This document shows, in pieces, positions 1 to 64,000 of a DNA stretch of 64,000 nt. How positions within the stretch are numbered: the first letter of the stretch is position 1; each line of letters opens with the position of its first letter. This DNA comes from Nitrospinaceae bacterium (GTDB lineage: Bacteria > Nitrospinota > Nitrospinia > Nitrospinales > VA-1), in the NCBI GenBank assembly GCA_021604505.1, contig BQJC01000001.1, positions 1,261,501 to 1,325,500 of the forward strand, in the 5' to 3' direction. Under the pieces are notes generated by a model. It had not been told where the DNA came from, did no database searches, and saw only the letters and a list, made by a program, of their open reading frames with translations. The position numbers were made by a program, and so were the translations under genes.

Positions 1-2
1 GA

Positions 3-638
3 GCGGATGGAATCACCGTTCACTTGAGGGAAGACCGCAGGCATATCCAGGATCACGATCTGTACCGGATTCGGTCTGCGATAAAAACCAAGCTGAATCT
101 CGAGATGGCGCCTGTGGAAGAAATGGTGCGGATTGCCCTTGAGTCGCGTCCATACCAGGTATCGCTTGTTCCTGAAAAACGCCAGGAAATCACCACCGAA
201 GGTGGCTTGGACGTATTTTCCCAGATAGAAAATCTCATTGCAGTGAAAAACAGATTGCAGGCCGGTGGAATTTTATTCAGCTTGTTCGTGGACCCCGATC
301 CCAAGCAAATTGCAGCGGCGGCAAAGGTCGGAGCGGACAGCATCGAAATAAATACCGGAGCTTACTCCGAGTTGAACGATAAAGTAGCCGTGGAGGCGGC
401 TTTAAGCAAAATCCGCGAGGCCGCAATGCAGGCATCCGCCTTGAAATTGCGAGTGTTCGCGGGGCATGGCTTGACCTGTGAAAATGTCAAACCCATTGCC
501 GAGGTTTCAGAAATTGAAGAGCTGAATATCGGCCACCATATCGTTTCCCGGGCGGTTTTTTGCGGCATGGAGAACGCCGTCAGAGAAATGATCCTGACCC
601 TCAATCAGTTTTCGAGCCATGAAGTTGGGCAATCGTAG
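3..638 (+). CDS. pdxJ: Pyridoxine 5'-phosphate synthase, 5'-truncated by window edge
   Basis: PdxJ condenses 1-deoxyxylulose 5-phosphate with 3-amino-2-oxopropyl phosphate to make pyridoxine 5'-phosphate, the last step of the DXP-dependent vitamin B6 route in the cytosol. The frame is open from base 3 and begins with ADGITVHLREDRRHI, the conserved family block around the catalytic His and Arg residues. The start codon therefore lies upstream of the window, and the in-frame TTG at 24 is not the start. The later block VFAGHGLTCENV, the EELNIGHHIVSRAVF stretch near the C-terminus, and the glycine/alanine barrel pattern fit a TIM-barrel PdxJ. Only roughly the first 35-40 residues appear to be missing. 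The call is firm. Confidence 0.93.
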   Translation, partial: ADGITVHLREDRRHIQDHDLYRIRSAIKTKLNLEMAPVEEMVRIALESRPYQVSLVPEKRQEITTEGGLDVFSQIENLIAVKNRLQAGGILFSLFVDPDPKQIAAAAKVGADSIEINTGAYSELNDKVAVEAALSKIREAAMQASALKLRVFAGHGLTCENVKPIAEVSEIEELNIGHHIVSRAVFCGMENAVREMILTLNQFSSHEVGQS

Positions 639-728
639 TCTTTTTGCTGAGGTTGGAAATAAAAGCACTTCTTTTCAGATGGCATAAAATTTGCGTTTTA
701 ACTTTTTAATCATATATTTGCCAACAAA

Positions 729-1544
729 TTGACGGAAGACAAGCTTATGGTTATGAGCCAGAAAGATCCAAAAATTGCAGAAGAAAATATCGCCGTAAGA
801 GAAAAGGCTTCAATCATTGCCAGAGAATTCGACCGGACCGTGAATACCTTTAAAAGAGTATTGGAGTTCAAGGAAAAATACGGCAAAAATCTGGAGGAGA
901 AATTTGAGGATTTGAAAATCAGTTTAAAAGAAAACCTGGAAGAACTGGAAGAGGTCAATCAAAATATTGAAGTCTTCGATACCAACAGCGAAAAAATAAT
1001 CATCCATCTCAAACAACTGGAAGAAGATGAAAAAAAATACACCGACCAATACGAGAAGCTATTGCGCGGAGTAGGGGTGGAAGAAAGAAATCTGGAGGCA
1101 GAAAATTCAGATAATTCCCACTCTCCCTCATCCAATGAGTCGGATGAATATGAAAGGGAACTCAGTAAAATTTTAATGAAACGCCGAGAGGAGTTTCTTG
1201 AGAATTTAAAAAGCAATTTTGACAAATTAGATGAAAAACTGGCATCGATAGGCACCTTGAAAAAGGAACTCGACGAATCGCGGACCGAAATCAGCCAAAG
1301 GAAACTGCAAGCCCTGGATAAGAAAAAGGAAATGGAGGAAAAGGGAAAGAAACTGGTCAAAGAAGTCGGAAGATTAGAAAGTGAATTGGAGACAACCATC
1401 CGCGAGGAAAAAACTTTAATAGCTGAATTTTCCCGGATTGTGAGCCATGTGGAAAATTCCCTGGAATTGGATGAGACCACGGATTCCGTATTGTTTTCCG
1501 CTCTATCCATTGCCGAATCCCCTGAAAACACGCCCGCAGACTAG
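729..1544 (+). CDS. Coiled-coil protein of unknown function
   Basis: I do not recognise a family. The product is about 271 residues, almost entirely charged and helical, rich in Glu, Lys and Leu with heptad-like spacing from residue 20 to about 245. It has no signal peptide, membrane segment or catalytic motif. The start is uncertain: TTG at 729, or ATG at 747 or 753, which would trim 6 or 8 residues. It sits 90 bp after pdxJ on the same strand. A promoter and a long leader separate it from the downstream gap gene, so it is probably not in the gap operon. Low-complexity coiled coils give many false similarity hits, so a structural or adaptor role is only a guess. Confidence 0.7.
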   Translation: MTEDKLMVMSQKDPKIAEENIAVREKASIIAREFDRTVNTFKRVLEFKEKYGKNLEEKFEDLKISLKENLEELEEVNQNIEVFDTNSEKIIIHLKQLEEDEKKYTDQYEKLLRGVGVEERNLEAENSDNSHSPSSNESDEYERELSKILMKRREEFLENLKSNFDKLDEKLASIGTLKKELDESRTEISQRKLQALDKKKEMEEKGKKLVKEVGRLESELETTIREEKTLIAEFSRIVSHVENSLELDETTDSVLFSALSIAESPENTPAD

Positions 1545-1603
1545 TCGCCTTTTATGGAGAAACTTTTTGTTATCGGAACTCCAGATAAAACAAAAGGTAT
1601 TTG

Positions 1604-1632
1604 TTGACTTGGATTTGTAAATTTTGCATAAT
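1604..1632 (+). promoter_or_regulatory. Sigma-70-type promoter of the gap operon
   Basis: TTGACT at 1604-1609 and CATAAT at 1627-1632 are separated by exactly 17 bp. This is a good match to a housekeeping promoter, placed about 225 bp upstream of gap. It implies a long 5' leader. Confidence 0.6.
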
Positions 1633-1856
1633 CTGTCCCGGAAAGCAGAAATATTGCCCTTTTAGTTGAATTTTTGCCTTAATAAGGTCCGCCCGAGGAC
1701 TGCTTAATACAGCGGTGTAATTTTATTAAGCAAAGCCTGCAACTCTTTCATTCCCAGGAATCAATCCCGTTTTTCAAGGCCCATTAAATCTGGTTTCCAA
1801 TCTGGGTTGCTGGAAATACTTTTCGTCGTTTTTTAGATACACAGGAGGTTGAATTA
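1633..1856 (+). promoter_or_regulatory. Long gap leader with inverted repeat
   Basis: No gene is seen between 1545 and 1856. Downstream of the promoter, TGCTTAAT at 1701-1708 and ATTAAGCA at 1725-1732 form a perfect 8-bp inverted repeat with a 16-nt loop. A small GTCC/GGAC hairpin precedes it at about 1687-1700. A strong AGGAGG ribosome-binding site at about 1843-1848 decides the gap start at 1857. The leader could fold and influence gap expression. I do not recognise a known riboswitch. Confidence 0.4.
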
Positions 1857-2873
1857 ATGTCAGTCAAGGTTGCCATCAATGGATTCGGAAGAATTGGCAG
1901 AAATGTCTATCGGTGTGTCCTGAACGATAAGGAATGCAGCGACATAGAAGTTGTTGCCATCAATGATCTGACGGATGCCGAGTCCTTGGCGCATTTATTC
2001 AAATACGATTCCGTCCAGGGCGTGAACCGGGCGGAGGTGAAGTCGGAGGGAAAGAATTTAGTCGTCAACGGAAAAACCGTTCAGGTGCTGTCGGAACGCG
2101 ACCCTGAAAAGCTTCCCTGGAAAGATTTGGGTGTGGATATCGTCATTGAATCCACGGGGTTTTTTACCAACCGCGAAGGAGCTGGAAAGCATCTTAAGGC
2201 CGGAGCCAAAAAGGTGGTCATCTCCGCTCCCGCGACTGAACCCGATGTGACCCTTGTACTGGGCGTCAATGAAGAAGTGTACGATAAAGAAAAGCACGAT
2301 ATCGTCTCCAACGCATCGTGCACCACCAACTGCCTGGCGCCTGTGGCCCGGGTCCTGCACGAAAAACTGGGCATAAAGCGGGGCCTGATGACGACCATTC
2401 ACTCTTACACCAATGACCAGAAAATTTTGGACCTGCCGCATAAGGATCTTCGGCGGGCCAGGGCGGCAAACCTGTCGATGATTCCGACCACCACCGGAGC
2501 CGCACGCGCGGTTTCCCTGGTTTTGCCGGAGCTGAAGGGCAAGCTGGATGGCATGGCCATTCGTGTCCCGACCCCCAATGTGTCGCTGGTGGATTTGGTT
2601 GTGGAAGTGGAAAAGGACACCTCTGCCGAGGAAGTGAACCAACTCTTCAGAGAAGAAAGCGCCCATCGGTTGAAGCACATTTTGCGGGTCGAAGACAGCC
2701 CCCTGGTGTCGGTCGATTTCAATGGGGACGATTCATCTTCCATTGTAGACGGGCTTTCCACTAAAATCATCGACAAGAGGATGGTCAAGGTCCTTTCCTG
2801 GTATGACAATGAATGGGGCTATTCGTCGCGGGTAAAAGATTTGATCAAATTCATTGTCAAACAGGGGATTTAA
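1857..2873 (+). CDS. gap: Glyceraldehyde-3-phosphate dehydrogenase, type I
   Basis: The enzyme interconverts glyceraldehyde 3-phosphate and 1,3-bisphosphoglycerate with NAD(P) and phosphate in cytosolic glycolysis, gluconeogenesis or the Calvin cycle. The 338-residue length is standard. The Rossmann motif GFGRIGR lies at 9-15. The catalytic block SNASCTTNCLAP places the active-site Cys at 155. HSYTNDQ and the C-terminal block WYDNEWGYSSRV are also present. The ATG follows an AGGAGG ribosome-binding site. tpiA starts 6 bp after the stop codon and secG follows, so these three genes are probably one transcript. Phosphoglycerate kinase, often found between gap and tpiA, is absent here and lies at 24.6-26.1 kb. 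Confidence 0.97.
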   Translation: MSVKVAINGFGRIGRNVYRCVLNDKECSDIEVVAINDLTDAESLAHLFKYDSVQGVNRAEVKSEGKNLVVNGKTVQVLSERDPEKLPWKDLGVDIVIESTGFFTNREGAGKHLKAGAKKVVISAPATEPDVTLVLGVNEEVYDKEKHDIVSNASCTTNCLAPVARVLHEKLGIKRGLMTTIHSYTNDQKILDLPHKDLRRARAANLSMIPTTTGAARAVSLVLPELKGKLDGMAIRVPTPNVSLVDLVVEVEKDTSAEEVNQLFREESAHRLKHILRVEDSPLVSVDFNGDDSSSIVDGLSTKIIDKRMVKVLSWYDNEWGYSSRVKDLIKFIVKQGI

Positions 2874-2879
2874 AATGAC

Positions 2880-3635
2880 ATGAGAAGACCTGTCATCGCC
2901 GGGAATTGGAAAATGAACCTGCTCCAATCCGAAGCCGAAGATTTGGTCATGAAATTGCTGGAACGGAAAGATTTGTTCCAAAAGGTGGATGTTGTTTTAG
3001 CACCGCCATTTACGGCTTTAAGGGTCGTCCATGAGCTGATAAAAAACTCAGCCATCCAGCTGGCGGGGCAAAATCTTTATTTTGAGCCGAAGGGCGCATG
3101 GACCGGGGAAATTTCAGCGGCGATGCTAAAAGATGCAGGTTGTCAATTTGTTATCCTCGGGCATTCCGAGCGCAGGCAATTTTTTCAGGAAGGCGATGCG
3201 TTAATAAATCAGAAAATCAAAGCCGCTCTGAAAAATGAACTGCAGGTCATTTTTTGTGTCGGAGAAACCCTGGAAGAAAGGCGGTTGGAAAAAACCCGGG
3301 AGGTTGTAATGAATCAACTGGAAAAAGGATTGGAAGCGTTGACCGGCAAAGATATTGAAAGTATCGTGGTTGCTTACGAGCCGGTTTGGGCGATTGGTAC
3401 AGGGAAAACAGCGACCCCGGAACAAGCTCAGGAAGTCCATTGTTTTGCCAGGAAGTTTTTTGACAATAAGTTCGGAAAGTCAACATCTGAAGCCGTCAGA
3501 ATTCAGTATGGCGGAAGCGTGACCGCAGGGAATAGTGCAAGCTTATTAGGTCAGAAGGATATTGACGGAGCTTTGGTGGGGTCGGCCAGTCTCGACGCAG
3601 AGTCTTTCACTGCCATCATCAACTCCGCTGATTAA
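2880..3635 (+). CDS. tpiA: Triosephosphate isomerase
   Basis: TpiA interconverts dihydroxyacetone phosphate and glyceraldehyde 3-phosphate. The 251-residue protein has the phosphate-binding GNWKMN motif with catalytic Lys 11, the catalytic His 95 in ILGHSERR, the catalytic Glu 167 in AYEPVWAIGTGKTAT, and the C-terminal YGGSV phosphate loop. Nothing essential is missing. It starts 6 bp downstream of gap, which argues for translational coupling, and the secG start follows 27 bp after its stop. Confidence 0.97.
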   Translation: MRRPVIAGNWKMNLLQSEAEDLVMKLLERKDLFQKVDVVLAPPFTALRVVHELIKNSAIQLAGQNLYFEPKGAWTGEISAAMLKDAGCQFVILGHSERRQFFQEGDALINQKIKAALKNELQVIFCVGETLEERRLEKTREVVMNQLEKGLEALTGKDIESIVVAYEPVWAIGTGKTATPEQAQEVHCFARKFFDNKFGKSTSEAVRIQYGGSVTAGNSASLLGQKDIDGALVGSASLDAESFTAIINSAD

Positions 3636-3662
3636 CTAAAATTTGGGAGGTTTTTACTGCTG

Positions 3663-3983
3663 ATGCAGACTGTCATTACTGTATTTCATGTTGTCGGAGC
3701 GTTGCTGTTAATTGTCGTGATCCTTCTGCAGGCCGGAAAAGGCGCGGCAATGGGGTCTGGACTGGGAGGCGGAAGCAGTCAGACGATGTTTGGCAGTAGC
3801 GGCGCTGGAAACTTTTTGACCAAATTAACGACCGGGATAGCCATTTTGTTCATGATCACATCCTTAACGCTTGCAACACTCTCAAGCAAGAAGGACTCCC
3901 GTTCTGTCATGCAAGGGGTTGAAGAGCCGGCCAAGGGGCAGGAACCGCCAGTGGAACCTTCTCCCTTAAACCAGGCTGAATGA
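3663..3983 (+). CDS. secG: Preprotein translocase subunit SecG
   Basis: SecG is the small inner-membrane subunit of the SecYEG export channel and helps SecA-driven translocation. The 106-residue product has two hydrophobic segments (about 3-23 and 52-74). They flank the typical Gly/Ser-rich loop with [17 protein letters not shown], which is diagnostic for the family. A polar, proline-containing tail follows the second segment. A GGGAGG-like ribosome-binding site lies about 10 bp before the ATG. SecG commonly follows tpiA in bacteria, which supports the call. tRNA-Leu follows 14 bp downstream. Confidence 0.93.
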
Positions 3984-3997
3984 CATTCACTTAGAAA

Positions 3998-4079
3998 GCC
4001 GATGTGGTGGAACTGGTAGACACGTGCGCTTGAGGGGCGTATGGAGCGATCCGTGGGAGTTCGAATCTCCCCATCGGCA
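3998..4079 (+). tRNA. tRNA-Leu (GAG anticodon)
   Basis: A class II tRNA of about 82 nt. The acceptor arms GCCGATG (3998-4004) and CATCGGC (4072-4078) pair perfectly and are followed by discriminator A. The anticodon stem TGCGC/GCGTA encloses the loop TTGAGGG, giving anticodon GAG. A long variable arm and a T arm GGGAG-TTCGAAT-CTCCC are present. CCA is not encoded. A run of seven T starts at about 4085 and may help termination. Confidence 0.95.
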
Positions 4080-4189
4080 CTCAGTTTTTTTCGTGGTTTT
4101 TCCGGTTTTGGTGCCTGAAATATTTTGATTTATCGGTGAAATATATATATTGAATCGGCTGGATTCCTTTTAATAGCCGGGCCGCGATC

Positions 4190-5227
4190 ATGGATTTATT
4201 CAAATCAATCAAAAAGTCTGATAAAAAAACTCCCCCTGAAAAGGATGCTACCATGGAATTTAACGAGCGCGTCTCCCGCCTTCTCATGGTGTGTATTGAT
4301 GGCATTTGTAAGTTGATTCCTGAAAAGGAAACTCTGTTTGAAAATCTGCAAAGCCTCGGTAAAGTGGTGAGAAAAGCAACCCGCCCCAAACCCCCCGCAG
4401 GTCTCGCGAAAGACATCGAAGACTTTTTCATCCGTCAGCATTTAGAAACCAGTTTTCTGGAAACAAAAAATGAAACGGTGAAACAGATCGTTCTCGATCT
4501 TACGGACACGATCAAAGAGATCACCACCACCACCGGGGATCTCGACAACAAGATGCAGTCGAGTATCGAGGAAATTCAAGCGGCAGGGGACATTGAGGAT
4601 ATTTTAGCGCTCAAAGATGCGATTGTTATGGAAATTAACAAGGTGAGGGTTAATTCGCAATCCATCAAAACGGAACTCAATGAATACCGCAAGACCACGC
4701 AATCTTTATCCTCAAAACTCGAGCAAACGGAAGCCAAAGCGCTTGTGGATTCCCTCACCAATGTTCTGAATAGAAATGCCTACAACATGAAAATTGGCCA
4801 GATGGTCCGGGAGTTTCCAAGATTGAAGGAACACTTTTGTCTGTTGGTTGTCGACATTGATTTTTTTAAGAAGTTTAACGACAAATATGGGCATAAGGCG
4901 GGGGACCGGGTTCTGCGGTCGGTGTCGTCGTCGATTCAGGAGACCCTTCGAGCTTCAGATCTGGTGTTTCGCTATGGCGGCGAAGAATTTGTTATCTTGC
5001 TAAGCGGTATTCAACTCGATAACGCGGTAAAGTTGGCGGAAAAAATTCGCCAGGGAGTTGAAAAGGATTATTTTATTGATAAAGACCGCAAAATGAAAGT
5101 GACCATCAGTCTGGGGGTGGCCTGTGTCAGAGACGATGATACCGAACTCACCCTGTTTGAGCGAGCCGACAAAGCCTTATATTTGGCTAAAGAGAACGGA
5201 AGAAATCGAGTGGAAGTCGGGGCGTGA
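4190..5227 (+). CDS. Diguanylate cyclase (GGDEF domain)
   Basis: The C-terminal GGDEF domain should make cyclic di-GMP from two GTP. The active-site motif reads GGEEF at 263-267. An RASD inhibitory-site motif (RxxD) lies at 254-257, exactly five residues upstream, which predicts product feedback inhibition. The metal and GTP region VDIDFFKKFND at about 221-231 is intact. The N-terminal 180 residues are helical and charged with no recognised sensor domain. A coiled-coil-like stretch at 100-180 may drive dimerisation. No membrane segment or signal peptide is seen, so it is cytoplasmic. It stands alone, about 110 bp after tRNA-Leu. A shorter product starting at the ATG at 4253 is possible. Confidence 0.9.
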   Translation: MDLFKSIKKSDKKTPPEKDATMEFNERVSRLLMVCIDGICKLIPEKETLFENLQSLGKVVRKATRPKPPAGLAKDIEDFFIRQHLETSFLETKNETVKQIVLDLTDTIKEITTTTGDLDNKMQSSIEEIQAAGDIEDILALKDAIVMEINKVRVNSQSIKTELNEYRKTTQSLSSKLEQTEAKALVDSLTNVLNRNAYNMKIGQMVREFPRLKEHFCLLVVDIDFFKKFNDKYGHKAGDRVLRSVSSSIQETLRASDLVFRYGGEEFVILLSGIQLDNAVKLAEKIRQGVEKDYFIDKDRKMKVTISLGVACVRDDDTELTLFERADKALYLAKENGRNRVEVGA

Positions 5228-5371
5228 TGAGAATCCCGGAAAGTCCGCGAGCCGCTTATATTTATTTCATTCATCGATTGGGAAACCGGCCTGATTCCAC
5301 ACAATTCCTAAGGTTGTAAGTCAACTCCGCAGATTCCCTTTCCGCTTAAAAGGATACAGCTCCGGTTTCAC

Positions 5372-5731
5372 ATGCAAAGCACCACGCTCGGAGAATTATT
5401 TTTCAATCCAGGCTTTCTTTCCATTTTTTTCGCCATCCTGGTCACCATTGCCAATGTGATGATCGGGGTCAGCATGCTTCCGGCGGACAAAAGACGAAAG
5501 CGGTATAAATTTCACCGCTACGTATTTTTTGCGGTTCTCCTGATATACGGATATTTTCTGGCTTGGAATCACTTTTCTCTCGGCAAAAACAGCCTGCTTA
5601 ATTTTTTCGTTTTCGTTTACTTTGCCTGCATCATTCCCCTCAGCAGAAAAGCCAATGTCACAGCCCACGCAATCATATCCTCGGTTGGCCTGGTTTTATT
5701 GACCCTGGTGGCTGTCCTCCATATGGGTTGA
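5372..5731 (+). CDS. Small polytopic membrane protein
   Basis: This 119-residue protein has four likely membrane helices (about 15-37, 47-67, 72-88 and 97-117). Histidines occur near helix ends: FHRY after the first loop, WNHF, TAHAI, and LHMG at the terminus. This pattern resembles small heme- or quinone-associated membrane proteins, but I cannot assign a family. It lies upstream of the flavoprotein and the Rieske/cytochrome b cluster on the same strand, so a link to respiration is possible and only inferred. The ribosome-binding site is weak. Confidence 0.65.
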   Translation: MQSTTLGELFFNPGFLSIFFAILVTIANVMIGVSMLPADKRRKRYKFHRYVFFAVLLIYGYFLAWNHFSLGKNSLLNFFVFVYFACIIPLSRKANVTAHAIISSVGLVLLTLVAVLHMG

Positions 5732-5863
5732 TATCGGTCCCCCTAAAGCGCCTTCATTCCTTCCCATGTTTATTTACTTGCTAGACCTCCCCGGCGTTGC
5801 CTCGCACTTAACAAGTGTGCTCTAATACCTTGAGATTCCAACTTAAAAGAGATTTACAGGTTT

Positions 5864-7231
5864 ATGGATGAATTTGAGATTGCCATTTTAGGGGCCGGTA
5901 TTTCCGGTATTTCCGCAGCCCAGCGCGCTGCGGAATCAGGCGCCAGAGTGTGCCTCATAGAGAAAGACAGGATTGGCGGCAGATGTGTGCATCAAGGGCT
6001 GTTTCCTTACATGCGCATGATGAATCAAATAGTGATTAATGGAAGCGGTGCTTCTCAACGAGAGGCTGGTGGAAGGGGCAGGGAAGAAATTTCTAAATTA
6101 TTTGAAGACACAATTCAATTTTCTCAGGAAATTTCAAAAAAACGCGAGGCGGCTTTAAAAGAAAGTGGAGTGCATATCGAAACCGGTGAGGGGACTCTGA
6201 TTGGGCCAAATGAAATCCGAATTCTAGGCCCTATGGAAGAAAAAGTAGTCAAGGCTCAAAAAATTATTGTAGCGACCGGTTCCGATATGGAAGCTCCGGC
6301 AACCATGCCCTTCGATGGCGAGAGAATCATTTCCTGCGACGAGGTGTTTAAAGTCGGCAAGGCCCCTGACAGTGTATTGATTCTCGGCGGCGGTGGAGCC
6401 GGGTGCGAACTGGCATCTTTGTACAATAGGCTGGGAAGTAAAACCTTTCTGAGTGATGAGGCGTCCCGCTTGCTTCAGGATCAGGACACGGACATCATCG
6501 AAGCGGCGGAGGGAGGAATGAAGAAGCAAAAAGTAAAAATGCTTCTCAATAAAAAAGTTGTCTCAATTTTTAAAGATGAGAGCGCCATCGATATCTCCCT
6601 CGACGGAGGCGTGAAGTTCGCCGTTCAAACCATGGTTCTGATGTCAGGAAGAAAAGCCCGGACCCAAAATCTGGGTGCGGATGCCATCGGCGTTCGTATC
6701 GGCGAGAAAAGGCAGATTCTGGTCGATGAAAAACAGGAAACAACCGTAAACGGAGTGTATGCTGTAGGAAGTGTTACTGGCCGTGCTTCTTTCCACGGCC
6801 TTTCAGAAGAAGAGGGGAGAGTCGCCGTGGAAAACGCCTTGGGCAAAAAAGCTTCCCTGAATAAAGACTGGATTCCACGGATTGTATACACCCATCCGGA
6901 AATTGCGACTGTGGGTTGTCATGCTCAGGATGCCCACCACAAGGGGTTCCGGGCAGTAGAAGGAATATGTACAAATAATCAACTTGAGCCTTCTTTAATT
7001 CGTGCCGGAGATGCCGGGTTGTTTAAAATTGTTGCCGACAAAACGTCCCGGAAAATCATCGGCGGGCAGATTGTTTCAAGTCGCGCATCAGAATTTATCC
7101 CTTTGATATTGTTATCGATAAAAAGAGGGTTGCCGGTGAGTTCGCTGGCCAGATTGTCCTGCGGAATTTCGACACCGCTTCAAGGAATTCGGGAAGCGGC
7201 GAGAGCTTGTGTTCAGGCGTTGAGAATCTGA
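5864..7231 (+). CDS. Dihydrolipoamide-dehydrogenase-like flavoprotein without redox disulfide
   Basis: The fold is that of the pyridine-nucleotide disulfide oxidoreductases. The FAD motif GAGISG is at 10-15, an NAD(P) motif GGGGAGCE lies at about residue 170, and the dimerisation domain begins near YTHPEIATVG. The 455-residue length is normal. Three hallmarks are altered. The active-site motif, normally GGTCxxxGCxPSK, reads GGRCVHQGLFPYM, keeping Cys 41 and replacing the second Cys with Leu 46. The second FAD motif reads VYAVGSV where an Asp is usual. The C-terminal His-Pro-Thr...Glu catalytic segment is replaced by CGISTPLQG. It therefore cannot do lipoamide-type disulfide chemistry. An NAD(P)H:quinone or one-electron transfer role is conceivable. 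It lies 140 bp upstream of the Rieske gene. Confidence 0.85.
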   Translation: MDEFEIAILGAGISGISAAQRAAESGARVCLIEKDRIGGRCVHQGLFPYMRMMNQIVINGSGASQREAGGRGREEISKLFEDTIQFSQEISKKREAALKESGVHIETGEGTLIGPNEIRILGPMEEKVVKAQKIIVATGSDMEAPATMPFDGERIISCDEVFKVGKAPDSVLILGGGGAGCELASLYNRLGSKTFLSDEASRLLQDQDTDIIEAAEGGMKKQKVKMLLNKKVVSIFKDESAIDISLDGGVKFAVQTMVLMSGRKARTQNLGADAIGVRIGEKRQILVDEKQETTVNGVYAVGSVTGRASFHGLSEEEGRVAVENALGKKASLNKDWIPRIVYTHPEIATVGCHAQDAHHKGFRAVEGICTNNQLEPSLIRAGDAGLFKIVADKTSRKIIGGQIVSSRASEFIPLILLSIKRGLPVSSLARLSCGISTPLQGIREAARACVQALRI

Positions 7232-7371
7232 CTGTGAAGGGCGTAATTGGAATTAACATCTTGTCTTGACTCGATTTTTCAATTATGTTAAAAACCAACT
7301 CTTTGAGTGACATTAGCTGGCGGTTTGCCTTGGCTTTCTACAATTTAACCACTTGAAAAATTAGGTTTTTT

Positions 7372-7941
7372 ATGGCTGAAACCACCGATCAAAAATCCCC
7401 TGCGCCTGCTAAAGCAAAGGGCAAGGGGAAAAAAGATAAAAAGGAATCACCGGTCGACAATTTGTACTCCCGCCGGGATTTTTTTTCCTTTGCTGGATGG
7501 GCCAGTTTTATGGGGGCCCTTGGATTGTCCTCGCTGTATTTTTTGCGCCTTCTTTTCCCCCGGGTTTTGTTCGAACCTTCCCCCATTTTTAAAGCGGGGT
7601 TGCCCAGTGATTACACCGTGGGTGAGGTGAGCACCAAATGGGTTAAGGACCAACGGGTATGGATCGTTCGCGATCAAGAAGGGATTTACGTTATTTTTGC
7701 TCTTTGCACGCATTTGGGGTGCACACCCCGATGGCTTAAAACCGAGAGCAAATACAAATGTCCGTGCCACGGAAGCGGCTTCACTAAAACGGGTATCAAT
7801 TTTGAAGGTCCGGCCCCAAGAGCGCTGGAGCGTTTAAAAATTTCGCTGGGTCCGGATGGCCAGATCGAAATCGATAAAAGCAAAAAATTTCTTTTCGAAA
7901 AGGATGAATGGGACAAACCCGAAGCCAAGCTGCGGGTTTAA
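7372..7941 (+). CDS. Rieske [2Fe-2S] protein of a cytochrome bc complex
   Basis: This is the electron-accepting subunit of the quinol-oxidising complex. Residues 1-28 form a Lys/Ala-rich cytosolic extension. SRRDFF at 33-38 is a Tat-type motif leading into the membrane anchor (about 39-62), so export by Tat is likely. The cluster-binding motifs CTHLGC (Cys 112, His 114, Cys 117) and CPCHGSG (Cys 130, Cys 132, His 133) are complete, and the two loop cysteines for the disulfide (117 and 132) are retained. The gene is followed by cytochrome b-type genes on the same strand. The lysine-rich leader is unusual in length. Confidence 0.95.
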   Translation: MAETTDQKSPAPAKAKGKGKKDKKESPVDNLYSRRDFFSFAGWASFMGALGLSSLYFLRLLFPRVLFEPSPIFKAGLPSDYTVGEVSTKWVKDQRVWIVRDQEGIYVIFALCTHLGCTPRWLKTESKYKCPCHGSGFTKTGINFEGPAPRALERLKISLGPDGQIEIDKSKKFLFEKDEWDKPEAKLRV

Positions 7942-8021
7942 ACGATTCGTTTTAAATTTAAATAGTCGTAAACTTAAGTTTTACTTGAGTTCACTCTCTT
8001 TTTTTATGGAGGGTTCGCGTT

Positions 8022-8855
8022 TTGGCAACAAAACAACCTGAAATCCCAAATATCGCCGAGATAATGGGTAAGATCAAAAGCGGCAAGATATTCAGCGATA
8101 TTGCAAAGTCAATCACCGAGTCGCAGGTGTGGACGTCCACGTTTCGGCATGGATATGCCGACACACCGCGAAACCGGGTTCTGCAAATTGCCAGTAACGT
8201 CTGGCTGCACCTGCATCCTGTAAAAATCCACCGTCATGCCCTGCGTATCAAGTTCACCTGGTGTATGGGAGGAATCACCTTTCTGCTGTTTTTATCGTTG
8301 GTGGTCACGGGCGTCATTCTCATGTTCTATTACCGCCCGGTGGGTGAGTATGCTTATTTCGATATGAAATATTTGCAATACGACGTTCCTTTCGGAATGT
8401 TGATGAGGAATATGCACCGCTGGGCCGCCCACGCAATGGTAATCACCGTGTGGCTTCATATGTTCCGGGTATTTCTGACAGGTTCCTACAAGCCGCCGCG
8501 CGAATTCAACTGGGTCATTGGCGTCTTTCTCGTCACCTTTACGCTCTTACTGAGTTTCACCGGATACCTTCTCCCTTGGGATCAGTTGGCTATGTGGGCG
8601 GTAACCGTTGGAACCAACATGGCTCGCGCCACACCGTTTCTGGGGCATGAAGGGCCGTTTCAGGAGTTTGTTTTTGGAGTCAGTCCCAGGTATGACGCCC
8701 GGTCTGCGTTGATTGGAGGAAGTATTGTAGGTCCCCCAGCGCTACTTAGATTCTATGTCTTGCATTGTATTTTCATTCCGCTGGTTGCCGGCGCCTTGAT
8801 GATCGTCCATTTTTGGCGGATAAGAAAAGACGGCGGGATTTCGGGTCCCCTTTAA
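8022..8855 (+). CDS. Cytochrome b6-like subunit (N-terminal half of cytochrome b)
   Basis: This is the di-heme core of the quinol oxidase. Four heme-ligand histidines are visible: His 132 and 146 (14 apart) and His 248 and 263 (15 apart, the b6-type spacing). Cys 81 lies in WCMGGIT, aligned with the cysteine that holds the extra covalent heme (heme ci/cn) in cytochrome b6, where the sequence is [19 protein letters not shown] and [16 protein letters not shown] are classic family blocks. The 277 residues include about 60 extra cytosolic residues at the N-terminus. The start is TTG at 8022, chosen because GGAGGG at 8008-8013 is well spaced. The remaining helices are in the next gene, so the cytochrome b is split. 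Confidence 0.95.
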
Positions 8856-8900
8856 TTTTTCAGCAGATAATTTTTGGTTTAATGGGAAAGGATTTGTTCT

Positions 8901-9653
8901 ATGGCTGAACCAGCCAGGAAAAAAATTGAGGCGGTTGCTGAAAAGGTTCATGTCTGGCCTTATCTGGTACGGCTGGAGTTTCTGTGCGCCATCATCGTCA
9001 CCGTTCTCTTGACGGTATGGTCCATCACGATTGACGCTCCGCTTGAGGAAGCCGCCAACCCGACCAAAACACCCAATCCATCCAAAGCCCCCTGGTATTT
9101 TCTGGGCTTGCAGGACATTCTCGTATACTTTGATCCCTGGTTTGCCGGGGTCATCGCGCCTGTTCTGATAATCGTCGGCCTCATGCTGATTCCCTACCTT
9201 GACGTCAACCCCAAAGGAAATGGTTATTACACGTATACCGAGAGAAAGGTGGCTATTTGGGTTTACAGCTTCGGTTTTCTGGTTTTGTGGATTGCCTTGA
9301 TCATTATGGGGGTTTTTCTGCGCGGTCCGGGGTGGAACCTGTTCATGCCCTGGCAATTCTGGGACCCGCATAAAGTCGTGGCGCTGGTTAATGTGGATTT
9401 ACCCTATGCTTTTGGAGTGCGTTCCTACTGGATGGCTTCGTTTGTCGGCGGGGCAATCACCCTTGGCTACTTTGCCGTGGGAACCGCGGTCTATATGTTT
9501 ATGGAAAGAAAGGCCCTGAAAAGCGTTGGTTTTGTCCGCATGTTCCTGAAGATCCAGCTCATCCTCATTATGATCGGCATCGTGATCAAAATCGTTTTAC
9601 GGTTGGCTTTTAATATCAAATATATCTGGGTAACTCCCTGGTTTAACGTTTAA
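8901..9653 (+). CDS. Cytochrome b C-terminal subunit (subunit IV-like)
   Basis: This gene supplies the C-terminal helices of cytochrome b that complete the quinol-oxidation site. The block KAPWYFLGLQDILVYF occupies the position of the PEWY motif, with Pro in place of Glu. The following stretch GVIAPVLIIVGLMLIPYLD is typical. At 250 residues it is longer than chloroplast subunit IV (about 160). The extra C-terminal part has two more hydrophobic segments (about 175-200 and 212-235). The gene lies 45 bp after the b6-like gene, and both are followed by the octaheme cytochrome, so one operon is likely. Confidence 0.92.
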   Translation: MAEPARKKIEAVAEKVHVWPYLVRLEFLCAIIVTVLLTVWSITIDAPLEEAANPTKTPNPSKAPWYFLGLQDILVYFDPWFAGVIAPVLIIVGLMLIPYLDVNPKGNGYYTYTERKVAIWVYSFGFLVLWIALIIMGVFLRGPGWNLFMPWQFWDPHKVVALVNVDLPYAFGVRSYWMASFVGGAITLGYFAVGTAVYMFMERKALKSVGFVRMFLKIQLILIMIGIVIKIVLRLAFNIKYIWVTPWFNV

Positions 9654-9685
9654 TTCGTTTTATTCCCTTATAAAGGTTTAGTTCG

Positions 9686-12412
9686 TTGGACGATCAAGAA
9701 AAATCAGACGATCAGGAAAAAAATGAAGGTTACGTACCGGTAGAAAAGGTCTCCTTCAGTTTTGTGTTCTTCCTTGTTTCCGGAGCCACGCTTCTGGTGA
9801 CCCTGTGGGCGTTTTGGGATGATGAGTATACCCGTCGCGGGTTCAAGGCTCACCAGGAGGAATACTTCAAGGTTCAGTACGCCAGGGCGGAGGCCGATTG
9901 GAAGCAGGTCAATACCGATGTTTCCTCCAAGGAAAGCCAGATCAAGGAACAGTTGGATCAGGTGCAGGGAAAACTGGAGGAATCCGAGGAATACCAGGAA
10001 CTGGTTGAAAAAACCCGCATCGCTGAAATTGCCCTGGCTGAAATAAAAGAGGAAAGGAAGTTCACCGGCAGTCGCTTGGACGAGGCCTATTATTATTATA
10101 AAAAGGCCATGCATGAGGGCCAGAACTACGACGTCCAGCTTGCGACATACAACACTCTGGAAAAAGAGTATAAGGACTGGGACCCGAAGGTTGCAGTCAA
10201 GCAAAAAGAATATGATGAGGCGGAATCCAAACTTCTGGAGTTTAAGGCGCAGTACGTTACCCTCGAAAAGGAATTAAAGAATCTGACCCTCAAACGCGAC
10301 CAGATTCAAAGGACGATGGACTACTACAAGCCCTTTCCTTTTGTCTGGAGACCGGCGGAAATTTTACAGACGGTCATTCCCGGTTTTGGAAAAAACAGTT
10401 TCTCTGAAATTATTTACCGTGTCGACAGGTGCATGACCTGTCATATTTCGTATCAAGATGAATATTATAAGGATTTCAAACAGCCTCTGAAAACCCATCC
10501 CGATCTGGATATTCTGATAAATAAACATCCACCGGAAAGAACCGGCTGTACCTGGTGTCATCTTGGGCAGGGCACAGCGACCGCGCCCGCGGAACACGCA
10601 CATGGTTCGCATCACGAGACCGACCAGACCACGGAAATCAACGAGCCGATCCTGCACGGGAATTTTATGCAGGCGACCTGCCGCAATTGCCACGCCGAGG
10701 TATTGAACCTGGAAGGTGCTCCGGTATTGTCGAAAGGTAAAAATTTATTTGTGAAGCTGGGCTGTCATGGGTGTCATCTGGCCGACGGATATTCGCAAGA
10801 GGGCAAAGTTGGCCCCCGTCTGCTGCGGATCGGTTCGAAAGTGAATCCCAGCTGGTTGTACCGCTGGGTCAAAAACCCCAAAGAGTATCTGCCGAATACC
10901 CGAATGCCCGACTTTGGATTCAATGACAAAGATGCCCTTGCGGTCACGGCATACCTTCTAGCCGTTTCAGATAAAGCCTATAAACCTGCGGAAAAGTTTG
11001 TTTCCGGTGATCCTGCAAAAGGCCAAAAGGAATTTGAAAGTGTGGGGTGTCAGGCTTGTCATACATTAAATGGCAAGGGAGAAAAATTCGGTCCCGATCT
11101 CAGCAATATAGCCAGCAAAGTCAACCCTGACTGGCTGGTCAGCTGGGTGGGGAATCCGACGCATTACAACGATCAAAGTAAAATGCCCAACCTCAGGCTG
11201 ACCAAGAAACAAGCGTCGAATATAGCCGCTTATCTATTGCAATTTGGGAAACCAAAACATATTGCAGGAATCAAAACCCGCGTCACGCACCCGAAAATGA
11301 TTGCCCATGGCAAAAACGTGGTTCGCCAGAGGGGATGTTACGCCTGCCACGACATCAAGGGCATGGAATCGGAAGGCCGTATTGGGCCAGAGCTGTCCTT
11401 TTTTGGAAGAAAATTGATCCTTGAACTGGAGTTTGGAGATTCTCACATTCCTCATACCTGGGAAGCCTGGGTGAGAAACAAGCTGAAAAAACCGGATTCT
11501 TACAAAACTGAAAGGGTTTTGGACAAGATGCCGAATTTCCACCTCGAGGCGGATGAAATTGACGCGCTGGTGGTTCTCCTCAAAGGGTTCAATGGCACCA
11601 AGGTTCCCGCAAAATACAGAAAAATATTGACCGAAAAAGAGCAAACCCTGGAGACAGGCCGCCGGCTCATTGATAAATTCAATTGTCGGGGGTGTCACCA
11701 CGTTGAGGGCGAAGGCGGATACATCCAGAATTATATCAAATCAAGGGCCCAGTATCCGCCGCCTTTGGAAAACGGGTCTTACCATGTTGGAGAGCGGATC
11801 AAAGGCTCGTGGTTATTTTCCTTTCTGAAAAACCCGACTCCGGTCAGGACCTGGTTGAAAGTTAAGATGCCGACCTTTAACTTCACCGATCAGGAAGTCC
11901 GTGATCTCACTGCTTACTTTGAAGCCCTTTCTCCGGAAGAGATCAAGTACGAAGCCGGAGTTCACATGGAAAAAGATCCCGAGGTTGTGCAAACCGGGGT
12001 GGGAATTGTCAATTATATGGACTGCGGGAAGTGTCATGACGACGGCGCCAAAGGCATCGACTTTTCCATTGCCAGCAAACGTTTGCGTCAAAACTGGATT
12101 TCCCGCTGGATGAAGGACACGCGTGAAATGATCCCGTGGACCAAAATGCCCTCCCATTGGGATAAGGAAGGTGATAAGTATCTGGTCAAGACCAAATTTG
12201 AAGATTTGGAAACGGTTGGGGGGGTGGATAAACAGGTTGATGCCATCAAGGATTTTATCGTCGCCTATAACTCCGCCGATGTAGATTTCGATTTCGTGCT
12301 GGGGGAGGAACCTAGTGCGGAAGGAAGCGAGGACGAGGGAGAAGAGGCGGGTGACGAAGAAGCCAGCGATGAAGAAGATGAAGAAGAGGAAGAAGAGGAG
12401 TTTTTAGAGTAG
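9686..12412 (+). CDS. Membrane-anchored octaheme cytochrome c of the bc complex
   Basis: This 908-residue protein should carry electrons from the Rieske centre outward. It has one N-terminal membrane helix (about 22-43) with a cytosolic N-terminus, a long charged coiled-coil region (about 55-212), then eight CxxCH heme-binding motifs: CMTCH at 249-253, CTWCH, CRNCH, CHGCH, CQACH, CYACH, CRGCH and CGKCH. Several of these sit in mono-heme cytochrome c modules, with downstream Met-containing loops such as NTRMPDF, QSKMPN and KVKMPTF giving likely sixth ligands. The last 35 residues are almost all Glu/Asp. The start is TTG at 9686, and the ribosome-binding site is weak. The arrangement fits complex III variants in which the c1 partner is a multiheme protein. 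Confidence 0.93.
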   Translation: MDDQEKSDDQEKNEGYVPVEKVSFSFVFFLVSGATLLVTLWAFWDDEYTRRGFKAHQEEYFKVQYARAEADWKQVNTDVSSKESQIKEQLDQVQGKLEESEEYQELVEKTRIAEIALAEIKEERKFTGSRLDEAYYYYKKAMHEGQNYDVQLATYNTLEKEYKDWDPKVAVKQKEYDEAESKLLEFKAQYVTLEKELKNLTLKRDQIQRTMDYYKPFPFVWRPAEILQTVIPGFGKNSFSEIIYRVDRCMTCHISYQDEYYKDFKQPLKTHPDLDILINKHPPERTGCTWCHLGQGTATAPAEHAHGSHHETDQTTEINEPILHGNFMQATCRNCHAEVLNLEGAPVLSKGKNLFVKLGCHGCHLADGYSQEGKVGPRLLRIGSKVNPSWLYRWVKNPKEYLPNTRMPDFGFNDKDALAVTAYLLAVSDKAYKPAEKFVSGDPAKGQKEFESVGCQACHTLNGKGEKFGPDLSNIASKVNPDWLVSWVGNPTHYNDQSKMPNLRLTKKQASNIAAYLLQFGKPKHIAGIKTRVTHPKMIAHGKNVVRQRGCYACHDIKGMESEGRIGPELSFFGRKLILELEFGDSHIPHTWEAWVRNKLKKPDSYKTERVLDKMPNFHLEADEIDALVVLLKGFNGTKVPAKYRKILTEKEQTLETGRRLIDKFNCRGCHHVEGEGGYIQNYIKSRAQYPPPLENGSYHVGERIKGSWLFSFLKNPTPVRTWLKVKMPTFNFTDQEVRDLTAYFEALSPEEIKYEAGVHMEKDPEVVQTGVGIVNYMDCGKCHDDGAKGIDFSIASKRLRQNWISRWMKDTREMIPWTKMPSHWDKEGDKYLVKTKFEDLETVGGVDKQVDAIKDFIVAYNSADVDFDFVLGEEPSAEGSEDEGEEAGDEEASDEEDEEEEEEEFLE

Positions 12413-12490
12413 ACGTTGTTGGTTTTGGTAAAATAGGGTAAAATTTACCTTTCAATCTGAAACGATTCAAAAGCTCGGTTACAGGAAACT

Positions 12491-12673
12491 ATGGAAAACT
12501 CAGGATTGGAAAACTTTTTGTTGATAGCCACCAAGCCGGATAATATCCCTATCGGAACGATGTTGTTGTTCGTGGCGTGGGTTTTTTGGGTTGCCATCAA
12601 GCAAATGATCGTTCATGACCGGCATATCAAAGAAGATAAGAAAGAAAAGATCTGGGATGAAATGATCAAATAA
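12491..12673 (+). CDS. 60-residue single-helix membrane protein
   Basis: The protein has a hydrophobic helix at about 20-40 (IGTMLLFVAWVFWVAIKQM) followed by a charged, Lys/Glu-rich tail ending in KIWDEMIK. The ATG follows an acAGGAaac site with good spacing. The stop codon is immediately followed by the GTG of the next gene, indicating translational coupling. Small single-helix subunits are common in respiratory complexes. Its position 79 bp after the octaheme cytochrome makes it a candidate accessory subunit, but I recognise no family. Confidence 0.7.
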   Translation: MENSGLENFLLIATKPDNIPIGTMLLFVAWVFWVAIKQMIVHDRHIKEDKKEKIWDEMIK

Positions 12674-13168
12674 GTGGGCATATTCATAATATCATTCATT
12701 GCTTTTTTTGTGGGATTGGTTCTCATCATCCTGCTGAAAAACACCTCTCCGCCGCCCCCGCAGGAACAAATACATTTTGCAAATCCAGACGACAAGCCCC
12801 TCTATCTGATCGATCCGGATGAATTTAAAGATAAGTGCCTTGATTTCCTGAAAAAATTCAACCTGGAATATGTGCACTCCATCTGGGCGAACGAGCATGA
12901 GCTTGAAATCATCATGAACGATGAAACCCCGGTGGTTGGCGGCACCTACCTGGCTCTTTGTATTATCGACCCACCCAACAACACCGTTGATGTCATGAAA
13001 GTTAAAGGTTTCCTGGATACCGTCAAAGGAGAAGGCGCTTCCAGGGGGATTTTTATAACCACAGGGTATTTTTCCGATGAAGCTATCCGGTCGATTGAGG
13101 AAGAACCCGTGGAACTGGTCAACGTGGCTTCATTTGTTAAATACCTGAAAAAATTTGAAATCTATTGA
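12674..13168 (+). CDS. Membrane-anchored Mrr-like (restriction endonuclease-fold) protein
   Basis: The N-terminal helix (about 2-21) would anchor it in the membrane. Residues 45-160 resemble the Mrr-type PD-(D/E)xK nuclease fold, especially GFLDTVKGEGASRGIFITTGYFSDEA, where the family has a Q-x-K core followed by a glycine-rich strand and (I/F)TT. Here the usual acidic and Q-x-K catalytic residues do not line up clearly, so nuclease activity is doubtful. A prolines-only linker (SPPPPQ) joins helix and domain. The start is GTG at 12674, directly abutting the previous stop. The placement next to a respiratory complex is odd. Confidence 0.6.
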   Translation: MGIFIISFIAFFVGLVLIILLKNTSPPPPQEQIHFANPDDKPLYLIDPDEFKDKCLDFLKKFNLEYVHSIWANEHELEIIMNDETPVVGGTYLALCIIDPPNNTVDVMKVKGFLDTVKGEGASRGIFITTGYFSDEAIRSIEEEPVELVNVASFVKYLKKFEIY

Positions 13169-13394
13169 TTTCCAATTTTCCCGCCCCAGGCATTTCCCGC
13201 ACCGTTGAATTCGACAAAATTTTGGCCGTTTTTTGGTTTCCTGATATGATTGTAGGAGCAAAGATTCGCCCGCCGCGTTTTCTAGAGGGCCCGGAATATC
13301 AAATGCCTGCAACCTCTTTGTGAGCTTTTGGAACTTGCTTTAGAACATCTCGACAAATTCAACCGGGACCACGTTTCCCCCTTAAAATTAATTT

Positions 13395-14258
13395 ATGAAA
13401 ATCAGTGAGATCTTGAGTCAGGGAGGACAAACGTTCTCATTTGAATTTTTTCCGCCCAAGACGGACGAAGGCTTCGATCAGTTATTCCAGACCATTGAAA
13501 ATCTGAAATCGTGGAACCCCGGATATGTTTCCGTCACGTATGGGGCAGGCGGCAGCACACGGACCAAAACCCTCGATCTGGTGGGGCGCATCAAGCATCA
13601 GATTGGCTTGGAAGGCATGGCGCATTTGACCTGCGTGGGCCACACGGCGGATGAGATCCGGGTAATTTTGGACCGGCTGAAAAATGACGGTATCGACAAT
13701 GTTCTTGCTCTTCGCGGGGATCCGCCGCAGGGAGAAGATAACTTTGTAAAGACCCAAAACGGTTTTGGATATGGAAATGAGTTGGTCTCATTCATCCGCA
13801 AAAACTATGATTTTTGTCTTGGAGTCGCGGGGTATCCAGAGGGGCATGTCGAATGTTCCGATAAAAAGGTGGATTTGGAAAACCTGAAAAGAAAGGTGGA
13901 TGCCGGGGCCGACTTCGTCGTGACCCAGTTGTTTTTTGAAAACCGGTATTTTCTTGATTTCCTTGAATGCGCGCGTGCCGCGGGAATACAGGTTCCCATC
14001 ATTCCTGGAATCATGCCGGTGATCAATGCAAAACAAACCCAAAGGTTCACCCAGATGTGCGGCGCCTCGATTCCGCCGGAGCTTCTCAAGCGTCTGGGAG
14101 AGCATCAGGAAGACCCTGTTGCGATTGGACAGATAGGAGTGGAGCATGCCACCCGGCAATGTGAAGAGCTTTTGAAGTCGGGGGTTCCGGGGATTCATTT
14201 TTATACTCTGAATCGTTCCAAAGCCACTCTGGCTATTTTAAAAAACCTCAAAACGTGA
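13395..14258 (+). CDS. metF: Methylenetetrahydrofolate reductase
   Basis: MetF reduces 5,10-methylene-THF to 5-methyl-THF, feeding methionine synthesis or the Wood-Ljungdahl methyl branch. The 287-residue length is standard. Family blocks are the N-terminal FEFFPPKTDEG with the catalytic Glu, SVTYGAGGS, the LALRGDPP motif, GVAGYPEGH, DFVVTQLFFE and the C-terminal GVPGIHFYTLN. No partner gene such as MetV is adjacent, so this is the free-standing FAD type. The FGE-like gene starts about 23 bp after its stop, and they may be co-transcribed. Confidence 0.96.
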   Translation: MKISEILSQGGQTFSFEFFPPKTDEGFDQLFQTIENLKSWNPGYVSVTYGAGGSTRTKTLDLVGRIKHQIGLEGMAHLTCVGHTADEIRVILDRLKNDGIDNVLALRGDPPQGEDNFVKTQNGFGYGNELVSFIRKNYDFCLGVAGYPEGHVECSDKKVDLENLKRKVDAGADFVVTQLFFENRYFLDFLECARAAGIQVPIIPGIMPVINAKQTQRFTQMCGASIPPELLKRLGEHQEDPVAIGQIGVEHATRQCEELLKSGVPGIHFYTLNRSKATLAILKNLKT

Positions 14259-14281
14259 TATTCAAATAATAAACCTTTTTC

Positions 14282-15061
14282 TTGAAGCTCCTTTTTGTGC
14301 TTTTAGCCGGATTTTTTATACTCAATCTGTCAATAACAGCTCCGGCGGTGGCCAAACCGGAACTTTCGCCCAAAGCCGGAAAAATCACCGAAGACATGGT
14401 CCTCATTCCGGCGGGAACGTATAAAAGGGGATGCGATCGTTTTGGTCCCCAGCACGGAGCGCCAGCGCACTCGGTGTATCTCGACGCATTCATGATCGAC
14501 AAATACGAAGTGACCAATGAGAAATTTGAGAAAGTGTTTCCTGAGCACTCTCTCAGGCGCAGTCAGTTTTCCTACTGCGACGATTGCCCGGTGAGCAAGA
14601 TCAGCTGGTACGAAGCGGCGGATTATTGCCATCTCAAGGGAAAATCCCTGCCCAGCGAAGCGCAGTGGGAACGGGCGGCACAGAATGGCAACGGCTGTGA
14701 GTTCCCCTGGGGGCCGGAGTTTAATCCAGACGAAAAAAAGGCCAGGGGAGGGTTGAAACTGAGGGATAAAGCCTCGCCTGTCGGGAGTTTTCCGCCCAAT
14801 AAGAACGGAATCTACGATATGGCGGGAAATGTCTGGGAATGGGTGGGAGATTGGTTTTCCATCCGGTATTATTTCCGCGAAATTATGTATAATCCCAGAG
14901 GACCCGCGAACGGCATCATGAAGGTTCGCCGGGGAGGATCCTGGTCCGACAGCATTAAAGCCATGTATACCGGATATCGCGACTGGAGTTACCCGTTTTC
15001 GCGCGGGTTCAATGACATCGGATTTCGTTGCGCGATCAATTTGAAAGTGGATTCCAAATAA
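14282..15061 (+). CDS. Secreted formylglycine-generating-enzyme-like (SUMF1/FGE-sulfatase domain) protein
   Basis: A signal peptide (about 1-25, LLFVLLAGFFILNLS, cleavage near VAK) leads into an FGE-type fold. Recognisable blocks are MVLIPAGTYKRGCDR, VYLDAFMIDKYEVTNEKF, PVSKISWYEAADYC, GKSLPSEAQWERAA, MAGNVWEWVGDW, RRGGSW and the C-terminal DIGFRCA. The family includes sulfatase-activating enzymes and many proteins that are not oxidases. I do not see the paired cysteines of true FGE near the C-terminus, so sulfatase maturation is unlikely. The start is TTG at 14282. It is followed 1 bp later by the LRR gene, so the two are one unit. Confidence 0.85.
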   Translation: MKLLFVLLAGFFILNLSITAPAVAKPELSPKAGKITEDMVLIPAGTYKRGCDRFGPQHGAPAHSVYLDAFMIDKYEVTNEKFEKVFPEHSLRRSQFSYCDDCPVSKISWYEAADYCHLKGKSLPSEAQWERAAQNGNGCEFPWGPEFNPDEKKARGGLKLRDKASPVGSFPPNKNGIYDMAGNVWEWVGDWFSIRYYFREIMYNPRGPANGIMKVRRGGSWSDSIKAMYTGYRDWSYPFSRGFNDIGFRCAINLKVDSK

Positions 15062-15062
15062 G

Positions 15063-15797
15063 ATGGTCACTTCTGCCAAATTAGAATATATCGACCGCTT
15101 GATCAATGACTGCCTGTCCGAAGACGGGGATGCATTGGAAATGAGTGGGAAGTTTATCGGCGATGAGGGCATGCAGGCCCTGGTGTTATCCAACAAACTG
15201 GAACAGGTGGAAAACCTGGATCTCGCAAAAAATTCTCTGACCCATAAAGGGGCTATTCTTTTAGCGGAATGCGGCCGGTTGAAAAAGTTAAAGCGCCTTT
15301 ATATTGGCGATAACAATATCGGCGACCAGGGCACCGCGGCCATCGCGAAAGCGGATTTTGCGGAAAATCTCGCGCATCTGGACCTTCGCTTCAACAACAT
15401 GGGGCCGGAGGGTGGATTGGCCATTGCCACATCGGACAAATTCAAAAAACTACAGGTCCTGATTCTTCAGGAAAACGAGGTGGGAGACGATACCCTGATC
15501 ACCTTGGCAAAATCCGCGACGTTTGCCAATTTGAGGAAGCTGAACTTTTACCGCACCAGTGTGACGGCAAGAGGCATCAAGATCCTGGCGAAATCAAAAT
15601 CTTTGCATCGCGTCAAACATTTGAATCTGGCAAGAAACTATTTGTACCAGGACGCCGTCAAAGCGTTAGCCAACACCAAGACCCTCACTAACGTAGAAAC
15701 CCTTCTGATGTTTGATACCGGGATCAGCGATGATGGAGTCAAAGCCATCATGGCCTCGGAAGCATTCTCCAAGCTGAAAACCTTTCGCGTGACTTAA
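15063..15797 (+). CDS. Leucine-rich repeat protein (RNI-like)
   Basis: The product is 244 residues of tandem leucine-rich repeats of about 26-29 residues. The repeated core is of the form LxxLDLxxNxxGxxGxxxLA, for example VENLDLAKNSLTHKG, LKRLYIGDNNIGDQG, LAHLDLRFNNMGPEG, LQVLILQENEVGDD and VKHLNLARNYLYQDA. Six to seven repeats resemble the ribonuclease-inhibitor class. No signal peptide or membrane helix is present, so it would act in the cytoplasm or leave by another route. The ATG begins 1 bp after the stop of the secreted FGE-like gene. Protein-protein binding is the likely role, and the partner is unknown. Confidence 0.85.
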   Translation: MVTSAKLEYIDRLINDCLSEDGDALEMSGKFIGDEGMQALVLSNKLEQVENLDLAKNSLTHKGAILLAECGRLKKLKRLYIGDNNIGDQGTAAIAKADFAENLAHLDLRFNNMGPEGGLAIATSDKFKKLQVLILQENEVGDDTLITLAKSATFANLRKLNFYRTSVTARGIKILAKSKSLHRVKHLNLARNYLYQDAVKALANTKTLTNVETLLMFDTGISDDGVKAIMASEAFSKLKTFRVT

Positions 15798-15880
15798 TTC
15801 ACGGCTTTTCGGAACCACCGGACCCAGAGACCGTATTGATTTTTTATGCGTTCCTTTTGGCAAAGTGAGCGGGAAGAAAT

Positions 15881-16543
15881 TTAAGAATTCGCCTTGGCCA
15901 GTCGAATCTGGTGGTAGACCGCAAACACCTTTCCTGAATATTTTTTAGGATGTTTTCCCTTTCTCAGGTAGCGCGCGATCCGTGTGGGGCCATGGTTGTA
16001 AGCTTCCAGGGCGGTTTTCAGATTGCCGAAGCGCTTGATCAGCTTGTTCAAATAATAGGAGCCGAGCGCGACATTATGCTCCGGATGATACAGGGTGCGT
16101 TTGCCCTTCCAGTGAAGGTTGGTTTCCGAAGCCAGGGCTTTCCCAGTTCGCGGGCGGATCTGCATCAGGCCCAGAGCGCCGACTTTTGACTTGGCCCGGT
16201 GATTGAAGGAACTTTCGGTAATGATCAGGGCGGTCAAAAACAGCGGGTCGTAGCCGTATTTTTTGCTTTGTTTGCGGATATGTTTTGCGATTTTATCTTT
16301 TTTCTCCTCCGTGAGACCGGTTCGGTAATCGGTGATCACGTTTTTTATGGTCTCATGGACATCCTGGTCGTTAACCGGATGGTTTTTTATCAGCGGTTTA
16401 GGATTCGGGTATTTAAGAAATTTTCCGGATGGGGTTTGAACCTTTATGGCGGCTCCTGCCCGGACGGGGAAGGACAAGACGGCAATACACGCAATGATCA
16501 AAGCTAAGATGGACAACCGAACCCGGTAAATAGAGAAAGTCAT
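15881..16543 (-). CDS. Lytic transglycosylase (SLT domain)
   Basis: It cleaves the glycan strands of peptidoglycan, forming 1,6-anhydro ends. A signal segment (about 10-30) directs it to the periplasm. The SLT domain starts near residue 90. The catalytic Glu 110 lies in LIITESSFN, followed by GALGLMQIRPRTG, HPEHNVALGSYYLNKL and EAYNHGPTRIARYLR, the classic family blocks. The C-terminus is short. It is transcribed leftward and convergent with the LRR gene. Its 5' region includes the near-palindrome CTCGGTAT-CGA-ATATCGAG at about 16588-16606. Confidence 0.92.
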   Translation of the reverse strand: MTFSIYRVRLSILALIIACIAVLSFPVRAGAAIKVQTPSGKFLKYPNPKPLIKNHPVNDQDVHETIKNVITDYRTGLTEEKKDKIAKHIRKQSKKYGYDPLFLTALIITESSFNHRAKSKVGALGLMQIRPRTGKALASETNLHWKGKRTLYHPEHNVALGSYYLNKLIKRFGNLKTALEAYNHGPTRIARYLRKGKHPKKYSGKVFAVYHQIRLAKANS

Positions 16544-16738
16544 GACTTATCCTTCATCCAAAGTGGTGGACAAAAACTCGGTATCGAATATCGAGTACAG
16601 GATAAAAAACCAGAGTTGCGGGGAGGTCGAGCGCAAGTCACGATTTGGAAACAAATTTTTGCGGTGGTGAAGGTTGGGTGGGCCATCGGGAACCGAAAAG
16701 TATATTTATAAATAATTGATTTATATAGAGTTATATTC

Positions 16739-17422
16739 CTATGAATAGCGGTCGTTGAGCCAGGGCTCCGCGGTGTTGGAATAGCCGCGTTTTTCCCAGA
16801 ACCCGAGTTCGTCATAATCGCGGATGACGATCTCGCCAATCCACTTAGCCCCCTTCCAGGCGTAAAGTTGCGGGGTGATCATACGCACCGGACCGCCGTG
16901 GTCGCGGGTGATCGGGTGACCCTCCCACTCGTGAACGAGCAAAACGTCCTCCTTCATGGCTTCATCCAGGGGCAGATTGGTGGAATAGGCGTCAAAAGCC
17001 TTTATATAGACAAATTTAGCGCCGGGAAGCAGTTCACAGTGGTTGACGATGTCCCGGAAACGAACGCCTTTCCAGTTATTGTCCATCCGGCTCCAGCTGG
17101 TTACGCAATGAAAATCCGACACATCCTCGACCTGTGGAAGTTCCATGAATTCGTCCCAGGAAAACGTTTTGACGTTTTTTACCAAACCGGAAACGGTTAA
17201 ATTCCACGTGATCTCGTCCAGTTCCGGTTGAACCCCAAGGTCCAGAACCGGCCAGTTCTGCGTCACCCTTTGACCGGGAGGGATTTTGGGATTGCCGTTG
17301 CGGTTCAATTCACCTTCCCCCATGGGCATTTCTCCCTTCCATGCTTGCTTTTCATGCAGGGCCTTGCGGTATTGAATCAGCTTTTCCCGGCCTTGAATGC
17401 GCTTTGAATTCGGATCGTACAT
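16739..17422 (-). CDS. Sulfite-oxidase-family molybdopterin oxidoreductase
   Basis: The protein is a single oxidoreductase molybdopterin-binding domain of 227 residues. The cofactor-ligating cysteine is Cys 106 in DFHCVTSWS. VRFRDIV, DAYSTNLPLDEA, EWEGHPITRDHGGPVR and YAWKGAKWIGEIVI match the family. No Tat motif or other signal peptide is visible, although exported relatives such as MsrP carry one. Either this is cytoplasmic or the start is misplaced; I see no better upstream start. No heme or dimerisation domain follows. The substrate cannot be told from sequence. It is divergent from the glycosyltransferase genes. Confidence 0.85.
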   Translation of the reverse strand: MYDPNSKRIQGREKLIQYRKALHEKQAWKGEMPMGEGELNRNGNPKIPPGQRVTQNWPVLDLGVQPELDEITWNLTVSGLVKNVKTFSWDEFMELPQVEDVSDFHCVTSWSRMDNNWKGVRFRDIVNHCELLPGAKFVYIKAFDAYSTNLPLDEAMKEDVLLVHEWEGHPITRDHGGPVRMITPQLYAWKGAKWIGEIVIRDYDELGFWEKRGYSNTAEPWLNDRYS

Positions 17423-17630
17423 CGAAAAATAGGGGCTCCTGATTGGGTTTAACGATGGATTTTATAATTTGATGAAAAAAACAAGGAATAGTTACGGAAA
17501 TTCAAGGTTTTTCCACCAATTAATTTACTTCTCGGCAAACCCGGCCCAAGGCCGGATTAGGCATCAAGTGATTCTTTCAAAAAACCGAAAAGTAGTGGAA
17601 AGATAACTGTTCCAGGAGAAACTCCCCCCT
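17423..17630. promoter_or_regulatory. Divergent intergenic region with hairpin
   Basis: The region lies between the leftward oxidoreductase and the rightward glycosyltransferases. A perfect hairpin CCGGCC-CAA-GGCCGG occupies 17541-17555. It is not followed by a T-run, so a regulatory or leader role is more likely than termination. Promoters for both directions should be here, but I cannot identify convincing -35/-10 pairs. Confidence 0.3.
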
Positions 17631-20600
17631 ATGAATCTCAAAATCCTGACCTTCAACTGGCACGAGCCCTACCTTTGCCTGCTTTCGAAATTAGGCCACG
17701 AATTCCTGGTCGTCGAACCGGAAATTGCCCCAGGCCAGACCCGGCAATGGGACCGGAACATGCGCCCTCTGCCGGAGAACGTGCGCTTACTGTCTCAACA
17801 GGAAGCCCTCGAACAACTCGACCGGAACGCCGTCGATCTGGTGATCGCCCACAATGTCAAGGACCTGATCGAAATCAGGGACTACAGCCTACCTAAAATT
17901 CTGGTTTTTCACAACCGTTTGACTACAGAAATCGGGCTTGGCAACGGCAAGGTCGATCGGAGCGAGTATCTATCGAAAATCCAACCTTTATTACATCAGG
18001 TCAAAAAAGTTTTTATATCTGAAAGCAAAAAACAGGATTGGGGGTTTTCCGGTAACGTGATTCTTCCGGGAATCGACGTGGATGAATTTGATGCTTACTC
18101 GGGGGAGAATGCCGCGATTCTCAGAGTGGGCAATCTGTTTAAGGAAAGAGATCTCATGCTGGGGTTCACTGCAAGCGAAAAGATCGCCGCCAAATTTTCC
18201 ACAGTGACCTTGGGAATGAATCCATGGCTTCTCGACTCAAGGCTTTCTCAAGGCCTTCAGGATTTAAAAGACCAGTTCCGCACCTGCCGGATGTATCTCA
18301 ACACAACAGTAGAGGATTTTGAGGACGGGTACAATCTCGCCATGCTGGAAGCCATGGCCACGGGAATGCCGGTGATATCGACTTGCAACCGGACTTCTCC
18401 CGTTGAAGATGGAGTCAACGGCTACATCTCGGACGACATCGAGTATTTGCGCACCCGTGTTGCCGAACTTTTAAAAGACCCGGGCAAAGCCAGAGCGATG
18501 GGACTAGAAGCCCGCAAAACGGTACAGAAAAAATTCAGCCAGGTCGCGTTTCTGAAATCCTGGAACGAAGCGATTCAAGAGGCGATTGTGGATTTTCTGG
18601 AAGCCACCGGAGTTTCGATGAACGGGTCACAGAAAAGTTTCCATGAAAAGCCGCGCAAAAACATCCTGATGAACTATGTGTCCTACCCCGTGACCACGGC
18701 GCATTATCTGGAGCGGGCTCTTAGAAAAGAAAACAACGTGGTGACCGCCGGGGCAATGATCACCCAAGAAGTCATCCAACAGTGGAACCTTGAGTCTTTG
18801 AGTTGGGAAGTTACTCCGCAGGATATCCCCTGCGGAACTTCCGCCCCGTTGTCTGAAATGCTCACCCGGTTGCCGAAAGGCTGGAACCCGGACCTCTATT
18901 TATGGGTTGAAACGGGGCTTGGGTCCGTTCCGCCGGATTTAGCGGATCATTCCATTCCGAAAGCCTGCTACCTGATCGACTCCCACATCCATTTTGAACG
19001 CCATGCAGAAATTGCCCGGCAGTTCGATTTTGTATTTCTCGCGCAACAGGCGTATGTGGAACCGATGCAGGCCGCAGGATGCAGGCACGTGTACTGGCTT
19101 CCGCTGGCTTGCGATCCCGAAATTCACGGCCGGCAAAACGGTGAAGAAAAACACGATGTCGGCTTTGTGGGTTCGGTGACGCCCGCTCATGTACGCAGAA
19201 AGAAACTGCTGGATCGAATCGGCCAGCATTTTTCTCTGCATTGCGACCGCAAATTCATGGATGAAATGGCGGAAGTTTTTTCGCAATCCAGGATCGTATT
19301 CAACGAAGCGGTGAACAGCGACCTCAACATGCGGGTGTTCGAGGCCTTGTGCAGTGGCAGTCTCCTGGTCACCGATGAAGCCCGGGGAAGCGGCCTGACC
19401 GATCTGTTCCAGGACGGCGAGCATTTGGCGCTTTTTTCCGAGGCCAACCTGATCGACCGCATTCGCTATTATCTGGAGCACCCGGAAGAACGCCTGCGCA
19501 TCGCCCGGCAGGGGCGGGAAGAAGTGCTGGCCCGCCACACCTATGACCATCGCGCTAAATTCATGTTGCAAACGCTGGACGATCATTTTCGGGCCAATGC
19601 CGGAACCGATCCGGAGAGTGAGAAACCCGATTCGTATTATCACAACGTCCGGACAGATATTTTCCCTCTGATCCCCGAAGACGCGTCCTGCATTCTGGAA
19701 ATCGGCTGCGCCGCCGGAATGACCGGCAAGGAGTTGAAGAAAAGGGGAGGGGTATTTTACGCCGGTGTGGAAACGGACCCGGAAGCCGCCCGTTTGGCGC
19801 GGGAGGCGCTGGACGATGTGGTGGAAGGCAGTATCGAGACCATGGATCTGCCGTATGCCGAGAACAGCTTCGACTGCATTTTATTCGCCGATGTGCTGGA
19901 GCATCTCATCGATCCGCTTGCCGTCCTGAAAAAATGTCGCAAATACCTGAAACCCGATGGAACGGTGGTTGCCAGTCTTCCCAACGTACAATTTCTGGGA
20001 GTGGTCCATCATCTGGTGGAAGGCAACTGGACCTATCAGAAGGAAGGCATTCTGGATGAAACCCATCTGCGGTTTTTCACTTTCAAGGAAATGGAAAAAC
20101 TGTTTGCCGAAGCGGGTTTCGCAATCGATCAGGTCGACGAGACGCTGGACCCGAGTTTTAAAGACCACAATCCAACGTACCCCACATCGCTCAATATGGG
20201 GCGAATCACCATCAATGACCTTTCTGAAGAAGAATTCCGGCGGTTTTTTGTTTTTCAATACAAGATATCAGCCCGGCAAAAGGTGGCCGTCACGGAAGAT
20301 AAAGAGTTGCCCAAAGAGGCATTAGCAAATCATTCCTTTAAAGAGGAAATGCTGGCGAAAGGGAAAACTCTGGAACAGGCAGGCGGCTTTAAGGGGGCAC
20401 GGCTCATTTACAGCCGATTGCGTGAGCGCTTTCCCGATTGCCTGGAAGCCATCTGCGCCGAAGCCAATTGTTGCATGCACCTTTGCGACCCGGACCAGGC
20501 GGAGACTCTCTACAAAAAAGCCCTGGACTTGGAACCCGAAACCTTTGCCGCTCGCATGGGCTTGAGCTCGCTCGAATTGCAGAAGGGAAATCTGGATGAA

Positions 20601-21032
20601 GCCATTGCAGGGTTTCAATGGGCCCGCGAGATCCAGCCGGATAGCGATAAAGCCTGGACGGGTTTGGGGCTGACCTACCGGCAAAAGGGGATGAAGCGGG
20701 AAGCGATAGACTGCTTCTCTCATGTACTTAAAAGCAATGTGGAAAACCAGTTGGCTTTGACCAGCTTGCTGGGGTTGGCCTATGAGATTGAAGAATTTTC
20801 CGAGTGTGAAACGGCTCTCCAGAAATACCTGAAGCTCCACCCCGCCAATTTGAACATGCTGTTTGGACTTGCTGGCGTTCACTACAAAATGGGCAAGCTG
20901 AACGAAGCCCAAGAGGCTGTGGAGAAAATCCTGGTGTTCGATCCCGCTCATAAAGATGCCAATGACCTCAAGGCTCGTCTGGATAAGGAATTTAAAAGCG
21001 CCAGGCGGAAAAAACAAGTGGAGTTGGTCTGA
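17631..21032 (+). CDS. Multidomain glycosyltransferase / methyltransferase / TPR protein
   Basis: Four parts are visible in 1133 residues. At 1-320 there is a GT-B glycosyltransferase with a GT4-like C-terminal block (YNLAMLEAMATGMPVISTC, VEDGVNGYISDD). At about 345-650 there is a second GT-B domain of the CgeB/Glyco_trans_1_2 type (MRVFEALCSGSLLVTDE, GEHLALFSEANL). At about 675-850 there is a class I methyltransferase with the SAM motif LEIGCAAGMTG, the acidic VETDPEA and the LFADVLEHL region. From about 905 to 1115 there are TPR repeats. Such fusions are typical of surface-polysaccharide or glycoprotein assembly. It is the first of three glycosyl-transfer genes on the same strand. Confidence 0.9.
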   Translation: MNLKILTFNWHEPYLCLLSKLGHEFLVVEPEIAPGQTRQWDRNMRPLPENVRLLSQQEALEQLDRNAVDLVIAHNVKDLIEIRDYSLPKILVFHNRLTTEIGLGNGKVDRSEYLSKIQPLLHQVKKVFISESKKQDWGFSGNVILPGIDVDEFDAYSGENAAILRVGNLFKERDLMLGFTASEKIAAKFSTVTLGMNPWLLDSRLSQGLQDLKDQFRTCRMYLNTTVEDFEDGYNLAMLEAMATGMPVISTCNRTSPVEDGVNGYISDDIEYLRTRVAELLKDPGKARAMGLEARKTVQKKFSQVAFLKSWNEAIQEAIVDFLEATGVSMNGSQKSFHEKPRKNILMNYVSYPVTTAHYLERALRKENNVVTAGAMITQEVIQQWNLESLSWEVTPQDIPCGTSAPLSEMLTRLPKGWNPDLYLWVETGLGSVPPDLADHSIPKACYLIDSHIHFERHAEIARQFDFVFLAQQAYVEPMQAAGCRHVYWLPLACDPEIHGRQNGEEKHDVGFVGSVTPAHVRRKKLLDRIGQHFSLHCDRKFMDEMAEVFSQSRIVFNEAVNSDLNMRVFEALCSGSLLVTDEARGSGLTDLFQDGEHLALFSEANLIDRIRYYLEHPEERLRIARQGREEVLARHTYDHRAKFMLQTLDDHFRANAGTDPESEKPDSYYHNVRTDIFPLIPEDASCILEIGCAAGMTGKELKKRGGVFYAGVETDPEAARLAREALDDVVEGSIETMDLPYAENSFDCILFADVLEHLIDPLAVLKKCRKYLKPDGTVVASLPNVQFLGVVHHLVEGNWTYQKEGILDETHLRFFTFKEMEKLFAEAGFAIDQVDETLDPSFKDHNPTYPTSLNMGRITINDLSEEEFRRFFVFQYKISARQKVAVTEDKELPKEALANHSFKEEMLAKGKTLEQAGGFKGARLIYSRLRERFPDCLEAICAEANCCMHLCDPDQAETLYKKALDLEPETFAARMGLSSLELQKGNLDEAIAGFQWAREIQPDSDKAWTGLGLTYRQKGMKREAIDCFSHVLKSNVENQLALTSLLGLAYEIEEFSECETALQKYLKLHPANLNMLFGLAGVHYKMGKLNEAQEAVEKILVFDPAHKDANDLKARLDKEFKSARRKKQVELV

Positions 21033-21065
21033 AGACCGGGCAGGAATATTTTTTAATACAGGAAG

Positions 21066-22868
21066 GTGCGATTGGATCTATTCAGGGATAATTTAAAACA
21101 ACTCCGGGATCACGACCCGGCTCTGGCGCACAGAGTTGAAACCAGTGGGAAATCTGAAACTGTCCAGGTGACACAGTCCAAGGATGGACACCCCGTCCCC
21201 CGGGCAGGTTCGGTTTCTCTGCACAGCACCTACCGCCCGAGAGAAGAAGCCGCCAGGGCGGTTTCTGAATTCAATTGCGTAAAGGGGACGCAAAATGTGG
21301 TCTACGGTTTGGGGTTCGCCTATCACGTTGAGGAAATATTAAAACGGTTTCCCTCCGGTTCGGTCACCGTCATCGAACCCTCGATGGCACTGTTTCATGC
21401 CTTCCTTTCATCGGTCGATATAAAGCCCATTCTGCGGCGTACCCGGTTTTTAATCGCCGAGCCCGGACCCAAAATTCTGTCCCGGTTCAATTCCGAACAC
21501 TGGAATATTTTCAGGCACCCGCCCTCCATCCGGGTTTCCGAAGCGTATTTCAACCGTCTGGACACGGGCCGCGAATTGGCCGCGTTTTTGAAGACCACAT
21601 CGCTTAGAATTTTACTGGTCAACCCGATTTATGGAGGGTCCTTGCCCACCGCCCGGTTTTCTGCCCAGGCCCTCGAAAACCTCGGTCATCAAGTGGCCAC
21701 CGTCGAATGCGATAAATTTGCCGAAGGTTTTTTTTCGCTGCAAGACATCACACGCAACAAGCAAAACGCCAATGGCATTTCCAATCTGTTCATGAACTTG
21801 ATGGGAGAAATGACCGCCGCCAAAGCGGATGATTTCCGGCCTGATTTGATCCTGGCTCTCGCCCAGGCGCCTCTGACGCCCGAGGCCATCCAAAAATTAA
21901 AGATTTTAAACATTCCCATTGCCTTCTGGTTTGTGGAGGATTTCCGCACGCTTCCCTATTGGAAAGAGGTCGCGCCTTCCTACGACTATTTCTTCTCCAT
22001 CCAGAAAGGGGAGTTTTTTGACCAGCTTCAATCGCAGGGAGCAAAAAATATCTATTATCTGCCGCAAGGCTGCGCGCCTGAAGTCCACCGCCCCCTCGAT
22101 CTGATCCCGGAAGAGCGAAACACCTATGGCGCCGATCTTTCCTTCATGGGCGCCGCCTACTACAACCGCAGAAAAACTTTTCCCCAGTTATTGGACCGGG
22201 ACTTTAAAATCTGGGGTACCGGGTGGGAGCTTGAATCGCCTGTCGGCCAACGGGTGCAGAATCAAAATCAGCGCGTGTCTTCCGAGGAGTCGGTTAAAAT
22301 TTATAATGGGGCTAAAATCCATTTGAACCTGCATTCCTCCACCTTTCACGAGAATATCAATCCCGAAGGCGATTTTGTAAACCCCCGCACATTCGAGATA
22401 GCGGCCTGTTGCGGGTTTCAACTGGTGGACGAACGCTCGGAACTGGGAGAACTCTTCCGTACAGGGGAAGAAATGATCACCTTTGACAGCGTCGCGGATT
22501 TAAAAGAAAAGATTGCCTATTATCTTGAGCATGAAAGAGAAAGAAAAACGATTGCCCAGAAAGCCCGAAACCGGGTTTTGGCGGAGCACACCCTGGAACA
22601 CCGGATGACGGAAATGTTGATCCACATTTTCACGGATCGGTTTGCAGACCTTAAACAACGGATAGAAGACCGAATAGAACCCATCGACTTTTTCATCGAT
22701 CAGGCGGGAGAGAATACCGATCTGGCGGAGTATTTGGAACAGTTCCGGAGCGTGCCGGAGTTTTCCCTGAAGACCGTTACCGATCAAATCGCCAAAGGTG
22801 AGGGGGCCTTGACGGAAACGGAAACCCTGATGCTGATGGTCAATCAGCTGGTGGATGAAGAAAAATAA
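21066..22868 (+). CDS. CgeB-type glycosyltransferase with Maf-like N-terminal region
   Basis: The C-terminal 350 residues have the CgeB/Glyco_trans_1_2 pattern: SLPTARFSAQALENLGHQVATVE, FRTLPYWKEVAPSYDYFFSIQ, KIHLNLHSSTFHEN, RTFEIAACCGFQLVDE and YLEHERERKTIAQKAR. The N-terminal 180 residues (VVYGLGFAYHVEEIL, VTVIEPSMALFHAFL) resemble the start of the motility-accessory-factor (Maf/DUF115) family, which acts on flagellin glycans. That resemblance is weak. The start codon is GTG at 21066 after a GGAAGG site. It lies 33 bp after the first glycosyltransferase gene. Confidence 0.85.
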   Translation: MRLDLFRDNLKQLRDHDPALAHRVETSGKSETVQVTQSKDGHPVPRAGSVSLHSTYRPREEAARAVSEFNCVKGTQNVVYGLGFAYHVEEILKRFPSGSVTVIEPSMALFHAFLSSVDIKPILRRTRFLIAEPGPKILSRFNSEHWNIFRHPPSIRVSEAYFNRLDTGRELAAFLKTTSLRILLVNPIYGGSLPTARFSAQALENLGHQVATVECDKFAEGFFSLQDITRNKQNANGISNLFMNLMGEMTAAKADDFRPDLILALAQAPLTPEAIQKLKILNIPIAFWFVEDFRTLPYWKEVAPSYDYFFSIQKGEFFDQLQSQGAKNIYYLPQGCAPEVHRPLDLIPEERNTYGADLSFMGAAYYNRRKTFPQLLDRDFKIWGTGWELESPVGQRVQNQNQRVSSEESVKIYNGAKIHLNLHSSTFHENINPEGDFVNPRTFEIAACCGFQLVDERSELGELFRTGEEMITFDSVADLKEKIAYYLEHERERKTIAQKARNRVLAEHTLEHRMTEMLIHIFTDRFADLKQRIEDRIEPIDFFIDQAGENTDLAEYLEQFRSVPEFSLKTVTDQIAKGEGALTETETLMLMVNQLVDEEK

Positions 22869-22885
22869 CAGAGGAGAACAGAGAT

Positions 22886-24622
22886 TTGGTTGAACGTATT
22901 CTCATAATGAGTCTGACCCGCATGGGCGATCTGGTGCAGGCCACGCCGTTGATCAGCGGGCTCAGGCGCAAATATCCTAAAGCAAAAATCACCCTGATGG
23001 TCTCCAGTGATTTTGCGAGCTTCGTTCCCAATATTCCGGATATCGACGACTCCCTCGTTCTCGACATGCGCCAGTTCACCAGGAAAGACAGCGGGCAAAC
23101 GTTGACCTGGGTGGTCGTATACCGTTATCTGGAATCCTTCCTTGAGGACGTTAAAGCCAGACGGTTCGATCTCGCGGTGAACCTCAGCCATTCGAAACTC
23201 AGCGCCCTGATGATTTTATTTCTTGGTATTAAAAAAGTCTGCGGATTTCTTTGCAACGAGATGGGAGAGCGCATGACCGAGCACCCGTGGATGCAATACT
23301 TCGGAACGGAACCCTTCAACCGGGTTTACAATCCCTTCAACCTGGTCGAGATTTTTACCCGCGCAGGCGATGTCCGTCCTGAGGATCAGCGCATCCGAAT
23401 CCAGGTTCCAGAGGAAACACCATCCACCCTCGCCGAAGCGCTGGACCGCGAAAAAATTACCGAAGGAGATTTGCTGATCGGCATCCAGGCAGGCTCCAGT
23501 CTCGAAAACCGCCGTTGGCCCGCGCATTATTTCGCCGAACTCGCGGACTCACTGATCAGGGACCTGAACGCCAGAATTGTTTTGTTTGGCGTTGCCTCCG
23601 AGTCGCCGCTTGCAGAGGAAATTTGCCGGTTGTCAACCGAGAGGGAGGGTATCGTCGACCTCACCGGAAAAACCGGCATTCCCCAGTTGATCGGCTGGGT
23701 GGGGCGATGCCGCTATCTAGTGACCAACGACACAGGCACCATGCACATCGCCGCGGCGCTCGGAACCAAAATCGTCGGGTTGTTTTTCGCTCACGCGCAT
23801 CCCTATGAAACCGGGCCGTACTCCCCCGGTCATGTGCTCTTTCAGGCACGGATTGCTTGCGCCCCCTGCAGTTACGGCGTGCAATGCAACAACATCGTGT
23901 GCATCCATAAGGTTCAACCCCATCACGTAAACGCCATGATACAAAAGCATATCAAAGAGGATGCCTGGAGCCTGCCTGAGGACATGGGTCCCCTCAATGA
24001 AATGAATATTTTTGAAACGCGTTACGGGAGCGATGACCGCCTTGCTCTAAGGCCGTTGATCCAACATCCGATCCAGCTCGACGACGTGTTCCGGTGGGCC
24101 TATTCCCGGTTGTGGCTCGAGTCTTTGGGAAAAAACGCACCGCATGGAGACGTGGAGATTGAGACACTGTGGCTGGACCACGATTGTGAAAGAGTGGCGG
24201 AGGTTTTAGCTCCTTTACAGAAAAAAGTAGCGGTGCTGGATGACCTCGATCGGTTGTGCCGCGAGGGGATGAAGGCCACCGGATCGCTTCTTCGGTTTTT
24301 GCGAACTGGCCCCTCTCAAAAAAACATGCAGACGCTTGCGGAAGAGATCACTCGCGTCGATGAGCGCATGGAACTCGCCGCATGCGCCCACCCTGAAGTC
24401 AAGCCGGTGGTTGATTTATTTGCGAAACGCAAAGAAAATTTTCAAGGCGAAGATGTCGTTCGCCTGGCAGGGGATTCGCTCCGCTGTTACGAACAAATGC
24501 GAGAGGAACTCGCAAAGTTAACCCAGCTTCTCAATGCCGTCGTGAAAGGATTTGGATCTACCGGCTTCAAAGAAAATCAGGCGGGAGCCGATTCCATCAA
24601 GGCGCTGGTTCCCGGCAGGTAA
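22886..24622 (+). CDS. Glycosyltransferase family 9 (heptosyltransferase-like) with C-terminal extension
   Basis: Family 9 enzymes transfer heptose or related sugars to lipopolysaccharide core or other glycans. ILIMSLTRMGDLVQATPLI is the signature N-terminus. GIQAGSSLENRRWPAHYF and YLVTNDTGTMHIAAALGTKIVGLFF are the nucleotide-sugar binding and catalytic blocks. Residues 1-340 cover the fold, while the remaining 240 residues are helical and not recognised. The start is TTG at 22886, 17 bp after the previous gene. The last 46 bp overlap the end of the convergent pgk gene. Confidence 0.9.
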   Translation: MVERILIMSLTRMGDLVQATPLISGLRRKYPKAKITLMVSSDFASFVPNIPDIDDSLVLDMRQFTRKDSGQTLTWVVVYRYLESFLEDVKARRFDLAVNLSHSKLSALMILFLGIKKVCGFLCNEMGERMTEHPWMQYFGTEPFNRVYNPFNLVEIFTRAGDVRPEDQRIRIQVPEETPSTLAEALDREKITEGDLLIGIQAGSSLENRRWPAHYFAELADSLIRDLNARIVLFGVASESPLAEEICRLSTEREGIVDLTGKTGIPQLIGWVGRCRYLVTNDTGTMHIAAALGTKIVGLFFAHAHPYETGPYSPGHVLFQARIACAPCSYGVQCNNIVCIHKVQPHHVNAMIQKHIKEDAWSLPEDMGPLNEMNIFETRYGSDDRLALRPLIQHPIQLDDVFRWAYSRLWLESLGKNAPHGDVEIETLWLDHDCERVAEVLAPLQKKVAVLDDLDRLCREGMKATGSLLRFLRTGPSQKNMQTLAEEITRVDERMELAACAHPEVKPVVDLFAKRKENFQGEDVVRLAGDSLRCYEQMREELAKLTQLLNAVVKGFGSTGFKENQAGADSIKALVPGR

Positions 24623-26127
24623 CTGGCCCACTCGGACTTTCCACCATTCTTTAAAAACTGTTCCAGGAACTCCAGCGACGCCCCCCCTCCGGTGGAAACA
24701 AAAAAATTGCTGGAAAAATAGTTCCACAGGATATAGCTGTCATCCTCCGAGAAACCGATAGTGAGCAGATTTCGGTTGATGGGGGGGAGGAGTTGTTTCT
24801 CGATTTGCTTTTTGATCAGGTTTTTCAGTTCATTGATGCTGATTCGGTTAAGAATGGCGGCGGAATCGCCTCCGCCAATGACCACTGAAAGTTTGGGGTT
24901 GATCAAAGCCGCGCCAAATAGCAATTTGGCCAGTTCCAGGGATCCTTCCAGATAAGAAGAGCTGGACGGATGATCATATGCCCCCAAAGGCCCATTCCAA
25001 AATACGTTTTCAATGTCACCCGTCAAAATCGTTTTTGAAAAATTTTCAATGGTTTTGGGGCCGAGATCCAACTGAAGCTCTTTGTTGAAATCGGGCAGGT
25101 CTTTCACCTCATAGGTGGAATCGTGAAAGTCGGCAACCACTTTATAATCTTCCGGAAAAACGATTTCGACGCCGTTCTTTTCGGACAAATCCAGGATTTC
25201 CTCGGCTAATTTTGTTTCATTGATCAAAGTTTGCCGGTCCTCGTCACTTTTTCCCATCAGTTTGGTGGGGATGGTGTCGACGCTCAAGGGCGCGACCTGA
25301 TCTTTTCGCAATTTCGCCAGAAGAAAAGCGTTCACCATTTTGCCGCCGATTATGATACGCTTAACCCTGGATTGAACAAATTGCTTGAGGATCGAGATTT
25401 TATCTTCAATTTTCGCGCCTCCGGCAATGACCACGGTTTTCTGAGGGTTGGAAAGAGCCCGTTTCCCAAAACCTCCCAGGACCCTGATTTCTTCATGAAG
25501 CAGATTGCCCGCCAGTACGATTTTTCCCTTTTGCCGCATGAGGTGAGGAAGCATTTTGATGCTCCGGGTCACCCGGTGGCTGCACCCAAAGGCACAATTG
25601 ATATAAACGTCGGAGGTTTCCGCGATGTCGTTAATGAATTCTTCGCGGTAGGTTTCAGGGTTTTTCGGTTCCAGGAGATAACGCAGGTTGGGAAGAAACT
25701 TCACCCCTCCAGGAGGCAAACGATGGTGCGAAAGAATTTCCAGGGAATGTTTTAAATGAGAGTCGATGATTTCTGGCGGGAAAATGGTGTAAGTGTCGCC
25801 ATACCGCTTGCGGATCAAAGTGTCAAAATGAGTGCTGACAAACTGGATGTTGAATATGCCGTCCCATCCGACATGATCCTTGGTTTTATGGGGTCGGCCC
25901 AGATGCGAGCCGATGATGATTCGGCACTCCCCGTCCGTCAGTTCATGGATTTTTTTGAACGTGAGGTCGAGAAAACGCCTGATGCGGGTGTCGTCGGCCA
26001 CTCGATAATAGCCTCTTTTGGCTGTAAGCAGGGGAACATTGAAATCCACGCGGATAAAAATGGTTTTTCCCACCAGGTCTTCTGGATTGAGAGAATCCAG
26101 ACTTTCCATGCCAATCGAATCAAGCAT
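24577..26127 (-). CDS. pgk: Divergent phosphoglycerate kinase
   Basis: PGK makes ATP from 1,3-bisphosphoglycerate, or the reverse in carbon fixation. At 516 residues it is about 110 longer than the usual form. Recognisable blocks are FIRVDFNVP, DDTRIR, SHLGRP, GGAKIEDKI, WNGPLGAYD, VIGGGDSAA and STGGGASLE. Substitutions occur at conserved points: the LLENVRF block reads FLPNLRY, and VNDAFGxxHR reads INCAFGCSHR, losing an Asp. Insertions are spread through the protein (about 50-110 and 410-460). It lies alone, not with gap-tpiA, and its end overlaps a glycosyltransferase gene on the other strand. An ATG six codons further in is an alternative start. Confidence 0.88.
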   Translation of the reverse strand: MLDSIGMESLDSLNPEDLVGKTIFIRVDFNVPLLTAKRGYYRVADDTRIRRFLDLTFKKIHELTDGECRIIIGSHLGRPHKTKDHVGWDGIFNIQFVSTHFDTLIRKRYGDTYTIFPPEIIDSHLKHSLEILSHHRLPPGGVKFLPNLRYLLEPKNPETYREEFINDIAETSDVYINCAFGCSHRVTRSIKMLPHLMRQKGKIVLAGNLLHEEIRVLGGFGKRALSNPQKTVVIAGGAKIEDKISILKQFVQSRVKRIIIGGKMVNAFLLAKLRKDQVAPLSVDTIPTKLMGKSDEDRQTLINETKLAEEILDLSEKNGVEIVFPEDYKVVADFHDSTYEVKDLPDFNKELQLDLGPKTIENFSKTILTGDIENVFWNGPLGAYDHPSSSSYLEGSLELAKLLFGAALINPKLSVVIGGGDSAAILNRISINELKNLIKKQIEKQLLPPINRNLLTIGFSEDDSYILWNYFSSNFFVSTGGGASLEFLEQFLKNGGKSEWASYLPGTSALMESAPA

Positions 26128-26609
26128 TATGTCTCATCCATCCTCTCCGTTGCATCAGGTCTCCAGGAAGTTTTAACAAATTGGCGTCAAAATTTGTTAA
26201 AAAAACGGTCAAAAAAGTGAGAAAATTGAAAGATAATTCAAGTTTTTTAAAATGCAGGCCGTCATGATAATTAAAGGACTGGCAAATCAAAAAAACAGTG
26301 ACACAACCAAAAACCCTTTAAAAAAAGCAATTTACATAGCCTGCCCTGCTTTAGGGTTTAAAGCATTCCCACAAACATATCAAGAAGCCAAAACCCAGCG
26401 ACTCGATATTTGCCGAACTTTCCGCCTGAAAATCAACAAATGGGCGTTTAGCGGAAATTCAGCCGACTGTAATTGATCCATTTACTTGAATTTTAACAAA
26501 TTATGCGGAAATGAACAACCTTTGTAATCAAAGAAATTTTAGTTTATCATAACGAATTGAAAAAGAAATTTTGTCCCCTGTGACAAATAAATAGCGAGAA
26601 TAATAGAAA
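26128..26609. promoter_or_regulatory. pgk/rne divergent intergenic region with repeated dyad
   Basis: This AT-rich 482-bp stretch has no convincing gene. TTTTAACAAATT at 26171-26182 and its exact reverse complement at 26191-26202 form a perfect 12-bp dyad around an 8-nt centre, about 45-75 bp upstream of the pgk start. The same 12-mer occurs again at 26491-26502, about 110 bp before the RNase gene. A regulator binding both promoters would explain this. A 74-codon open frame at 26252-26476 lacks coding character. Confidence 0.45.
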
Positions 26610-28583
26610 ATGCCAAAAAAAATAATGTTAATCAATTCCGACCACCCGGAAGAATGCCGGGCGGTGATTCTGGAGGATGGGAAAGTCGATGAATTGATCG
26701 TCGAACACTCCTCCCACGAACAGATCAAAGGGAATATTTACCTCGGTGTCATAAACCGGGTCGAACCCGCCATAGAAGCGGCGTTTCTTGACATAGGCGG
26801 GAAAAAATTCGGTTTTTTACCCTTTAAGGATGTGCGTCGAGACTCCTATCTACAGACAGGCGAAAAAAAAGCAAAAATACGAATTCAAGACGTTTTGGTT
26901 CGCGGACAAAAACTGCTGGTTCAGGTGGTGAAGGAAGGAAGGGACGCTAAAGGACCCTCCCTGACCAACTGGATCAGCCTGCCGGGCCGGTTTCTGGTCT
27001 TGATGGTGGGGCAGGAAGCCAACGCGGTTTCGCGCAAAATAGAAGATGAAACTGAAAGGAAGAAGCTAAAAGAGATCATTGCCGATTTTGAACTTCCAGA
27101 AAACATGGGCGTGATCATTCGCACCGCCGGGTTGGGCCGGACGAAGCTGGAACTTCAAAAAGATCTGCAGATGCTGATGAAGATCTGGGAAAAACTGGAC
27201 CAGGACGTTCGTGCAGAAAGTGACAAAGCCCCCGTACTTTTATACAAAGAACCCAACATGGTGGTAAGGACCGTCCGCGATCATTTCACCGCCGACACCT
27301 CGGAAATCATTGTCGATGACCACGATTCATACAAGGAGATTTTGGGTTTTGTCAAAATGGTCATGCCCCGCCTGCATCGCCGGGTCAAGTTTTACAAAGA
27401 AACCAAACCCATGTTTTCCCAATACAAGGTCGAGGAACAAATCGAGTCTATATACGACCGAACCGTACCATTGCCGTCGGGCGGGTCCATAGTGATCGAT
27501 ATTGGTGAAGCCATGGTGTCCATCGACGTGAACTCCGGAAAGACCACAGGCGCCAGCCAACTGGAGGAAACCGCGGTCAATACCAATCTTGAGGCGGCGG
27601 AGGAAGTCGGCAGGCAGTTGCGGCTGCGCGATCTCGGCGGATTGATCGTGATCGATTTTATCGACATGTATCAGAAAAAGAATAAAGCGCTGGTGGAACG
27701 CCAATTGAAGCAGGTTTGCAAAAAAGATAAAGCCAGAATCAACCTGTCGCGGATTTCCAAATTCGGCCTGATAGAAATGTCCCGGCAAAGGATGTCGCCG
27801 CCAGTCAAGGAAGGCGTTTTTGAACCCTGTAAGACATGTGGCGGGGCAGGGCAGGTCAAGTCCGTAGGCGCGATGGTTCTGGGAATGTTGCGGAAGATTC
27901 AGGAGACCCTGGCGCGCGGAAAAGTCGGGCTGCTGGCCGTGAATGTTTCTCCGGAAGTTGCCGATTATATGCTCAAGCATAAATTGCACTACTTGATGGA
28001 TCTGCAGGAAAAGCATAAATTCATCATCGAATTTATAAGCAAACCCGGTCTTGCTTTTGCCGATTTTTCCTACAACGTTCTTGAAAGGAAAAAAGAAGAA
28101 GAAACCGATCAGGAAAGCAAACCTAAAGAAAGAAGACCGGCAGCAAGAAACGAAGGCAGGCGCGGTAGAGCGCCCGCACGGGAAGAAAAAACCGTGCAGA
28201 GCGATGCCGCTCCCAATGAAGCCGTCCAGAGCGATGCTGTTCCCAGCGACAGCGAGGGTGAAAAACCGAAAAGCCAACGCCCCAAGTCGACTTCCCGAAA
28301 ACGGTACACCCGGAAAAAAACTTCGACCAAAAGGTCTTCAAACTATCGAGGGCGGAATAGACGCAGTGAAAAACCTTCCTCCCAGGACGGAACGGAAGCA
28401 AAAGATAATAATACACAGAAACCCGATGTGGATGGGAATGTTCTTGCCGCAAGCCCGGTCCCTGGTGAAGAAAAGCCAAACGTCGAAAGTCCAATTCCCA
28501 TAGTGGCTCCAACAAGCCCCGAGAATTTGGATTCAGGAAGCAAAGCTTCGCCACCGCCATTTAACGAAGAGCCTCTTTTTTAG
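26610..28583 (+). CDS. Ribonuclease E/G family endoribonuclease
   Basis: The enzyme processes rRNA and mRNA. The N-terminal sequence KIMLINSDHPEECRAVILEDG and the S1-type domain (about 38-125, GNIYLGVINRVEPAIEAAFLDIG) are diagnostic. The catalytic region contains VIDIGEAMVSIDVNSG and LGGLIVIDFIDM with the metal-binding aspartates. The zinc-link CKTCGG is at about 409-414. After residue 500 comes a basic and Pro/Ser-rich tail of about 150 residues that is low in complexity and presumably binds RNA or partner proteins, as in RNase E. The length is intermediate between RNase G (about 490) and E. coli RNase E. Confidence 0.93.
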   Translation: MPKKIMLINSDHPEECRAVILEDGKVDELIVEHSSHEQIKGNIYLGVINRVEPAIEAAFLDIGGKKFGFLPFKDVRRDSYLQTGEKKAKIRIQDVLVRGQKLLVQVVKEGRDAKGPSLTNWISLPGRFLVLMVGQEANAVSRKIEDETERKKLKEIIADFELPENMGVIIRTAGLGRTKLELQKDLQMLMKIWEKLDQDVRAESDKAPVLLYKEPNMVVRTVRDHFTADTSEIIVDDHDSYKEILGFVKMVMPRLHRRVKFYKETKPMFSQYKVEEQIESIYDRTVPLPSGGSIVIDIGEAMVSIDVNSGKTTGASQLEETAVNTNLEAAEEVGRQLRLRDLGGLIVIDFIDMYQKKNKALVERQLKQVCKKDKARINLSRISKFGLIEMSRQRMSPPVKEGVFEPCKTCGGAGQVKSVGAMVLGMLRKIQETLARGKVGLLAVNVSPEVADYMLKHKLHYLMDLQEKHKFIIEFISKPGLAFADFSYNVLERKKEEETDQESKPKERRPAARNEGRRGRAPAREEKTVQSDAAPNEAVQSDAVPSDSEGEKPKSQRPKSTSRKRYTRKKTSTKRSSNYRGRNRRSEKPSSQDGTEAKDNNTQKPDVDGNVLAASPVPGEEKPNVESPIPIVAPTSPENLDSGSKASPPPFNEEPLF

Positions 28584-28599
28584 CGGGTGGATGATTGCT

Positions 28600-29340
28600 T
28601 CAGGGTTTCTGGGACGCTGAAAGGGCGCATCGAAATCCTGTGTCCCAGAACCGCCCGGAAGGGGGAACGAAGTTTCTATAGGTCAGAGTGGCAAACTCCT
28701 TCATGAACCCATGTTCGCGTTTTTGAATTCCAGCGCCTCGCGTGACCTTATATTTTTCCCCAAAGTTTTCATCCTGATGGGTTGAGTTGGGGTAGGGGAG
28801 GTACCAGCTCGCCGTCCATTCCGAAACGTTCCCATTCATGTCGAAAACACCCTCGCGGCTGATGTCTTTTGCAAAACTCCCTACCGGCTGAACGGTTTTT
28901 CCAAGATTCGCCCAGTCCATGTGAAGCTCCTGTCCCCAAACGAAAAACCGGTCGTCGCCTCCCCGGGCGGCTTTTTCCCATTCAAATTCCGTGGGCAATC
29001 GTTTGCCGATCGACAGGCAATAAGCGTCGGCCTCATACCAGCTGATTCCCCGAATGGGTTCCTTTGCGTTGGAAACTTTATATTTTGCCGCGGGTTTGAA
29101 GCGTATGAAATCTTCATAGGTCACCTCATAGCGGTCGATATAATACGAATCCAGAAAATATTGTTGCTGAGGCTGGGCATTTTTTCCTGAAGTGCGTTCA
29201 GACATGAACCGGGGGCCACTGTTCCCCGGTGAAATTCCCAGAGAGAATTCTCCTGAGGGGATCAACACCATATTTTGAGGGTTTTGTTGGCAGGAGAGCA
29301 GGGAAGCGAGAAAAAAAATGACCAGCGGCGTGCGATTCAA
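28600..29340 (-). CDS. FGE-sulfatase-domain lipoprotein
   Basis: The signal peptide ends in the lipobox LLSC (about residues 14-17), predicting lipidation of Cys 17. The body is an FGE-like fold: MVLIPSGEFSLG, FLDSYYIDRYEVTYEDF, PIRGISWYEADAYC, GKRLPTEFEWEKAARGG, GVFDMNGNVSEW and the C-terminal WDTGFRCA. Active-site cysteines of true FGE are not visible. The ATG directly abuts the stop of the HmuY-like gene upstream, so the two should be translated together. It is the second such protein in the window (the other is at 14.3 kb), but the two are only moderately alike. Confidence 0.85.
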   Translation of the reverse strand: MNRTPLVIFFLASLLSCQQNPQNMVLIPSGEFSLGISPGNSGPRFMSERTSGKNAQPQQQYFLDSYYIDRYEVTYEDFIRFKPAAKYKVSNAKEPIRGISWYEADAYCLSIGKRLPTEFEWEKAARGGDDRFFVWGQELHMDWANLGKTVQPVGSFAKDISREGVFDMNGNVSEWTASWYLPYPNSTHQDENFGEKYKVTRGAGIQKREHGFMKEFATLTYRNFVPPSGRFWDTGFRCALSASQKP

Positions 29341-30063
29341 TTAAGGGGCTGTGGAATTGGGTTCAAGATTCATGGTTACTTCCGGTGGTTCCGGAACCGC
29401 AAATTTACGGTCATTTGCGTCGGATAAAGAATACTCCACCGTGAGACAGGCGGCTTCGTCCCGGTTGCACATCACCGTCCGGCAATCCTCGGCATTTTTG
29501 GTGCAGTAATAATTCAGGATTCGCATTTTAAGAAACTGGTTGCTCGAGGTTTTAACAATGTAGACGTTTTTTTTCGACTCGATATTATGCGTCCGTGTCC
29601 TGTAATTGTACCATCCGGTGAGCGCCTTATTGACGCGTTTGCCGAAAGACCGGCTGTCCTGCATGAAATCGACGTCGGGAACCTCAAGTATGCTATTGAA
29701 ATCCACCAGACCCAGATTCATCACTCCAACGGTTCCCTTGGGGTTGGTTACCCCGCTGTTGGTGACGATTTTAGTCCGTTGAAACCCCATATCCCAGTCA
29801 AGACGCGCCAGCTCGTCTTTTTGCTCATCCAGATCGGTCACATGATAAGTCTTGCCGGAAGAAAAATTGACCAGGGTCCATCTGTTCTTGGAAGTCGCAT
29901 CAATGGTCAGGGTCGGATTGGAAGTTTTGATGATATTAAGCTTTTTCGGGGGAAGCGCGACGGTTTCAAAATCCTCAATATTGTCCAGCATGCCATTCAG
30001 AATGGTGTGAAAGAGGACCGTCGCCACCAGGAGAAATGCAAATACTTTTAAGGTCTTATTCAT
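29341..30063 (-). CDS. HmuY-like exported protein
   Basis: After an N-terminal membrane or signal segment (about 5-24), the pattern of the HmuY heme-binding family is visible: WTLVNFSSGKTYHV, LDWDMGFQRTKIVTNSG, a WYNYRTRTHNI block and a VYIVKTSSNQFLKMRILNYY strand. In Porphyromonas, HmuY is a surface lipoprotein that captures heme. Here there is no lipobox, and the two ligand histidines of HmuY cannot be assigned. Two CxxxxxxC pairs near the C-terminus (CTKNAEDC, CNRDEAAC) could form disulfides. It is coupled to the FGE-like lipoprotein gene with no spacer. Heme binding is inferred. Confidence 0.65.
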   Translation of the reverse strand: MNKTLKVFAFLLVATVLFHTILNGMLDNIEDFETVALPPKKLNIIKTSNPTLTIDATSKNRWTLVNFSSGKTYHVTDLDEQKDELARLDWDMGFQRTKIVTNSGVTNPKGTVGVMNLGLVDFNSILEVPDVDFMQDSRSFGKRVNKALTGWYNYRTRTHNIESKKNVYIVKTSSNQFLKMRILNYYCTKNAEDCRTVMCNRDEAACLTVEYSLSDANDRKFAVPEPPEVTMNLEPNSTAP

Positions 30064-30315
30064 AATCTAATATTAACACAGGCCCGGCGGGCGATAAACC
30101 TGAGGAAAAACTCGTCAAATCAACCAGAAATTTTTCAGCGATTGGACGCATTGTTTTTGCGCCGTTCCCCCAACCAGCCTAATTTATTGAAAAAAGGCGG
30201 GTTCATTAAGTTAACACTTTTCTTTAGAGGTATGATAAATTATATGATGAATTTTGTTAATAATGAACAGCAAATAGGTTCATTTTTGGGATCCCGAGAT
30301 CAAACGCCGAGCTAA

Positions 30316-30948
30316 ATGTCTAAAGACCGGGAATTTGAATTTAAAAAAGTCCAGATCGAAAGCTATTTAAAAGCCGCCTTTCAAAAGAAATTTGGCCGCA
30401 ATTCCAGGATTTCCATCCGTAAACGGCAAAAGTTTATGGATGAAATGACGCGGAAGGTCAGCAAGAAATTCGGCAAAGATGTTTTGTGCCTGGTCGACTT
30501 CACCAAACAGGGGTTCGTGACTCTGGTTTCCCCCGCCAGGAAAATTGCCACCGACAAGGGAAAGTTGACCCAGTCGTTCACGCACCCCCAGGTTTTTTAT
30601 ACTTCCCACTGCATCGACCGATTCAGCCAGAGGACAAATACCGAAGACAATTGTGTGCTGCTTCTCGATGCCTACATGGACGACGCCTTGCTCTCCTACG
30701 GAGAGCACGAAGGAAACCTGACCTGTCCTGCCGGGGTATTTGCCTATGAGATGGAAAACGAACGTCTGGTTGTTAAGACCTTCATCAACTTTGAGTTGCT
30801 TTCAGCGGCTCAGATCAAGAAGTTTTATGGGCCTGGAATGATATCGACGTTTCCGGAAGAGTTTCTGTCCGATGAATCGATGCAAAGTGACTTCATAATG
30901 GGAGATGAATTCACCGATCTTGCCAGGGAATCTCAAGAGGACTCTTAA
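30316..30948 (+). CDS. Uncharacterised 210-residue protein
   Basis: I do not recognise the family. The N-terminal 60 residues are basic and helical (KRQKFMDEMTRKVSKKFGKD). A central part is more mixed, with THPQVFYTSHCIDRFSQRTNTE, a histidine/cysteine/arginine segment reminiscent of small nucleic-acid or ligand pockets. The C-terminus is acidic. No signal peptide or membrane helix is seen. It stands alone, about 87 bp before ftsE on the same strand. A TTAACA/TGATAA pair about 85-110 bp upstream may be its promoter. Confidence 0.75.
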   Translation: MSKDREFEFKKVQIESYLKAAFQKKFGRNSRISIRKRQKFMDEMTRKVSKKFGKDVLCLVDFTKQGFVTLVSPARKIATDKGKLTQSFTHPQVFYTSHCIDRFSQRTNTEDNCVLLLDAYMDDALLSYGEHEGNLTCPAGVFAYEMENERLVVKTFINFELLSAAQIKKFYGPGMISTFPEEFLSDESMQSDFIMGDEFTDLARESQEDS

Positions 30949-31035
30949 AGTTTACGTTTTTTGGCCTGACAATCGCCAGCCTCATACTCCGGTCGTTTTA
31001 GGTTCCAAACCATCACCGTTTAATCCTTCATAGGA

Positions 31036-31692
31036 ATGATCCAGCTTTTTAATGTTTCAAAAACTTATGGGGGGGTGACCCCAGCCCTCAACGATGTCAC
31101 TTTTTCCGTCAAAAAAGGCGAGTTCATTTTTTTGACGGGGCCCAGTGGTGCGGGAAAAACCACTCTGTTGAAAATTCTTTTCCGGACTGAAAAATTCGAT
31201 CGTGGCCAGGTGTTGGTTCATGGAATGAATATAGGAAAAGTTCCGGATCGCAAACTCTACACCCTGAGACGGCAAATCGGATTTGTTTTTCAGGATTATA
31301 AACTCCTGGAAAGAAAAAGCGTTTTTGAAAACGTAGCCTTTGCCCAGGAAGTGATCGGAGCCGATAGAAAACGGATTCGTTTTAAAACCTGGGAAGCGCT
31401 TAAAAATGTTGGCCTGACCCACAAGAAAGACTCATACCCTCCGCAACTCTCCGGAGGCGAGCAACAGCGGGTGGCCGTTGCCAGAGCTTTGGTCAATTCA
31501 CCCAGAATCATCCTCGCCGATGAACCCACCGGCAACCTCGACCCGGAAATTTCCCTGGAAATATTGAAATTGTTTGAGCATGCTAAACAAAGAGGGGTGA
31601 CGGTGATTTTTGCGACTCACGATCAGGAGATGATCCGTTCACGAAACCATCGCGTGGTGATTATCAAGCGGGGGGAGTTGGTCACATCTTGA
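31036..31692 (+). CDS. ftsE: Cell-division ATP-binding protein FtsE
   Basis: FtsE is the ATPase of the FtsEX complex, which uses ATP to drive septal peptidoglycan hydrolases. The 218 residues hold Walker [10 protein letters not shown] (35-43), the Q-loop [10 protein letters not shown], the signature [15 protein letters not shown], Walker [13 protein letters not shown] and the H-loop ATHDQEM. The length is standard. Its stop overlaps the TTG of ftsX by 4 bp, and ftsX in turn overlaps envC, giving a tight ftsE-ftsX-envC operon. Confidence 0.95.
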
Positions 31693-32609
31693 ACCAGGCG
31701 ATGCAATTCATGAAAAATTCGGTTTTAACCACCTTTTCAAATATAAAATCGAACCGGCAGGTTTTTTTAATCTCCATTGCCACGATCACGATTGCATTTT
31801 CAATTCTGGGTTTATTTCTGGTGATCTTTGTCAATCTCAACTCATTTTTGAAAACCTGGAACCAGCAGGTGCAACTGGTCATTTATCTTGAAGATAAAAT
31901 CTCCGCCAATCAACGGCAGGTTCTGGAACAATTGATCTCCAGCAATCAAAATGTAGAATCCATGACTTTCGTTCCGAGGGAAGAGGCCTGGGCAAAATTT
32001 AAAAATACCTTTTCATCTAAAAAATCCGACTTCATTGACGATTTAAATTTCAATCCCCTGCCGAGTTCCTACAATCTGAAGTTCAAGCCTTCCGAGGACC
32101 GGTTTGAAAAAATCCGCCAATCCGCGGAAATTTTTAAAAAACAACCCGGAGTCGAGGCACTGGAATACGGTGAAAAGTGGCTGGCGGCGTTTGAACAATT
32201 CATGGTGTTCATTCGCATTTTTATTTTTGCCATAGGAGCCCTGTTAGCCCTGGGACTGATCCTGATCATCTCCAATACCATTAAATTGTCGTTTTATTCG
32301 CGTCAGGACGAAATCGAGTTGATGCTGCTGATCGGTGCAACGCCCAATTTTATCCGGGTTCCATTTCTCATCGAGGGGGTGCTTCAGGGACTGTTTGGAG
32401 GCGTCATTGGCCTCATCCTCATAAAGATTCTCCATATTTATATTGGCATTCAGTTCCAGGGCTCCCTGGAGTCCATTGCCCGTGGAGTGGAGTTTCACTT
32501 TATATCCATTCCCTTGATCCTTCAATTGCTGTTGGCGGGAGTTTTTATAGGATGGATGGGAAGTTTTTTATCTATTCAGCAATTTATGAATTTGGATCAC
32601 AAGAAATGA
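31689..32609 (+). CDS. ftsX: Cell-division permease FtsX
   Basis: FtsX is the four-helix membrane partner of FtsE. Helices are at about 22-43, 173-195, 222-245 and 270-292. The large periplasmic loop (about 44-170) is the site that contacts EnvC. The ISNTIKLSFYSRQDEIELMLLIGAT motif is the conserved cytosolic helix of the family. The start codon is TTG at 31689, overlapping ftsE by 4 bp. The ATG of envC overlaps its stop. Confidence 0.93.
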   Translation: MNQAMQFMKNSVLTTFSNIKSNRQVFLISIATITIAFSILGLFLVIFVNLNSFLKTWNQQVQLVIYLEDKISANQRQVLEQLISSNQNVESMTFVPREEAWAKFKNTFSSKKSDFIDDLNFNPLPSSYNLKFKPSEDRFEKIRQSAEIFKKQPGVEALEYGEKWLAAFEQFMVFIRIFIFAIGALLALGLILIISNTIKLSFYSRQDEIELMLLIGATPNFIRVPFLIEGVLQGLFGGVIGLILIKILHIYIGIQFQGSLESIARGVEFHFISIPLILQLLLAGVFIGWMGSFLSIQQFMNLDHKK

Positions 32610-33793
32610 TTTTTCATTTAAATAAATTTTGCTGTTTTGTTTTCAGCCTCATTTTTGTATTTGTTATTCTGCCAGGGCACGGAACCGCCGATCCGGTGAA
32701 GGAGATCCAGGAACGGATCGCCCAGGAAAAAAACGAGCTTGAAAAATTAAAAGCCAGACTGGAAAAACAGAACAAGACGATTTTAGCCGCTGGGGCCAAG
32801 GGAAATTCGGTCTTGAGGAATCTTCAGAAAATCGACAACCAGTTAAAACTGAAAGAGCGGGAACTGAAGATTTACCAGTACAACAAGAAGATCAACCAGA
32901 AGAAAATTTCGCAGTCGACAAAACAAATTGCGCTGGCCGAGAAGCAAATGGAATCGCAAAAGCAAATCCTGGGTAAGCGACTTCGCGCGATCTATAAAGA
33001 AGGCAACATGTTTCCCGTCAAGGTTCTTTTTTCAGCCGAAAACTTTAATGATCTGATCCAACGCATCAAATACATGGAGCTGGTCACCGCGCATGACTCT
33101 TCCCTGTTTGGAAAATATGATGAACGGTTGAGGCAGCTTGAAGAAGGAAAAAAAACCTTACTCCTTGCAAGAACCCAGTTGGAAACACTGGAAAATGACA
33201 CGCTCGCAAAAAAGAGTGAAATCAAAAACCAGAAAATCGAAAAATCCGCGTTTCTGGAAAACCTCAATAAGAAAAAAACCCTCGGCATAAAAGTCAAAAA
33301 GGAAATCCAGCAGGCATCGAGCAATTTGAACAACCTGATTTTAAAATTGGAAGAAAAAATTGAAAAAGGCCAGGGGTTGGATTTTCAGGATAAAAAAGGA
33401 CGCCTGCAACTGCCGGTGAAGGGGAAATTTCTCAACAAATTTGGCAAAAAAAGGGATAAGCAATACGACACCTTTATCGTTTATAATGGAGTGGACATAA
33501 AGGCGACGAAGGGAACGCCGGTGCGTGCCGTTTCTTCCGGGAAGGTTTTGTTCGCCAATGAACTGGAAGGCTACGGAAATCTCATTATCATTGGACATGG
33601 AGAAGATTATCACTCCCTGTACGGCCATCTGGATGAAATAATCACCAAAGTGGGACGCACCGTCCGGTCCAGCCAGATCATTGGCCGGTCGGGGGACACA
33701 GGCTCCCTGGTGGGAGAGACCCTCTATTTTGAACTTCGGCACAAGGGAAAACCGATAGAACCCACCCGCTGGTTCCAATTCGCCAAAAAGTAG
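32606..33793 (+). CDS. envC: EnvC-like murein hydrolase activator (M23/LytM domain)
   Basis: In enterobacteria, EnvC is recruited by FtsEX and activates amidases at the septum. The start is set at the ATG at 32606, which overlaps the ftsX stop and yields a signal peptide (CFVFSLIFVFVILPG). An upstream in-frame start at 32552 would run through ftsX and lacks this logic. A coiled coil spans about 28-255, and the LytM domain about 285-390 (RAVSSGKVLFANELEGYGN, HSLYGHLDEI). The first zinc-ligand His of active M23 enzymes is replaced, since YNGVD stands where HxGxD is expected. It is therefore an activator and not a peptidase. Confidence 0.9.
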   Translation: MIFHLNKFCCFVFSLIFVFVILPGHGTADPVKEIQERIAQEKNELEKLKARLEKQNKTILAAGAKGNSVLRNLQKIDNQLKLKERELKIYQYNKKINQKKISQSTKQIALAEKQMESQKQILGKRLRAIYKEGNMFPVKVLFSAENFNDLIQRIKYMELVTAHDSSLFGKYDERLRQLEEGKKTLLLARTQLETLENDTLAKKSEIKNQKIEKSAFLENLNKKKTLGIKVKKEIQQASSNLNNLILKLEEKIEKGQGLDFQDKKGRLQLPVKGKFLNKFGKKRDKQYDTFIVYNGVDIKATKGTPVRAVSSGKVLFANELEGYGNLIIIGHGEDYHSLYGHLDEIITKVGRTVRSSQIIGRSGDTGSLVGETLYFELRHKGKPIEPTRWFQFAKK

Positions 33794-33954
33794 GAATGGC
33801 ACATTCAGAGTTTTCAAAATGCGGTTTCCAGTGGGTGCAAACCTCTTAAAATAAGGGGTTATGGGAGCAAAAGACAAAAAAGATCGGAATTTATAGAGAC
33901 GATTAAGTTATAATTATACAATAATTTATTGAAACCTATTTGGGAGAAACCAAC

Positions 33955-35439
33955 TTGACCTCCGTGGCGCAACAAACCAAAACCAATAAAATATCTTTAC
34001 TTCCCAGGGTCATGAAAGCCATTGCCCTGATCTCTGTTTTGATTTATCTGGGGTCAGGGGCGGTTGCCGTTGCGGAAGAAAACAATAATGAAACGGAGAA
34101 AACCTCCAAAAACAGTTACGAAAAACTCAAGGCCTTTTCCGAAATTCTTTCCCTGGTTGAGTCCAATTATGTGGAAGAGGTGGAATCGGAAGAGCTGATC
34201 GAAGGCGCGATTCGCGGAATGGTGAAATCTCTGGACCCCCACTCCTCATACCTGCCGCCGAAGTCTTACAAGGACATGCTCGTCGATACCTCAGGAAAAT
34301 TTGGCGGACTGGGTATCGAGATCAGCGTCAAAAACGGTATATTGACCGTTGTTTCTCCGATAGAAGAGACGCCCGCGTTTAAAGCCGGCATTCAGGCGGG
34401 AGACAAGATCATCAAGATCGAAGACGAATCCACCCTCGACATGACACTCACAGATGCAGTAGCTCGCCTGCGCGGGAAAACAGGGACCCCCATCACCATC
34501 ACCATTTTTCGGGAAACCCTGGATGCACCTAAAGAATATACGATCGTCAGAGACATCATCAAGGTGAGAAGCGTCATCAAAAGAGTTTACCGGGGCGATA
34601 TCGGTTACGTGAAAATCCGCAATTTTTCCAAATCCACCAGCAAGGATCTGGACGCCGCTCTGGATGAATTCCGTAAAGTGGGTGTTTCCAAATTAGTCCT
34701 GGACGTTCGCAACAATCCCGGCGGCCTGCTCAATCAGGCGGTGGAAGTTTCTGACCGATTCCTCAAAAAAGAAAATTTGATCGTTTACACCAAAGGCCGG
34801 ACCAACGAACAAAACATGCGCTTCACCACTCATGACAAAGTCAACCGTGTGACTTATCCCATGGTCATTCTGGTGAACGGCGGCAGTGCCAGCGCCTCGG
34901 AAATTGTGGCCGGTGCGCTTCAGGATTTGGGCCGCGCGATCGTATTGGGGACTCCCACCTTCGGAAAGGGCTCCGTTCAGACCATCATTCCGTTGACCGA
35001 TGGTTCCGCGTTGCGGTTGACGACGGCACGCTATTACACGCCCAGTGGACGCGTCATTCAGGAAAATGGCATTGAGCCCGACATCACCGTGGAAATGCCT
35101 TTGGCTTCTGAGCTGGAAAAAAAGGATGAAGAAGGTAAAGGAAAAAATGAAGAAAAAGAAAAGCTTCGACGCTTCCTGCGCGAAAAGGATTTGAAAAAAC
35201 ACCTTAAAGGGAAGAAGAGTTTTGACGGTGTGAACGAAGACGATGAGCCGGTCGCAACGGAAGAGGATGAAGCGAATGATGAAGAATCCGCTTCTCAGGA
35301 AGAAGATCTCAAAAAAGATCCACAGCTCAAAACGGCGCTGTCTCTTCTAGAGGGGTGGGATATCATGAAAAAAACCTTAAGACCCAATTCTAAAATAGAT
35401 GCCTCCCAGGTTCACAATCAAATCAGTATGAACGAATAA
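33955..35439 (+). CDS. ctpA: C-terminal processing protease CtpA (S41)
   Basis: This is a periplasmic serine protease with a PDZ domain that trims exported proteins and cell-wall hydrolases. A signal-anchor lies at about 17-40 in the shorter form. The start was set at TTG 33955 because GGGAG sits 8 bp before it; TTG at 33940 is possible and would add 5 residues. The PDZ domain (about 95-185) includes GGLGIEISV and AGDKIIKI. The catalytic Ser lies in NGGSASASEIV and the Lys in FGKGSVQTI. The C-terminus has a long Glu/Lys-rich, low-complexity tail. It follows envC and ends at a strong terminator, so it is probably functionally linked to the ftsE-X-envC genes. Confidence 0.92.
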   Translation: MTSVAQQTKTNKISLLPRVMKAIALISVLIYLGSGAVAVAEENNNETEKTSKNSYEKLKAFSEILSLVESNYVEEVESEELIEGAIRGMVKSLDPHSSYLPPKSYKDMLVDTSGKFGGLGIEISVKNGILTVVSPIEETPAFKAGIQAGDKIIKIEDESTLDMTLTDAVARLRGKTGTPITITIFRETLDAPKEYTIVRDIIKVRSVIKRVYRGDIGYVKIRNFSKSTSKDLDAALDEFRKVGVSKLVLDVRNNPGGLLNQAVEVSDRFLKKENLIVYTKGRTNEQNMRFTTHDKVNRVTYPMVILVNGGSASASEIVAGALQDLGRAIVLGTPTFGKGSVQTIIPLTDGSALRLTTARYYTPSGRVIQENGIEPDITVEMPLASELEKKDEEGKGKNEEKEKLRRFLREKDLKKHLKGKKSFDGVNEDDEPVATEEDEANDEESASQEEDLKKDPQLKTALSLLEGWDIMKKTLRPNSKIDASQVHNQISMNE

Positions 35440-35460
35440 GGGTTCATTTCGGGTTTCGCG

Positions 35461-35489
35461 ATACCCCGCATTAGATCGCGGGGTATTTT
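35461..35489 (+). terminator. Intrinsic terminator after ctpA
   Basis: ATACCCCGC (35461-35469) and GCGGGGTAT (35478-35486) form a perfect 9-bp GC-rich stem with an 8-nt loop, followed by TTTT. It lies 22 bp after the ctpA stop. Confidence 0.8.
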
Positions 35490-35552
35490 CGCCCCCCTTC
35501 TTACCGCAGGCAGGGAGGTTTCATTTTTATATGAGGTTTTTAAAAATCATCC

Positions 35553-36563
35553 ATGCTGGTTCTTGGCATAGAGACATCCTGCGACGAAACAGCCGCCGCG
35601 GTTCTTAAAGATGGGGCCCAATTATTATCCAACGTCATTTTCGATCAGATTCAAATCCACAATCAATATGGAGGCGTGGTCCCGGAACTTGCAGGGCGGT
35701 CCCATATTGAGCGCATTCATCTCGTCATCAATCAGTCCTTGGAAGAAGCGGGCGTCACCCTCAAAGAAATCGACCTCATCGCCGTCACCCAGGGGCCCGG
35801 ACTGGTAGGAGCTCTGCTGGTCGGCCTCAATACCGCCAAGGGAATCGCCTACGCCGCCCAAAAACCTCTGGTGGGCGTCAACCATCTCGAAGGCCATCTG
35901 CTGGCGGTGTTCCTTGAGACGCAAATTCCTTTTCCATTTCTGGCCCTCGGTGTCTCCGGTGGGCACACCGACCTTTATCGAGTGGACGGGTTCGGCAAAT
36001 ACAAGCTACTGGGTCGCACCCGCGACGATGCCGCCGGCGAGTGTTTCGATAAGGTCGCCAAGATGATGAACCTTGGCTATCCGGGCGGACCCATCATCGA
36101 AAAAATAGCCCGTTCGGGAAACCCCAAAGCCTTCAAATTTCCACGGGCGTTACTGGAGAGTGGCTCTCTGGATTTCAGTTTCAGCGGACTCAAAACCGCC
36201 GTCCGCAATTTACTCGAGAAACGCAAAAGAGGGGAGGAATCGCAACTTACCGATGCAGACGTAGCCGCCAGCTTTCAGGAAGCGGTGGTCGATGTCCTGG
36301 TCAAAAAGATTTTGCTTGCCTGCCAACAGAACGATTTACAGCGCGTGGTGGTGACCGGCGGCGTCGCCGCCAACGGCGCCCTGCGCGAAGCGGTGAAAGC
36401 CGCGGCAGGAAAACTCGGGATCGAAGCTTTTTCTCCCAAACCCGTCAATTGCACCGACAACGCCGCCATGATCGCCTGCGCCGGGTATCATCGCTATGTC
36501 AATTGCGACCAACCCCAAAACGGCTCTCTGCACCTCGACGCCCGCGCCACTTTACCGCTATAG
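35553..36563 (+). CDS. tsaD: tRNA N6-adenosine threonylcarbamoyltransferase TsaD
   Basis: TsaD attaches the threonylcarbamoyl group to A37 of ANN-decoding tRNAs, working with TsaB and TsaE. The 336-residue length is standard. Conserved blocks are GIETSCDETAAAV, GVVPELAGRSHIERI, VTQGPGLVGALLVG, the iron-binding NHLEGHLLA and VSGGHTDL, SFSGLKTAVR, VTGGVAANGALREA and CTDNAAMIACAG. No TsaB or TsaE is seen in the window. The start ATG is at 35553, after a terminator that isolates it from ctpA. Confidence 0.96.
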   Translation: MLVLGIETSCDETAAAVLKDGAQLLSNVIFDQIQIHNQYGGVVPELAGRSHIERIHLVINQSLEEAGVTLKEIDLIAVTQGPGLVGALLVGLNTAKGIAYAAQKPLVGVNHLEGHLLAVFLETQIPFPFLALGVSGGHTDLYRVDGFGKYKLLGRTRDDAAGECFDKVAKMMNLGYPGGPIIEKIARSGNPKAFKFPRALLESGSLDFSFSGLKTAVRNLLEKRKRGEESQLTDADVAASFQEAVVDVLVKKILLACQQNDLQRVVVTGGVAANGALREAVKAAAGKLGIEAFSPKPVNCTDNAAMIACAGYHRYVNCDQPQNGSLHLDARATLPL

Positions 36564-36597
36564 AAATAGATATAAGGGGTAGGGACAAAAACTTTTC

Positions 36598-36682
36598 ACC
36601 GCAAAGGCGCAAAGGACGCAGAGAAAATGCTTAAGGAACAGTGTGAGTTTTGGTTTCTTTGCGATCTTTGCGTCTCTGCGGT
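36598..36682. repeat. Palindromic repeat element (rich in CGCAAAG/CGCAGAG)
   Basis: Arms 36598-36627 and 36653-36682 are imperfect inverted copies, about 25 of 30 positions pairing, around a 25-nt centre. The core reads ACCGCAAAGGCGCAAAGG. From memory, such G/A-rich CGCAAAG/CGCAGAG palindromes recur in many bacterial genomes, so this may be a dispersed REP-like element. It lies alone between tsaD and the epimerase. Confidence 0.5.
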
Positions 36683-36755
36683 TAATTATGAGCGATGTGG
36701 CTAGGTCGTAGGCTTAAATCAACTCCAACTTAGAAATTACAATTTTGTTTTCACT

Positions 36756-37763
36756 ATGCGCGTATTAGTCACAGGCGGCGGTGGGTTTCTGGGCAGTCAC
36801 ATAGCCAAAAGACTGCGGGATCGAGGCGACCGGGTTTCCGTTCTCGGGCGCAGGAAATACTCTCATCTTGGAAACGGAATCGAGTCTATCGTTTGCGACA
36901 TCCGCGACAAACAGGCGGTGGCCGCCGCTCTCAAAGGTTGCGATGCGGTGTTTCACGCCGCGGCGGTTCCCGGTGTTTGGGGGGATTACCAGAAGTATTA
37001 CAGCATCAACGTCGAAGGCACCCGCAATGTGATCGATGGGTGCCTGAAGCATGCGGTGAAAAAATTGATTTTCACCAGTTCCCCCAGTGTTGTGTTCGGC
37101 GATTCCGATCTGGAAAACGTGAACGAAAGCGTGCCTTATCCGCAATCCTACCTCTGCCATTATCCCGAAACCAAGGCCATCGCCGAGCGCCTGGTGGTTG
37201 CGGCCAACGGCGTCGATGGTCTGGCCACCGTTTCTTTGCGCCCGCATCTGATCTGGGGGATAGATGATCCGCATCTGGTTCCCAGAGTCCTCGACCGCGC
37301 CCAAAAGGGAAACCTGATACGGGTAGGGGATGGGCACAACCTCGTCGATATGATCCACGTGGAAAATGCCGCCGACGCGCATGTCAAGGCTGGCGATGCG
37401 TTGATGCCGAAGTCCAGGGTGGCGGGTCAGTGTTATTTTATCAGCGACGGAGAAGCGGTTCTTTTGTGGGACTGGATCGACGAGCTGCTGACGGCTCTTG
37501 ACCTGCCTGTTGTGGAAAGAACCGTTTCTTATAAAACCGCATGGTTTCTCGGAGCGGTTCTGGAAAGTATCTATGGATTATTGCGAATCCAGCGGGAGCC
37601 CATTATGACGCGATTCGTCGCCGCGCAACTGGCGACTTCGCATTATTTCGATATCTCAAAAGCTAAACGGGATTTTGGTTACGCACCGGTGATTTGCCCG
37701 CAGGAGGGAATGGAACAGATGATCAAGCACCTTCGCTCGCGGGAGGCTCCCCCAGCATATTGA
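36756..37763 (+). CDS. NAD-dependent epimerase/dehydratase (3-beta-HSD-like SDR)
   Basis: This is an extended short-chain dehydrogenase of 335 residues. The NAD motif GGGGFLGSHIAKRL is at 7-20. The catalytic Ser lies in FTSSPSVVF and the YxxxK motif in YPETKAIAERLV. Later blocks RPHLIWG and VGDGHNLVDMIHVENAADAH match the sterol/hydroxysteroid and nucleotide-sugar epimerase branch. The substrate cannot be given from sequence. Its 3' end overlaps the convergent larB gene by 41 bp. Confidence 0.9.
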   Translation: MRVLVTGGGGFLGSHIAKRLRDRGDRVSVLGRRKYSHLGNGIESIVCDIRDKQAVAAALKGCDAVFHAAAVPGVWGDYQKYYSINVEGTRNVIDGCLKHAVKKLIFTSSPSVVFGDSDLENVNESVPYPQSYLCHYPETKAIAERLVVAANGVDGLATVSLRPHLIWGIDDPHLVPRVLDRAQKGNLIRVGDGHNLVDMIHVENAADAHVKAGDALMPKSRVAGQCYFISDGEAVLLWDWIDELLTALDLPVVERTVSYKTAWFLGAVLESIYGLLRIQREPIMTRFVAAQLATSHYFDISKAKRDFGYAPVICPQEGMEQMIKHLRSREAPPAY

Positions 37764-38499
37764 TTTTGTGCGCCATGCTTCCCGCCCCAAAACCGTTGTC
37801 GATATTGACCGTGGCCACGCCCTGGGCACAGCTGTTCAGCATGGTGAGAAGCGCCGCCACTCCGTTGAAAGACGCTCCATAGCCCACGCTGGTAGGAACG
37901 GCGATGACCGGGTTTTCTATCAGCCCGCCCACAACACTGGCCAAGGCCCCATCCATTCCCGCGACCGCCACCACCACCCGCGCCTCGCGAAAGCGCTCCA
38001 TATTATGGAGTAACCGGTGTATTCCGGCGACACCGACATCGAAAACTGTTTCCACCCGGCTTCCAAACAATTCCGCCGTGACCGCCGCTTCCTCGGCCAC
38101 GGGGATGTCAGATGTTCCTGCGGTGACGATCACCACCAACCCCTTGCCTTTAGCCTTTTTCTTTTTGCGGATCACCAGGGTTCGGGAAGATTCGTTGTAC
38201 TCGGCATTTTTAGGGAGGTGCTTCTTTATGCTTTTGAAAATATCAGGCGCGAGTTTGGTGGCGAGGATATCGCTCTTGGCTTTACCCATTTTCTTGATGA
38301 TCGTCACCAATTGCTTTTGCGATTTGCCCTCGCAGAAAATCGCTTCCGGCTGGCCGGTTCTCAGATGACGGTGATGGTCGATGTGGGCGAAATCCAGATT
38401 TTCAAACGGCAGGGTTTTCAGGATTTCCAGGCTTTCGGCAGGTGTGGTTTTCTGCTGGTAAAGATCGGTCAGAATCCTTTTCAGTTCTTCGCTTTTCAT
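37723..38499 (-). CDS. larB: LarB-like nickel-pincer cofactor biosynthesis protein
   Basis: LarB carboxylates nicotinic-acid adenine dinucleotide in making the nickel-pincer nucleotide of lactate racemase. The 258-residue product has an N-terminal helical region, then the AIR-carboxylase-like domain: VTAGTSDIPVAEEAAVTAELFG, DVGVAGIHRLLHN, VVAVAGMDGALASVVGG, IAVPTSVGYGASFNG and CAQGVATVNIDNGFGAGSMA. No larA, larC or larE is nearby. Some genomes use LarB-type proteins alone for unknown purposes. The last four bases overlap the gpsA start, so the two are translationally coupled. Confidence 0.9.
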   Translation of the reverse strand: MKSEELKRILTDLYQQKTTPAESLEILKTLPFENLDFAHIDHHRHLRTGQPEAIFCEGKSQKQLVTIIKKMGKAKSDILATKLAPDIFKSIKKHLPKNAEYNESSRTLVIRKKKKAKGKGLVVIVTAGTSDIPVAEEAAVTAELFGSRVETVFDVGVAGIHRLLHNMERFREARVVVAVAGMDGALASVVGGLIENPVIAVPTSVGYGASFNGVAALLTMLNSCAQGVATVNIDNGFGAGSMAHKINMLGEPPASEGA

Positions 38500-39518
38500 T
38501 CCAATCCTCGTACCCCGGAAAATTCGGTGTCGATTTCGACGCTCATCAAATCCTCTACTGCTTTTTGCGGGGGTTTGTCATCATAAAGCACGCGGTAGGT
38601 TTCTTCGATGACCGCCGCCTGGATATTGAATTTGTTTTTCAATGCAAACGCCGATTTGACCGTGAGAATGCCCTCAGCCACCATTTTCATGTTTTTGGTG
38701 ATGTCGCTTAATTTCTGTCCCTGACCCAGTTGGATGCCGACGTTGCGGTTGCGGCTCAGATCCCCCGTGCAGGTCAGGACCAGATCCCCGATCCCGGAAA
38801 GCCCGGAAAACGTTTCCGGACGCGCCCCCTGCGCGGTGCCGATGCGGGTGATCTCGACCAGGCCGCGGGTGATCAGGGCGGCTCTCGGGTTGTATCCCAA
38901 TTTCATTCCGTCGCAGATTCCCGTCGCGATGGCGATGACATTTTTCAACGCTCCGCCAATTTCGACGCCTAAGGAATCGGTGCTGGTGAAGACCTTCATC
39001 TTGGGAGTGGAAAATATCTCCTGAACGCGTTCTGCCGTTTCCAGAGTGTCCGCGGCGGCCACCAAAGCGGAGGGAAGCCCTTCGGCGATTTCCTTGGCAA
39101 ACGTCGGTCCGGAAATAGCGGCGCAAACGTGAGTTCCCTCCAGTTCTTCCTCAAGGATCTGATGAATGGTGCACAGAGTCTCATTCTCGATGCCTTTGCT
39201 GGCGTTGATGATGAGGCATCCCGGCTGTAAAAAGGGTTTGATACTCTTGATGGTTTGCCGCATGACGTGAGTGGGCACGACCAAAACAAGGATGGATCTG
39301 CCTTCCACCGCTTCTTTCAGGGAACAGGTGGGATGAATATTTTGCGACAAAGGAAACCCCGGCAGGAAAACAGAGTTCTCCCGTTTGCTTTTCATGGTTT
39401 CGCAAAGATCTTCCTCATAAACCCAAAGAGGGAAGGAATACCCCTTTTCCGCCAGCAGAAGAGACAGGGCAGTTCCCCAGCTTCCGGCTCCGATGACTCC
39501 TAAGTTGTTAAATTTCAT
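38496..39518 (-). CDS. gpsA: Glycerol-3-phosphate dehydrogenase [NAD(P)+]
   Basis: GpsA makes sn-glycerol 3-phosphate from dihydroxyacetone phosphate for phospholipid synthesis. The 340-residue length is standard. The NAD motif GAGSWGTAL is at 10-18. The catalytic Lys lies in GGALKNVIAIATGI. SKGIENE, AISGPTFAKEIAEG and FSGLSGIGDLVLTCTGDLSRNR are hallmarks. The larB gene starts within the gpsA stop. Three short inverted repeats lie in its upstream region. Confidence 0.96.
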   Translation of the reverse strand: MKFNNLGVIGAGSWGTALSLLLAEKGYSFPLWVYEEDLCETMKSKRENSVFLPGFPLSQNIHPTCSLKEAVEGRSILVLVVPTHVMRQTIKSIKPFLQPGCLIINASKGIENETLCTIHQILEEELEGTHVCAAISGPTFAKEIAEGLPSALVAAADTLETAERVQEIFSTPKMKVFTSTDSLGVEIGGALKNVIAIATGICDGMKLGYNPRAALITRGLVEITRIGTAQGARPETFSGLSGIGDLVLTCTGDLSRNRNVGIQLGQGQKLSDITKNMKMVAEGILTVKSAFALKNKFNIQAAVIEETYRVLYDDKPPQKAVEDLMSVEIDTEFSGVRGLE

Positions 39519-39756
39519 GAAGAGATTTCAATATTTTGAATATTCGATTGAATCGGTTCACAGGCATTATATCCAATGGGATGGAAACGCGAAAAGGCTA
39601 TTTTCCAAAGAAAATCGCGGGGAAAATGTCCCTTGTATGTCGATTTTCTTTATGATTAAATTAAAACGATCTGTTTATAAATAAAAGTTTTCAAACAATT
39701 ACCAGATCGTCTGAATCACTGCCCTTTAATTCCAAACGACCCACTTCCTGAAACTT
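39519..39756. promoter_or_regulatory. Divergent intergenic region with stacked inverted repeats
   Basis: Three dyads lie between gpsA and the TPR gene: TTCAAT/ATTGAA at 39527-39532 and 39547-39552; a perfect 11-bp pair AAAGAAAATCG/CGATTTTCTTT at 39607-39617 and 39641-39651; and ACGATCTG/CAGATCGT at 39666-39673 and 39703-39710. Promoters for both flanking genes must be here, and the dyads may be operator sites. No gene is seen. Confidence 0.4.
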
Positions 39757-40464
39757 ATGGCTAAGCGCGTCAAGGTTAGCAGAAAAGAGCTCCTAAAGGA
39801 ACCCGACCAGTTCCTTTCCACCTCCCAGAAGATAACATTATATACATCTGAGCACCGGACCCGTTTGTTGATCGGAGCCGGAACAATCTTTGCTCTTTTT
39901 GTGCTTGTTCTGGGTTTCCGCTACAACCAGCAGGTGAAAAGCCTGAGGATGGAATCGTTGTATTTTGAAATGGTTAAAATTCAAAACGGGAAACCGGAGG
40001 AAAGCCAGAAATCGGACGAAGCGAATGCCGACAAGATCCCGGAGATGGAAAAACTGTTGGGTCAGTTCGATGAAGGGCCGCAGCAAGTACGGGGCAGTTT
40101 ACTGCTTGCGGAAGAATACTTTGAAAATGACCAGTTTGACAAGTCCATCGCCCTTTATTCGGATATTCTGGATCGGTCGAACCCCGCGGATCTTTCCCAT
40201 CAACTGGCGAAAGTGGGGCTGGGTTATTCCTACGAGGGTAAAAAAGAATATGGCAAAGCGATTGAAACGTACAAGTCCCTTGTGAATCAACCGAATGGAT
40301 TTCCATTATTCGACGTTTATATCAGCCTGGCAAGATGCTATGAATTGAATAGCGATCAAAAAAATGCGCTCTTAACCTTGCGTGAAATCGAAACCAAGTT
40401 TCAAGGTCATCCTCAACTGGAATCCGTAGAAAGGCGAATTGCTAAGTTAACGGATAAGGCCTGA
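39757..40464 (+). CDS. Membrane-anchored TPR protein (YfgM-like)
   Basis: An N-terminal cytosolic segment (1-35) precedes one membrane helix (about 36-54, LLIGAGTIFALFVLVLGF). A periplasmic TPR-like array of about 180 residues follows, with repeats such as RGSLLLAEEYFENDQFDKSIALYSDIL, VGLGYSYEGKKEYGKAIETYK and LARCYELNSDQKNALLTL. This topology matches YfgM-type proteins that work with PpiD and the Sec translocon. That link is inferred from topology. It lies 24 bp before the M48 peptidase gene. Confidence 0.75.
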   Translation: MAKRVKVSRKELLKEPDQFLSTSQKITLYTSEHRTRLLIGAGTIFALFVLVLGFRYNQQVKSLRMESLYFEMVKIQNGKPEESQKSDEANADKIPEMEKLLGQFDEGPQQVRGSLLLAEEYFENDQFDKSIALYSDILDRSNPADLSHQLAKVGLGYSYEGKKEYGKAIETYKSLVNQPNGFPLFDVYISLARCYELNSDQKNALLTLREIETKFQGHPQLESVERRIAKLTDKA

Positions 40465-40488
40465 GCCTGCATCACCTTGTTATGGATT

Positions 40489-41565
40489 ATGTTTTTAAAA
40501 GAGCGTAAAAAGTTATTTCCGCTTTTTATCATAGTTTCCCTTCTCATGGGATTCATTCTCCTTGCCCCGCCTTTAGGATTTTCCATCCCCTTTATTTCTG
40601 AAGAAACCGAAGTGTCCATGGGAAAGGGCGCCGACAAACAGGTTGTCCAGCAATATGGGATCTATCAGGATAAATCCCTGCAACTTTATGTGAACGCTGT
40701 CGGGCAAAAACTGGTTTCCAATCTTTCCGATAAAATATTTCGCCATTATTTTTTCAAATTGGTCGACAGTCCTGAGATCAATGCCTTTGCCCTTCCGGGG
40801 GGTTATATCTATGTGACCCGCGGATTAATGGCCATGCTGAACAGTGAGGCCGAATTGGCGGGCGTGTTGGGCCATGAGATTGCGCATGTGACCCTTCATC
40901 ACGGAGCTAAGATGATGGTCCGTTCCATCGGCGCGCAAATTTTAAGTCTTGGCGGGGCCATTGCCAGCCCCAAAAATGCCGGTCAATGGCTGGTGGTGAG
41001 CACCGCCATGTTTCAGCAGATCAACCTGGGTTATGGAAGAGAAGCGGAGCTCGAGTCGGATGCGCAGGGAATGTTGACTGCGACGAATTCAGGATATGAA
41101 CCGGTCGGAATCGTGAAATTCCTCAAGAACCTCAGAAGGCAGGAGATCATGACCGGACAATCGTATCACAGTTTCCAGGCCAGCCATCCCGACACGAAAG
41201 ACCGGGTGATCAAAGCGGATCTCATGGCTTCATCGGTAAAACGCGGAAAAAAGAATCTGCAGTTCAACCGCGAGGTTTATCTTTTAAAGATCAAAGGGCT
41301 GAAGTACGGCGGAACATATCCTGGAAGAACCAGAACAAGAGCTGAAAAACCTCAGTACATAGACATCTACGAAGCGCAACCGGGGGATACGTTTCAAAGC
41401 ATTGCGGAAAAGGAACTGGGGGACAAACAGTTGGACCTCGACATCTCGGTTCTCAATGGAAGAAAGGAAAGTTCTCAACCCGTTCCCGGAGAATTGATCA
41501 AATTAATCCGTGACGGGACTTACCCTGGAAACCGGGCGTTAAAATTGCAAACGAAAATTCCTTGA
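40489..41565 (+). CDS. M48 family metallopeptidase (BepA-like) with LysM-like tail
   Basis: The N-terminal membrane or signal segment is at about 10-30. The zinc motif HEIAHVTLHHG (HExxH) lies near residue 130, with the further ligand Glu expected in GYGREAELESDAQG. This resembles the periplasmic protease and chaperone BepA/Oma1 group. Residues 310-345 (YIDIYEAQPGDTFQSIAEKELGD) look like a LysM or related cell-wall-binding fragment. The TTG at 40477 would add four residues; ATG at 40489 is preferred. The SH3-type gene follows 7 bp later. Confidence 0.88.
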   Translation: MFLKERKKLFPLFIIVSLLMGFILLAPPLGFSIPFISEETEVSMGKGADKQVVQQYGIYQDKSLQLYVNAVGQKLVSNLSDKIFRHYFFKLVDSPEINAFALPGGYIYVTRGLMAMLNSEAELAGVLGHEIAHVTLHHGAKMMVRSIGAQILSLGGAIASPKNAGQWLVVSTAMFQQINLGYGREAELESDAQGMLTATNSGYEPVGIVKFLKNLRRQEIMTGQSYHSFQASHPDTKDRVIKADLMASSVKRGKKNLQFNREVYLLKIKGLKYGGTYPGRTRTRAEKPQYIDIYEAQPGDTFQSIAEKELGDKQLDLDISVLNGRKESSQPVPGELIKLIRDGTYPGNRALKLQTKIP

Positions 41566-41572
41566 CTTTTTT

Positions 41573-41785
41573 ATGGGAAAGGTTATTACTTTAAAAAAAA
41601 CGCATACTGTTCACCTTAAAGAAGGCGGAGAAGTTTGCAACAGGCTGTCACGCGGCACGAGGGTTTGCCCGGTAAAGGAAAGCGGGGAGTGGGTAAAGGT
41701 CACATGGAGAAATGGAAAAAAGAAGGGATGGATACATCACCTTCCAGACACCAACAAAATCGTTAAAGAAGAACAGGTTATTTAA
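41573..41785 (+). CDS. Small SH3-like domain protein
   Basis: The 70-residue product matches the bacterial SH3 pattern: a Val-rich start, LSRGTRVCPVKESGEWVKVTWRNGKKKGWI, and a final helix. It has no signal peptide. Because it follows the M48/LysM gene by 7 bp, it may be part of the same envelope unit or a split domain of that protein. The start ATG has no clear ribosome-binding site of its own. Confidence 0.6.
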   Translation: MGKVITLKKTHTVHLKEGGEVCNRLSRGTRVCPVKESGEWVKVTWRNGKKKGWIHHLPDTNKIVKEEQVI

Positions 41786-41839
41786 TAAGCGCAGGCGAAT
41801 TTAAATTTAACTTAAAAACTTAATCGATAGTTGGGGGCC

Positions 41840-42037
41840 ATGGGCGATCACAATTTGGAAAATCTTGACGATGAAGAACTGTTGAGCTTGTACGACGAGA
41901 CCGAGAAGTTATTGCGGTCCAACGCCGAGCATGAGGACCCGCCCGCGCAGAAAAAAGCCGAGGTTCTCAAAAGAAAGCTTTCCTCGTTAGAACAGGAAAT
42001 GAAACTGAGAAGTCTTTGGGAAAGTGAACAGGGGTGA
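41840..42037 (+). CDS. Small acidic helical protein
   Basis: The product is about 65 residues, acidic and helical, with DDEELLSLYDETEKLL and a later EVLKRKLSSLEQEMKLR. No family is recognised. Starts at TTG 41831 or ATG 41840 are both possible; the ATG was chosen because GGGGGCC lies just before it. The gene is convergent with the DUF507 pair. Confidence 0.5.
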   Translation: MGDHNLENLDDEELLSLYDETEKLLRSNAEHEDPPAQKKAEVLKRKLSSLEQEMKLRSLWESEQG

Positions 42038-42076
42038 TTCTCGCTAAACGAACCGGGTGAAGGAAAACATTTCCCG

Positions 42077-42352
42077 TTACAGCCCCAGTTTGTTCAGTTC
42101 CTGCTCGTAATGCTTGTGATACATGACCTCCCATTCGGGGCTGCCTTCCCGCAGAGTTTTACTGTAGGAGGTGATCGTCTTTCTCGCCAGTTCGTCGGCT
42201 TTGTCATCTAGCATCAACATGTCCGTGATGACCCGGGTGATTTCAAGGCGGACGTCGTTGAGGTCGACCTTGTAATCGATCTCATCCCTTTTTTTAAAAT
42301 CCCGTACGATGAGACTGCTGATATGATTTATTTTGTCTCTGCTTATTTTCAT
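42077..42352 (-). CDS. DUF507 family protein (second of pair)
   Basis: The 91-residue protein has a helical N-terminus (ISSLIVRDFKKRDEIDYKVD), then DVRLEITRVITDMLMLDDKADELARKTI. This matches DUF507, whose members are found in several bacteria with unknown function. It shares many features with its neighbour: similar length, the MxISRxxxxxIS start, a central I/V-x-D pattern and a Lys/Glu-rich tail. It lies 16 bp downstream of that neighbour. Confidence 0.85.
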   Translation of the reverse strand: MKISRDKINHISSLIVRDFKKRDEIDYKVDLNDVRLEITRVITDMLMLDDKADELARKTITSYSKTLREGSPEWEVMYHKHYEQELNKLGL

Positions 42353-42368
42353 TACGCCTTCAATCCAT

Positions 42369-42650
42369 TCATAAAATAAGGCCGCGTTCTCTCACCAGTT
42401 TCGACTTGACCATTTGGAAGACCCGGCCAAAATCCATCATGCCCCGCTCATATTCTTCCGTGCGGGACTCCAGAAGCATTTTAACTTCCTCATTCAATCG
42501 GTCTTCGACCATAAGATCATCGACGATGATTCCGGAGACGATGGCCTCCAGCTTTTCAGGCCGCTCATCCCAGATGATCAAATCTTTTTCGATGAGGGAC
42601 TTGACGATTACTTTTGATATTTTTTCGACCAGCTCTTTTGATATTCTCAT
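42369..42650 (-). CDS. DUF507 family protein (first of pair)
   Basis: The product is 93 residues with ISKELVEKISKVIVKSLIEKDLI, a PEKLEAIVSGIIVDDLMVEDRLNEEVKMLLESR core and a basic C-terminus. It is paired with the next DUF507 gene on the minus strand, probably from a gene duplication. No other gene is co-directional with the two before tRNA-Gly, whose 3' end is about 65 bp upstream. Confidence 0.85.
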   Translation of the reverse strand: MRISKELVEKISKVIVKSLIEKDLIIWDERPEKLEAIVSGIIVDDLMVEDRLNEEVKMLLESRTEEYERGMMDFGRVFQMVKSKLVRERGLIL

Positions 42651-42715
42651 TATCTTATTGAAATAGTAGTTTTTTCAGAAAGGTCTGTTCATCCATCTCA
42701 TCCGATCAATGGCAA

Positions 42716-42788
42716 AGCGGGAGACGGGGCTCGAACCCGCGACATTCAGCTTGGGAAGCTGACACTCTACCAACTGAGCTACTCCCGC
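42716..42788 (-). tRNA. tRNA-Gly (CCC anticodon)
   Basis: The minus-strand cloverleaf has acceptor arms GCGGGAG and CTCCCGC, D-arm GCTCAGTTGGTAGAGT, and anticodon stem TCAGC/GCTGA around TTCCCAA, giving anticodon CCC. The T arm is GCGGG-TTCGAGC-CCCGT. Total length is 73 nt with no encoded CCA. Confidence 0.93.
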
Positions 42789-42815
42789 AGGTATTGAAGT
42801 TCCATTTGGTTGTGT

Positions 42816-43001
42816 TTAGCTTTCTATTTCCCCCAGAATTAAAATTAAATTATCCCCGGTGGTCTGGATATCCAGTATTTTAATTTTTTGCTGGTGAATC
42901 TCAGCGATCGCCCTGTTGGTCATTTTTTCAATGGCCTCGGCATTTTCCTCCACGATATTCAATACTTTCACACCGGTAATTTTGTGAGATTCTAAACCCA
43001 T
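42816..43001 (-). CDS. 61-residue uncharacterised protein
   Basis: The product has a short N-terminal segment, then a helix and a beta-rich C-terminal part (AIAEIHQQKIKILDIQTTGDNLILILGE), consistent with a small alpha/beta fold. The start was set at ATG 43001, where a GAGG site lies at good spacing; GTG at 43007 would add two residues. No family is recognised. It lies just upstream of tRNA-Gly on the same strand. Confidence 0.55.
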   Translation of the reverse strand: MGLESHKITGVKVLNIVEENAEAIEKMTNRAIAEIHQQKIKILDIQTTGDNLILILGEIES

Positions 43002-43159
43002 TGACACCTCAAAGCGCCGTTGCTAACCGGCAATGCTAAAACTCCCGGATTGCCATTAAAAATTAAGCAAATAAGGGTTTTTTGAGCCATCTATAAAATA
43101 TGCCGGTCATTATCCAATATTTTCCGTGAGTTATCAATTAATATTCTAATTACCGGGTT

Positions 43160-43253
43160 TGCCGAAAGCGATCGGTCCGTACGTTGAATTTGGAGTGAGC
43201 CTCCAGGACAGAAGACCCGTCTAGCAAGAGGATCACCCGCTTCCGGTTTTTTT
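43160..43253 (+). ncRNA. Candidate structured small RNA 1
   Basis: CCGAAAGCG at 43162-43170 can pair with CGCTTCCGG at 43238-43246 with one mismatch, and this closing stem is directly followed by seven Ts (43247-43253). Inside, TGGAG-TGAGC-CTCCA (43191-43205) makes a hairpin, extended outward by a GTCC (43175-43178)/GGAC (43206-43209) pairing. The architecture is that of a terminated small RNA. I cannot name a family and see no clear promoter. Confidence 0.35.
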
Positions 43254-43338
43254 AGATCACGGCATGGGCAGACGGTGAATTCTCTGCGCGGCTATCGTTT
43301 TTTTCCGGAAGGGTCAGCGGAACCCATTGAATTTGGGG

Positions 43339-43468
43339 TTGAAAGCCTGACTAAAATTGTATAATGATTATTGTATTTCCTGATTTTATTACGTATTATG
43401 TTTTGCAATAACATCCATACATTGCAGAAGTGAAGTGAGTTTTGCCTGGGGGCGAGCCCCCTTTTTTT
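43339..43468 (+). ncRNA. Candidate small RNA 2 with promoter and intrinsic terminator
   Basis: A promoter-like pair TTGAAA (43339-43344) and TATAAT (43360-43365) has a short 15-bp spacer. A transcript starting near 43372 would end at a clear terminator: GGGGG (43448-43452), CGAG loop, CCCCC (43457-43461) and TTTTTTT (43462-43468). This gives about 97 nt, ending 13 bp before the tatC start. It could be a small RNA or an attenuated leader of tatC. No open frame of note is within it. Confidence 0.4.
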
Positions 43469-43481
43469 AATAGGAAATAAC

Positions 43482-44348
43482 GTGGTCAGACCGGTTAACT
43501 TTACAGAAAAGATACCCATCAGCCATCATTTGATTGAGTTGAAGGACCGATTCATTCTCGTGGCGATTGTGGTCGCATTTTTCTTTGGCCTCTGTTTTTA
43601 TTTCATCGATTTTTTACTGCTTTGGCTGGAAGATCCCCTCCCCAGCCAATACGCGGATCTCACCTTCATCACTCCAACGGAGCCCTTTTTCACCGCTATG
43701 AAGGTCTCTCTCATGGGGTCCCTGTTCATTTCCATGCCGGTGATTCTGTATCACCTCTGGGGGTTCATCGCACCTGGCTTAAAGGTGAAGGAAAAAAAGA
43801 TCACCGCCATGTTCGTCGGTTGCGGGACATTCTTCTTTTTGATGGGCGGGCTCTTCTGCTATTTCCTGGTTTTGCCGCTGGGGCTGAAGTTTTTGCTGAC
43901 CTACGGCACCAACTGGTGGAAGATGCAGGTGACCATCGGGTTTTATTTTTCGTTTGTTGTTAAACTGATCCTGGCGTTTGCTTTTGCCTTTCAGACCCCA
44001 CTGTTGATGGTGTTGATGACCAAGTTTGGCGTGGCCAACACCGTGAAAATGAGAATGTACCGCAAGTGGGCGTTCCTCGGCACCTTCGGAATCGCCGCCG
44101 TTCTGACGCCTCCGGACATCATCACTCAGGTTCTGCTGGCATTTCCCTTATACGCCCTTTATGAATTCGGGGTTGTGGTCTCCTATTTCTTTGAAGACCC
44201 GAAAAACCGGGAAAGAGTGCGTCGGGACCTTGCCGACCAGGCGGCGGCAAAACAGGCCGCGAGCCAGGCGAAACAGCAACCGGCGGAAACTGGAAAGACC
44301 AGGAAAAAAGTGGTTCGCAGGGTGGTCCGCAGGGTTAAAAAAGAATAA
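43482..44348 (+). CDS. tatC: Sec-independent translocase protein TatC
   Basis: TatC recognises twin-arginine signal peptides, such as the SRRDFF of the Rieske protein in this window, and builds the export channel with TatA. The 288-residue product has six likely membrane helices. Recognisable features are SHHLIELKDRFI (start of the first helix), FITPTEPFFTAMKVSLMGSLF, MFVGCGTFFFLMGGLFCYF and TPPDIITQVLLAFPLYALYEFG. A basic C-terminal tail (KKVVRRVVRRVKKE) is unusual. No tatA or tatB is adjacent. The start GTG at 43482 has an AGGA site about 9 bp before it. Confidence 0.95.
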   Translation: MVRPVNFTEKIPISHHLIELKDRFILVAIVVAFFFGLCFYFIDFLLLWLEDPLPSQYADLTFITPTEPFFTAMKVSLMGSLFISMPVILYHLWGFIAPGLKVKEKKITAMFVGCGTFFFLMGGLFCYFLVLPLGLKFLLTYGTNWWKMQVTIGFYFSFVVKLILAFAFAFQTPLLMVLMTKFGVANTVKMRMYRKWAFLGTFGIAAVLTPPDIITQVLLAFPLYALYEFGVVVSYFFEDPKNRERVRRDLADQAAAKQAASQAKQQPAETGKTRKKVVRRVVRRVKKE

Positions 44349-44412
44349 AAGAAATCCCAGCCGCCCAATCAGATTTATCCCAGCTTGTTTTGTCTTGCCA
44401 GTTCTTCTCTAA

Positions 44413-45123
44413 TTAAAATAGAAATACCATCACAGTCGTCAACCGCGGATAAACATACACGACCAACAACCCTGCCAGAGAGCACCCCGCGTGAAACAGG
44501 ATGGACGCGTACAACGTTCCCGTGAGTTGAAACAAAAAAGCCGCGATCAGTCCTAAGGTAAACAGCCCCAGGTTTAGCTGAAAATGCCCCAAAGCAAAAA
44601 TGAGCGCGGTGATATAGACCGCCAGAATGGGATTGAACTTACTGCGCAGGTTTTGAAAGACCAGGCCTGTAAAAAAAAACTGTTTCAGTAAGGGAAAAAG
44701 TAAAACCTGCCCGAACAAATTCAAGGGATGAGGAAATCCCGCTTTCCCGCTTTCCCGTTGCTTGACACCTTCCGAAAACAATTCCTGCCCGCTCAGGCCG
44801 GAAACTGAAATGAGACCGTCCAAAAGGGGCAGGGCGGCAACGATCAACCCTCCACAAACAATGCCGATAGTTAAATGACCGCCGATATGCTGTCTTGAAA
44901 ACCCCATTTGGTTGAGCGGGATCCTTTTGACGGCCAGTGCGAATACAAAAATCCCTGCGAAAAAAAGGGGATGTCCATATTCCGCAACCCAGGGGCGGCC
45001 TCGAAAGTAAAACTGAATCACAAGTAAAAGAGCGAAGAAAAACAGCAACGCGACCAGGGTCCCGGCGTTGAATTTCCAGAATTCCTGCGATTCGACCTTT
45101 TTGATTTTGAATGGGAATCCCAA
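44413..45123 (-). CDS. CPBP (Abi-like) membrane protein lacking catalytic glutamates
   Basis: The product is 236 residues with seven to eight membrane helices. The conserved EExxxR motif of CPBP proteases (the CAAX-protease and bacteriocin-immunity group) is replaced: PLLKQFFFTGLVFQNLRSKF has Lys-Gln where Glu-Glu is expected, while the downstream Arg is kept. The second motif FALGHFQ keeps its His, and the third SILFHAGCSLAGL keeps a His. Peptidase activity is therefore doubtful. It is on the minus strand, convergent with tatC. Confidence 0.7.
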   Translation of the reverse strand: MGFPFKIKKVESQEFWKFNAGTLVALLFFFALLLVIQFYFRGRPWVAEYGHPLFFAGIFVFALAVKRIPLNQMGFSRQHIGGHLTIGIVCGGLIVAALPLLDGLISVSGLSGQELFSEGVKQRESGKAGFPHPLNLFGQVLLFPLLKQFFFTGLVFQNLRSKFNPILAVYITALIFALGHFQLNLGLFTLGLIAAFLFQLTGTLYASILFHAGCSLAGLLVVYVYPRLTTVMVFLF

Positions 45124-45153
45124 AGAGTGGCGATCCTCTAATAGTGAACTGGA

Positions 45154-45444
45154 TTACTCAGGAGTGGCAAGAGAAGGTTGCGTCGCGCCCGATATGGGAT
45201 CGACAGGATTGACCGGAGTGGAATTTCCGCTGAAGTGGGCTTGCGCTTTCTTTTTGTCTTCCGGGCTGGTGGCCCGCGTGTCAAAGCCGCTGATGTGCGT
45301 CCAGAGCGATTGGTCTTGCGACTCGTTGTGAAAAGTTTCCTGAGTGGTCGAAATTTCGTCTTTCAAAAGAGCGGCGTTGAAATAAAAGCCGCCAAAAATT
45401 AAAGCGGAAAGGATGCACGATTCAATGAAAACGTTTTTCCACAT
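45154..45444 (-). CDS. Small membrane-anchored protein
   Basis: The start ATG at 45444 gives MWKNVFIESCILSALIFG, an N-terminal membrane helix (about 6-22). A longer form from ATG 45459 is possible and would begin inside the first 30-bp repeat. The rest of the 97 residues is polar and proline-rich, ending in PVDPISGATQPSLATPE. No family is recognised. It lies 30 bp upstream of the CPBP-like gene on the same strand and is probably co-transcribed with it. Confidence 0.6.
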   Translation of the reverse strand: MWKNVFIESCILSALIFGGFYFNAALLKDEISTTQETFHNESQDQSLWTHISGFDTRATSPEDKKKAQAHFSGNSTPVNPVDPISGATQPSLATPE

Positions 45445-45587
45445 GTGATATTTCACCACAGATTCATGCCCCGAAGGGATATGTGATATTCCACCACAGA
45501 TTCATGCCCCTGTTATATCCCCACATTAGCTTAATGCCCCGCAGGGGTAGAAGGGGTATGTGATATTTCACCACAGATTCATGCCCC
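45443..45587. repeat. Three copies of a 30-bp direct repeat
   Basis: Copies lie at 45443-45472, 45481-45510 and 45558-45587. Each runs from ATGTGATATTTCACCACAGA to a final TTCATGCCCC. Copy 2 differs only near position 11. The gaps are 8 and 47 nt, so this is not a CRISPR. Copy 1 covers the start of the small membrane-protein gene. A partial copy (ATTAGCTTAATGCCCC) lies before copy 3. Confidence 0.75.
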
Positions 45588-45751
45588 TGTTATGCTCCCT
45601 CATCGGCTTATGTTAAGGGGCATGGTGTTCTGATTTTAGAAGGCGTGTATAATCCGGGTATTGTAATTCTATTGCAGCCGCCGATCAATCCATTAACTCA
45701 AAAGACTCATGTTTGACCGGTTATTTCCATAAAAACCATAAGGTTATGAAG
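45588..45751. promoter_or_regulatory. Intergenic region between repeats and rpiB promoter
   Basis: No gene is seen. The stretch is AT-rich and includes a TATAAT at about 45648, without a convincing -35 partner. Together with the repeats it forms a gene-free gap of about 480 bp between the small membrane-protein gene and rpiB. Confidence 0.4.
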
Positions 45752-45780
45752 TTGACAAAATATAGCTCTTTATTTACTAT
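45752..45780 (+). promoter_or_regulatory. Sigma-70-type promoter upstream of rpiB
   Basis: TTGACA at 45752-45757 is a perfect -35 box. TACTAT at 45775-45780 is a good -10 box, exactly 17 bp away. It lies about 155 bp upstream of rpiB and could drive rpiB-glyA-nrdR. Confidence 0.65.
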
Positions 45781-45936
45781 CTCGAAAAGCACTACAATGA
45801 TGCTAGAGGCTTCATTTCGTTATTGTAATTTTAATCCGATCGCTCCTTTAAAGCCATTCAAAAATCCCGAATAGTTTTTTTGGCCAGAAAACTTTTTGGG
45901 AGAACACACGCAACAATCATCGTTGAGATTTGCAAA

Positions 45937-46404
45937 ATGGAAAAAATAGCCATTGCCTCAGACCATGCGGGATTTGAGCTTAAAGAAAGCATCGCCGCCT
46001 ATCTGCATCAAAAAGGAGTGCAGTTTGAGGATTTTGGTCCTGTCAATTCGGACCGTGTGGATTATCCCGATTATGGGACCCAGGTGGCCCAGGCCATCCT
46101 CGAAAATAAAGTGGACCGCGGGATCGTGATCTGCGGAACCGGAGTGGGCATGTCGATTGTGGTGAATCGGTTTCCGGGAATCCGCGGAACCTTATGCTCG
46201 GATCTGTACACTGCAAAAATGTGCCGTGAGCACAACGATTCCAACATACTCATCATGGGCGGGCGCGTCATCGGAAAGGGCCTGGCTCAGGAAATCGTGA
46301 CCACCTGGCTGGAAACCCGATTCGAAGGGGGCCGTCATCAGAAACGCCTCGATAAAATTGAAGAAATTGATAAAACGTTAACGGATAGAGCAATAAACCC
46401 ATAA
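45937..46404 (+). CDS. rpiB: Ribose-5-phosphate isomerase B
   Basis: RpiB interconverts ribose 5-phosphate and ribulose 5-phosphate in the pentose-phosphate or Calvin cycle. The start was set at ATG 45937, giving [16 protein letters not shown], the standard N-terminus, with 156 residues. A longer frame from 45880 adds residues unlike the family. The catalytic Cys lies in [13 protein letters not shown], and [13 protein letters not shown] and [17 protein letters not shown] are hallmarks. glyA starts 15 bp later after an AAGGAGAA site. Confidence 0.96.
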
Positions 46405-46418
46405 AGGAGAACCCTAAA

Positions 46419-47669
46419 TTGTCGCTTGCCGATTTTGATCCAGACATTGCCAACGCTATTAAAAATGAGGGCGACCGGGAAAACCATACCCTGGAAATGA
46501 TCGCCTCGGAAAACTTCGTCAGCCCCCAGGTGATGGAAGCCCAGGGGTCCGTCATGACCAACAAATACGCTGAAGGCTACCCCGGAAAACGTTATTACGG
46601 AGGTTGTGAATTTGTCGACGTTGCCGAAAGCCTGGCCATCGAGCGGGCCAAAAAAATATTTGGCGCAGAGCACGTTAATGTCCAGCCGCATTCCGGGTCG
46701 CAGGCCAACATGGCCGTGTACCATGTCGCCGTGAATCCAGGTGACACCATCCTGGGGATGAATCTTTCCCACGGCGGGCATCTGACGCACGGCAGTCCCG
46801 TGAACTTTTCCGGATACACTTATAACGTCGTTCCCTACGGAGTGAACAAAGACACGGAATTGATCGACTATGAAGAAGTCGCCAAGCTCGCCCGCGAGCA
46901 CAAACCGAAACTGATCATCGTCGGCGCCAGCGCCTATCCGCGCGTGATCGACGCCGTCAAATTCCGCGAAATCGCCGATGAGGTCGGCGCCAAAATCATG
47001 ACCGACATCGCCCATCCGGCGGGACTTGTCGCCACGGGGCTCTACCCATCGCCCGTTCCCCACTCGGAGTTTGTGACCACCACGACCCACAAAACCCTTC
47101 GCGGACCGCGTGGCGGCATGATCCTCTGTAAAGAGGAATTTGCCAAAGAAGTTAACAAGAAAATATTTCCCGGAATTCAGGGCGGACCCCTCATGCACGT
47201 CATCGCCGCCAAGGCGGTGGCTTTCAAGGAAGCCTTGAGCGACGATTTCGCCACCTACCAAAAACAGGTGGTGGCCAATGCCAGGTTCCTTGCCGGTCAT
47301 CTATCCAAAAACGGATTCAAAATCGTCAGCGGCGGAACCGACACCCATCTGCTCCTGGTCGATCTGCGTCCGCAGGACATCACCGGCAAAGACGCCGAGG
47401 AAGCCCTGGAGCTGGCGGGAATCACCGTGAACAAAAACACCGTCCCCTTTGAGACACGCAGTCCCTTTGTCACCTCCGGCATCCGTATCGGTACTCCGGC
47501 TCTCACCACCCGGGGCATGAAGGAAAAAGAAATGGAGACCATCGGCAACATGATCATCGAAACCCTGGGGCGCGTCGACGACAAAGGACTCCACGCAAAA
47601 ACCCTGCAAAAGGTTCGCGATCTGTGCGAGCAATTTCCCCTGAATTACGAACTGACCGGGAAATATTAA
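46419..47669 (+). CDS. glyA: Serine hydroxymethyltransferase
   Basis: GlyA converts serine and THF to glycine and methylene-THF with pyridoxal phosphate, supplying one-carbon units to metF. The 416-residue length is standard. [47 protein letters not shown] and [14 protein letters not shown] (PLP Lys 225) are all present. The start is TTG at 46419 after AAGGAG. nrdR follows 7 bp after its stop, so rpiB-glyA-nrdR is one transcript. Confidence 0.97.
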
Positions 47670-47675
47670 ACACCG

Positions 47676-48161
47676 ATGAAATGTCCTGCCTGCTCTAACA
47701 TGGAAAACAAAGTGATCGACTCCCGTATGAACAAGGAGGGCGATATCATCCGCCGCAGGCGGGAATGTCTCAGTTGCGCGGACCGGTTCACCACCTACGA
47801 GCGGCTGGAAAAATCCCTGCCGTTTATCGTTAAAAAAGATGGCCGGCGCGAAGAGTTCAATCGGGAAAAGATCCTCGACGGCGTTAAAAAGGCCTGCCAG
47901 AAGCGGCCCATCAGCATCGAGAATATCGAAGCCCTGGTGGACCGCGTGGAGCAGTATTTTCAGGATCTGGGTGAGAAAGAAATCTCCGCCGTCGCCATCG
48001 GCGAAAAAGTCGTCAAGGAGCTTTACCATCTCGACGATGTCGCCTACGTGCGATTCGCCTCCGTGTACCGCTCCTTCAAGGACGTGAACGAATTCATGGT
48101 CGAACTCAAGGAAGTTTTACGCGACAAACAGGGCGCCAAAGAACCCGACCGGGTTCAGTAA
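47676..48161 (+). CDS. nrdR: Transcriptional repressor NrdR
   Basis: NrdR represses ribonucleotide-reductase genes when it binds (d)ATP. Its N-terminal zinc ribbon is built from CPAC (3-6) and [12 protein letters not shown]. The following ATP-cone domain (about 49-140) includes [17 protein letters not shown] and [12 protein letters not shown]. The 161-residue length is standard. No nrd gene is in the window. The gene is placed at the end of the rpiB-glyA unit, a common arrangement of glyA-nrdR in bacteria. Confidence 0.96.
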
Positions 48162-48240
48162 TCTCCGCAAAATCAACCACTCTCCCCATCTCTTCTTCAG
48201 GTTAGACAAATATAGATAAAACCTTTATAATCAATAGATT

Positions 48241-49215
48241 ATGAAGATATTATCTATCCGAAATATCCCTTCCTCTCATGGTCGGGAGAACGTCTTTAAG
48301 AACTCCTCTTTTAACAGCCTTCTCTTTACCTTCGTCACTTTTTTCTCGGCGCTCGGCTGTTTCTTATTGGCCCACGAAGGCGGTTATTACGGTCACGGAT
48401 GGAGCTTTCCGTCCGGTTTGTTGTATTGGATCGGGGGGGTTGTGGGAATCATGGCGATGATCGGTGCGTTTCATTACCGCGCCCGGTTGCGTCCCTCCAA
48501 CTGGCTGGTGCGATTGCGGCCCGACCAGATGCTGGTCAAATTCCGCTCGCATCTGAACGACCATTTCAATGAGGAAGACCCGGTCGTCGCGGCCATCCCG
48601 TTTGCTGAAATCGCATGGGTGCGCAAAACCAGGGAAAGGTTGATGACACCTTCCAGCTCCGACACCCACACCACACAGGTGAGCTGGCACACCTACCTGG
48701 ATGTCAAACTGAACAGCCCAGAAACCGAAGAGCTGAAGGAAACGTTAACGACAGAAAGAAACCGTCCTGCCCCAAAGTCCCGGGAGGATGAGTTGAAGCA
48801 TCAATTGTTTCAGGCCCGGAAACAGAAAGTATCAGAGGCTGAAATTTCCGTCATTAAAGAATCCCTGAAAACCGAACGCGCCCGGAAAAAGCCAAAAATG
48901 CGCGGATCGGGAACCAGGCATCATCATTATCCCGTGCGAATGGCGGACTCCGAAATCCTGCGCGTGGAATGGGGAGGAGTTAAACCAAAGATCAAATCTA
49001 TCCTCAAAATGCTAAACGGCAAGGTGCACGTCGAACCCGAGCTATACCTCAAAACCGACCATACTTTAACGCCAGCAGAAAACGATATGGACAGCCGCAT
49101 TCTGGATCTGGCGGAAAGAGGCAAGATCATGGACGCGATTTCAATGGTCCGTCAGCAATACGGGTTTTCACTCACCCGTTCTAAAGAGTTCGTCGAAGAG
49201 CTAAAGAAGAGTTGA
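48241..49215 (+). CDS. Two-helix membrane protein with L7/L12-like C-terminus
   Basis: The N-terminal 85 residues hold two membrane helices (about 23-43 and 57-77). The cytosolic middle is charged, with two related stretches (LKETLTTERNRP and IKESLKTERARKK). The last 36 residues (GKIMDAISMVRQQYGFSLTRSKEFVEELKK) resemble the C-terminal helices of ribosomal protein L7/L12, which other bacterial membrane proteins also carry. I do not recognise a named family. The gene has no clear ribosome-binding site and stands alone. Confidence 0.7.
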   Translation: MKILSIRNIPSSHGRENVFKNSSFNSLLFTFVTFFSALGCFLLAHEGGYYGHGWSFPSGLLYWIGGVVGIMAMIGAFHYRARLRPSNWLVRLRPDQMLVKFRSHLNDHFNEEDPVVAAIPFAEIAWVRKTRERLMTPSSSDTHTTQVSWHTYLDVKLNSPETEELKETLTTERNRPAPKSREDELKHQLFQARKQKVSEAEISVIKESLKTERARKKPKMRGSGTRHHHYPVRMADSEILRVEWGGVKPKIKSILKMLNGKVHVEPELYLKTDHTLTPAENDMDSRILDLAERGKIMDAISMVRQQYGFSLTRSKEFVEELKKS

Positions 49216-49262
49216 CCTGTTCCATCCCAATTTAATTCTTTTATACTGTCACCTTTGATAAA

Positions 49263-50009
49263 TTAAACTCCTTCAATTACTAATTCCTTGAGCATTTCCA
49301 ATTCATCATCTTTCCATTTCCCTGACCAATCAATCTTGAAAATTCTAGTTTTTTTATTGGAGTTGGCACTATATACCGCCAGTTCAATTTTGTATTTTCC
49401 CGGGACCAAATAATCCGGTTGAGAGAAAGGCGCTTCTATTATTTCAAAGAAAAACTTGTTAATCGACGCATCACACTCGTTCGCATCCTTATAGACAGAA
49501 CGAGGTTGGTATTTCTGGGGCTGAATTGACCCGATATCGCAGAATACCTTACGTTCTGGCTGCAAGGGGATATTTCGAATTTGCCCGCTACCTGACCATT
49601 TAAGTGGCACAGGAGAAAAATTCTCCCACTGTTCTAGTTTACCTTTTTCATTCTCCTGCCAAATTTTTTCAAGAATAACTTCACATTGATCGGCTTGACG
49701 GCGCCCATTATTGGCTATCGTAAATCTAAAATAATAAACAAGAAAACTTATACTCCCACGCATTTCCGTTTGATGACAGTATGGTGGCCTGTGCTTGAAT
49801 TCGAAAGCGAGGTCGGGAGAATAAAATTTAGACTTCCATAATTCATGAGTATAAGGTCCAAATAACGCAATAATGGCTAAAACACTTGTTGTTGCGATTA
49901 ACACCCAATCGCTGGTACTTATGGAGTTTTGCATTTGAATAAAATCAAGAAGAAATTTTCTTATATCCTGCAAAAACTCCAAATAAAGAGGTTCAGTAGT
50001 TGTTTCCAT
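49263..50009 (-). CDS. Uncharacterised membrane-anchored protein
   Basis: One membrane helix (about 33-52, TSDWVLIATTSVLAIIALFG) precedes a 190-residue domain rich in aromatic and beta-type residues (ISFLVYYFRFTIANNGRRQADQ, YKIELAVYSANSNKKTRIF). It looks like a beta-sandwich. No family is recognised. The gene is clearly AT-richer than its neighbours and has no functional partner, which suggests horizontal acquisition. The orientation is opposite to the flanking genes. Confidence 0.65.
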   Translation of the reverse strand: METTTEPLYLEFLQDIRKFLLDFIQMQNSISTSDWVLIATTSVLAIIALFGPYTHELWKSKFYSPDLAFEFKHRPPYCHQTEMRGSISFLVYYFRFTIANNGRRQADQCEVILEKIWQENEKGKLEQWENFSPVPLKWSGSGQIRNIPLQPERKVFCDIGSIQPQKYQPRSVYKDANECDASINKFFFEIIEAPFSQPDYLVPGKYKIELAVYSANSNKKTRIFKIDWSGKWKDDELEMLKELVIEGV

Positions 50010-50233
50010 ATTTCTTTATCCAATAGTTCATTGATTTTTCAAAAAATCCAATTCCACAATTTTCGTACAGTATTCCATTTTTTTGTTCGATTCATCAATG
50101 AATTGTCTAGTCCATCTCCCCCGTTGAATCCTTCTATGCAAAATGTTACCATAAGTTCCTCTATTTGAAGACGTTACCGGTCTGCTGTTTCCCCTTGAAT
50201 TTATGAGCGATAAATCCGCACCGCTCAGGTTTT

Positions 50234-51019
50234 ATGGAAAAAATCGTGTTTAACATTTCCCTGTTCAGCTATCTGGGCGCTTCCCTGGGTTATTTCGTCT
50301 ATCTGGTGTACCGCAAGCCCGTGGTTTCGACGATTGCCACGGCCACGGTCGGGACGGGCCTGCTGGCCCACACGGTCTGGCTCGCATTGCGCTCGATGCA
50401 AACCGGACACGGACCCTACACCACGACGTTTGAGATCGCCATGTTTTTTTCCTGGATGACCGTGGTGGTCTATTTTCTGATAGAATGGAAGTATAAAATC
50501 AAGGACTTGGGGGCTTTTGTCCTTCCGGTGGCGTTTCTGGCCCTGCTGTTTTCGGTATTTTTGTCGAAGGATGTGGCCCTGGTGGAGGAATCGGAAACCT
50601 TCTGGCTGACCCTGCACCGCACCCTTTCGGTCATAGGATATGCGGCTTTCAGCATCGCATTTGCCGGGGCGATCATGTATCTTATTCAGGAAAATCAGGT
50701 CAAATCGAAGAAGCTGGGCATCATGTATTTCCGCATGCCTTCGCTGGAAGCGTTGGACAAACTGAACGACAAGGTCATCACCATCGGCTTTCCCTTGTTC
50801 ACGTTGGGGTTCATGACCGGACCGCTCTGGAAGGCCAAGATGGATCAAGAGTTATTTGCATGGGATATCACGAAAACCTGGCCCCTGGTGATCGTCTGGA
50901 TCATTTACGGCGCTATTTTTTTTGGCCGTTTGTTCGCCGGGGTGCGCGGTAAGAAAGCGGCCCAGGGTGCGGTTCTCGGTTTTGTGATGGTTGTGTTCAC
51001 TTACTTTTTGCATGTATAG
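50234..51019 (+). CDS. ccsA: Cytochrome c biogenesis / HemX-type protein (CcsA family)
   Basis: CcsA/HemX proteins are multi-helix membrane proteins that handle heme, and those preceding hemA are often named HemX. The 261-residue product has seven to eight membrane helices. RSMQTGHGPYTTTFEIAMFFSWMTV, ETFWLTLHRTLSVIGYAAFSIAF and GPLWKAKM resemble the CcsA family tryptophan-rich region and histidines. Its start overlaps a 16-codon open frame at 50203-50253. hemA begins 3 bp after its stop, so ccsA-hemA-hemC form one operon. Confidence 0.88.
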   Translation: MEKIVFNISLFSYLGASLGYFVYLVYRKPVVSTIATATVGTGLLAHTVWLALRSMQTGHGPYTTTFEIAMFFSWMTVVVYFLIEWKYKIKDLGAFVLPVAFLALLFSVFLSKDVALVEESETFWLTLHRTLSVIGYAAFSIAFAGAIMYLIQENQVKSKKLGIMYFRMPSLEALDKLNDKVITIGFPLFTLGFMTGPLWKAKMDQELFAWDITKTWPLVIVWIIYGAIFFGRLFAGVRGKKAAQGAVLGFVMVVFTYFLHV

Positions 51020-51022
51020 GTT

Positions 51023-52297
51023 ATGGCGGATCCAAATCTAGTTCTGGTGGGTGTGAACCACAAGACGACTCCGGTGGAGATACGCGAGCGTCTGGCGTTT
51101 TCCCGTGGCGAGATCGAAGCGTCTCTGGAACGGCTGGTGGGCAACCCGGAAATCGTCGAAAACATCATCCTCTCCACTTGCAACCGGGTCGAGATCTACG
51201 CCCGGGTCAAGGACACGACAAAGGGTGTCGGCCTTCTCAAGGAATTCATCTGCGATTATCACAAGATCAGTCCCAACGAACTCGACAAATACTTTTACAG
51301 CTATCAGGACGAACGCGCCGTCGAACATCTGTTTCGAGTGTCGTCCAGCCTGGACTCGATGGTGCTTGGCGAAGCCCAGATTCTGGGCCAGGTGAAGGAT
51401 GCCTACAATACGGCCAGGGCGCTCCGTTCAACGGGAATGGTTCTCAATCAGCTTTTTGAAAAAGCGTTCAATGTCGCCAAGAAAGTGCGGGAAGAAACCG
51501 GAATCGCCGAGCGCGGCGTTTCCATCAGTACAGCGGCTGTGGAATTGGCGCGTAAAATTTTTGAAGATTTAGAGAATCATTCCGTCATGCTGGTGGGAAC
51601 CGGAGAAATGGCGGAACTCGCCGCCAAGCATCTCATTTCTTACGGGGTCAAAACCGTCTATGTTTGCAGCCGCACGTATGAACGCGCCGCTTCTCTTGCC
51701 AAGACGCTAAACGGCTGTGCTCTGGACTTTGATATGTTCAAGGAAGAAATGCACAAGGCCGACATCGTCATCACCTCCACCGCATCGCCAAAATTCATCA
51801 TTAAAAAGGACATGGTGGACCGCGCCATTCATCAGAGGAAAAACAAGCCGATATTTTTTATCGACATCGCGGTGCCGCGTGACATTGAACCTGAGGTCAA
51901 CGACCTGGAAAACGTGTACCTGTACGACATCGACGACCTTCAGGGAGTTGTTTCCGCCAATATCAAAGAGCGGGAAAAAGAAGCGGAAACCGCGATGCAA
52001 TTGATTCAAAATGAAGTCACCAAATTCAACAACTGGGTGGTTTCTCTGGACGCGGTTCCCACCATTGTGGAAATAAGAAACCGCGCGGAATCCATCCGTT
52101 CAAGGGAAATTGAGAAAGCATTGAAGAAAATGGGCCCTCTTTCGGAACAGGATCAAAAAACCCTTCACCTGATGACCCAGTCCATCCTCAATAAAGTATT
52201 CCACAAGCCCACCATCAATCTCAAAAAGCAGACCCAGTCACAGGAAGGCCATGTCTACCTGAAAGCAATCCGGCACCTTTTTCATCTGGACGATTGA
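51023..52297 (+). CDS. hemA: Glutamyl-tRNA reductase
   Basis: HemA reduces glutamyl-tRNA to glutamate-1-semialdehyde, the first step of C5 tetrapyrrole synthesis. The 424-residue length is normal. The nucleophile Cys 53 lies in LSTCNRVEIYA, preceded by GVNHKTTPVEIRER. SSLDSMVLGEAQILGQVKDAY, the NADPH block MLVGTGEMAELAAKHL and the C-terminal helical dimerisation region are present. The gene follows ccsA by 3 bp, and its stop touches the hemC start. Confidence 0.97.
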   Translation: MADPNLVLVGVNHKTTPVEIRERLAFSRGEIEASLERLVGNPEIVENIILSTCNRVEIYARVKDTTKGVGLLKEFICDYHKISPNELDKYFYSYQDERAVEHLFRVSSSLDSMVLGEAQILGQVKDAYNTARALRSTGMVLNQLFEKAFNVAKKVREETGIAERGVSISTAAVELARKIFEDLENHSVMLVGTGEMAELAAKHLISYGVKTVYVCSRTYERAASLAKTLNGCALDFDMFKEEMHKADIVITSTASPKFIIKKDMVDRAIHQRKNKPIFFIDIAVPRDIEPEVNDLENVYLYDIDDLQGVVSANIKEREKEAETAMQLIQNEVTKFNNWVVSLDAVPTIVEIRNRAESIRSREIEKALKKMGPLSEQDQKTLHLMTQSILNKVFHKPTINLKKQTQSQEGHVYLKAIRHLFHLDD

Positions 52298-53254
52298 ATG
52301 GAACTGGACATTGAAAAAATCGTCATCGGCAGCCGCGGAAGCCCGCTGGCGCTCTGGCAGGCGAACTGGATAAAATCACAGCTGGAAGAGCTCCACTCAG
52401 CGCTCGAAGTCGAGATCAAAATCATCAAGACCTCCGGCGACAAGATTCAAGACGTGCCCCTCGCCAAGATCGGCGGCAAGGGTTTGTTCGTCAAGGAAAT
52501 CGAGGAAGCCTTGTTGCGCGAGGAAGTCGACATCGCCGTCCACAGTATGAAGGACGTGCCGATGCAAATGCCCTTTGAACTGGAAATCTCGGTGATCACC
52601 GAACGGGAAAACCCGTTTGATGCACTAATTTCCAAGGACAATATCAAACTCGATGATTTGCCGAAAAACGCCAAAGTCGGCACCGGGAGTTTGCGAAGAA
52701 GTTCGCAATTGCTCAAGTACCGCCCCGACCTGAAAATTTTTCCTTTGCGGGGCAACATCGATACCCGCCTTAAAAAGCTGGACTCCGAGGGGCTGGACGC
52801 CATTATTTTAGCCTCCGCGGGACTCAGGCGTATGGGATGGGGCGATAAGATCACCGAAGTGATTTCCCCGGACGTTCTTCTGCCGGCGATGGGGCAGGGG
52901 GCTGTGGGAATCGAGGCCAGGAAGCGCGACCCGGAAGTGCACCATGCCCTTATCGATCTGGATGATGAACAGACTCATCTGGCCGTGGACGCGGAACGGG
53001 CTTTCGTCGGCCAACTGGAAGGGGGATGTCAGGTTCCCATTGGGGCGTATGCCACCATAGACGAGGAAACCGATGAACTCACTCTCAAAGGCATCGTTTC
53101 CAGTCTGGACGGAAAAACCGTTTATCAAGCGGATAAGCTGGGCCCATCGTTGGATGCCAAAAAACTGGGCCGCGAGTTGGGTCAGGACATCCTCAGAATG
53201 GGGGCCGACAAAATTTTACAGGAAATTTATCAACAAAACGATTCCGAAGGATAA
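52298..53254 (+). CDS. hemC: Porphobilinogen deaminase
   Basis: HemC polymerises four porphobilinogen units to hydroxymethylbilane. The 318-residue length is standard. GSRGSPLALWQANW, KTSGDKIQDVPLAKIGGKGLFVKE, VHSMKDVP, TGSLRRSSQL, RGNIDTRLKKL and PAMGQGAVGIE are classic. The dipyrromethane cofactor Cys is residue 244 in EGGCQVPIGAY. It starts immediately after the hemA stop and ends before a bidirectional terminator. Confidence 0.97.
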   Translation: MELDIEKIVIGSRGSPLALWQANWIKSQLEELHSALEVEIKIIKTSGDKIQDVPLAKIGGKGLFVKEIEEALLREEVDIAVHSMKDVPMQMPFELEISVITERENPFDALISKDNIKLDDLPKNAKVGTGSLRRSSQLLKYRPDLKIFPLRGNIDTRLKKLDSEGLDAIILASAGLRRMGWGDKITEVISPDVLLPAMGQGAVGIEARKRDPEVHHALIDLDDEQTHLAVDAERAFVGQLEGGCQVPIGAYATIDEETDELTLKGIVSSLDGKTVYQADKLGPSLDAKKLGRELGQDILRMGADKILQEIYQQNDSEG

Positions 53255-53264
53255 CCCATAAAAA

Positions 53265-53291
53265 AACCAGGGCACTTTACGCGCCCTGGTT
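53265..53291. terminator. Bidirectional terminator after hemC
   Basis: AACCAGGGC (53265-53273) and GCCCTGGTT (53283-53291) form a 9-bp stem with a 9-nt loop. It is followed by TTTC on the plus strand and by a run of about seven Ts on the minus strand, so it should serve both hemC and the secreted-protein gene at 53.4 kb. Confidence 0.75.
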
Positions 53292-53391
53292 TCTTTCCGG
53301 CTTGTTGAATTTAGCCGTGATATGACCTGTTAAAAGGTCCCTCTCAAGTTACCGGTTTTTTTCTCCTGATTCACCATTTGAATGATTTGAA

Positions 53392-53718
53392 TTAATCAGT
53401 TTCAGGCAAAGAAGGATCGGGATCTTGAGGTTCCGGATCTAAGGACAGATCGACTTTTACCTCATCAATGGCACTTTGCTCCTTGGTTTCGGGGTCCCCG
53501 GGAAAAGGCTCACTGCTTCGAGGAAAAGGCCAAACGGAGTGAAGGGGAGTCGTACTGAGAGCCCCTGTGGTATCCATTTGCCCGTCCATTTTCTGAGTGC
53601 TCGCCTCCGGCAGGCTCGATTCCTGGTCAAAGTCCATGACAGAATTTCCCGCGAAAGCGGCATTCGTGATCATCAAACCAAAAACAAAAACGCTAAACAA
53701 TCCAAATAACTTTTTCAT
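53392..53718 (-). CDS. Secreted acidic proline-rich protein
   Basis: The start was set at ATG 53718, giving MKKLFGLFSVFVFGLMITNAAFA, a clear signal peptide with cleavage after about 23. A longer frame to 53799 has no signal at its N-terminus and is rejected. The mature 85 residues are acidic and proline-rich (SLDPEPQDPDPSLPETD), with no cysteine or fold recognised. A short, exported, perhaps unstructured protein is likely. Confidence 0.7.
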   Translation of the reverse strand: MKKLFGLFSVFVFGLMITNAAFAGNSVMDFDQESSLPEASTQKMDGQMDTTGALSTTPLHSVWPFPRSSEPFPGDPETKEQSAIDEVKVDLSLDPEPQDPDPSLPETD

Positions 53719-54193
53719 GCTACAGGACTCCAAAAAAAAACTTTTTCGAAATGCCCCATATTTGGATGAATCCGTGATGCTGGTTGTTGGTTTTCCCAAA
53801 GCATTTTTTCAAGGATTCTCCAGGGAGAGAACCGGGGTTTGGCAGTCCCTTTTGCCCTATCCCCAGGCATCGAACCCATCCATAAAGCAAATATGGGATG
53901 GCGGATTTGGAAAGTCAATATCCTTTGAAAAAATATTTCTACATTTGCCAAACCCCATTTCTCCTGATTTTCCAATGAATCCCAACCATCGCATTTCCTG
54001 GTCAATCGGCCATGCCTGTTCCCAGCGAGCCAACCCTTTCAAGATGCCTTCCTTGGGGATATTTTTAGAACAGGCTATCGACAATATACGTTCCTGGCTC
54101 CATATTCAGGATAAAGGGAAAAGATTGGACGTCGTCCGTAAGGCCCGGGAATGTGGACCGTTTCGGGTGGCCTGTTGAAAAGGGGGCTAAGCC
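53719..54193. other. Gene-poor stretch, possibly degenerate
   Basis: Nearly 475 bp without a convincing gene. A 153-codon frame at 53717-54178 (+) and shorter frames on the minus strand have no family resemblance, and the plus frame starts inside the divergent neighbour's start codon. The sequence may be intergenic or the remnant of a decayed gene. Confidence 0.3.
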
Positions 54194-54406
54194 ATGACTG
54201 CTTTGAAATTGAATGAAGGAAGAATGGACCGCGCGGCGAGAATTGTTATCGGGGTACTCCTGGTCGCCGTAGGATTTGCCATGATGGGAACCTGGGGACT
54301 CATCCTCGGGTTAATGGGTCTCGTTCCATTGATCACCGGACTGACCGGTTGGTGCCCGCTATATGCGCTGTTTGGAATCAACACCTGCAAACTGATACAC
54401 CATTAA
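54194..54406 (+). CDS. DUF2892 (YgaP-type) small membrane protein
   Basis: The 70 residues match the DUF2892 pattern: an N-terminal polar segment with MDRAARIVIGVLLVAVGF, a second helix and the C-terminal TGWCPLYALFGINTC. Two membrane helices are expected. Related domains occur fused to rhodanese in YgaP. The two cysteines in WCPLY and NTC are a family feature and could act in redox or sulfur handling. It is near the copper-type cluster but on the other strand. Confidence 0.85.
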   Translation: MTALKLNEGRMDRAARIVIGVLLVAVGFAMMGTWGLILGLMGLVPLITGLTGWCPLYALFGINTCKLIHH

Positions 54407-54508
54407 TTCTTCGCCGGGAGGTGGAAATCAAATGGGCTCATAGGGGCAATTCCCGCCAAAAGGATTTTGAGATTTTCAATAAGGAATTTCTATCGGTACT
54501 TAATAGAT

Positions 54509-55873
54509 CTAATTTTTTGGGTCGGGCATTTTCCCCCCAAGAGCCACCTCCAGAGTCGTTTTAACATGCTGATAATCGCGTCGCGCTTTCAGATAATTTC
54601 GGAATGTATTGAGGACACGACGGCGGGCTTCAATAAGAGAAAATGCGTTCAATTGCATGGCATTATAAAACTTCTCCGCAAATTTTTCTGTTTTACGATT
54701 TAAAATCAGCATTTTGTCACGCAGCAAAGTGGCTTTTTTGTGTTGGAATTTCAGTTTTTGGATCAAACCAAGAATTTCCTCCTTGGCTTTGATTTCGTTA
54801 GCGGCCAGTTCTTTCTCGGATTGACGTAGTTGGTACTGAGCGCGTGCTATGCCGGCCTGATTTTGATCAAAAATTGGAATCTGAAAAGAAAGAAGCGGGC
54901 CGGAGCTTTTTCCACCTTCCAATTCTTTTGTGTAGTTTCCTCCGAAATTCACATCGCCATATATCCTTGCCTCTTGCAGCTGGAGAACCCATTTCGACTG
55001 TTCTATCTGGAAACGGAATATTTTCAAATCGGCGCGATTTTCTAAAGCAAAATTCCATGCCTGACCGGGCTGGAGATCCACCGCTTGGGTTTCCTGAAAC
55101 TCCCCTTGAATTTCGATCATGGATTTCAATGGATCCATCCCCAATTGACGCAGCAAGGCGGTCTGTGCGGCTTGGAGGTCAGTCTCTATTTTAGCCAGCG
55201 CCATTTTTTCTTCGTAAAGGGTACTTTCCGCAAGCCAGAGTTCCAGATCATTAACAAGACCCGATTGATAGTAAAGCTTGGATTTGTCAAAAGCCGACTC
55301 AAATAATTTGATATTTTTCTGTGAGGAGTCGTGCAAAGCGTTTTGAAAGAGAACCTCATCGAAGGCTTCGCGTGCTTCCGCCGCAGTTTTAAGGATTTCT
55401 TCAATCACCTGCAGGGTCACTTTTTGCCCGTCCAACACGGCAATTTTTTTGCGGAGGGGGACGTTCCAAAGGTCCGACAGGGAAAAAAGCAGATTGAGAT
55501 CCGGACCGACCCCGAATGCCCCTTTAACCGGAAACTCCAACAGAGCATCTATCGAAGGATTGGAATATAACCCCGCTTGAACGACATCGGCTCTCGCGAT
55601 CCCAAGAAACTCAAACTTGGTCTGAAGGTCCTGGTTATTCATTAAGGCAATACGGACAACTTCCTGCCGGGTCACTCCTCCTTCCAATAGTTTTTCCAAA
55701 ACTATTCGCGTCTGCTTTTTATCCTCCTCGCTCTGCTGCCAGGTCACCGAATGACCAATTTTTGATTTAGTTGAGGATGAAACCGCATCAAAATCCCTTT
55801 GCGGATTGACCGTGGCGCATGCTGCAACCAAAAATGGAATGGTTAAAATAATGTAGCGCTGGCAGAGTTTCAT
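54509..55873 (-). CDS. TolC/CusC-like outer-membrane efflux lipoprotein
   Basis: The start was set at ATG 55873, which overlaps the multicopper-oxidase stop by 4 bp and gives the signal peptide KLCQRYIILTIPFLVAAC with a lipobox (LVAAC). A longer start at 55906 would add 11 residues and hide it. The rest is a repeat of long coiled-coil helices typical of the outer-membrane factor fold (LYSNPSIDALLEFPVKGAFG, LFESAFDKSKLYYQSGLVNDLEL, SFQIPIFDQNQAGIARAQYQL). It probably forms a trimer channel. No RND pump or periplasmic adaptor is adjacent. A role in copper or metal export is inferred from its partner. Confidence 0.85.
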   Translation of the reverse strand: MKLCQRYIILTIPFLVAACATVNPQRDFDAVSSSTKSKIGHSVTWQQSEEDKKQTRIVLEKLLEGGVTRQEVVRIALMNNQDLQTKFEFLGIARADVVQAGLYSNPSIDALLEFPVKGAFGVGPDLNLLFSLSDLWNVPLRKKIAVLDGQKVTLQVIEEILKTAAEAREAFDEVLFQNALHDSSQKNIKLFESAFDKSKLYYQSGLVNDLELWLAESTLYEEKMALAKIETDLQAAQTALLRQLGMDPLKSMIEIQGEFQETQAVDLQPGQAWNFALENRADLKIFRFQIEQSKWVLQLQEARIYGDVNFGGNYTKELEGGKSSGPLLSFQIPIFDQNQAGIARAQYQLRQSEKELAANEIKAKEEILGLIQKLKFQHKKATLLRDKMLILNRKTEKFAEKFYNAMQLNAFSLIEARRRVLNTFRNYLKARRDYQHVKTTLEVALGGKMPDPKN

Positions 55874-57174
55874 GGCCTTTCCTCCAACGGATTGGGATGG
55901 GTCCATTTGGCGTTTGGATCTTTGGGGTCAACATGAACCAAGGTGAACATCCCTCCATGCGGCATGACCCCGATGGGCCTGTCCGCCATGGCGTTCATAA
56001 TGTGGTGCAATTTGTGACAGTGAAAACGCCAAACTCCAGGGTTCCAGGCTGTAAATTCGACATCCCTTGTGGTCCCGGAAGGAACAGCAATCGTAGACCC
56101 TGACCATTGCGCCGATTCCGGGATGGGGCCTCCTTCCGTCCCCACCACTTTCCAAGTATAGCCATGAATGTGAATAGGATGACTTTGCATACTGAGATTG
56201 CCGAGACGGATCCGAACCCGCTCTCCCTGCTTGATTTTCATGGTGTCAATACTAGGAGCGCTCTTGCCGTTAAAAGTAAACCAGTTAAAGGCCATGGAGG
56301 CGAGGTTTGGATTGGGATTCCCAGGGGGGAAAGTCCACTCCTGTAACATAATGGCGAATTCCTTATCTGGTTTATTTTTATCATCCTGAGGGTGAATGAC
56401 CACCAAACCACCCAGACCGAGCGCATCTTGCTTCATGACGTTGAAACCCGTGTGATACATGAAGGTGCCGCTTTGAAAGAGGGTGAACTCGTAAACATGA
56501 GTTTCGCCAGGTAGCGTGGGGGCTTCAGTGACTCCACCCGCTCCATCCTCGGAATTAGGAACTTCCAATCCATGCCAATGAATGGAGGTCGGCTCGGGAA
56601 GTTCGTTTTTCAAGATGACCCGAATCGTATCACCTTCCGTGGCTTCAATGGTGGGGCCGGGCATGGATCCGTTGTACCCCCAAACGATCCCCTTTTGCTC
56701 GAGGTCCGACATGTGAAGTCCCATTCCTCCACTGAAACGGTTCATAGCTGGAATGAGAGAATGATCCATAGGTTTCCCATCGGTAATAACGTGCTCCATG
56801 GGTTGTGCAATTAAAGTAAACACCTTCACCTTACCGTCCAGTTCATAGCCGAGAGCGGGAACATTGAGTGTTTCCACCCTTCCCATCTGTTTCCCCATGA
56901 GTGGGGGTGGGGGAGAATATATTTTTCCTTCTTCAATGCGGACGGGACGTTTCATGTCCATGGATTCGTCCCTGGTCATTGAAGGTTCCACGTTGCCGGA
57001 TATTTTTGCATTTCCATGGTCCGTGGAAACGATTTCTGACGAAGAACTCATGCTGTGTCCCTGATGATCCTCCGCCATTTCGCCTGAATAGACATTCGAA
57101 GACAAACCAAATTCAAAAAATAAAAATACCAGGAGGAAAAAGACTTCATTCCTGAACCTGTTAAATATCTTCAT
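55870..57174 (-). CDS. Multicopper oxidase with altered type-3 site
   Basis: This is an exported enzyme of 434 residues with a signal peptide (about 9-30). Two cupredoxin domains occupy about 140-275 and 280-425. Copper motifs are IHWHGL (HxH), HPIHIHG (HPxHxH) and HCHKLHHIMNAM (HCHxxxHxxxxM, which supplies the type-1 Cys, His and Met). The remaining HxH motif, normally YHSH, reads YHTGF, so one type-3 histidine is missing. Met/His-rich stretches near the N-terminus (HQGHSMSS, PMEHVITDGKPMDH) suit copper. Paired with a CusC-like gene downstream, it may be a periplasmic copper oxidase. Confidence 0.88.
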   Translation of the reverse strand: MKIFNRFRNEVFFLLVFLFFEFGLSSNVYSGEMAEDHQGHSMSSSSEIVSTDHGNAKISGNVEPSMTRDESMDMKRPVRIEEGKIYSPPPPLMGKQMGRVETLNVPALGYELDGKVKVFTLIAQPMEHVITDGKPMDHSLIPAMNRFSGGMGLHMSDLEQKGIVWGYNGSMPGPTIEATEGDTIRVILKNELPEPTSIHWHGLEVPNSEDGAGGVTEAPTLPGETHVYEFTLFQSGTFMYHTGFNVMKQDALGLGGLVVIHPQDDKNKPDKEFAIMLQEWTFPPGNPNPNLASMAFNWFTFNGKSAPSIDTMKIKQGERVRIRLGNLSMQSHPIHIHGYTWKVVGTEGGPIPESAQWSGSTIAVPSGTTRDVEFTAWNPGVWRFHCHKLHHIMNAMADRPIGVMPHGGMFTLVHVDPKDPNAKWTHPNPLEERP

Positions 57175-57495
57175 GATATTTTTCCATTTCCAAAAAAAGT
57201 TTTGGAGGTTGTTTAATGACTGAATTCATCGCCATTATTCTCCAGATCGCCATGGATATAGGAGTCATCCGAATTCCTTTCGCCGGCCTGAGGCAAAGAC
57301 AGGACTCAGAGACTGCAATGATCCACAATCACGAAAATTTTCCAGCCCCGAGCGGGAGCGGGAAATTTCCAACTATAAGTGCATTAAGGGGACTTTTCCC
57401 ATTTCCAAACGGGTTCTGAAACAATGAAACCAAAGAGAAATAGCCCACTCAATCCTGAGGTTGAGTTTGATAAATTTTATGAGTTGACTAAAGCT
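57175..57495. promoter_or_regulatory. Intergenic region with dyad and small plus-strand frame
   Basis: TCCAAAA (57189-57195) and TTTTGGA (57200-57206) form a perfect 7-bp inverted repeat just before the multicopper-oxidase start, a candidate operator. A 67-codon plus-strand frame at 57216-57419 has a GGAGG site 7 bp before its ATG and a hydrophobic N-terminus. It may be a real small gene, but I see no family support. Confidence 0.35.
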
Positions 57496-57771
57496 TTAAT
57501 TTTTTGGAGGGGGCGAGACGGGAGTTAGGATGTTTGATTGGTAGAAATTTAGCGTTTCTACAAATTCGTAGCAAAAAGGAAGGGGATTATTTAAAACAGG
57601 GGGTTCCAATGAGGCGGTGACAAAACAGCTGTTGCAGGCGGTTTGTGTGGCGCAATTGGCATCATCCATATGATGCATGGGTGATGCCGACAGGTTGCCT
57701 GATAAAACGAAAAACAGGATCAGGATTAACGCTGGATAGAATTTGTTTTTCCCAAATGCAAAGGATGTCAT
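57496..57771 (-). CDS. Small exported Cys/His protein near copper genes
   Basis: The product is 91 residues with a signal peptide (FYPALILILFFVLSGNLSA). The mature part carries MHHMDDANCATQTACNSC, a His/Met/Cys group suited to binding metal. The C-terminus is aromatic and proline-rich. It is transcribed in the same direction as the multicopper oxidase, 321 bp upstream. A role in copper sensing or binding is inferred from position only. Confidence 0.55.
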   Translation of the reverse strand: MTSFAFGKNKFYPALILILFFVLSGNLSASPMHHMDDANCATQTACNSCFVTASLEPPVLNNPLPFCYEFVETLNFYQSNILTPVSPPPKN

Positions 57772-57869
57772 TTATTTTTTACCAAATATTTGCCCGATAA
57801 TGTATTTTGGTCCTAATAGTTTTTACAGTCAATGGTTTTTTCGCGATCGAAAGAAGAGGGTTGGAGTCG

Positions 57870-59144
57870 TCATAACCAGTGATTTTCACCAGACGAAACC
57901 AGTCTTTCTTGTGCAAGCCTCAACGCCTCTTCCCTAAAAATGACATCCCCCGGCTTTTGTCCCGCCACCCGTGCGTGAACTTCGGCAACATTTTGGGAAA
58001 CGGTGTTTTCAATCAAATTTTCCAGATAGTCACGGGCTCCTCGTTTGAGCACTTTTTCTCTATAGGCCGGGTCGCCGGTCATTTTTAATTCCACAGCGCA
58101 TCCGATCACGCCCCCCACGTTCACGATAAAGTCGGAAATCGAATGAATTCCCCTTCGGTTTTCGAGATAATATTCGGTCATCTTATTGACCGGAGCGTTG
58201 GCTCCCTGAAGAATAATTCGGCAATCAATGCGGTCGGCGTTCTTAGCGGTGATCGAGTCGGGTCGTGCCGCGGGGACCAGGAAATCGCAGGGGGCTTCCA
58301 TGAGCCAGTCCAGTTGGTGAGGTTGAAAGCGTTTTCCCACTGCACCGGAATAATTCTGCAGTCCCAGAGGGTTTTTCCGAATGCCGTTCAATTCATCGAC
58401 ATTCAAACCCTTCGGATTCCACAAAGCCGCATGAATGTCCGACGCTCCGACGATCAATGCTCCTTCATTGCTTAGTTTGGTGGCGGTCCACGACCCGACA
58501 TTGCCATAGCCCTGGATGACAACCCGGGCGTTTCTGATCGGGAAGCCTCCTTCAAGGCCTTCCAGGGTTCTTGCCGCCGCGAAGAGGCCGTGGGCGGTGA
58601 GCCCCCATTCGTCGATAGGAATGCCGCCTTTATCGGGAGGCCTTCCTGCGCCACCGCGGGCATGATCCCGGGTTCCCAGCTTTTCAGAGAACGATTCATA
58701 GATCTGCTGAATGTCGATTTCGTTGGTTCCCATATCCGGGGCCGGGATATAGTTCTCGATTTCGAACAGAGCTTCTGCAAAAAGTCCGACAAGATCATTT
58801 TTGAGATTGGGGTAGGCTTGAAAAATCACAGGGTCGACCGGCAACCCGGATTTTCCGCCGCCAAACGGCAGGCAGGCGGCGCTGTTTTTCAGGGTCATAG
58901 CGCGTGACAGCCGGGAGACTTCCATGAGCGTGACAGCCGGAGCCATGCGGATTCCACCCAGCCCGGGACCGCGAACGGTGTTGTCGATCACCACGAACCC
59001 CCAGGTCTTCCCTGTTTTCGGATCGTACAACCGAATTCGTTGTTCCGGAGGGTTTTCATCAGATATTGAAAACCGGCCCACGGAATCTTTTTCCGGGACA
59101 ATTTCCAGTTCGAGCCGGTCCGGTAAATCAAGGGCTGTCGGCAT
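57870..59144 (-). CDS. Glu/Leu/Phe/Val dehydrogenase family (glutamate dehydrogenase-like)
   Basis: The enzyme reversibly deaminates an amino acid to a keto acid with NAD(P). The 424 residues have GPGLGGIRMAPAVTL, then the catalytic Lys region MTLKNSAACLPFGGGKSGL, the PAPDMGTNEIDI motif and the NAD block VVIQGYGNVGSWTA. C-terminal NVGGVIGCAVE is a further family motif. Glutamate is the likeliest substrate, but leucine or other branched-chain dehydrogenases cannot be excluded without closer comparison. It stands alone, divergent from nadC. Confidence 0.88.
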   Translation of the reverse strand: MPTALDLPDRLELEIVPEKDSVGRFSISDENPPEQRIRLYDPKTGKTWGFVVIDNTVRGPGLGGIRMAPAVTLMEVSRLSRAMTLKNSAACLPFGGGKSGLPVDPVIFQAYPNLKNDLVGLFAEALFEIENYIPAPDMGTNEIDIQQIYESFSEKLGTRDHARGGAGRPPDKGGIPIDEWGLTAHGLFAAARTLEGLEGGFPIRNARVVIQGYGNVGSWTATKLSNEGALIVGASDIHAALWNPKGLNVDELNGIRKNPLGLQNYSGAVGKRFQPHQLDWLMEAPCDFLVPAARPDSITAKNADRIDCRIILQGANAPVNKMTEYYLENRRGIHSISDFIVNVGGVIGCAVELKMTGDPAYREKVLKRGARDYLENLIENTVSQNVAEVHARVAGQKPGDVIFREEALRLAQERLVSSGENHWL

Positions 59145-59314
59145 TGGCGCTTTTTGTTAAGATTGTTTTGTTGAATTATTTATGGAACAAGGCAAAATTA
59201 AGCGGGCAGTCAATCTTCCTTACCTCAGCTGCCGATCATTGTAAAACATAATCCCTATTAGGTAATTGAAAAAATTTTACGTTTTCCCGTACAACAACAT
59301 GAAATGGACCCAAA

Positions 59315-60166
59315 ATGATCCAACCCCCTAATCAAGATCAGATCGATGCCCTGGTGCAACGCGCCCTGGATGAAGACCTCGGCCCGGGCGATATCACCAC
59401 GCAAAACATTGTTTGCGACAATGTGATCTGGGAAGCGGAAATACGGGCCAAAGAACCCCTGGTCCTTTGCGGCACGGAGATAGCCTGCCGGGTGTTTGCC
59501 ATGCTGGACCCGACCTGCACGTTTCCCGGTCGGCGCCGACGCGACGGAGAGGATGTGGCAAAGGGGGAGGGGATTCTGAAGGTCCGCGCCAATGGCATTG
59601 CCCTGTTGGAAGGAGAACGGACGGCTCTGAATATTTTGCAACAGTTGAGCGGCATCGCGACCCTGACCCGCAAGTTTGTCGAGCGGGCCCGGCCGGTTTC
59701 CGTTCTCGATACACGAAAAACCACGCCGGGTTTGAGGGTTTTTGAAAAATACGCCGTCAAATGTGGGGGCGGAACCAACCACCGCTTTGGATTGTACGAT
59801 GCGGTGATGATCAAAGACAATCATATCCAGGCCGCAGGAAGCATCACCCAGGCAGTTGAGACCATTCGCAGCAAACTGGCTCATGAAAAAAGCATCGAGG
59901 TAGAAACCACCAATCTGGAAGAGGTCGCGGAGGCCCTATCCGCCGGAGTGGATATCATCATGCTGGACAACATGCCGACGGAAATGATCCGCCAGGCGGT
60001 GAAACTGGTCGGCCACCGGGTAAAATTAGAGGTTTCCGGCTCCATTTCCCTGGAGCGCCTGGATGAACTGTCAGGAACCGGAATCGACTATGTGTCCGTT
60101 GGGGCGCTGACGCATTCCGCCCCGGCGGTGGACATCAGCATGAGTTTTTTGGGGGTTATTACCTGA
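59315..60166 (+). CDS. nadC: Nicotinate-nucleotide pyrophosphorylase (quinolinate phosphoribosyltransferase)
   Basis: NadC makes nicotinate mononucleotide from quinolinate and PRPP in NAD synthesis. The 283-residue length is standard. DEDLGPGDITTQNI, LEGERTALNILQQLSGIATLT, DTRKTTPGLRVFEKYAVKCGGGTNHRFGLYDAVMIKDNHI, EVETTNLEEVAEAL and MLDNMPTEMIRQAV match the family. The nadA and nadB genes are not in the window. A hairpin follows the stop. Confidence 0.96.
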   Translation: MIQPPNQDQIDALVQRALDEDLGPGDITTQNIVCDNVIWEAEIRAKEPLVLCGTEIACRVFAMLDPTCTFPGRRRRDGEDVAKGEGILKVRANGIALLEGERTALNILQQLSGIATLTRKFVERARPVSVLDTRKTTPGLRVFEKYAVKCGGGTNHRFGLYDAVMIKDNHIQAAGSITQAVETIRSKLAHEKSIEVETTNLEEVAEALSAGVDIIMLDNMPTEMIRQAVKLVGHRVKLEVSGSISLERLDELSGTGIDYVSVGALTHSAPAVDISMSFLGVIT

Positions 60167-60196
60167 AAAAAAGCCTGATTTAACCCTTCTCAGGCT
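60166..60196 (-). terminator. Minus-strand-oriented terminator near nadC end
   Basis: AGCCTGA (60172-60178) and TCAGGCT (60190-60196) form a 7-bp stem with an 11-nt loop. On the minus strand the stem is followed by seven Ts. It may stop leftward transcription from 60.6-61.1 kb before it enters nadC. Confidence 0.5.
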
Positions 60197-60246
60197 CCTG
60201 ATGGTATACTTAGGGTAAGGCAAATTGAATACTTTGAGGATCGACC

Positions 60247-60678
60247 GTGCCCTGTAAAGATTCTTCATCAAGAGTGATGATCAAACTCGATACCGACGAA
60301 CGCCTGCTGGAGTTCGACTTTTCCAAGATCACCTGTAGTAAGGAAATCGGCGGCGGCACGGGTTATCTGAAGTATTGTTCGGGAAAGCCAGTGCACGAAA
60401 TTCTGGCGGACGACTTTAACAGTTTGGTGCAGGCGCTGGGGTTGAATGACACGGAAGATCAGTTTTTTCTTTACATGGAATGGGACGCCCTGCGAACCGC
60501 CATTTTTCAATATTTAGGAAGCGATGAGGACATCGATCGGGAACGTTATCAATTGGCCTCCATCACCCATGAGATGGATCATATCGAAATCATCCAGGTC
60601 ATTCGTCCCGACCGGAACATGCCCAAGCTTGTCTCCTGCTTTAAACGCTCCACCCTGCCGCAGAATCAATCGGGGTAG
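60247..60678 (+). CDS. Uncharacterised 143-residue protein
   Basis: The start is GTG at 60247, with GAGG about 8 bp before it. The first half has CSKEIGGGTGYLKYCSGKPVHEIL, a Gly/Cys segment slightly like the NifU-type scaffold, but too little remains to name it. The second half is acidic and helical. No membrane segment or signal peptide is present. Its 3' end overlaps the convergent DUF1566 gene by 13 bp. It is downstream of nadC on the same strand. Confidence 0.6.
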   Translation: MPCKDSSSRVMIKLDTDERLLEFDFSKITCSKEIGGGTGYLKYCSGKPVHEILADDFNSLVQALGLNDTEDQFFLYMEWDALRTAIFQYLGSDEDIDRERYQLASITHEMDHIEIIQVIRPDRNMPKLVSCFKRSTLPQNQSG

Positions 60679-61088
60679 AGGCGGACGGGTCGCACATACC
60701 CTTGTGAAAAATCCTGATCGAATCCCTGCGAAATCCCGCTGGAATAATTAAAGTAAAAAGCCGCCTGCTGGTCAAACGGCAGACACCAGGAACCATTGCC
60801 GCCGCCGGGAGCAAAAGCGGAGTCGAGATGAAGCTCCTGTTTCGACCGCCCGATCACCAGGCTTTCGGGAACATACAGCTTCTCAATCTCTTCGCGTTCT
60901 GCAATACGCCAGTCGTGAAAGCCCAGATAATCTTTTTTGTTTAAATTGTCAATGAAAGCCAGCGCTTCCTGGAAGGTCAGCCAATCCTGTTCAATGGCCC
61001 AGGAATCCTCCTGAGACCAGACCAGCCCAGATTCATTGTCCCGAACCATGCCTTCACCCTCAACTAAAAATCTTGGTTGTTTATTCAT
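60666..61088 (-). CDS. DUF1566 (Lcl C-terminal) domain protein
   Basis: The start was set at ATG 61088, giving MNKQPRFLVEGEGMVRDNESGLVW, and a product of 140 residues. An upstream frame to 61211 has no domain support. The pattern DNESGLVWSQED, WLTFQEALAFIDNLNKKDYLGFHDWRIAEREEIEKL and GNGSWCLPFDQQ...FYF matches DUF1566, common in secreted and lectin-like proteins of unknown role. No signal peptide is apparent, which is unusual for the family. Confidence 0.8.
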   Translation of the reverse strand: MNKQPRFLVEGEGMVRDNESGLVWSQEDSWAIEQDWLTFQEALAFIDNLNKKDYLGFHDWRIAEREEIEKLYVPESLVIGRSKQELHLDSAFAPGGGNGSWCLPFDQQAAFYFNYSSGISQGFDQDFSQGYVRPVRLYPD

Positions 61089-61243
61089 CGCAGTAATTTC
61101 ACAAATAATTAAAGGTTCAAAGAAATATTTTTCAATACTATCAACAGCGTTTATAATGCTCCCACACGATTGTAAACGCTTACGTCCTCTGTGTGGCCAT
61201 ATTATATTCAAAAATTACCCTGTAAAGAAATTAGAAAGTTCCA

Positions 61244-61867
61244 ATGCTGAAGCGACTTGTTTTAATATATTTTTTTGCTGCTTTTTTTACCGGCATCCTG
61301 TTGGTGGAAGGCGAAAAACTACTCTGGGGTCAAACGCACGCGGTTTCCTGGGGAGCGTTTTCGGCGGTTCACCTGCCGGGCGATTCTTCCGATGAGGCTT
61401 GCGGGGAAAAGGTGCAACCTGCGGAATACTTTTCCCAGGTTTCATTGGTTTCTCTGATAGCCGCTTTTGGCCTGGTTTTTGCCGGAATTTTTATCGATAA
61501 AAAACCCGTGAAGTTTGGAGTGTGGGGGCTTGCTGTTTTGCCTTTTGCACTCTGGGCATACATTAACTATTTTGTCGATTATGACCGCATGAAGCGATTG
61601 GCATTCACCTATAATACCGTCGCGGAAAACACGCTGGCAAACATTGCCGAAGCTCAGGACCGGTATAAATCCGAACAAGACACCTTTCTCAAGGATTTGG
61701 AGCAACTGTATTCCCACATGGCCGGTTCCCACGGAATCAATCAATGCGTTCGGATTCTAAAAATCGAAGCTGAATGGAACCGTTGGTCCGCACAGGCCAG
61801 GCACGTTTCGAGTCCCGATAAAGTCACCTGGGACAGCCGTACGGGGAGTTCTTTGAAAAAAGGTTAA
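61244..61867 (+). CDS. Uncharacterised two- to three-helix membrane protein
   Basis: The 207-residue product has a hydrophobic N-terminus (about 4-24), further membrane helices at about 66-86 and 95-112, and a soluble C-terminus from about 115 on (MKRLAFTYNTVAENTLANIAEAQDRYK). The C-terminal segment resembles pilin-like or type IV-type leader-peptide proteins only faintly. No family is assigned. It lies 65 bp before a response regulator gene on the same strand. Confidence 0.6.
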   Translation: MLKRLVLIYFFAAFFTGILLVEGEKLLWGQTHAVSWGAFSAVHLPGDSSDEACGEKVQPAEYFSQVSLVSLIAAFGLVFAGIFIDKKPVKFGVWGLAVLPFALWAYINYFVDYDRMKRLAFTYNTVAENTLANIAEAQDRYKSEQDTFLKDLEQLYSHMAGSHGINQCVRILKIEAEWNRWSAQARHVSSPDKVTWDSRTGSSLKKG

Positions 61868-61932
61868 CGCCTGTAATATTTTTTAACCATTGAGGGTGGC
61901 GAAAGCCCGCCTGATTGATATATTTTTACACT

Positions 61933-62343
61933 ATGACACAAACAGAATTGCAGTCAAAAATTCTCGTCGTCGATGATGAGAAAAAAACCCAAAGTATTTT
62001 AAAACGTTTTCTTGAAAATAAAAATTTTCAGGTGATCGTTGCGGGCGATGGAAAAGAGGCCTTGGTAAAGTTGGACGCTTTCAACCCCCAATGTGTTCTG
62101 CTCGATATTCAAATGCCTTTTTTAAACGGCGCGGATACTTTGAAAATGATCAAAGACCGTAAAGAGGAAGTCGAAGTGATCATGGTGACAGCCGTTACCA
62201 GCTTGAAAATTGCCGAAGGATGCCTCAATGACGGAGCATTTTCTGTTATAGAAAAACCGGTGAACCTGGAATATCTCCACGGAAAAATCGTCGAGGCTTT
62301 GGAGAAGCGGGAAGAAAAAATCCGCAAAAGAACCAGAAGGTAG
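61933..62343 (+). CDS. Single-domain response regulator (CheY-like)
   Basis: The start was set at ATG 61933, giving 136 residues. The receiver domain has the acidic pocket DDE at 14-16, phospho-acceptor Asp 58 in CVLLDIQMP, the conserved Thr in MVTAV, and the Lys in IEKPV. There is no output domain, so it acts by protein contact. No histidine kinase is in the window. A longer frame from 61915 lacks reason. Confidence 0.9.
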   Translation: MTQTELQSKILVVDDEKKTQSILKRFLENKNFQVIVAGDGKEALVKLDAFNPQCVLLDIQMPFLNGADTLKMIKDRKEEVEVIMVTAVTSLKIAEGCLNDGAFSVIEKPVNLEYLHGKIVEALEKREEKIRKRTRR

Positions 62344-62382
62344 AAATTTTGGGAATTCCGGATTGCCCGGCGCAGGTGCAAA

Positions 62383-62775
62383 TCAGCCCTGGTCCCATAA
62401 TTGAACGATTCCGTGGAGAGAAACCATGCCGATCACCGTATTATTTTCCTGCACCATGGCATAAGAAACATTAAAGTTGGTCAAGTGCCTTGCGGCGTAG
62501 GGAAGGGGCATATTGGGCGAGACGCAGAGAACCGGCTTGGTCATGATTTCATAAACGTGGGTTTCATGTAATTTTCGCCTCTGTGCGATTACTTTTCTGG
62601 CAATATCCTTAAGGGTCACAATTCCGTAAACGTCTGCTTCAGATCTCGGTGCAATGAGAACCGCATTGATGTTTTCCGTCTTCATCATAGCCAAGGCCTC
62701 TGAAACTTTCGTGACTCCGTCGATTTTTTTGAAATCACGCATCATGATGTCTTGAACCGATTTAGAATTCGGCAT
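62383..62775 (-). CDS. CBS-domain pair protein
   Basis: The 130-residue product holds two CBS motifs (QDIMMRDFKKIDGVTKVSEALAMMKTENINAVLI and VYEIMTKPVLCVSPNMPLPYAARHLTNFNVSYAMV), a nucleotide-sensing Bateman module. No other domain is fused. It lies 9 bp downstream of the P-II-like gene and is followed by the response regulator on the other strand, so it should be the last gene of a CBS/P-II/DUF1538 unit. ATP or adenosine-type ligands are typical. Confidence 0.9.
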   Translation of the reverse strand: MPNSKSVQDIMMRDFKKIDGVTKVSEALAMMKTENINAVLIAPRSEADVYGIVTLKDIARKVIAQRRKLHETHVYEIMTKPVLCVSPNMPLPYAARHLTNFNVSYAMVQENNTVIGMVSLHGIVQLWDQG

Positions 62776-62784
62776 CCAGATCTC

Positions 62785-63132
62785 CTAAAAATAATGTTCC
62801 TTTATTTCTTTTTCGATACGAGGGAGTTGGCTTTCCAGACCGATCGCACGGTCGACCGTCCAGGAAAAAGCGATCCCGTTTCCATGTTCCTTTAATTGGC
62901 CTGCGTCATAAATGGCTTCCATAATTGCGTCGGAATTGAAATCCTCAACCAGAAAAAGCAGCATGTCCTTCTGCACTTCCATCGTCAGCCCGAAAAAGGA
63001 TTTGTGCTTGTGAATGCCTTCTCCGCGGGCATTCAAAATCGTGACCCCAGTGGCGCCCGCATCCTTTGCGGCTTTAATGACTTCATCCTGATAATCGTCA
63101 TTGACTAAAGCGAGAATAACTTTAAATCGCAT
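62785..63132 (-). CDS. P-II-like small regulator
   Basis: The 115 residues have the P-II topology: FKVILALVNDDYQDEVIKAAKDAGATGVTILNARG, a T-loop-like region (GIHKHKSFFGLTMEVQ), then the second repeat (MLLFLVEDFNSDAIMEAIYDAG). It lacks the uridylylation tyrosine of canonical GlnB in an obvious place. It is coupled to the DUF1538 gene, 39 bp upstream, which suggests that it controls that membrane protein, as AmtB is controlled by GlnK. This is inferred from context. Confidence 0.8.
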   Translation of the reverse strand: MRFKVILALVNDDYQDEVIKAAKDAGATGVTILNARGEGIHKHKSFFGLTMEVQKDMLLFLVEDFNSDAIMEAIYDAGQLKEHGNGIAFSWTVDRAIGLESQLPRIEKEIKEHYF

Positions 63133-63171
63133 TGGAAATTATTCCTTAAAAGAAGGCTGCATTATAGAGTT

Positions 63172-63969
63172 TCACGTTGATTTTGCAAGCGCTTGGCTGA
63201 TCATAGCATAGGCCAAAACGGCGATGATAGGGAAAAGGGAAGCGAACGCAATAAGTCCAAACCCATCCACAATCGGCGAGCGCCCCGGAACATTGGAAGC
63301 CAGTCCAATCCCCAATGCAGCCAATACCGGAACCGTTACCGTAGAAGTCGTTACGCCTCCGCTGTCATAGGCCAGGGGAATGATCATTTTGGGCGCAAAG
63401 AACGTTTGAATGAGCAGGACCAGATAACCCGCCACTATATAGAGGTATAAGGGGGTTCCCATGACAATACGGTAGGTCCCCAAAGCTACGCCAACAGCCA
63501 CTCCCAGAGCAACGGCGATTCTAAGTCCCATTTCCGTTATGGCACCGGTAGAAATTTCTTTTGCCTTGATGGCCACTGCAATCAAAGCCGGTTCGGCAAA
63601 GGTGGTGGAAAATCCGATCAGAAATGCGAACAAATAGGTCCAGGCATAAAGCCAGGGATCTATTTCTTTCGCTGTAAAAAATGCTTTCAAACTTTCATCG
63701 TTGCCCTTTGTCAGGAATTGCGGATGGGTCAATTGATCCGCCATTCGGCTTCCGATGGGAAAAACGCATTGCTCCAGGCCGACGATAAAAATCGCGAGGC
63801 CGACAATCACTAAAACAAGTCCAATTAAAATCCGCTTTAAGTTGGGGATTTTTTTTCTAAGAATCACGCCCTGGAAAAACAAAAGAACCAACAGGATGGG
63901 AAGAATATCGATCAGCGTGCCTTTGAGGGAATTTTCTATCAGCGCGACCAAATCAGTCTCTTTCCCCAT
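63172..63969 (-). CDS. DUF1538 membrane protein
   Basis: The product is 265 residues with seven to eight membrane helices. The block DPWLYAWTYLFAFLIGFSTTFAEPALIAVAIKAKEIS and the later APKMIIPLAYDSGGVTTSTVTVPVLAALGIGLA match DUF1538, a family of uncharacterised transport-like proteins, often in two tandem copies. A second copy, if present, lies upstream beyond the window edge. The conserved SGGVTTS and TFAEPA segments might form a substrate path. It leads the P-II-like and CBS genes. Confidence 0.85.
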   Translation of the reverse strand: MGKETDLVALIENSLKGTLIDILPILLVLLFFQGVILRKKIPNLKRILIGLVLVIVGLAIFIVGLEQCVFPIGSRMADQLTHPQFLTKGNDESLKAFFTAKEIDPWLYAWTYLFAFLIGFSTTFAEPALIAVAIKAKEISTGAITEMGLRIAVALGVAVGVALGTYRIVMGTPLYLYIVAGYLVLLIQTFFAPKMIIPLAYDSGGVTTSTVTVPVLAALGIGLASNVPGRSPIVDGFGLIAFASLFPIIAVLAYAMISQALAKST

Positions 63970-64000
63970 TATTGAACTCCCAGTGTGATCATTCCAAAAA

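Follow-up and report, generated by a model that had tools for sequence, protein, structure and literature searches.

Several relatives of dihydrolipoyl dehydrogenase (LPD) have been described in which the redox centre is partly or wholly gone and electrons from NAD(P)H are passed to other acceptors, namely LpdA of M. tuberculosis, the soluble transhydrogenases and Irc15p of yeast (PMC6296175). In LpdA (Rv3303c), which reduces quinones, one of the redox Cys residues and the His-Glu pair are missing; in the soluble transhydrogenases the catalytic His and one or both redox Cys residues are missing; and in Irc15p the redox Cys pair has gone, yet the protein binds FAD and NADH reduces it rapidly (PMC6296175). 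Since all of these proteins pass on electrons from NAD(P)H, loss of the disulfide alone need not mean that a member of this group is inert.

The Rieske/cytochrome b complexes of the anammox bacterium Kuenenia (Kustd1480-1485 and Kuste4569-4574) possess NAD(P) oxidoreductase subunits (PMC12954380). For Nitrospinota, which exceed all other known marine nitrite oxidisers in abundance (PMC10839748), the complex III operon of Nitrospina gracilis is described as consisting of Rieske, split cytochrome b and octahaem cytochrome c genes (PMC3578206). This arrangement is also that of the 64,000-nucleotide stretch of DNA analysed here (the window), where a multihaem cytochrome c gene occupies the position matching that of the octahaem protein. 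How Nitrospinota drive electrons uphill through an enzyme resembling complex III has so far been a hypothesis drawn from genomes (PMC3578206). In the passages searched, that work does not mention an upstream flavoprotein or a gene for a protein with four transmembrane helices (4-TM), and lipoamide gives no match.

Identification of the flavoprotein

The genome from which the window derives is that of a member of Nitrospinota (3.64 Mb, 14 contigs). An intact ORF on its + strand (5864-7231) encodes a flavoprotein of 455 aa with the Pfam domains PF07992 (Pyr_redox_2) and PF02852 (Pyr_redox_dim), and no Fer4 or other Fe-S domain was identified in it with Pfam. Its best NCBIfam match was dihydrolipoyl dehydrogenase (TIGR01350), at 269.6 bits and below the cut-off of 408.8. 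Scores for soluble transhydrogenase (NF003585, 234.4 bits, cut-off 465) and NAD(P)H-quinone dehydrogenase (NF005883, 204.6 bits, cut-off 479) also fell short, the latter by far. A separate, canonical LPD scoring above the cut-off (489.5 bits) is encoded elsewhere in the same genome.

The initial annotation had proposed that the protein keeps the LPD fold, and this was borne out by an AlphaFold2 model (pLDDT 92.0, pTM 0.89) that matched solved LPD structures over its full length (TM 0.90, 25% identity). Compared with dihydrolipoyl dehydrogenase (TIGR01350; 6uzi, 2qae, 1dxl), the flavoprotein was found to share the whole fold, the dimerisation domain, the FAD-binding GxGxxG motif (G10/G12/G15) and Glu33, but to be without CxxxxC and HPxxxxE and to have Ser in place of the Asp of the second FAD motif. 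Within the flavoprotein disulfide reductase family, it joins the known proteins that have no disulfide. No description of a pseudo-oxidoreductase at this upstream position was found in the literature searched, nor a paper tying Nitrospina, dihydrolipoamide dehydrogenase and Rieske together.

Altered residues among the orthologues

The window protein was compared with 48 full-length orthologues from four families of one Nitrospinota order, which together make up the altered family. At the former redox site (5984-6001, + strand) residues 38-50 read GGRCVHQGLFPYM, with Cys41 kept and the second active-site Cys replaced by Leu46, as the initial annotation had reported. Retention of this Cys does not characterise the family, a Cys being present at the first position in only 14 of the 48 orthologues and at the second in none, so that CxxxxC is found in 0/48. 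The active-site Lys is present in seven. In the segment of the former catalytic HPTxxE (7166-7183, + strand), which reads SCGISTPLQG and matches the earlier reading of CGISTPLQG, I435 stands at the position of His, S436 at that of Pro and Q440 at that of Glu (I435-S-T-P-L-Q440). The His was not found in any orthologue and the Glu was found in four. Loss of the redox disulfide and of the His-Glu pair, as originally claimed for the window protein, is thus a property of the family, and its occurrence in 48 orthologues of one order is well beyond chance.

The flavin-proximal segment has also been remodelled. The second FAD motif of the window protein reads AVGS303 in place of GD, the Ser (6770-6772, + strand) that had been noted earlier being present in 48/48 orthologues and the Asp in none, whereas GD is kept in all intact relatives checked. 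In contrast to these losses, the glycines of the FAD Rossmann motif were kept in 47-48 of the 48 orthologues and Glu33 in 45. Further constraints specific to the family are Lys230 and Ser234, which are invariant, and Lys251, Phe252 and Cys449, which are conserved at 94-98%; Cys449 (7208-7210, + strand) is present in 45/48 and missing from the intact relatives aligned.

The glycine motif of the NAD(P) domain (GGGGAG, residues 175-180; 6386-6403, + strand) is intact in the window protein. Of the 48 orthologues, 27 preserve the consensus GxGxx[G/A] and 21 do not; in some of the latter Asp, Glu or Asn occupies the position of the second Gly. Since almost half of the orthologues have an eroded motif, and the FAD motif and other residues stay, a mostly non-NAD(P)H, FAD-binding role is favoured. 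The suggestion of an NAD(P)H-linked electron donor, made from the window protein alone, is accordingly unsupported as a role for the whole family.

Distribution, phylogeny and selection

A phylum-wide search identified strong relatives in 52 of 77 genomes, and the remaining full-length matches in the phylum (L079, L083, L084) were found to be intact LPDs. The search was widened to the genomes of 84,980 species (257 Gb) using the family alignment as query; in the contig scan the single protein sequence from the window gave no match and the alignment did. Altered members were confined to Nitrospinota with the exception of one contig labelled Alphaproteobacteria, and the other relatives keep GD. 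This contig (L130), from a MAG and 5.7 kb in length, bears a family member with 67% identity and may be mis-binned Nitrospinota. A further locus labelled Nitrospirae (L144) has the same sequence as a genome of family f1 of the phylum (compare L049).

In phylogenetic analysis the altered proteins fell together in a single clade, set apart by one branch with an SH-aLRT of 100. Regarding descent from the LPD found by Rieske in family f9, several placements were not rejected by AU tests, and the favoured grouping had a support of 65.

Identity to the window flavoprotein ranged from 33 to 67%, as against approximately 90% or more for cytochrome b. The dN/dS of the flavoprotein was 0.08-0.31 in all but one of 15 close or moderate pairs, dS being saturated in the remaining one; the values were 0.00-0.06 for cytochrome b and 0.005-0.16 for Rieske. 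By these estimates the flavoprotein is evolving faster than its neighbours, yet under purifying selection.

The absence of catalytic residues and this rapid divergence might be taken to indicate an LPD pseudogene in decay. That explanation is extremely improbable: the reading frame is open in 48/48 orthologues with no internal stops, new residues have become fixed across the order, and a canonical LPD is present elsewhere in the genome. The dN/dS values indicate that the altered residues are not a product of decay, and together with the conservation they led to the rejection of the decaying pseudogene. Decay specific to a strain, one of the outcomes that the initial annotation had named as fatal to its proposal, is ruled out by the same values, the open frames and the single clade.

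Gene order and the Rieske operon

Downstream of the flavoprotein, the + strand of the window carries genes for a Rieske [2Fe-2S] protein (7372-7941), a cytochrome b6-type subunit (8022-8855), subunit IV corresponding to the C-terminal part of cytochrome b (8901-9653) and the multihaem cytochrome c of the complex (9686-12412). The Rieske ORF begins at 7372, approximately 140 bp 3’ of the flavoprotein stop, in agreement with the position directly upstream of the Rieske/cytochrome b genes given in the initial annotation. The linkage is conserved: Rieske lies directly downstream of the flavoprotein in 45 of 49 loci, with a median gap of 148 bp. Of the four exceptions, L044 and L069 are contig ends, and L060 and L066, from one genus, represent a real breakpoint at which the 4-TM gene has stayed with the flavoprotein and the Rieske operon sits elsewhere in the same genomes.

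Genomes of the order without a full flavoprotein match were also found to be without an intact copy of the cytochrome b of this operon, which suggests that neither occurs without the other; incomplete assemblies are frequent among these genomes. In one single-contig genome (G057:C1; L124 and L125) the cytochrome b of the operon is split into parts approximately 70 kb from each other and the flavoprotein is incomplete, reflecting either a misassembly or a real rearrangement.

Further out from these genes, most members also have tpi, secG, Mrr_cat and MTHFR in a common order. A gene for a GGDEF protein (4190-5227, + strand) lies upstream and adjoins the 4-TM and flavoprotein pair in 27/49 loci, so is not obligatory. 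A protein with an Mrr_cat domain, which is restriction-endonuclease-like, and an apparent N-terminal membrane helix is encoded at 12674-13168 of the window; such a protein was found 3’ of the multihaem cytochrome c in 29 loci, these being all loci in which it was detected. A broad molybdopterin-family model, used to look for a tie to nitrite oxidation, had no match in the genome of the window and was matched in only a minority of the members of the order.

Within the gap between the flavoprotein and Rieske, a block of approximately 50 bp (7256-7306, + strand) is nearly invariant across five species, and its flanks diverge. It contains TTGACT (7266-7271) and TAAAAA (7289-7294) separated by a 17-nt spacer, at -106 from the Rieske start; a simple promoter scan, which accepts only second hexamers ending in T, does not report it. 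No second copy of the 28-nt core occurs in the genome even when three mismatches are allowed. The TTGAC element was identified in the same sequence context in 45/45 flavoprotein-Rieske gaps examined, and also 5’ of Rieske in the two rearranged genomes in which the flavoprotein is elsewhere, suggesting that the Rieske operon probably has its own promoter. The block probably serves complex III as promoter/operator in this order, and the flavoprotein and mem119 genes probably form a unit that precedes the Rieske operon. Given this conserved element, the two units need not be co-transcribed.

Judged from the sequences, adjacency is weaker evidence of shared function than it looks, because Rieske has this promoter-like element of its own, the wider gene order is also conserved and in two genomes the genes are apart. 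In an analysis of rate covariation the flavoprotein showed no specific tie to Rieske, cytb or petD, the top residuals being with tpi and MTHFR, though the test is without power here, as the known partners Rieske and cytb show no signal either.

The 4-TM protein mem119

The 4-TM gene (5372-5731, + strand) encodes a membrane protein of 119 aa, designated mem119, with four helices, and was found 5’ of the flavoprotein in 42 of 42 assessable loci with a median gap of 80 bp. Its invariant residues are Asn28, His48, His99 and Ser104. As basic loops lie beside both His residues, the positive-inside rule would place His48 and His99 on the cytoplasmic side. A Pfam search gave nothing credible, and in a fold search no PDB entry reached E<=0.001, the matches being generic helix bundles. 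Like the flavoprotein, mem119 was found only in this Nitrospinota order, and is regarded as a new family of predicted membrane proteins. Most genomes also possess one distant paralogue (G000:C3:334686-335018 for example); in the copies read both His residues are kept, and these copies have an SDR gene and genes for sulfate activation (cysND-like) in their vicinity.

NAD(P) oxidoreductases at outgroup loci

One outgroup genome (G001) encodes a protein of 611 aa with Fe-S domains, a GltD-like NAD(P) oxidoreductase (L118:5793-7625), directly 5’ of a Rieske/cytochrome b cluster. The whole cluster (L118:5793-18066) consists of this gene followed by two tandem sets of Rieske, cytochrome b, subunit IV and cytochrome c genes, and the cytochrome b of the second set is 80% identical to that of the window. 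In two genomes of family f9 the order is intact LPD, NfnA-like, GltD/NfnB-like, Rieske, cytochrome b and subunit IV (L083:58-6348, L084:1-9106), the Nfn- and GltD-like names having been assigned by sequence inspection only. In L084 this block is followed by a cytochrome c gene and, after that, by a second GltD-like gene. These clusters, in which an intact LPD and an Nfn-like pair stand with the Rieske/cytochrome b genes, may encode an NAD(P)H-linked bc complex in organisms other than anammox bacteria.

The anammox complexes resemble the window in having a flavoprotein gene by Rieske, a split cytochrome b and a multihaem cytochrome c, and L118 and L084 are similar. They differ in that their flavoproteins bear Fe-S clusters, whereas that of the window is LPD-like, with neither an Fe-S domain nor a disulfide. 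The L118 and f9 loci indicate that the flank of the complex is a site of flavoprotein oxidoreductases, at which the copy of this order has lost its redox centre. Since two outgroup lineages hold real oxidoreductases there, the flavoprotein may be a remnant or a re-use of an NAD(P) oxidoreductase module.

Proposed role of the flavoprotein

The comparisons above identify the flavoprotein as a predicted pseudo-oxidoreductase that is real, order-wide, under selection and adjoining complex III. We infer its FAD occupancy, dimeric state, location, contact with complex III or mem119, and role, as follows. The LPD-derived protein would probably be a cytoplasmic homodimer that may still bind FAD, or at least its ADP half. 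Disulfide chemistry would no longer be possible, and hydride uptake from NAD(P)H would probably be absent in many lineages. The protein would work with mem119 and complex III in a structural, assembly or sensing role. Support for a partner of complex III comes from the conserved Rieske and mem119 neighbours, the range confined to one order that it shares with mem119, its joint absence with cytochrome b, the oxidoreductases flanking the complex in the outgroups and the NAD(P) oxidoreductase subunits of the Kuenenia complexes (PMC12954380). An FAD-binding pseudo-oxidoreductase acting with mem119 at complex III in one of these capacities is the favoured explanation, although it is held tentatively and falls short of probable.

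Ranked next is an NAD(P)H:quinone (or other acceptor) reductase of the LpdA or Irc15p kind, in which FAD would be reduced directly by hydride from NAD(P)H and electrons passed on to quinone or the neighbouring complex, as the initial annotation had suggested in outline. The precedents of LpdA, Irc15p and the soluble transhydrogenase (PMC6296175) are joined here by the GGGGAG motif retained in the window protein and by the presence of a quinol-oxidising complex as neighbour, which fits a quinone substrate. The precedents differ from the Nitrospinota proteins, however, in what they have kept. LpdA likewise has one redox Cys and the His-Glu pair missing, but in most Nitrospinota orthologues the first Cys has also gone, as have the FAD-motif Asp in all and the NAD(P) motif in 21. 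Irc15p is similarly an LPD relative without the redox Cys pair and still binds FAD (PMC6296175), yet its catalytic dyad is retained, NADH reduces it efficiently and it associates with microtubules. The soluble (Si-specific) pyridine nucleotide transhydrogenase (NF003585; 9n4y) is likewise missing a catalytic His and one or both redox Cys residues, but the transhydrogenase-like relatives examined retain GD and the PTxxE segment, both of which are altered in the flavoprotein. With the NF005883 score also far under its cut-off, a reductase is considered unlikely, though it remains the main competitor. Placed third, and given less credence again, is a conserved role that has nothing to do with complex III, for instance with mem119 alone or in thiol or nucleotide sensing, adjacency to Rieske then reflecting slow change of gene order. 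The separate promoter-like element, the common order from tpi to MTHFR, the two genomes with the genes apart and the residuals of the powerless rate test are all consistent with this. Against it, L048 (family f3) keeps mem119, flavoprotein and Rieske together, the tpi-secG-GGDEF side not being found within 19 kb, and across the order a genome has either both the flavoprotein and the complex III genes or neither.

A more specific form of the favoured explanation is that the complex III of this order recruited an inactivated flavoenzyme and a 4-TM protein with a His pair as accessory subunits of its cytoplasmic face, where relatives carry a working NAD(P) oxidoreductase. This is offered as speculation and is on balance doubtful. 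Mitochondrial complex III contains core proteins derived from peptidases, and the recruited flavoenzyme and 4-TM subunits would, if this is correct, be a bacterial counterpart of these. The flavoprotein has probably taken on a new job in the respiratory membrane or next to it. Its family provides a case for studying the transition from flavoenzyme to non-enzyme. Along with mem119, it represents one of two concrete candidates for accessory subunits or regulators of complex III.
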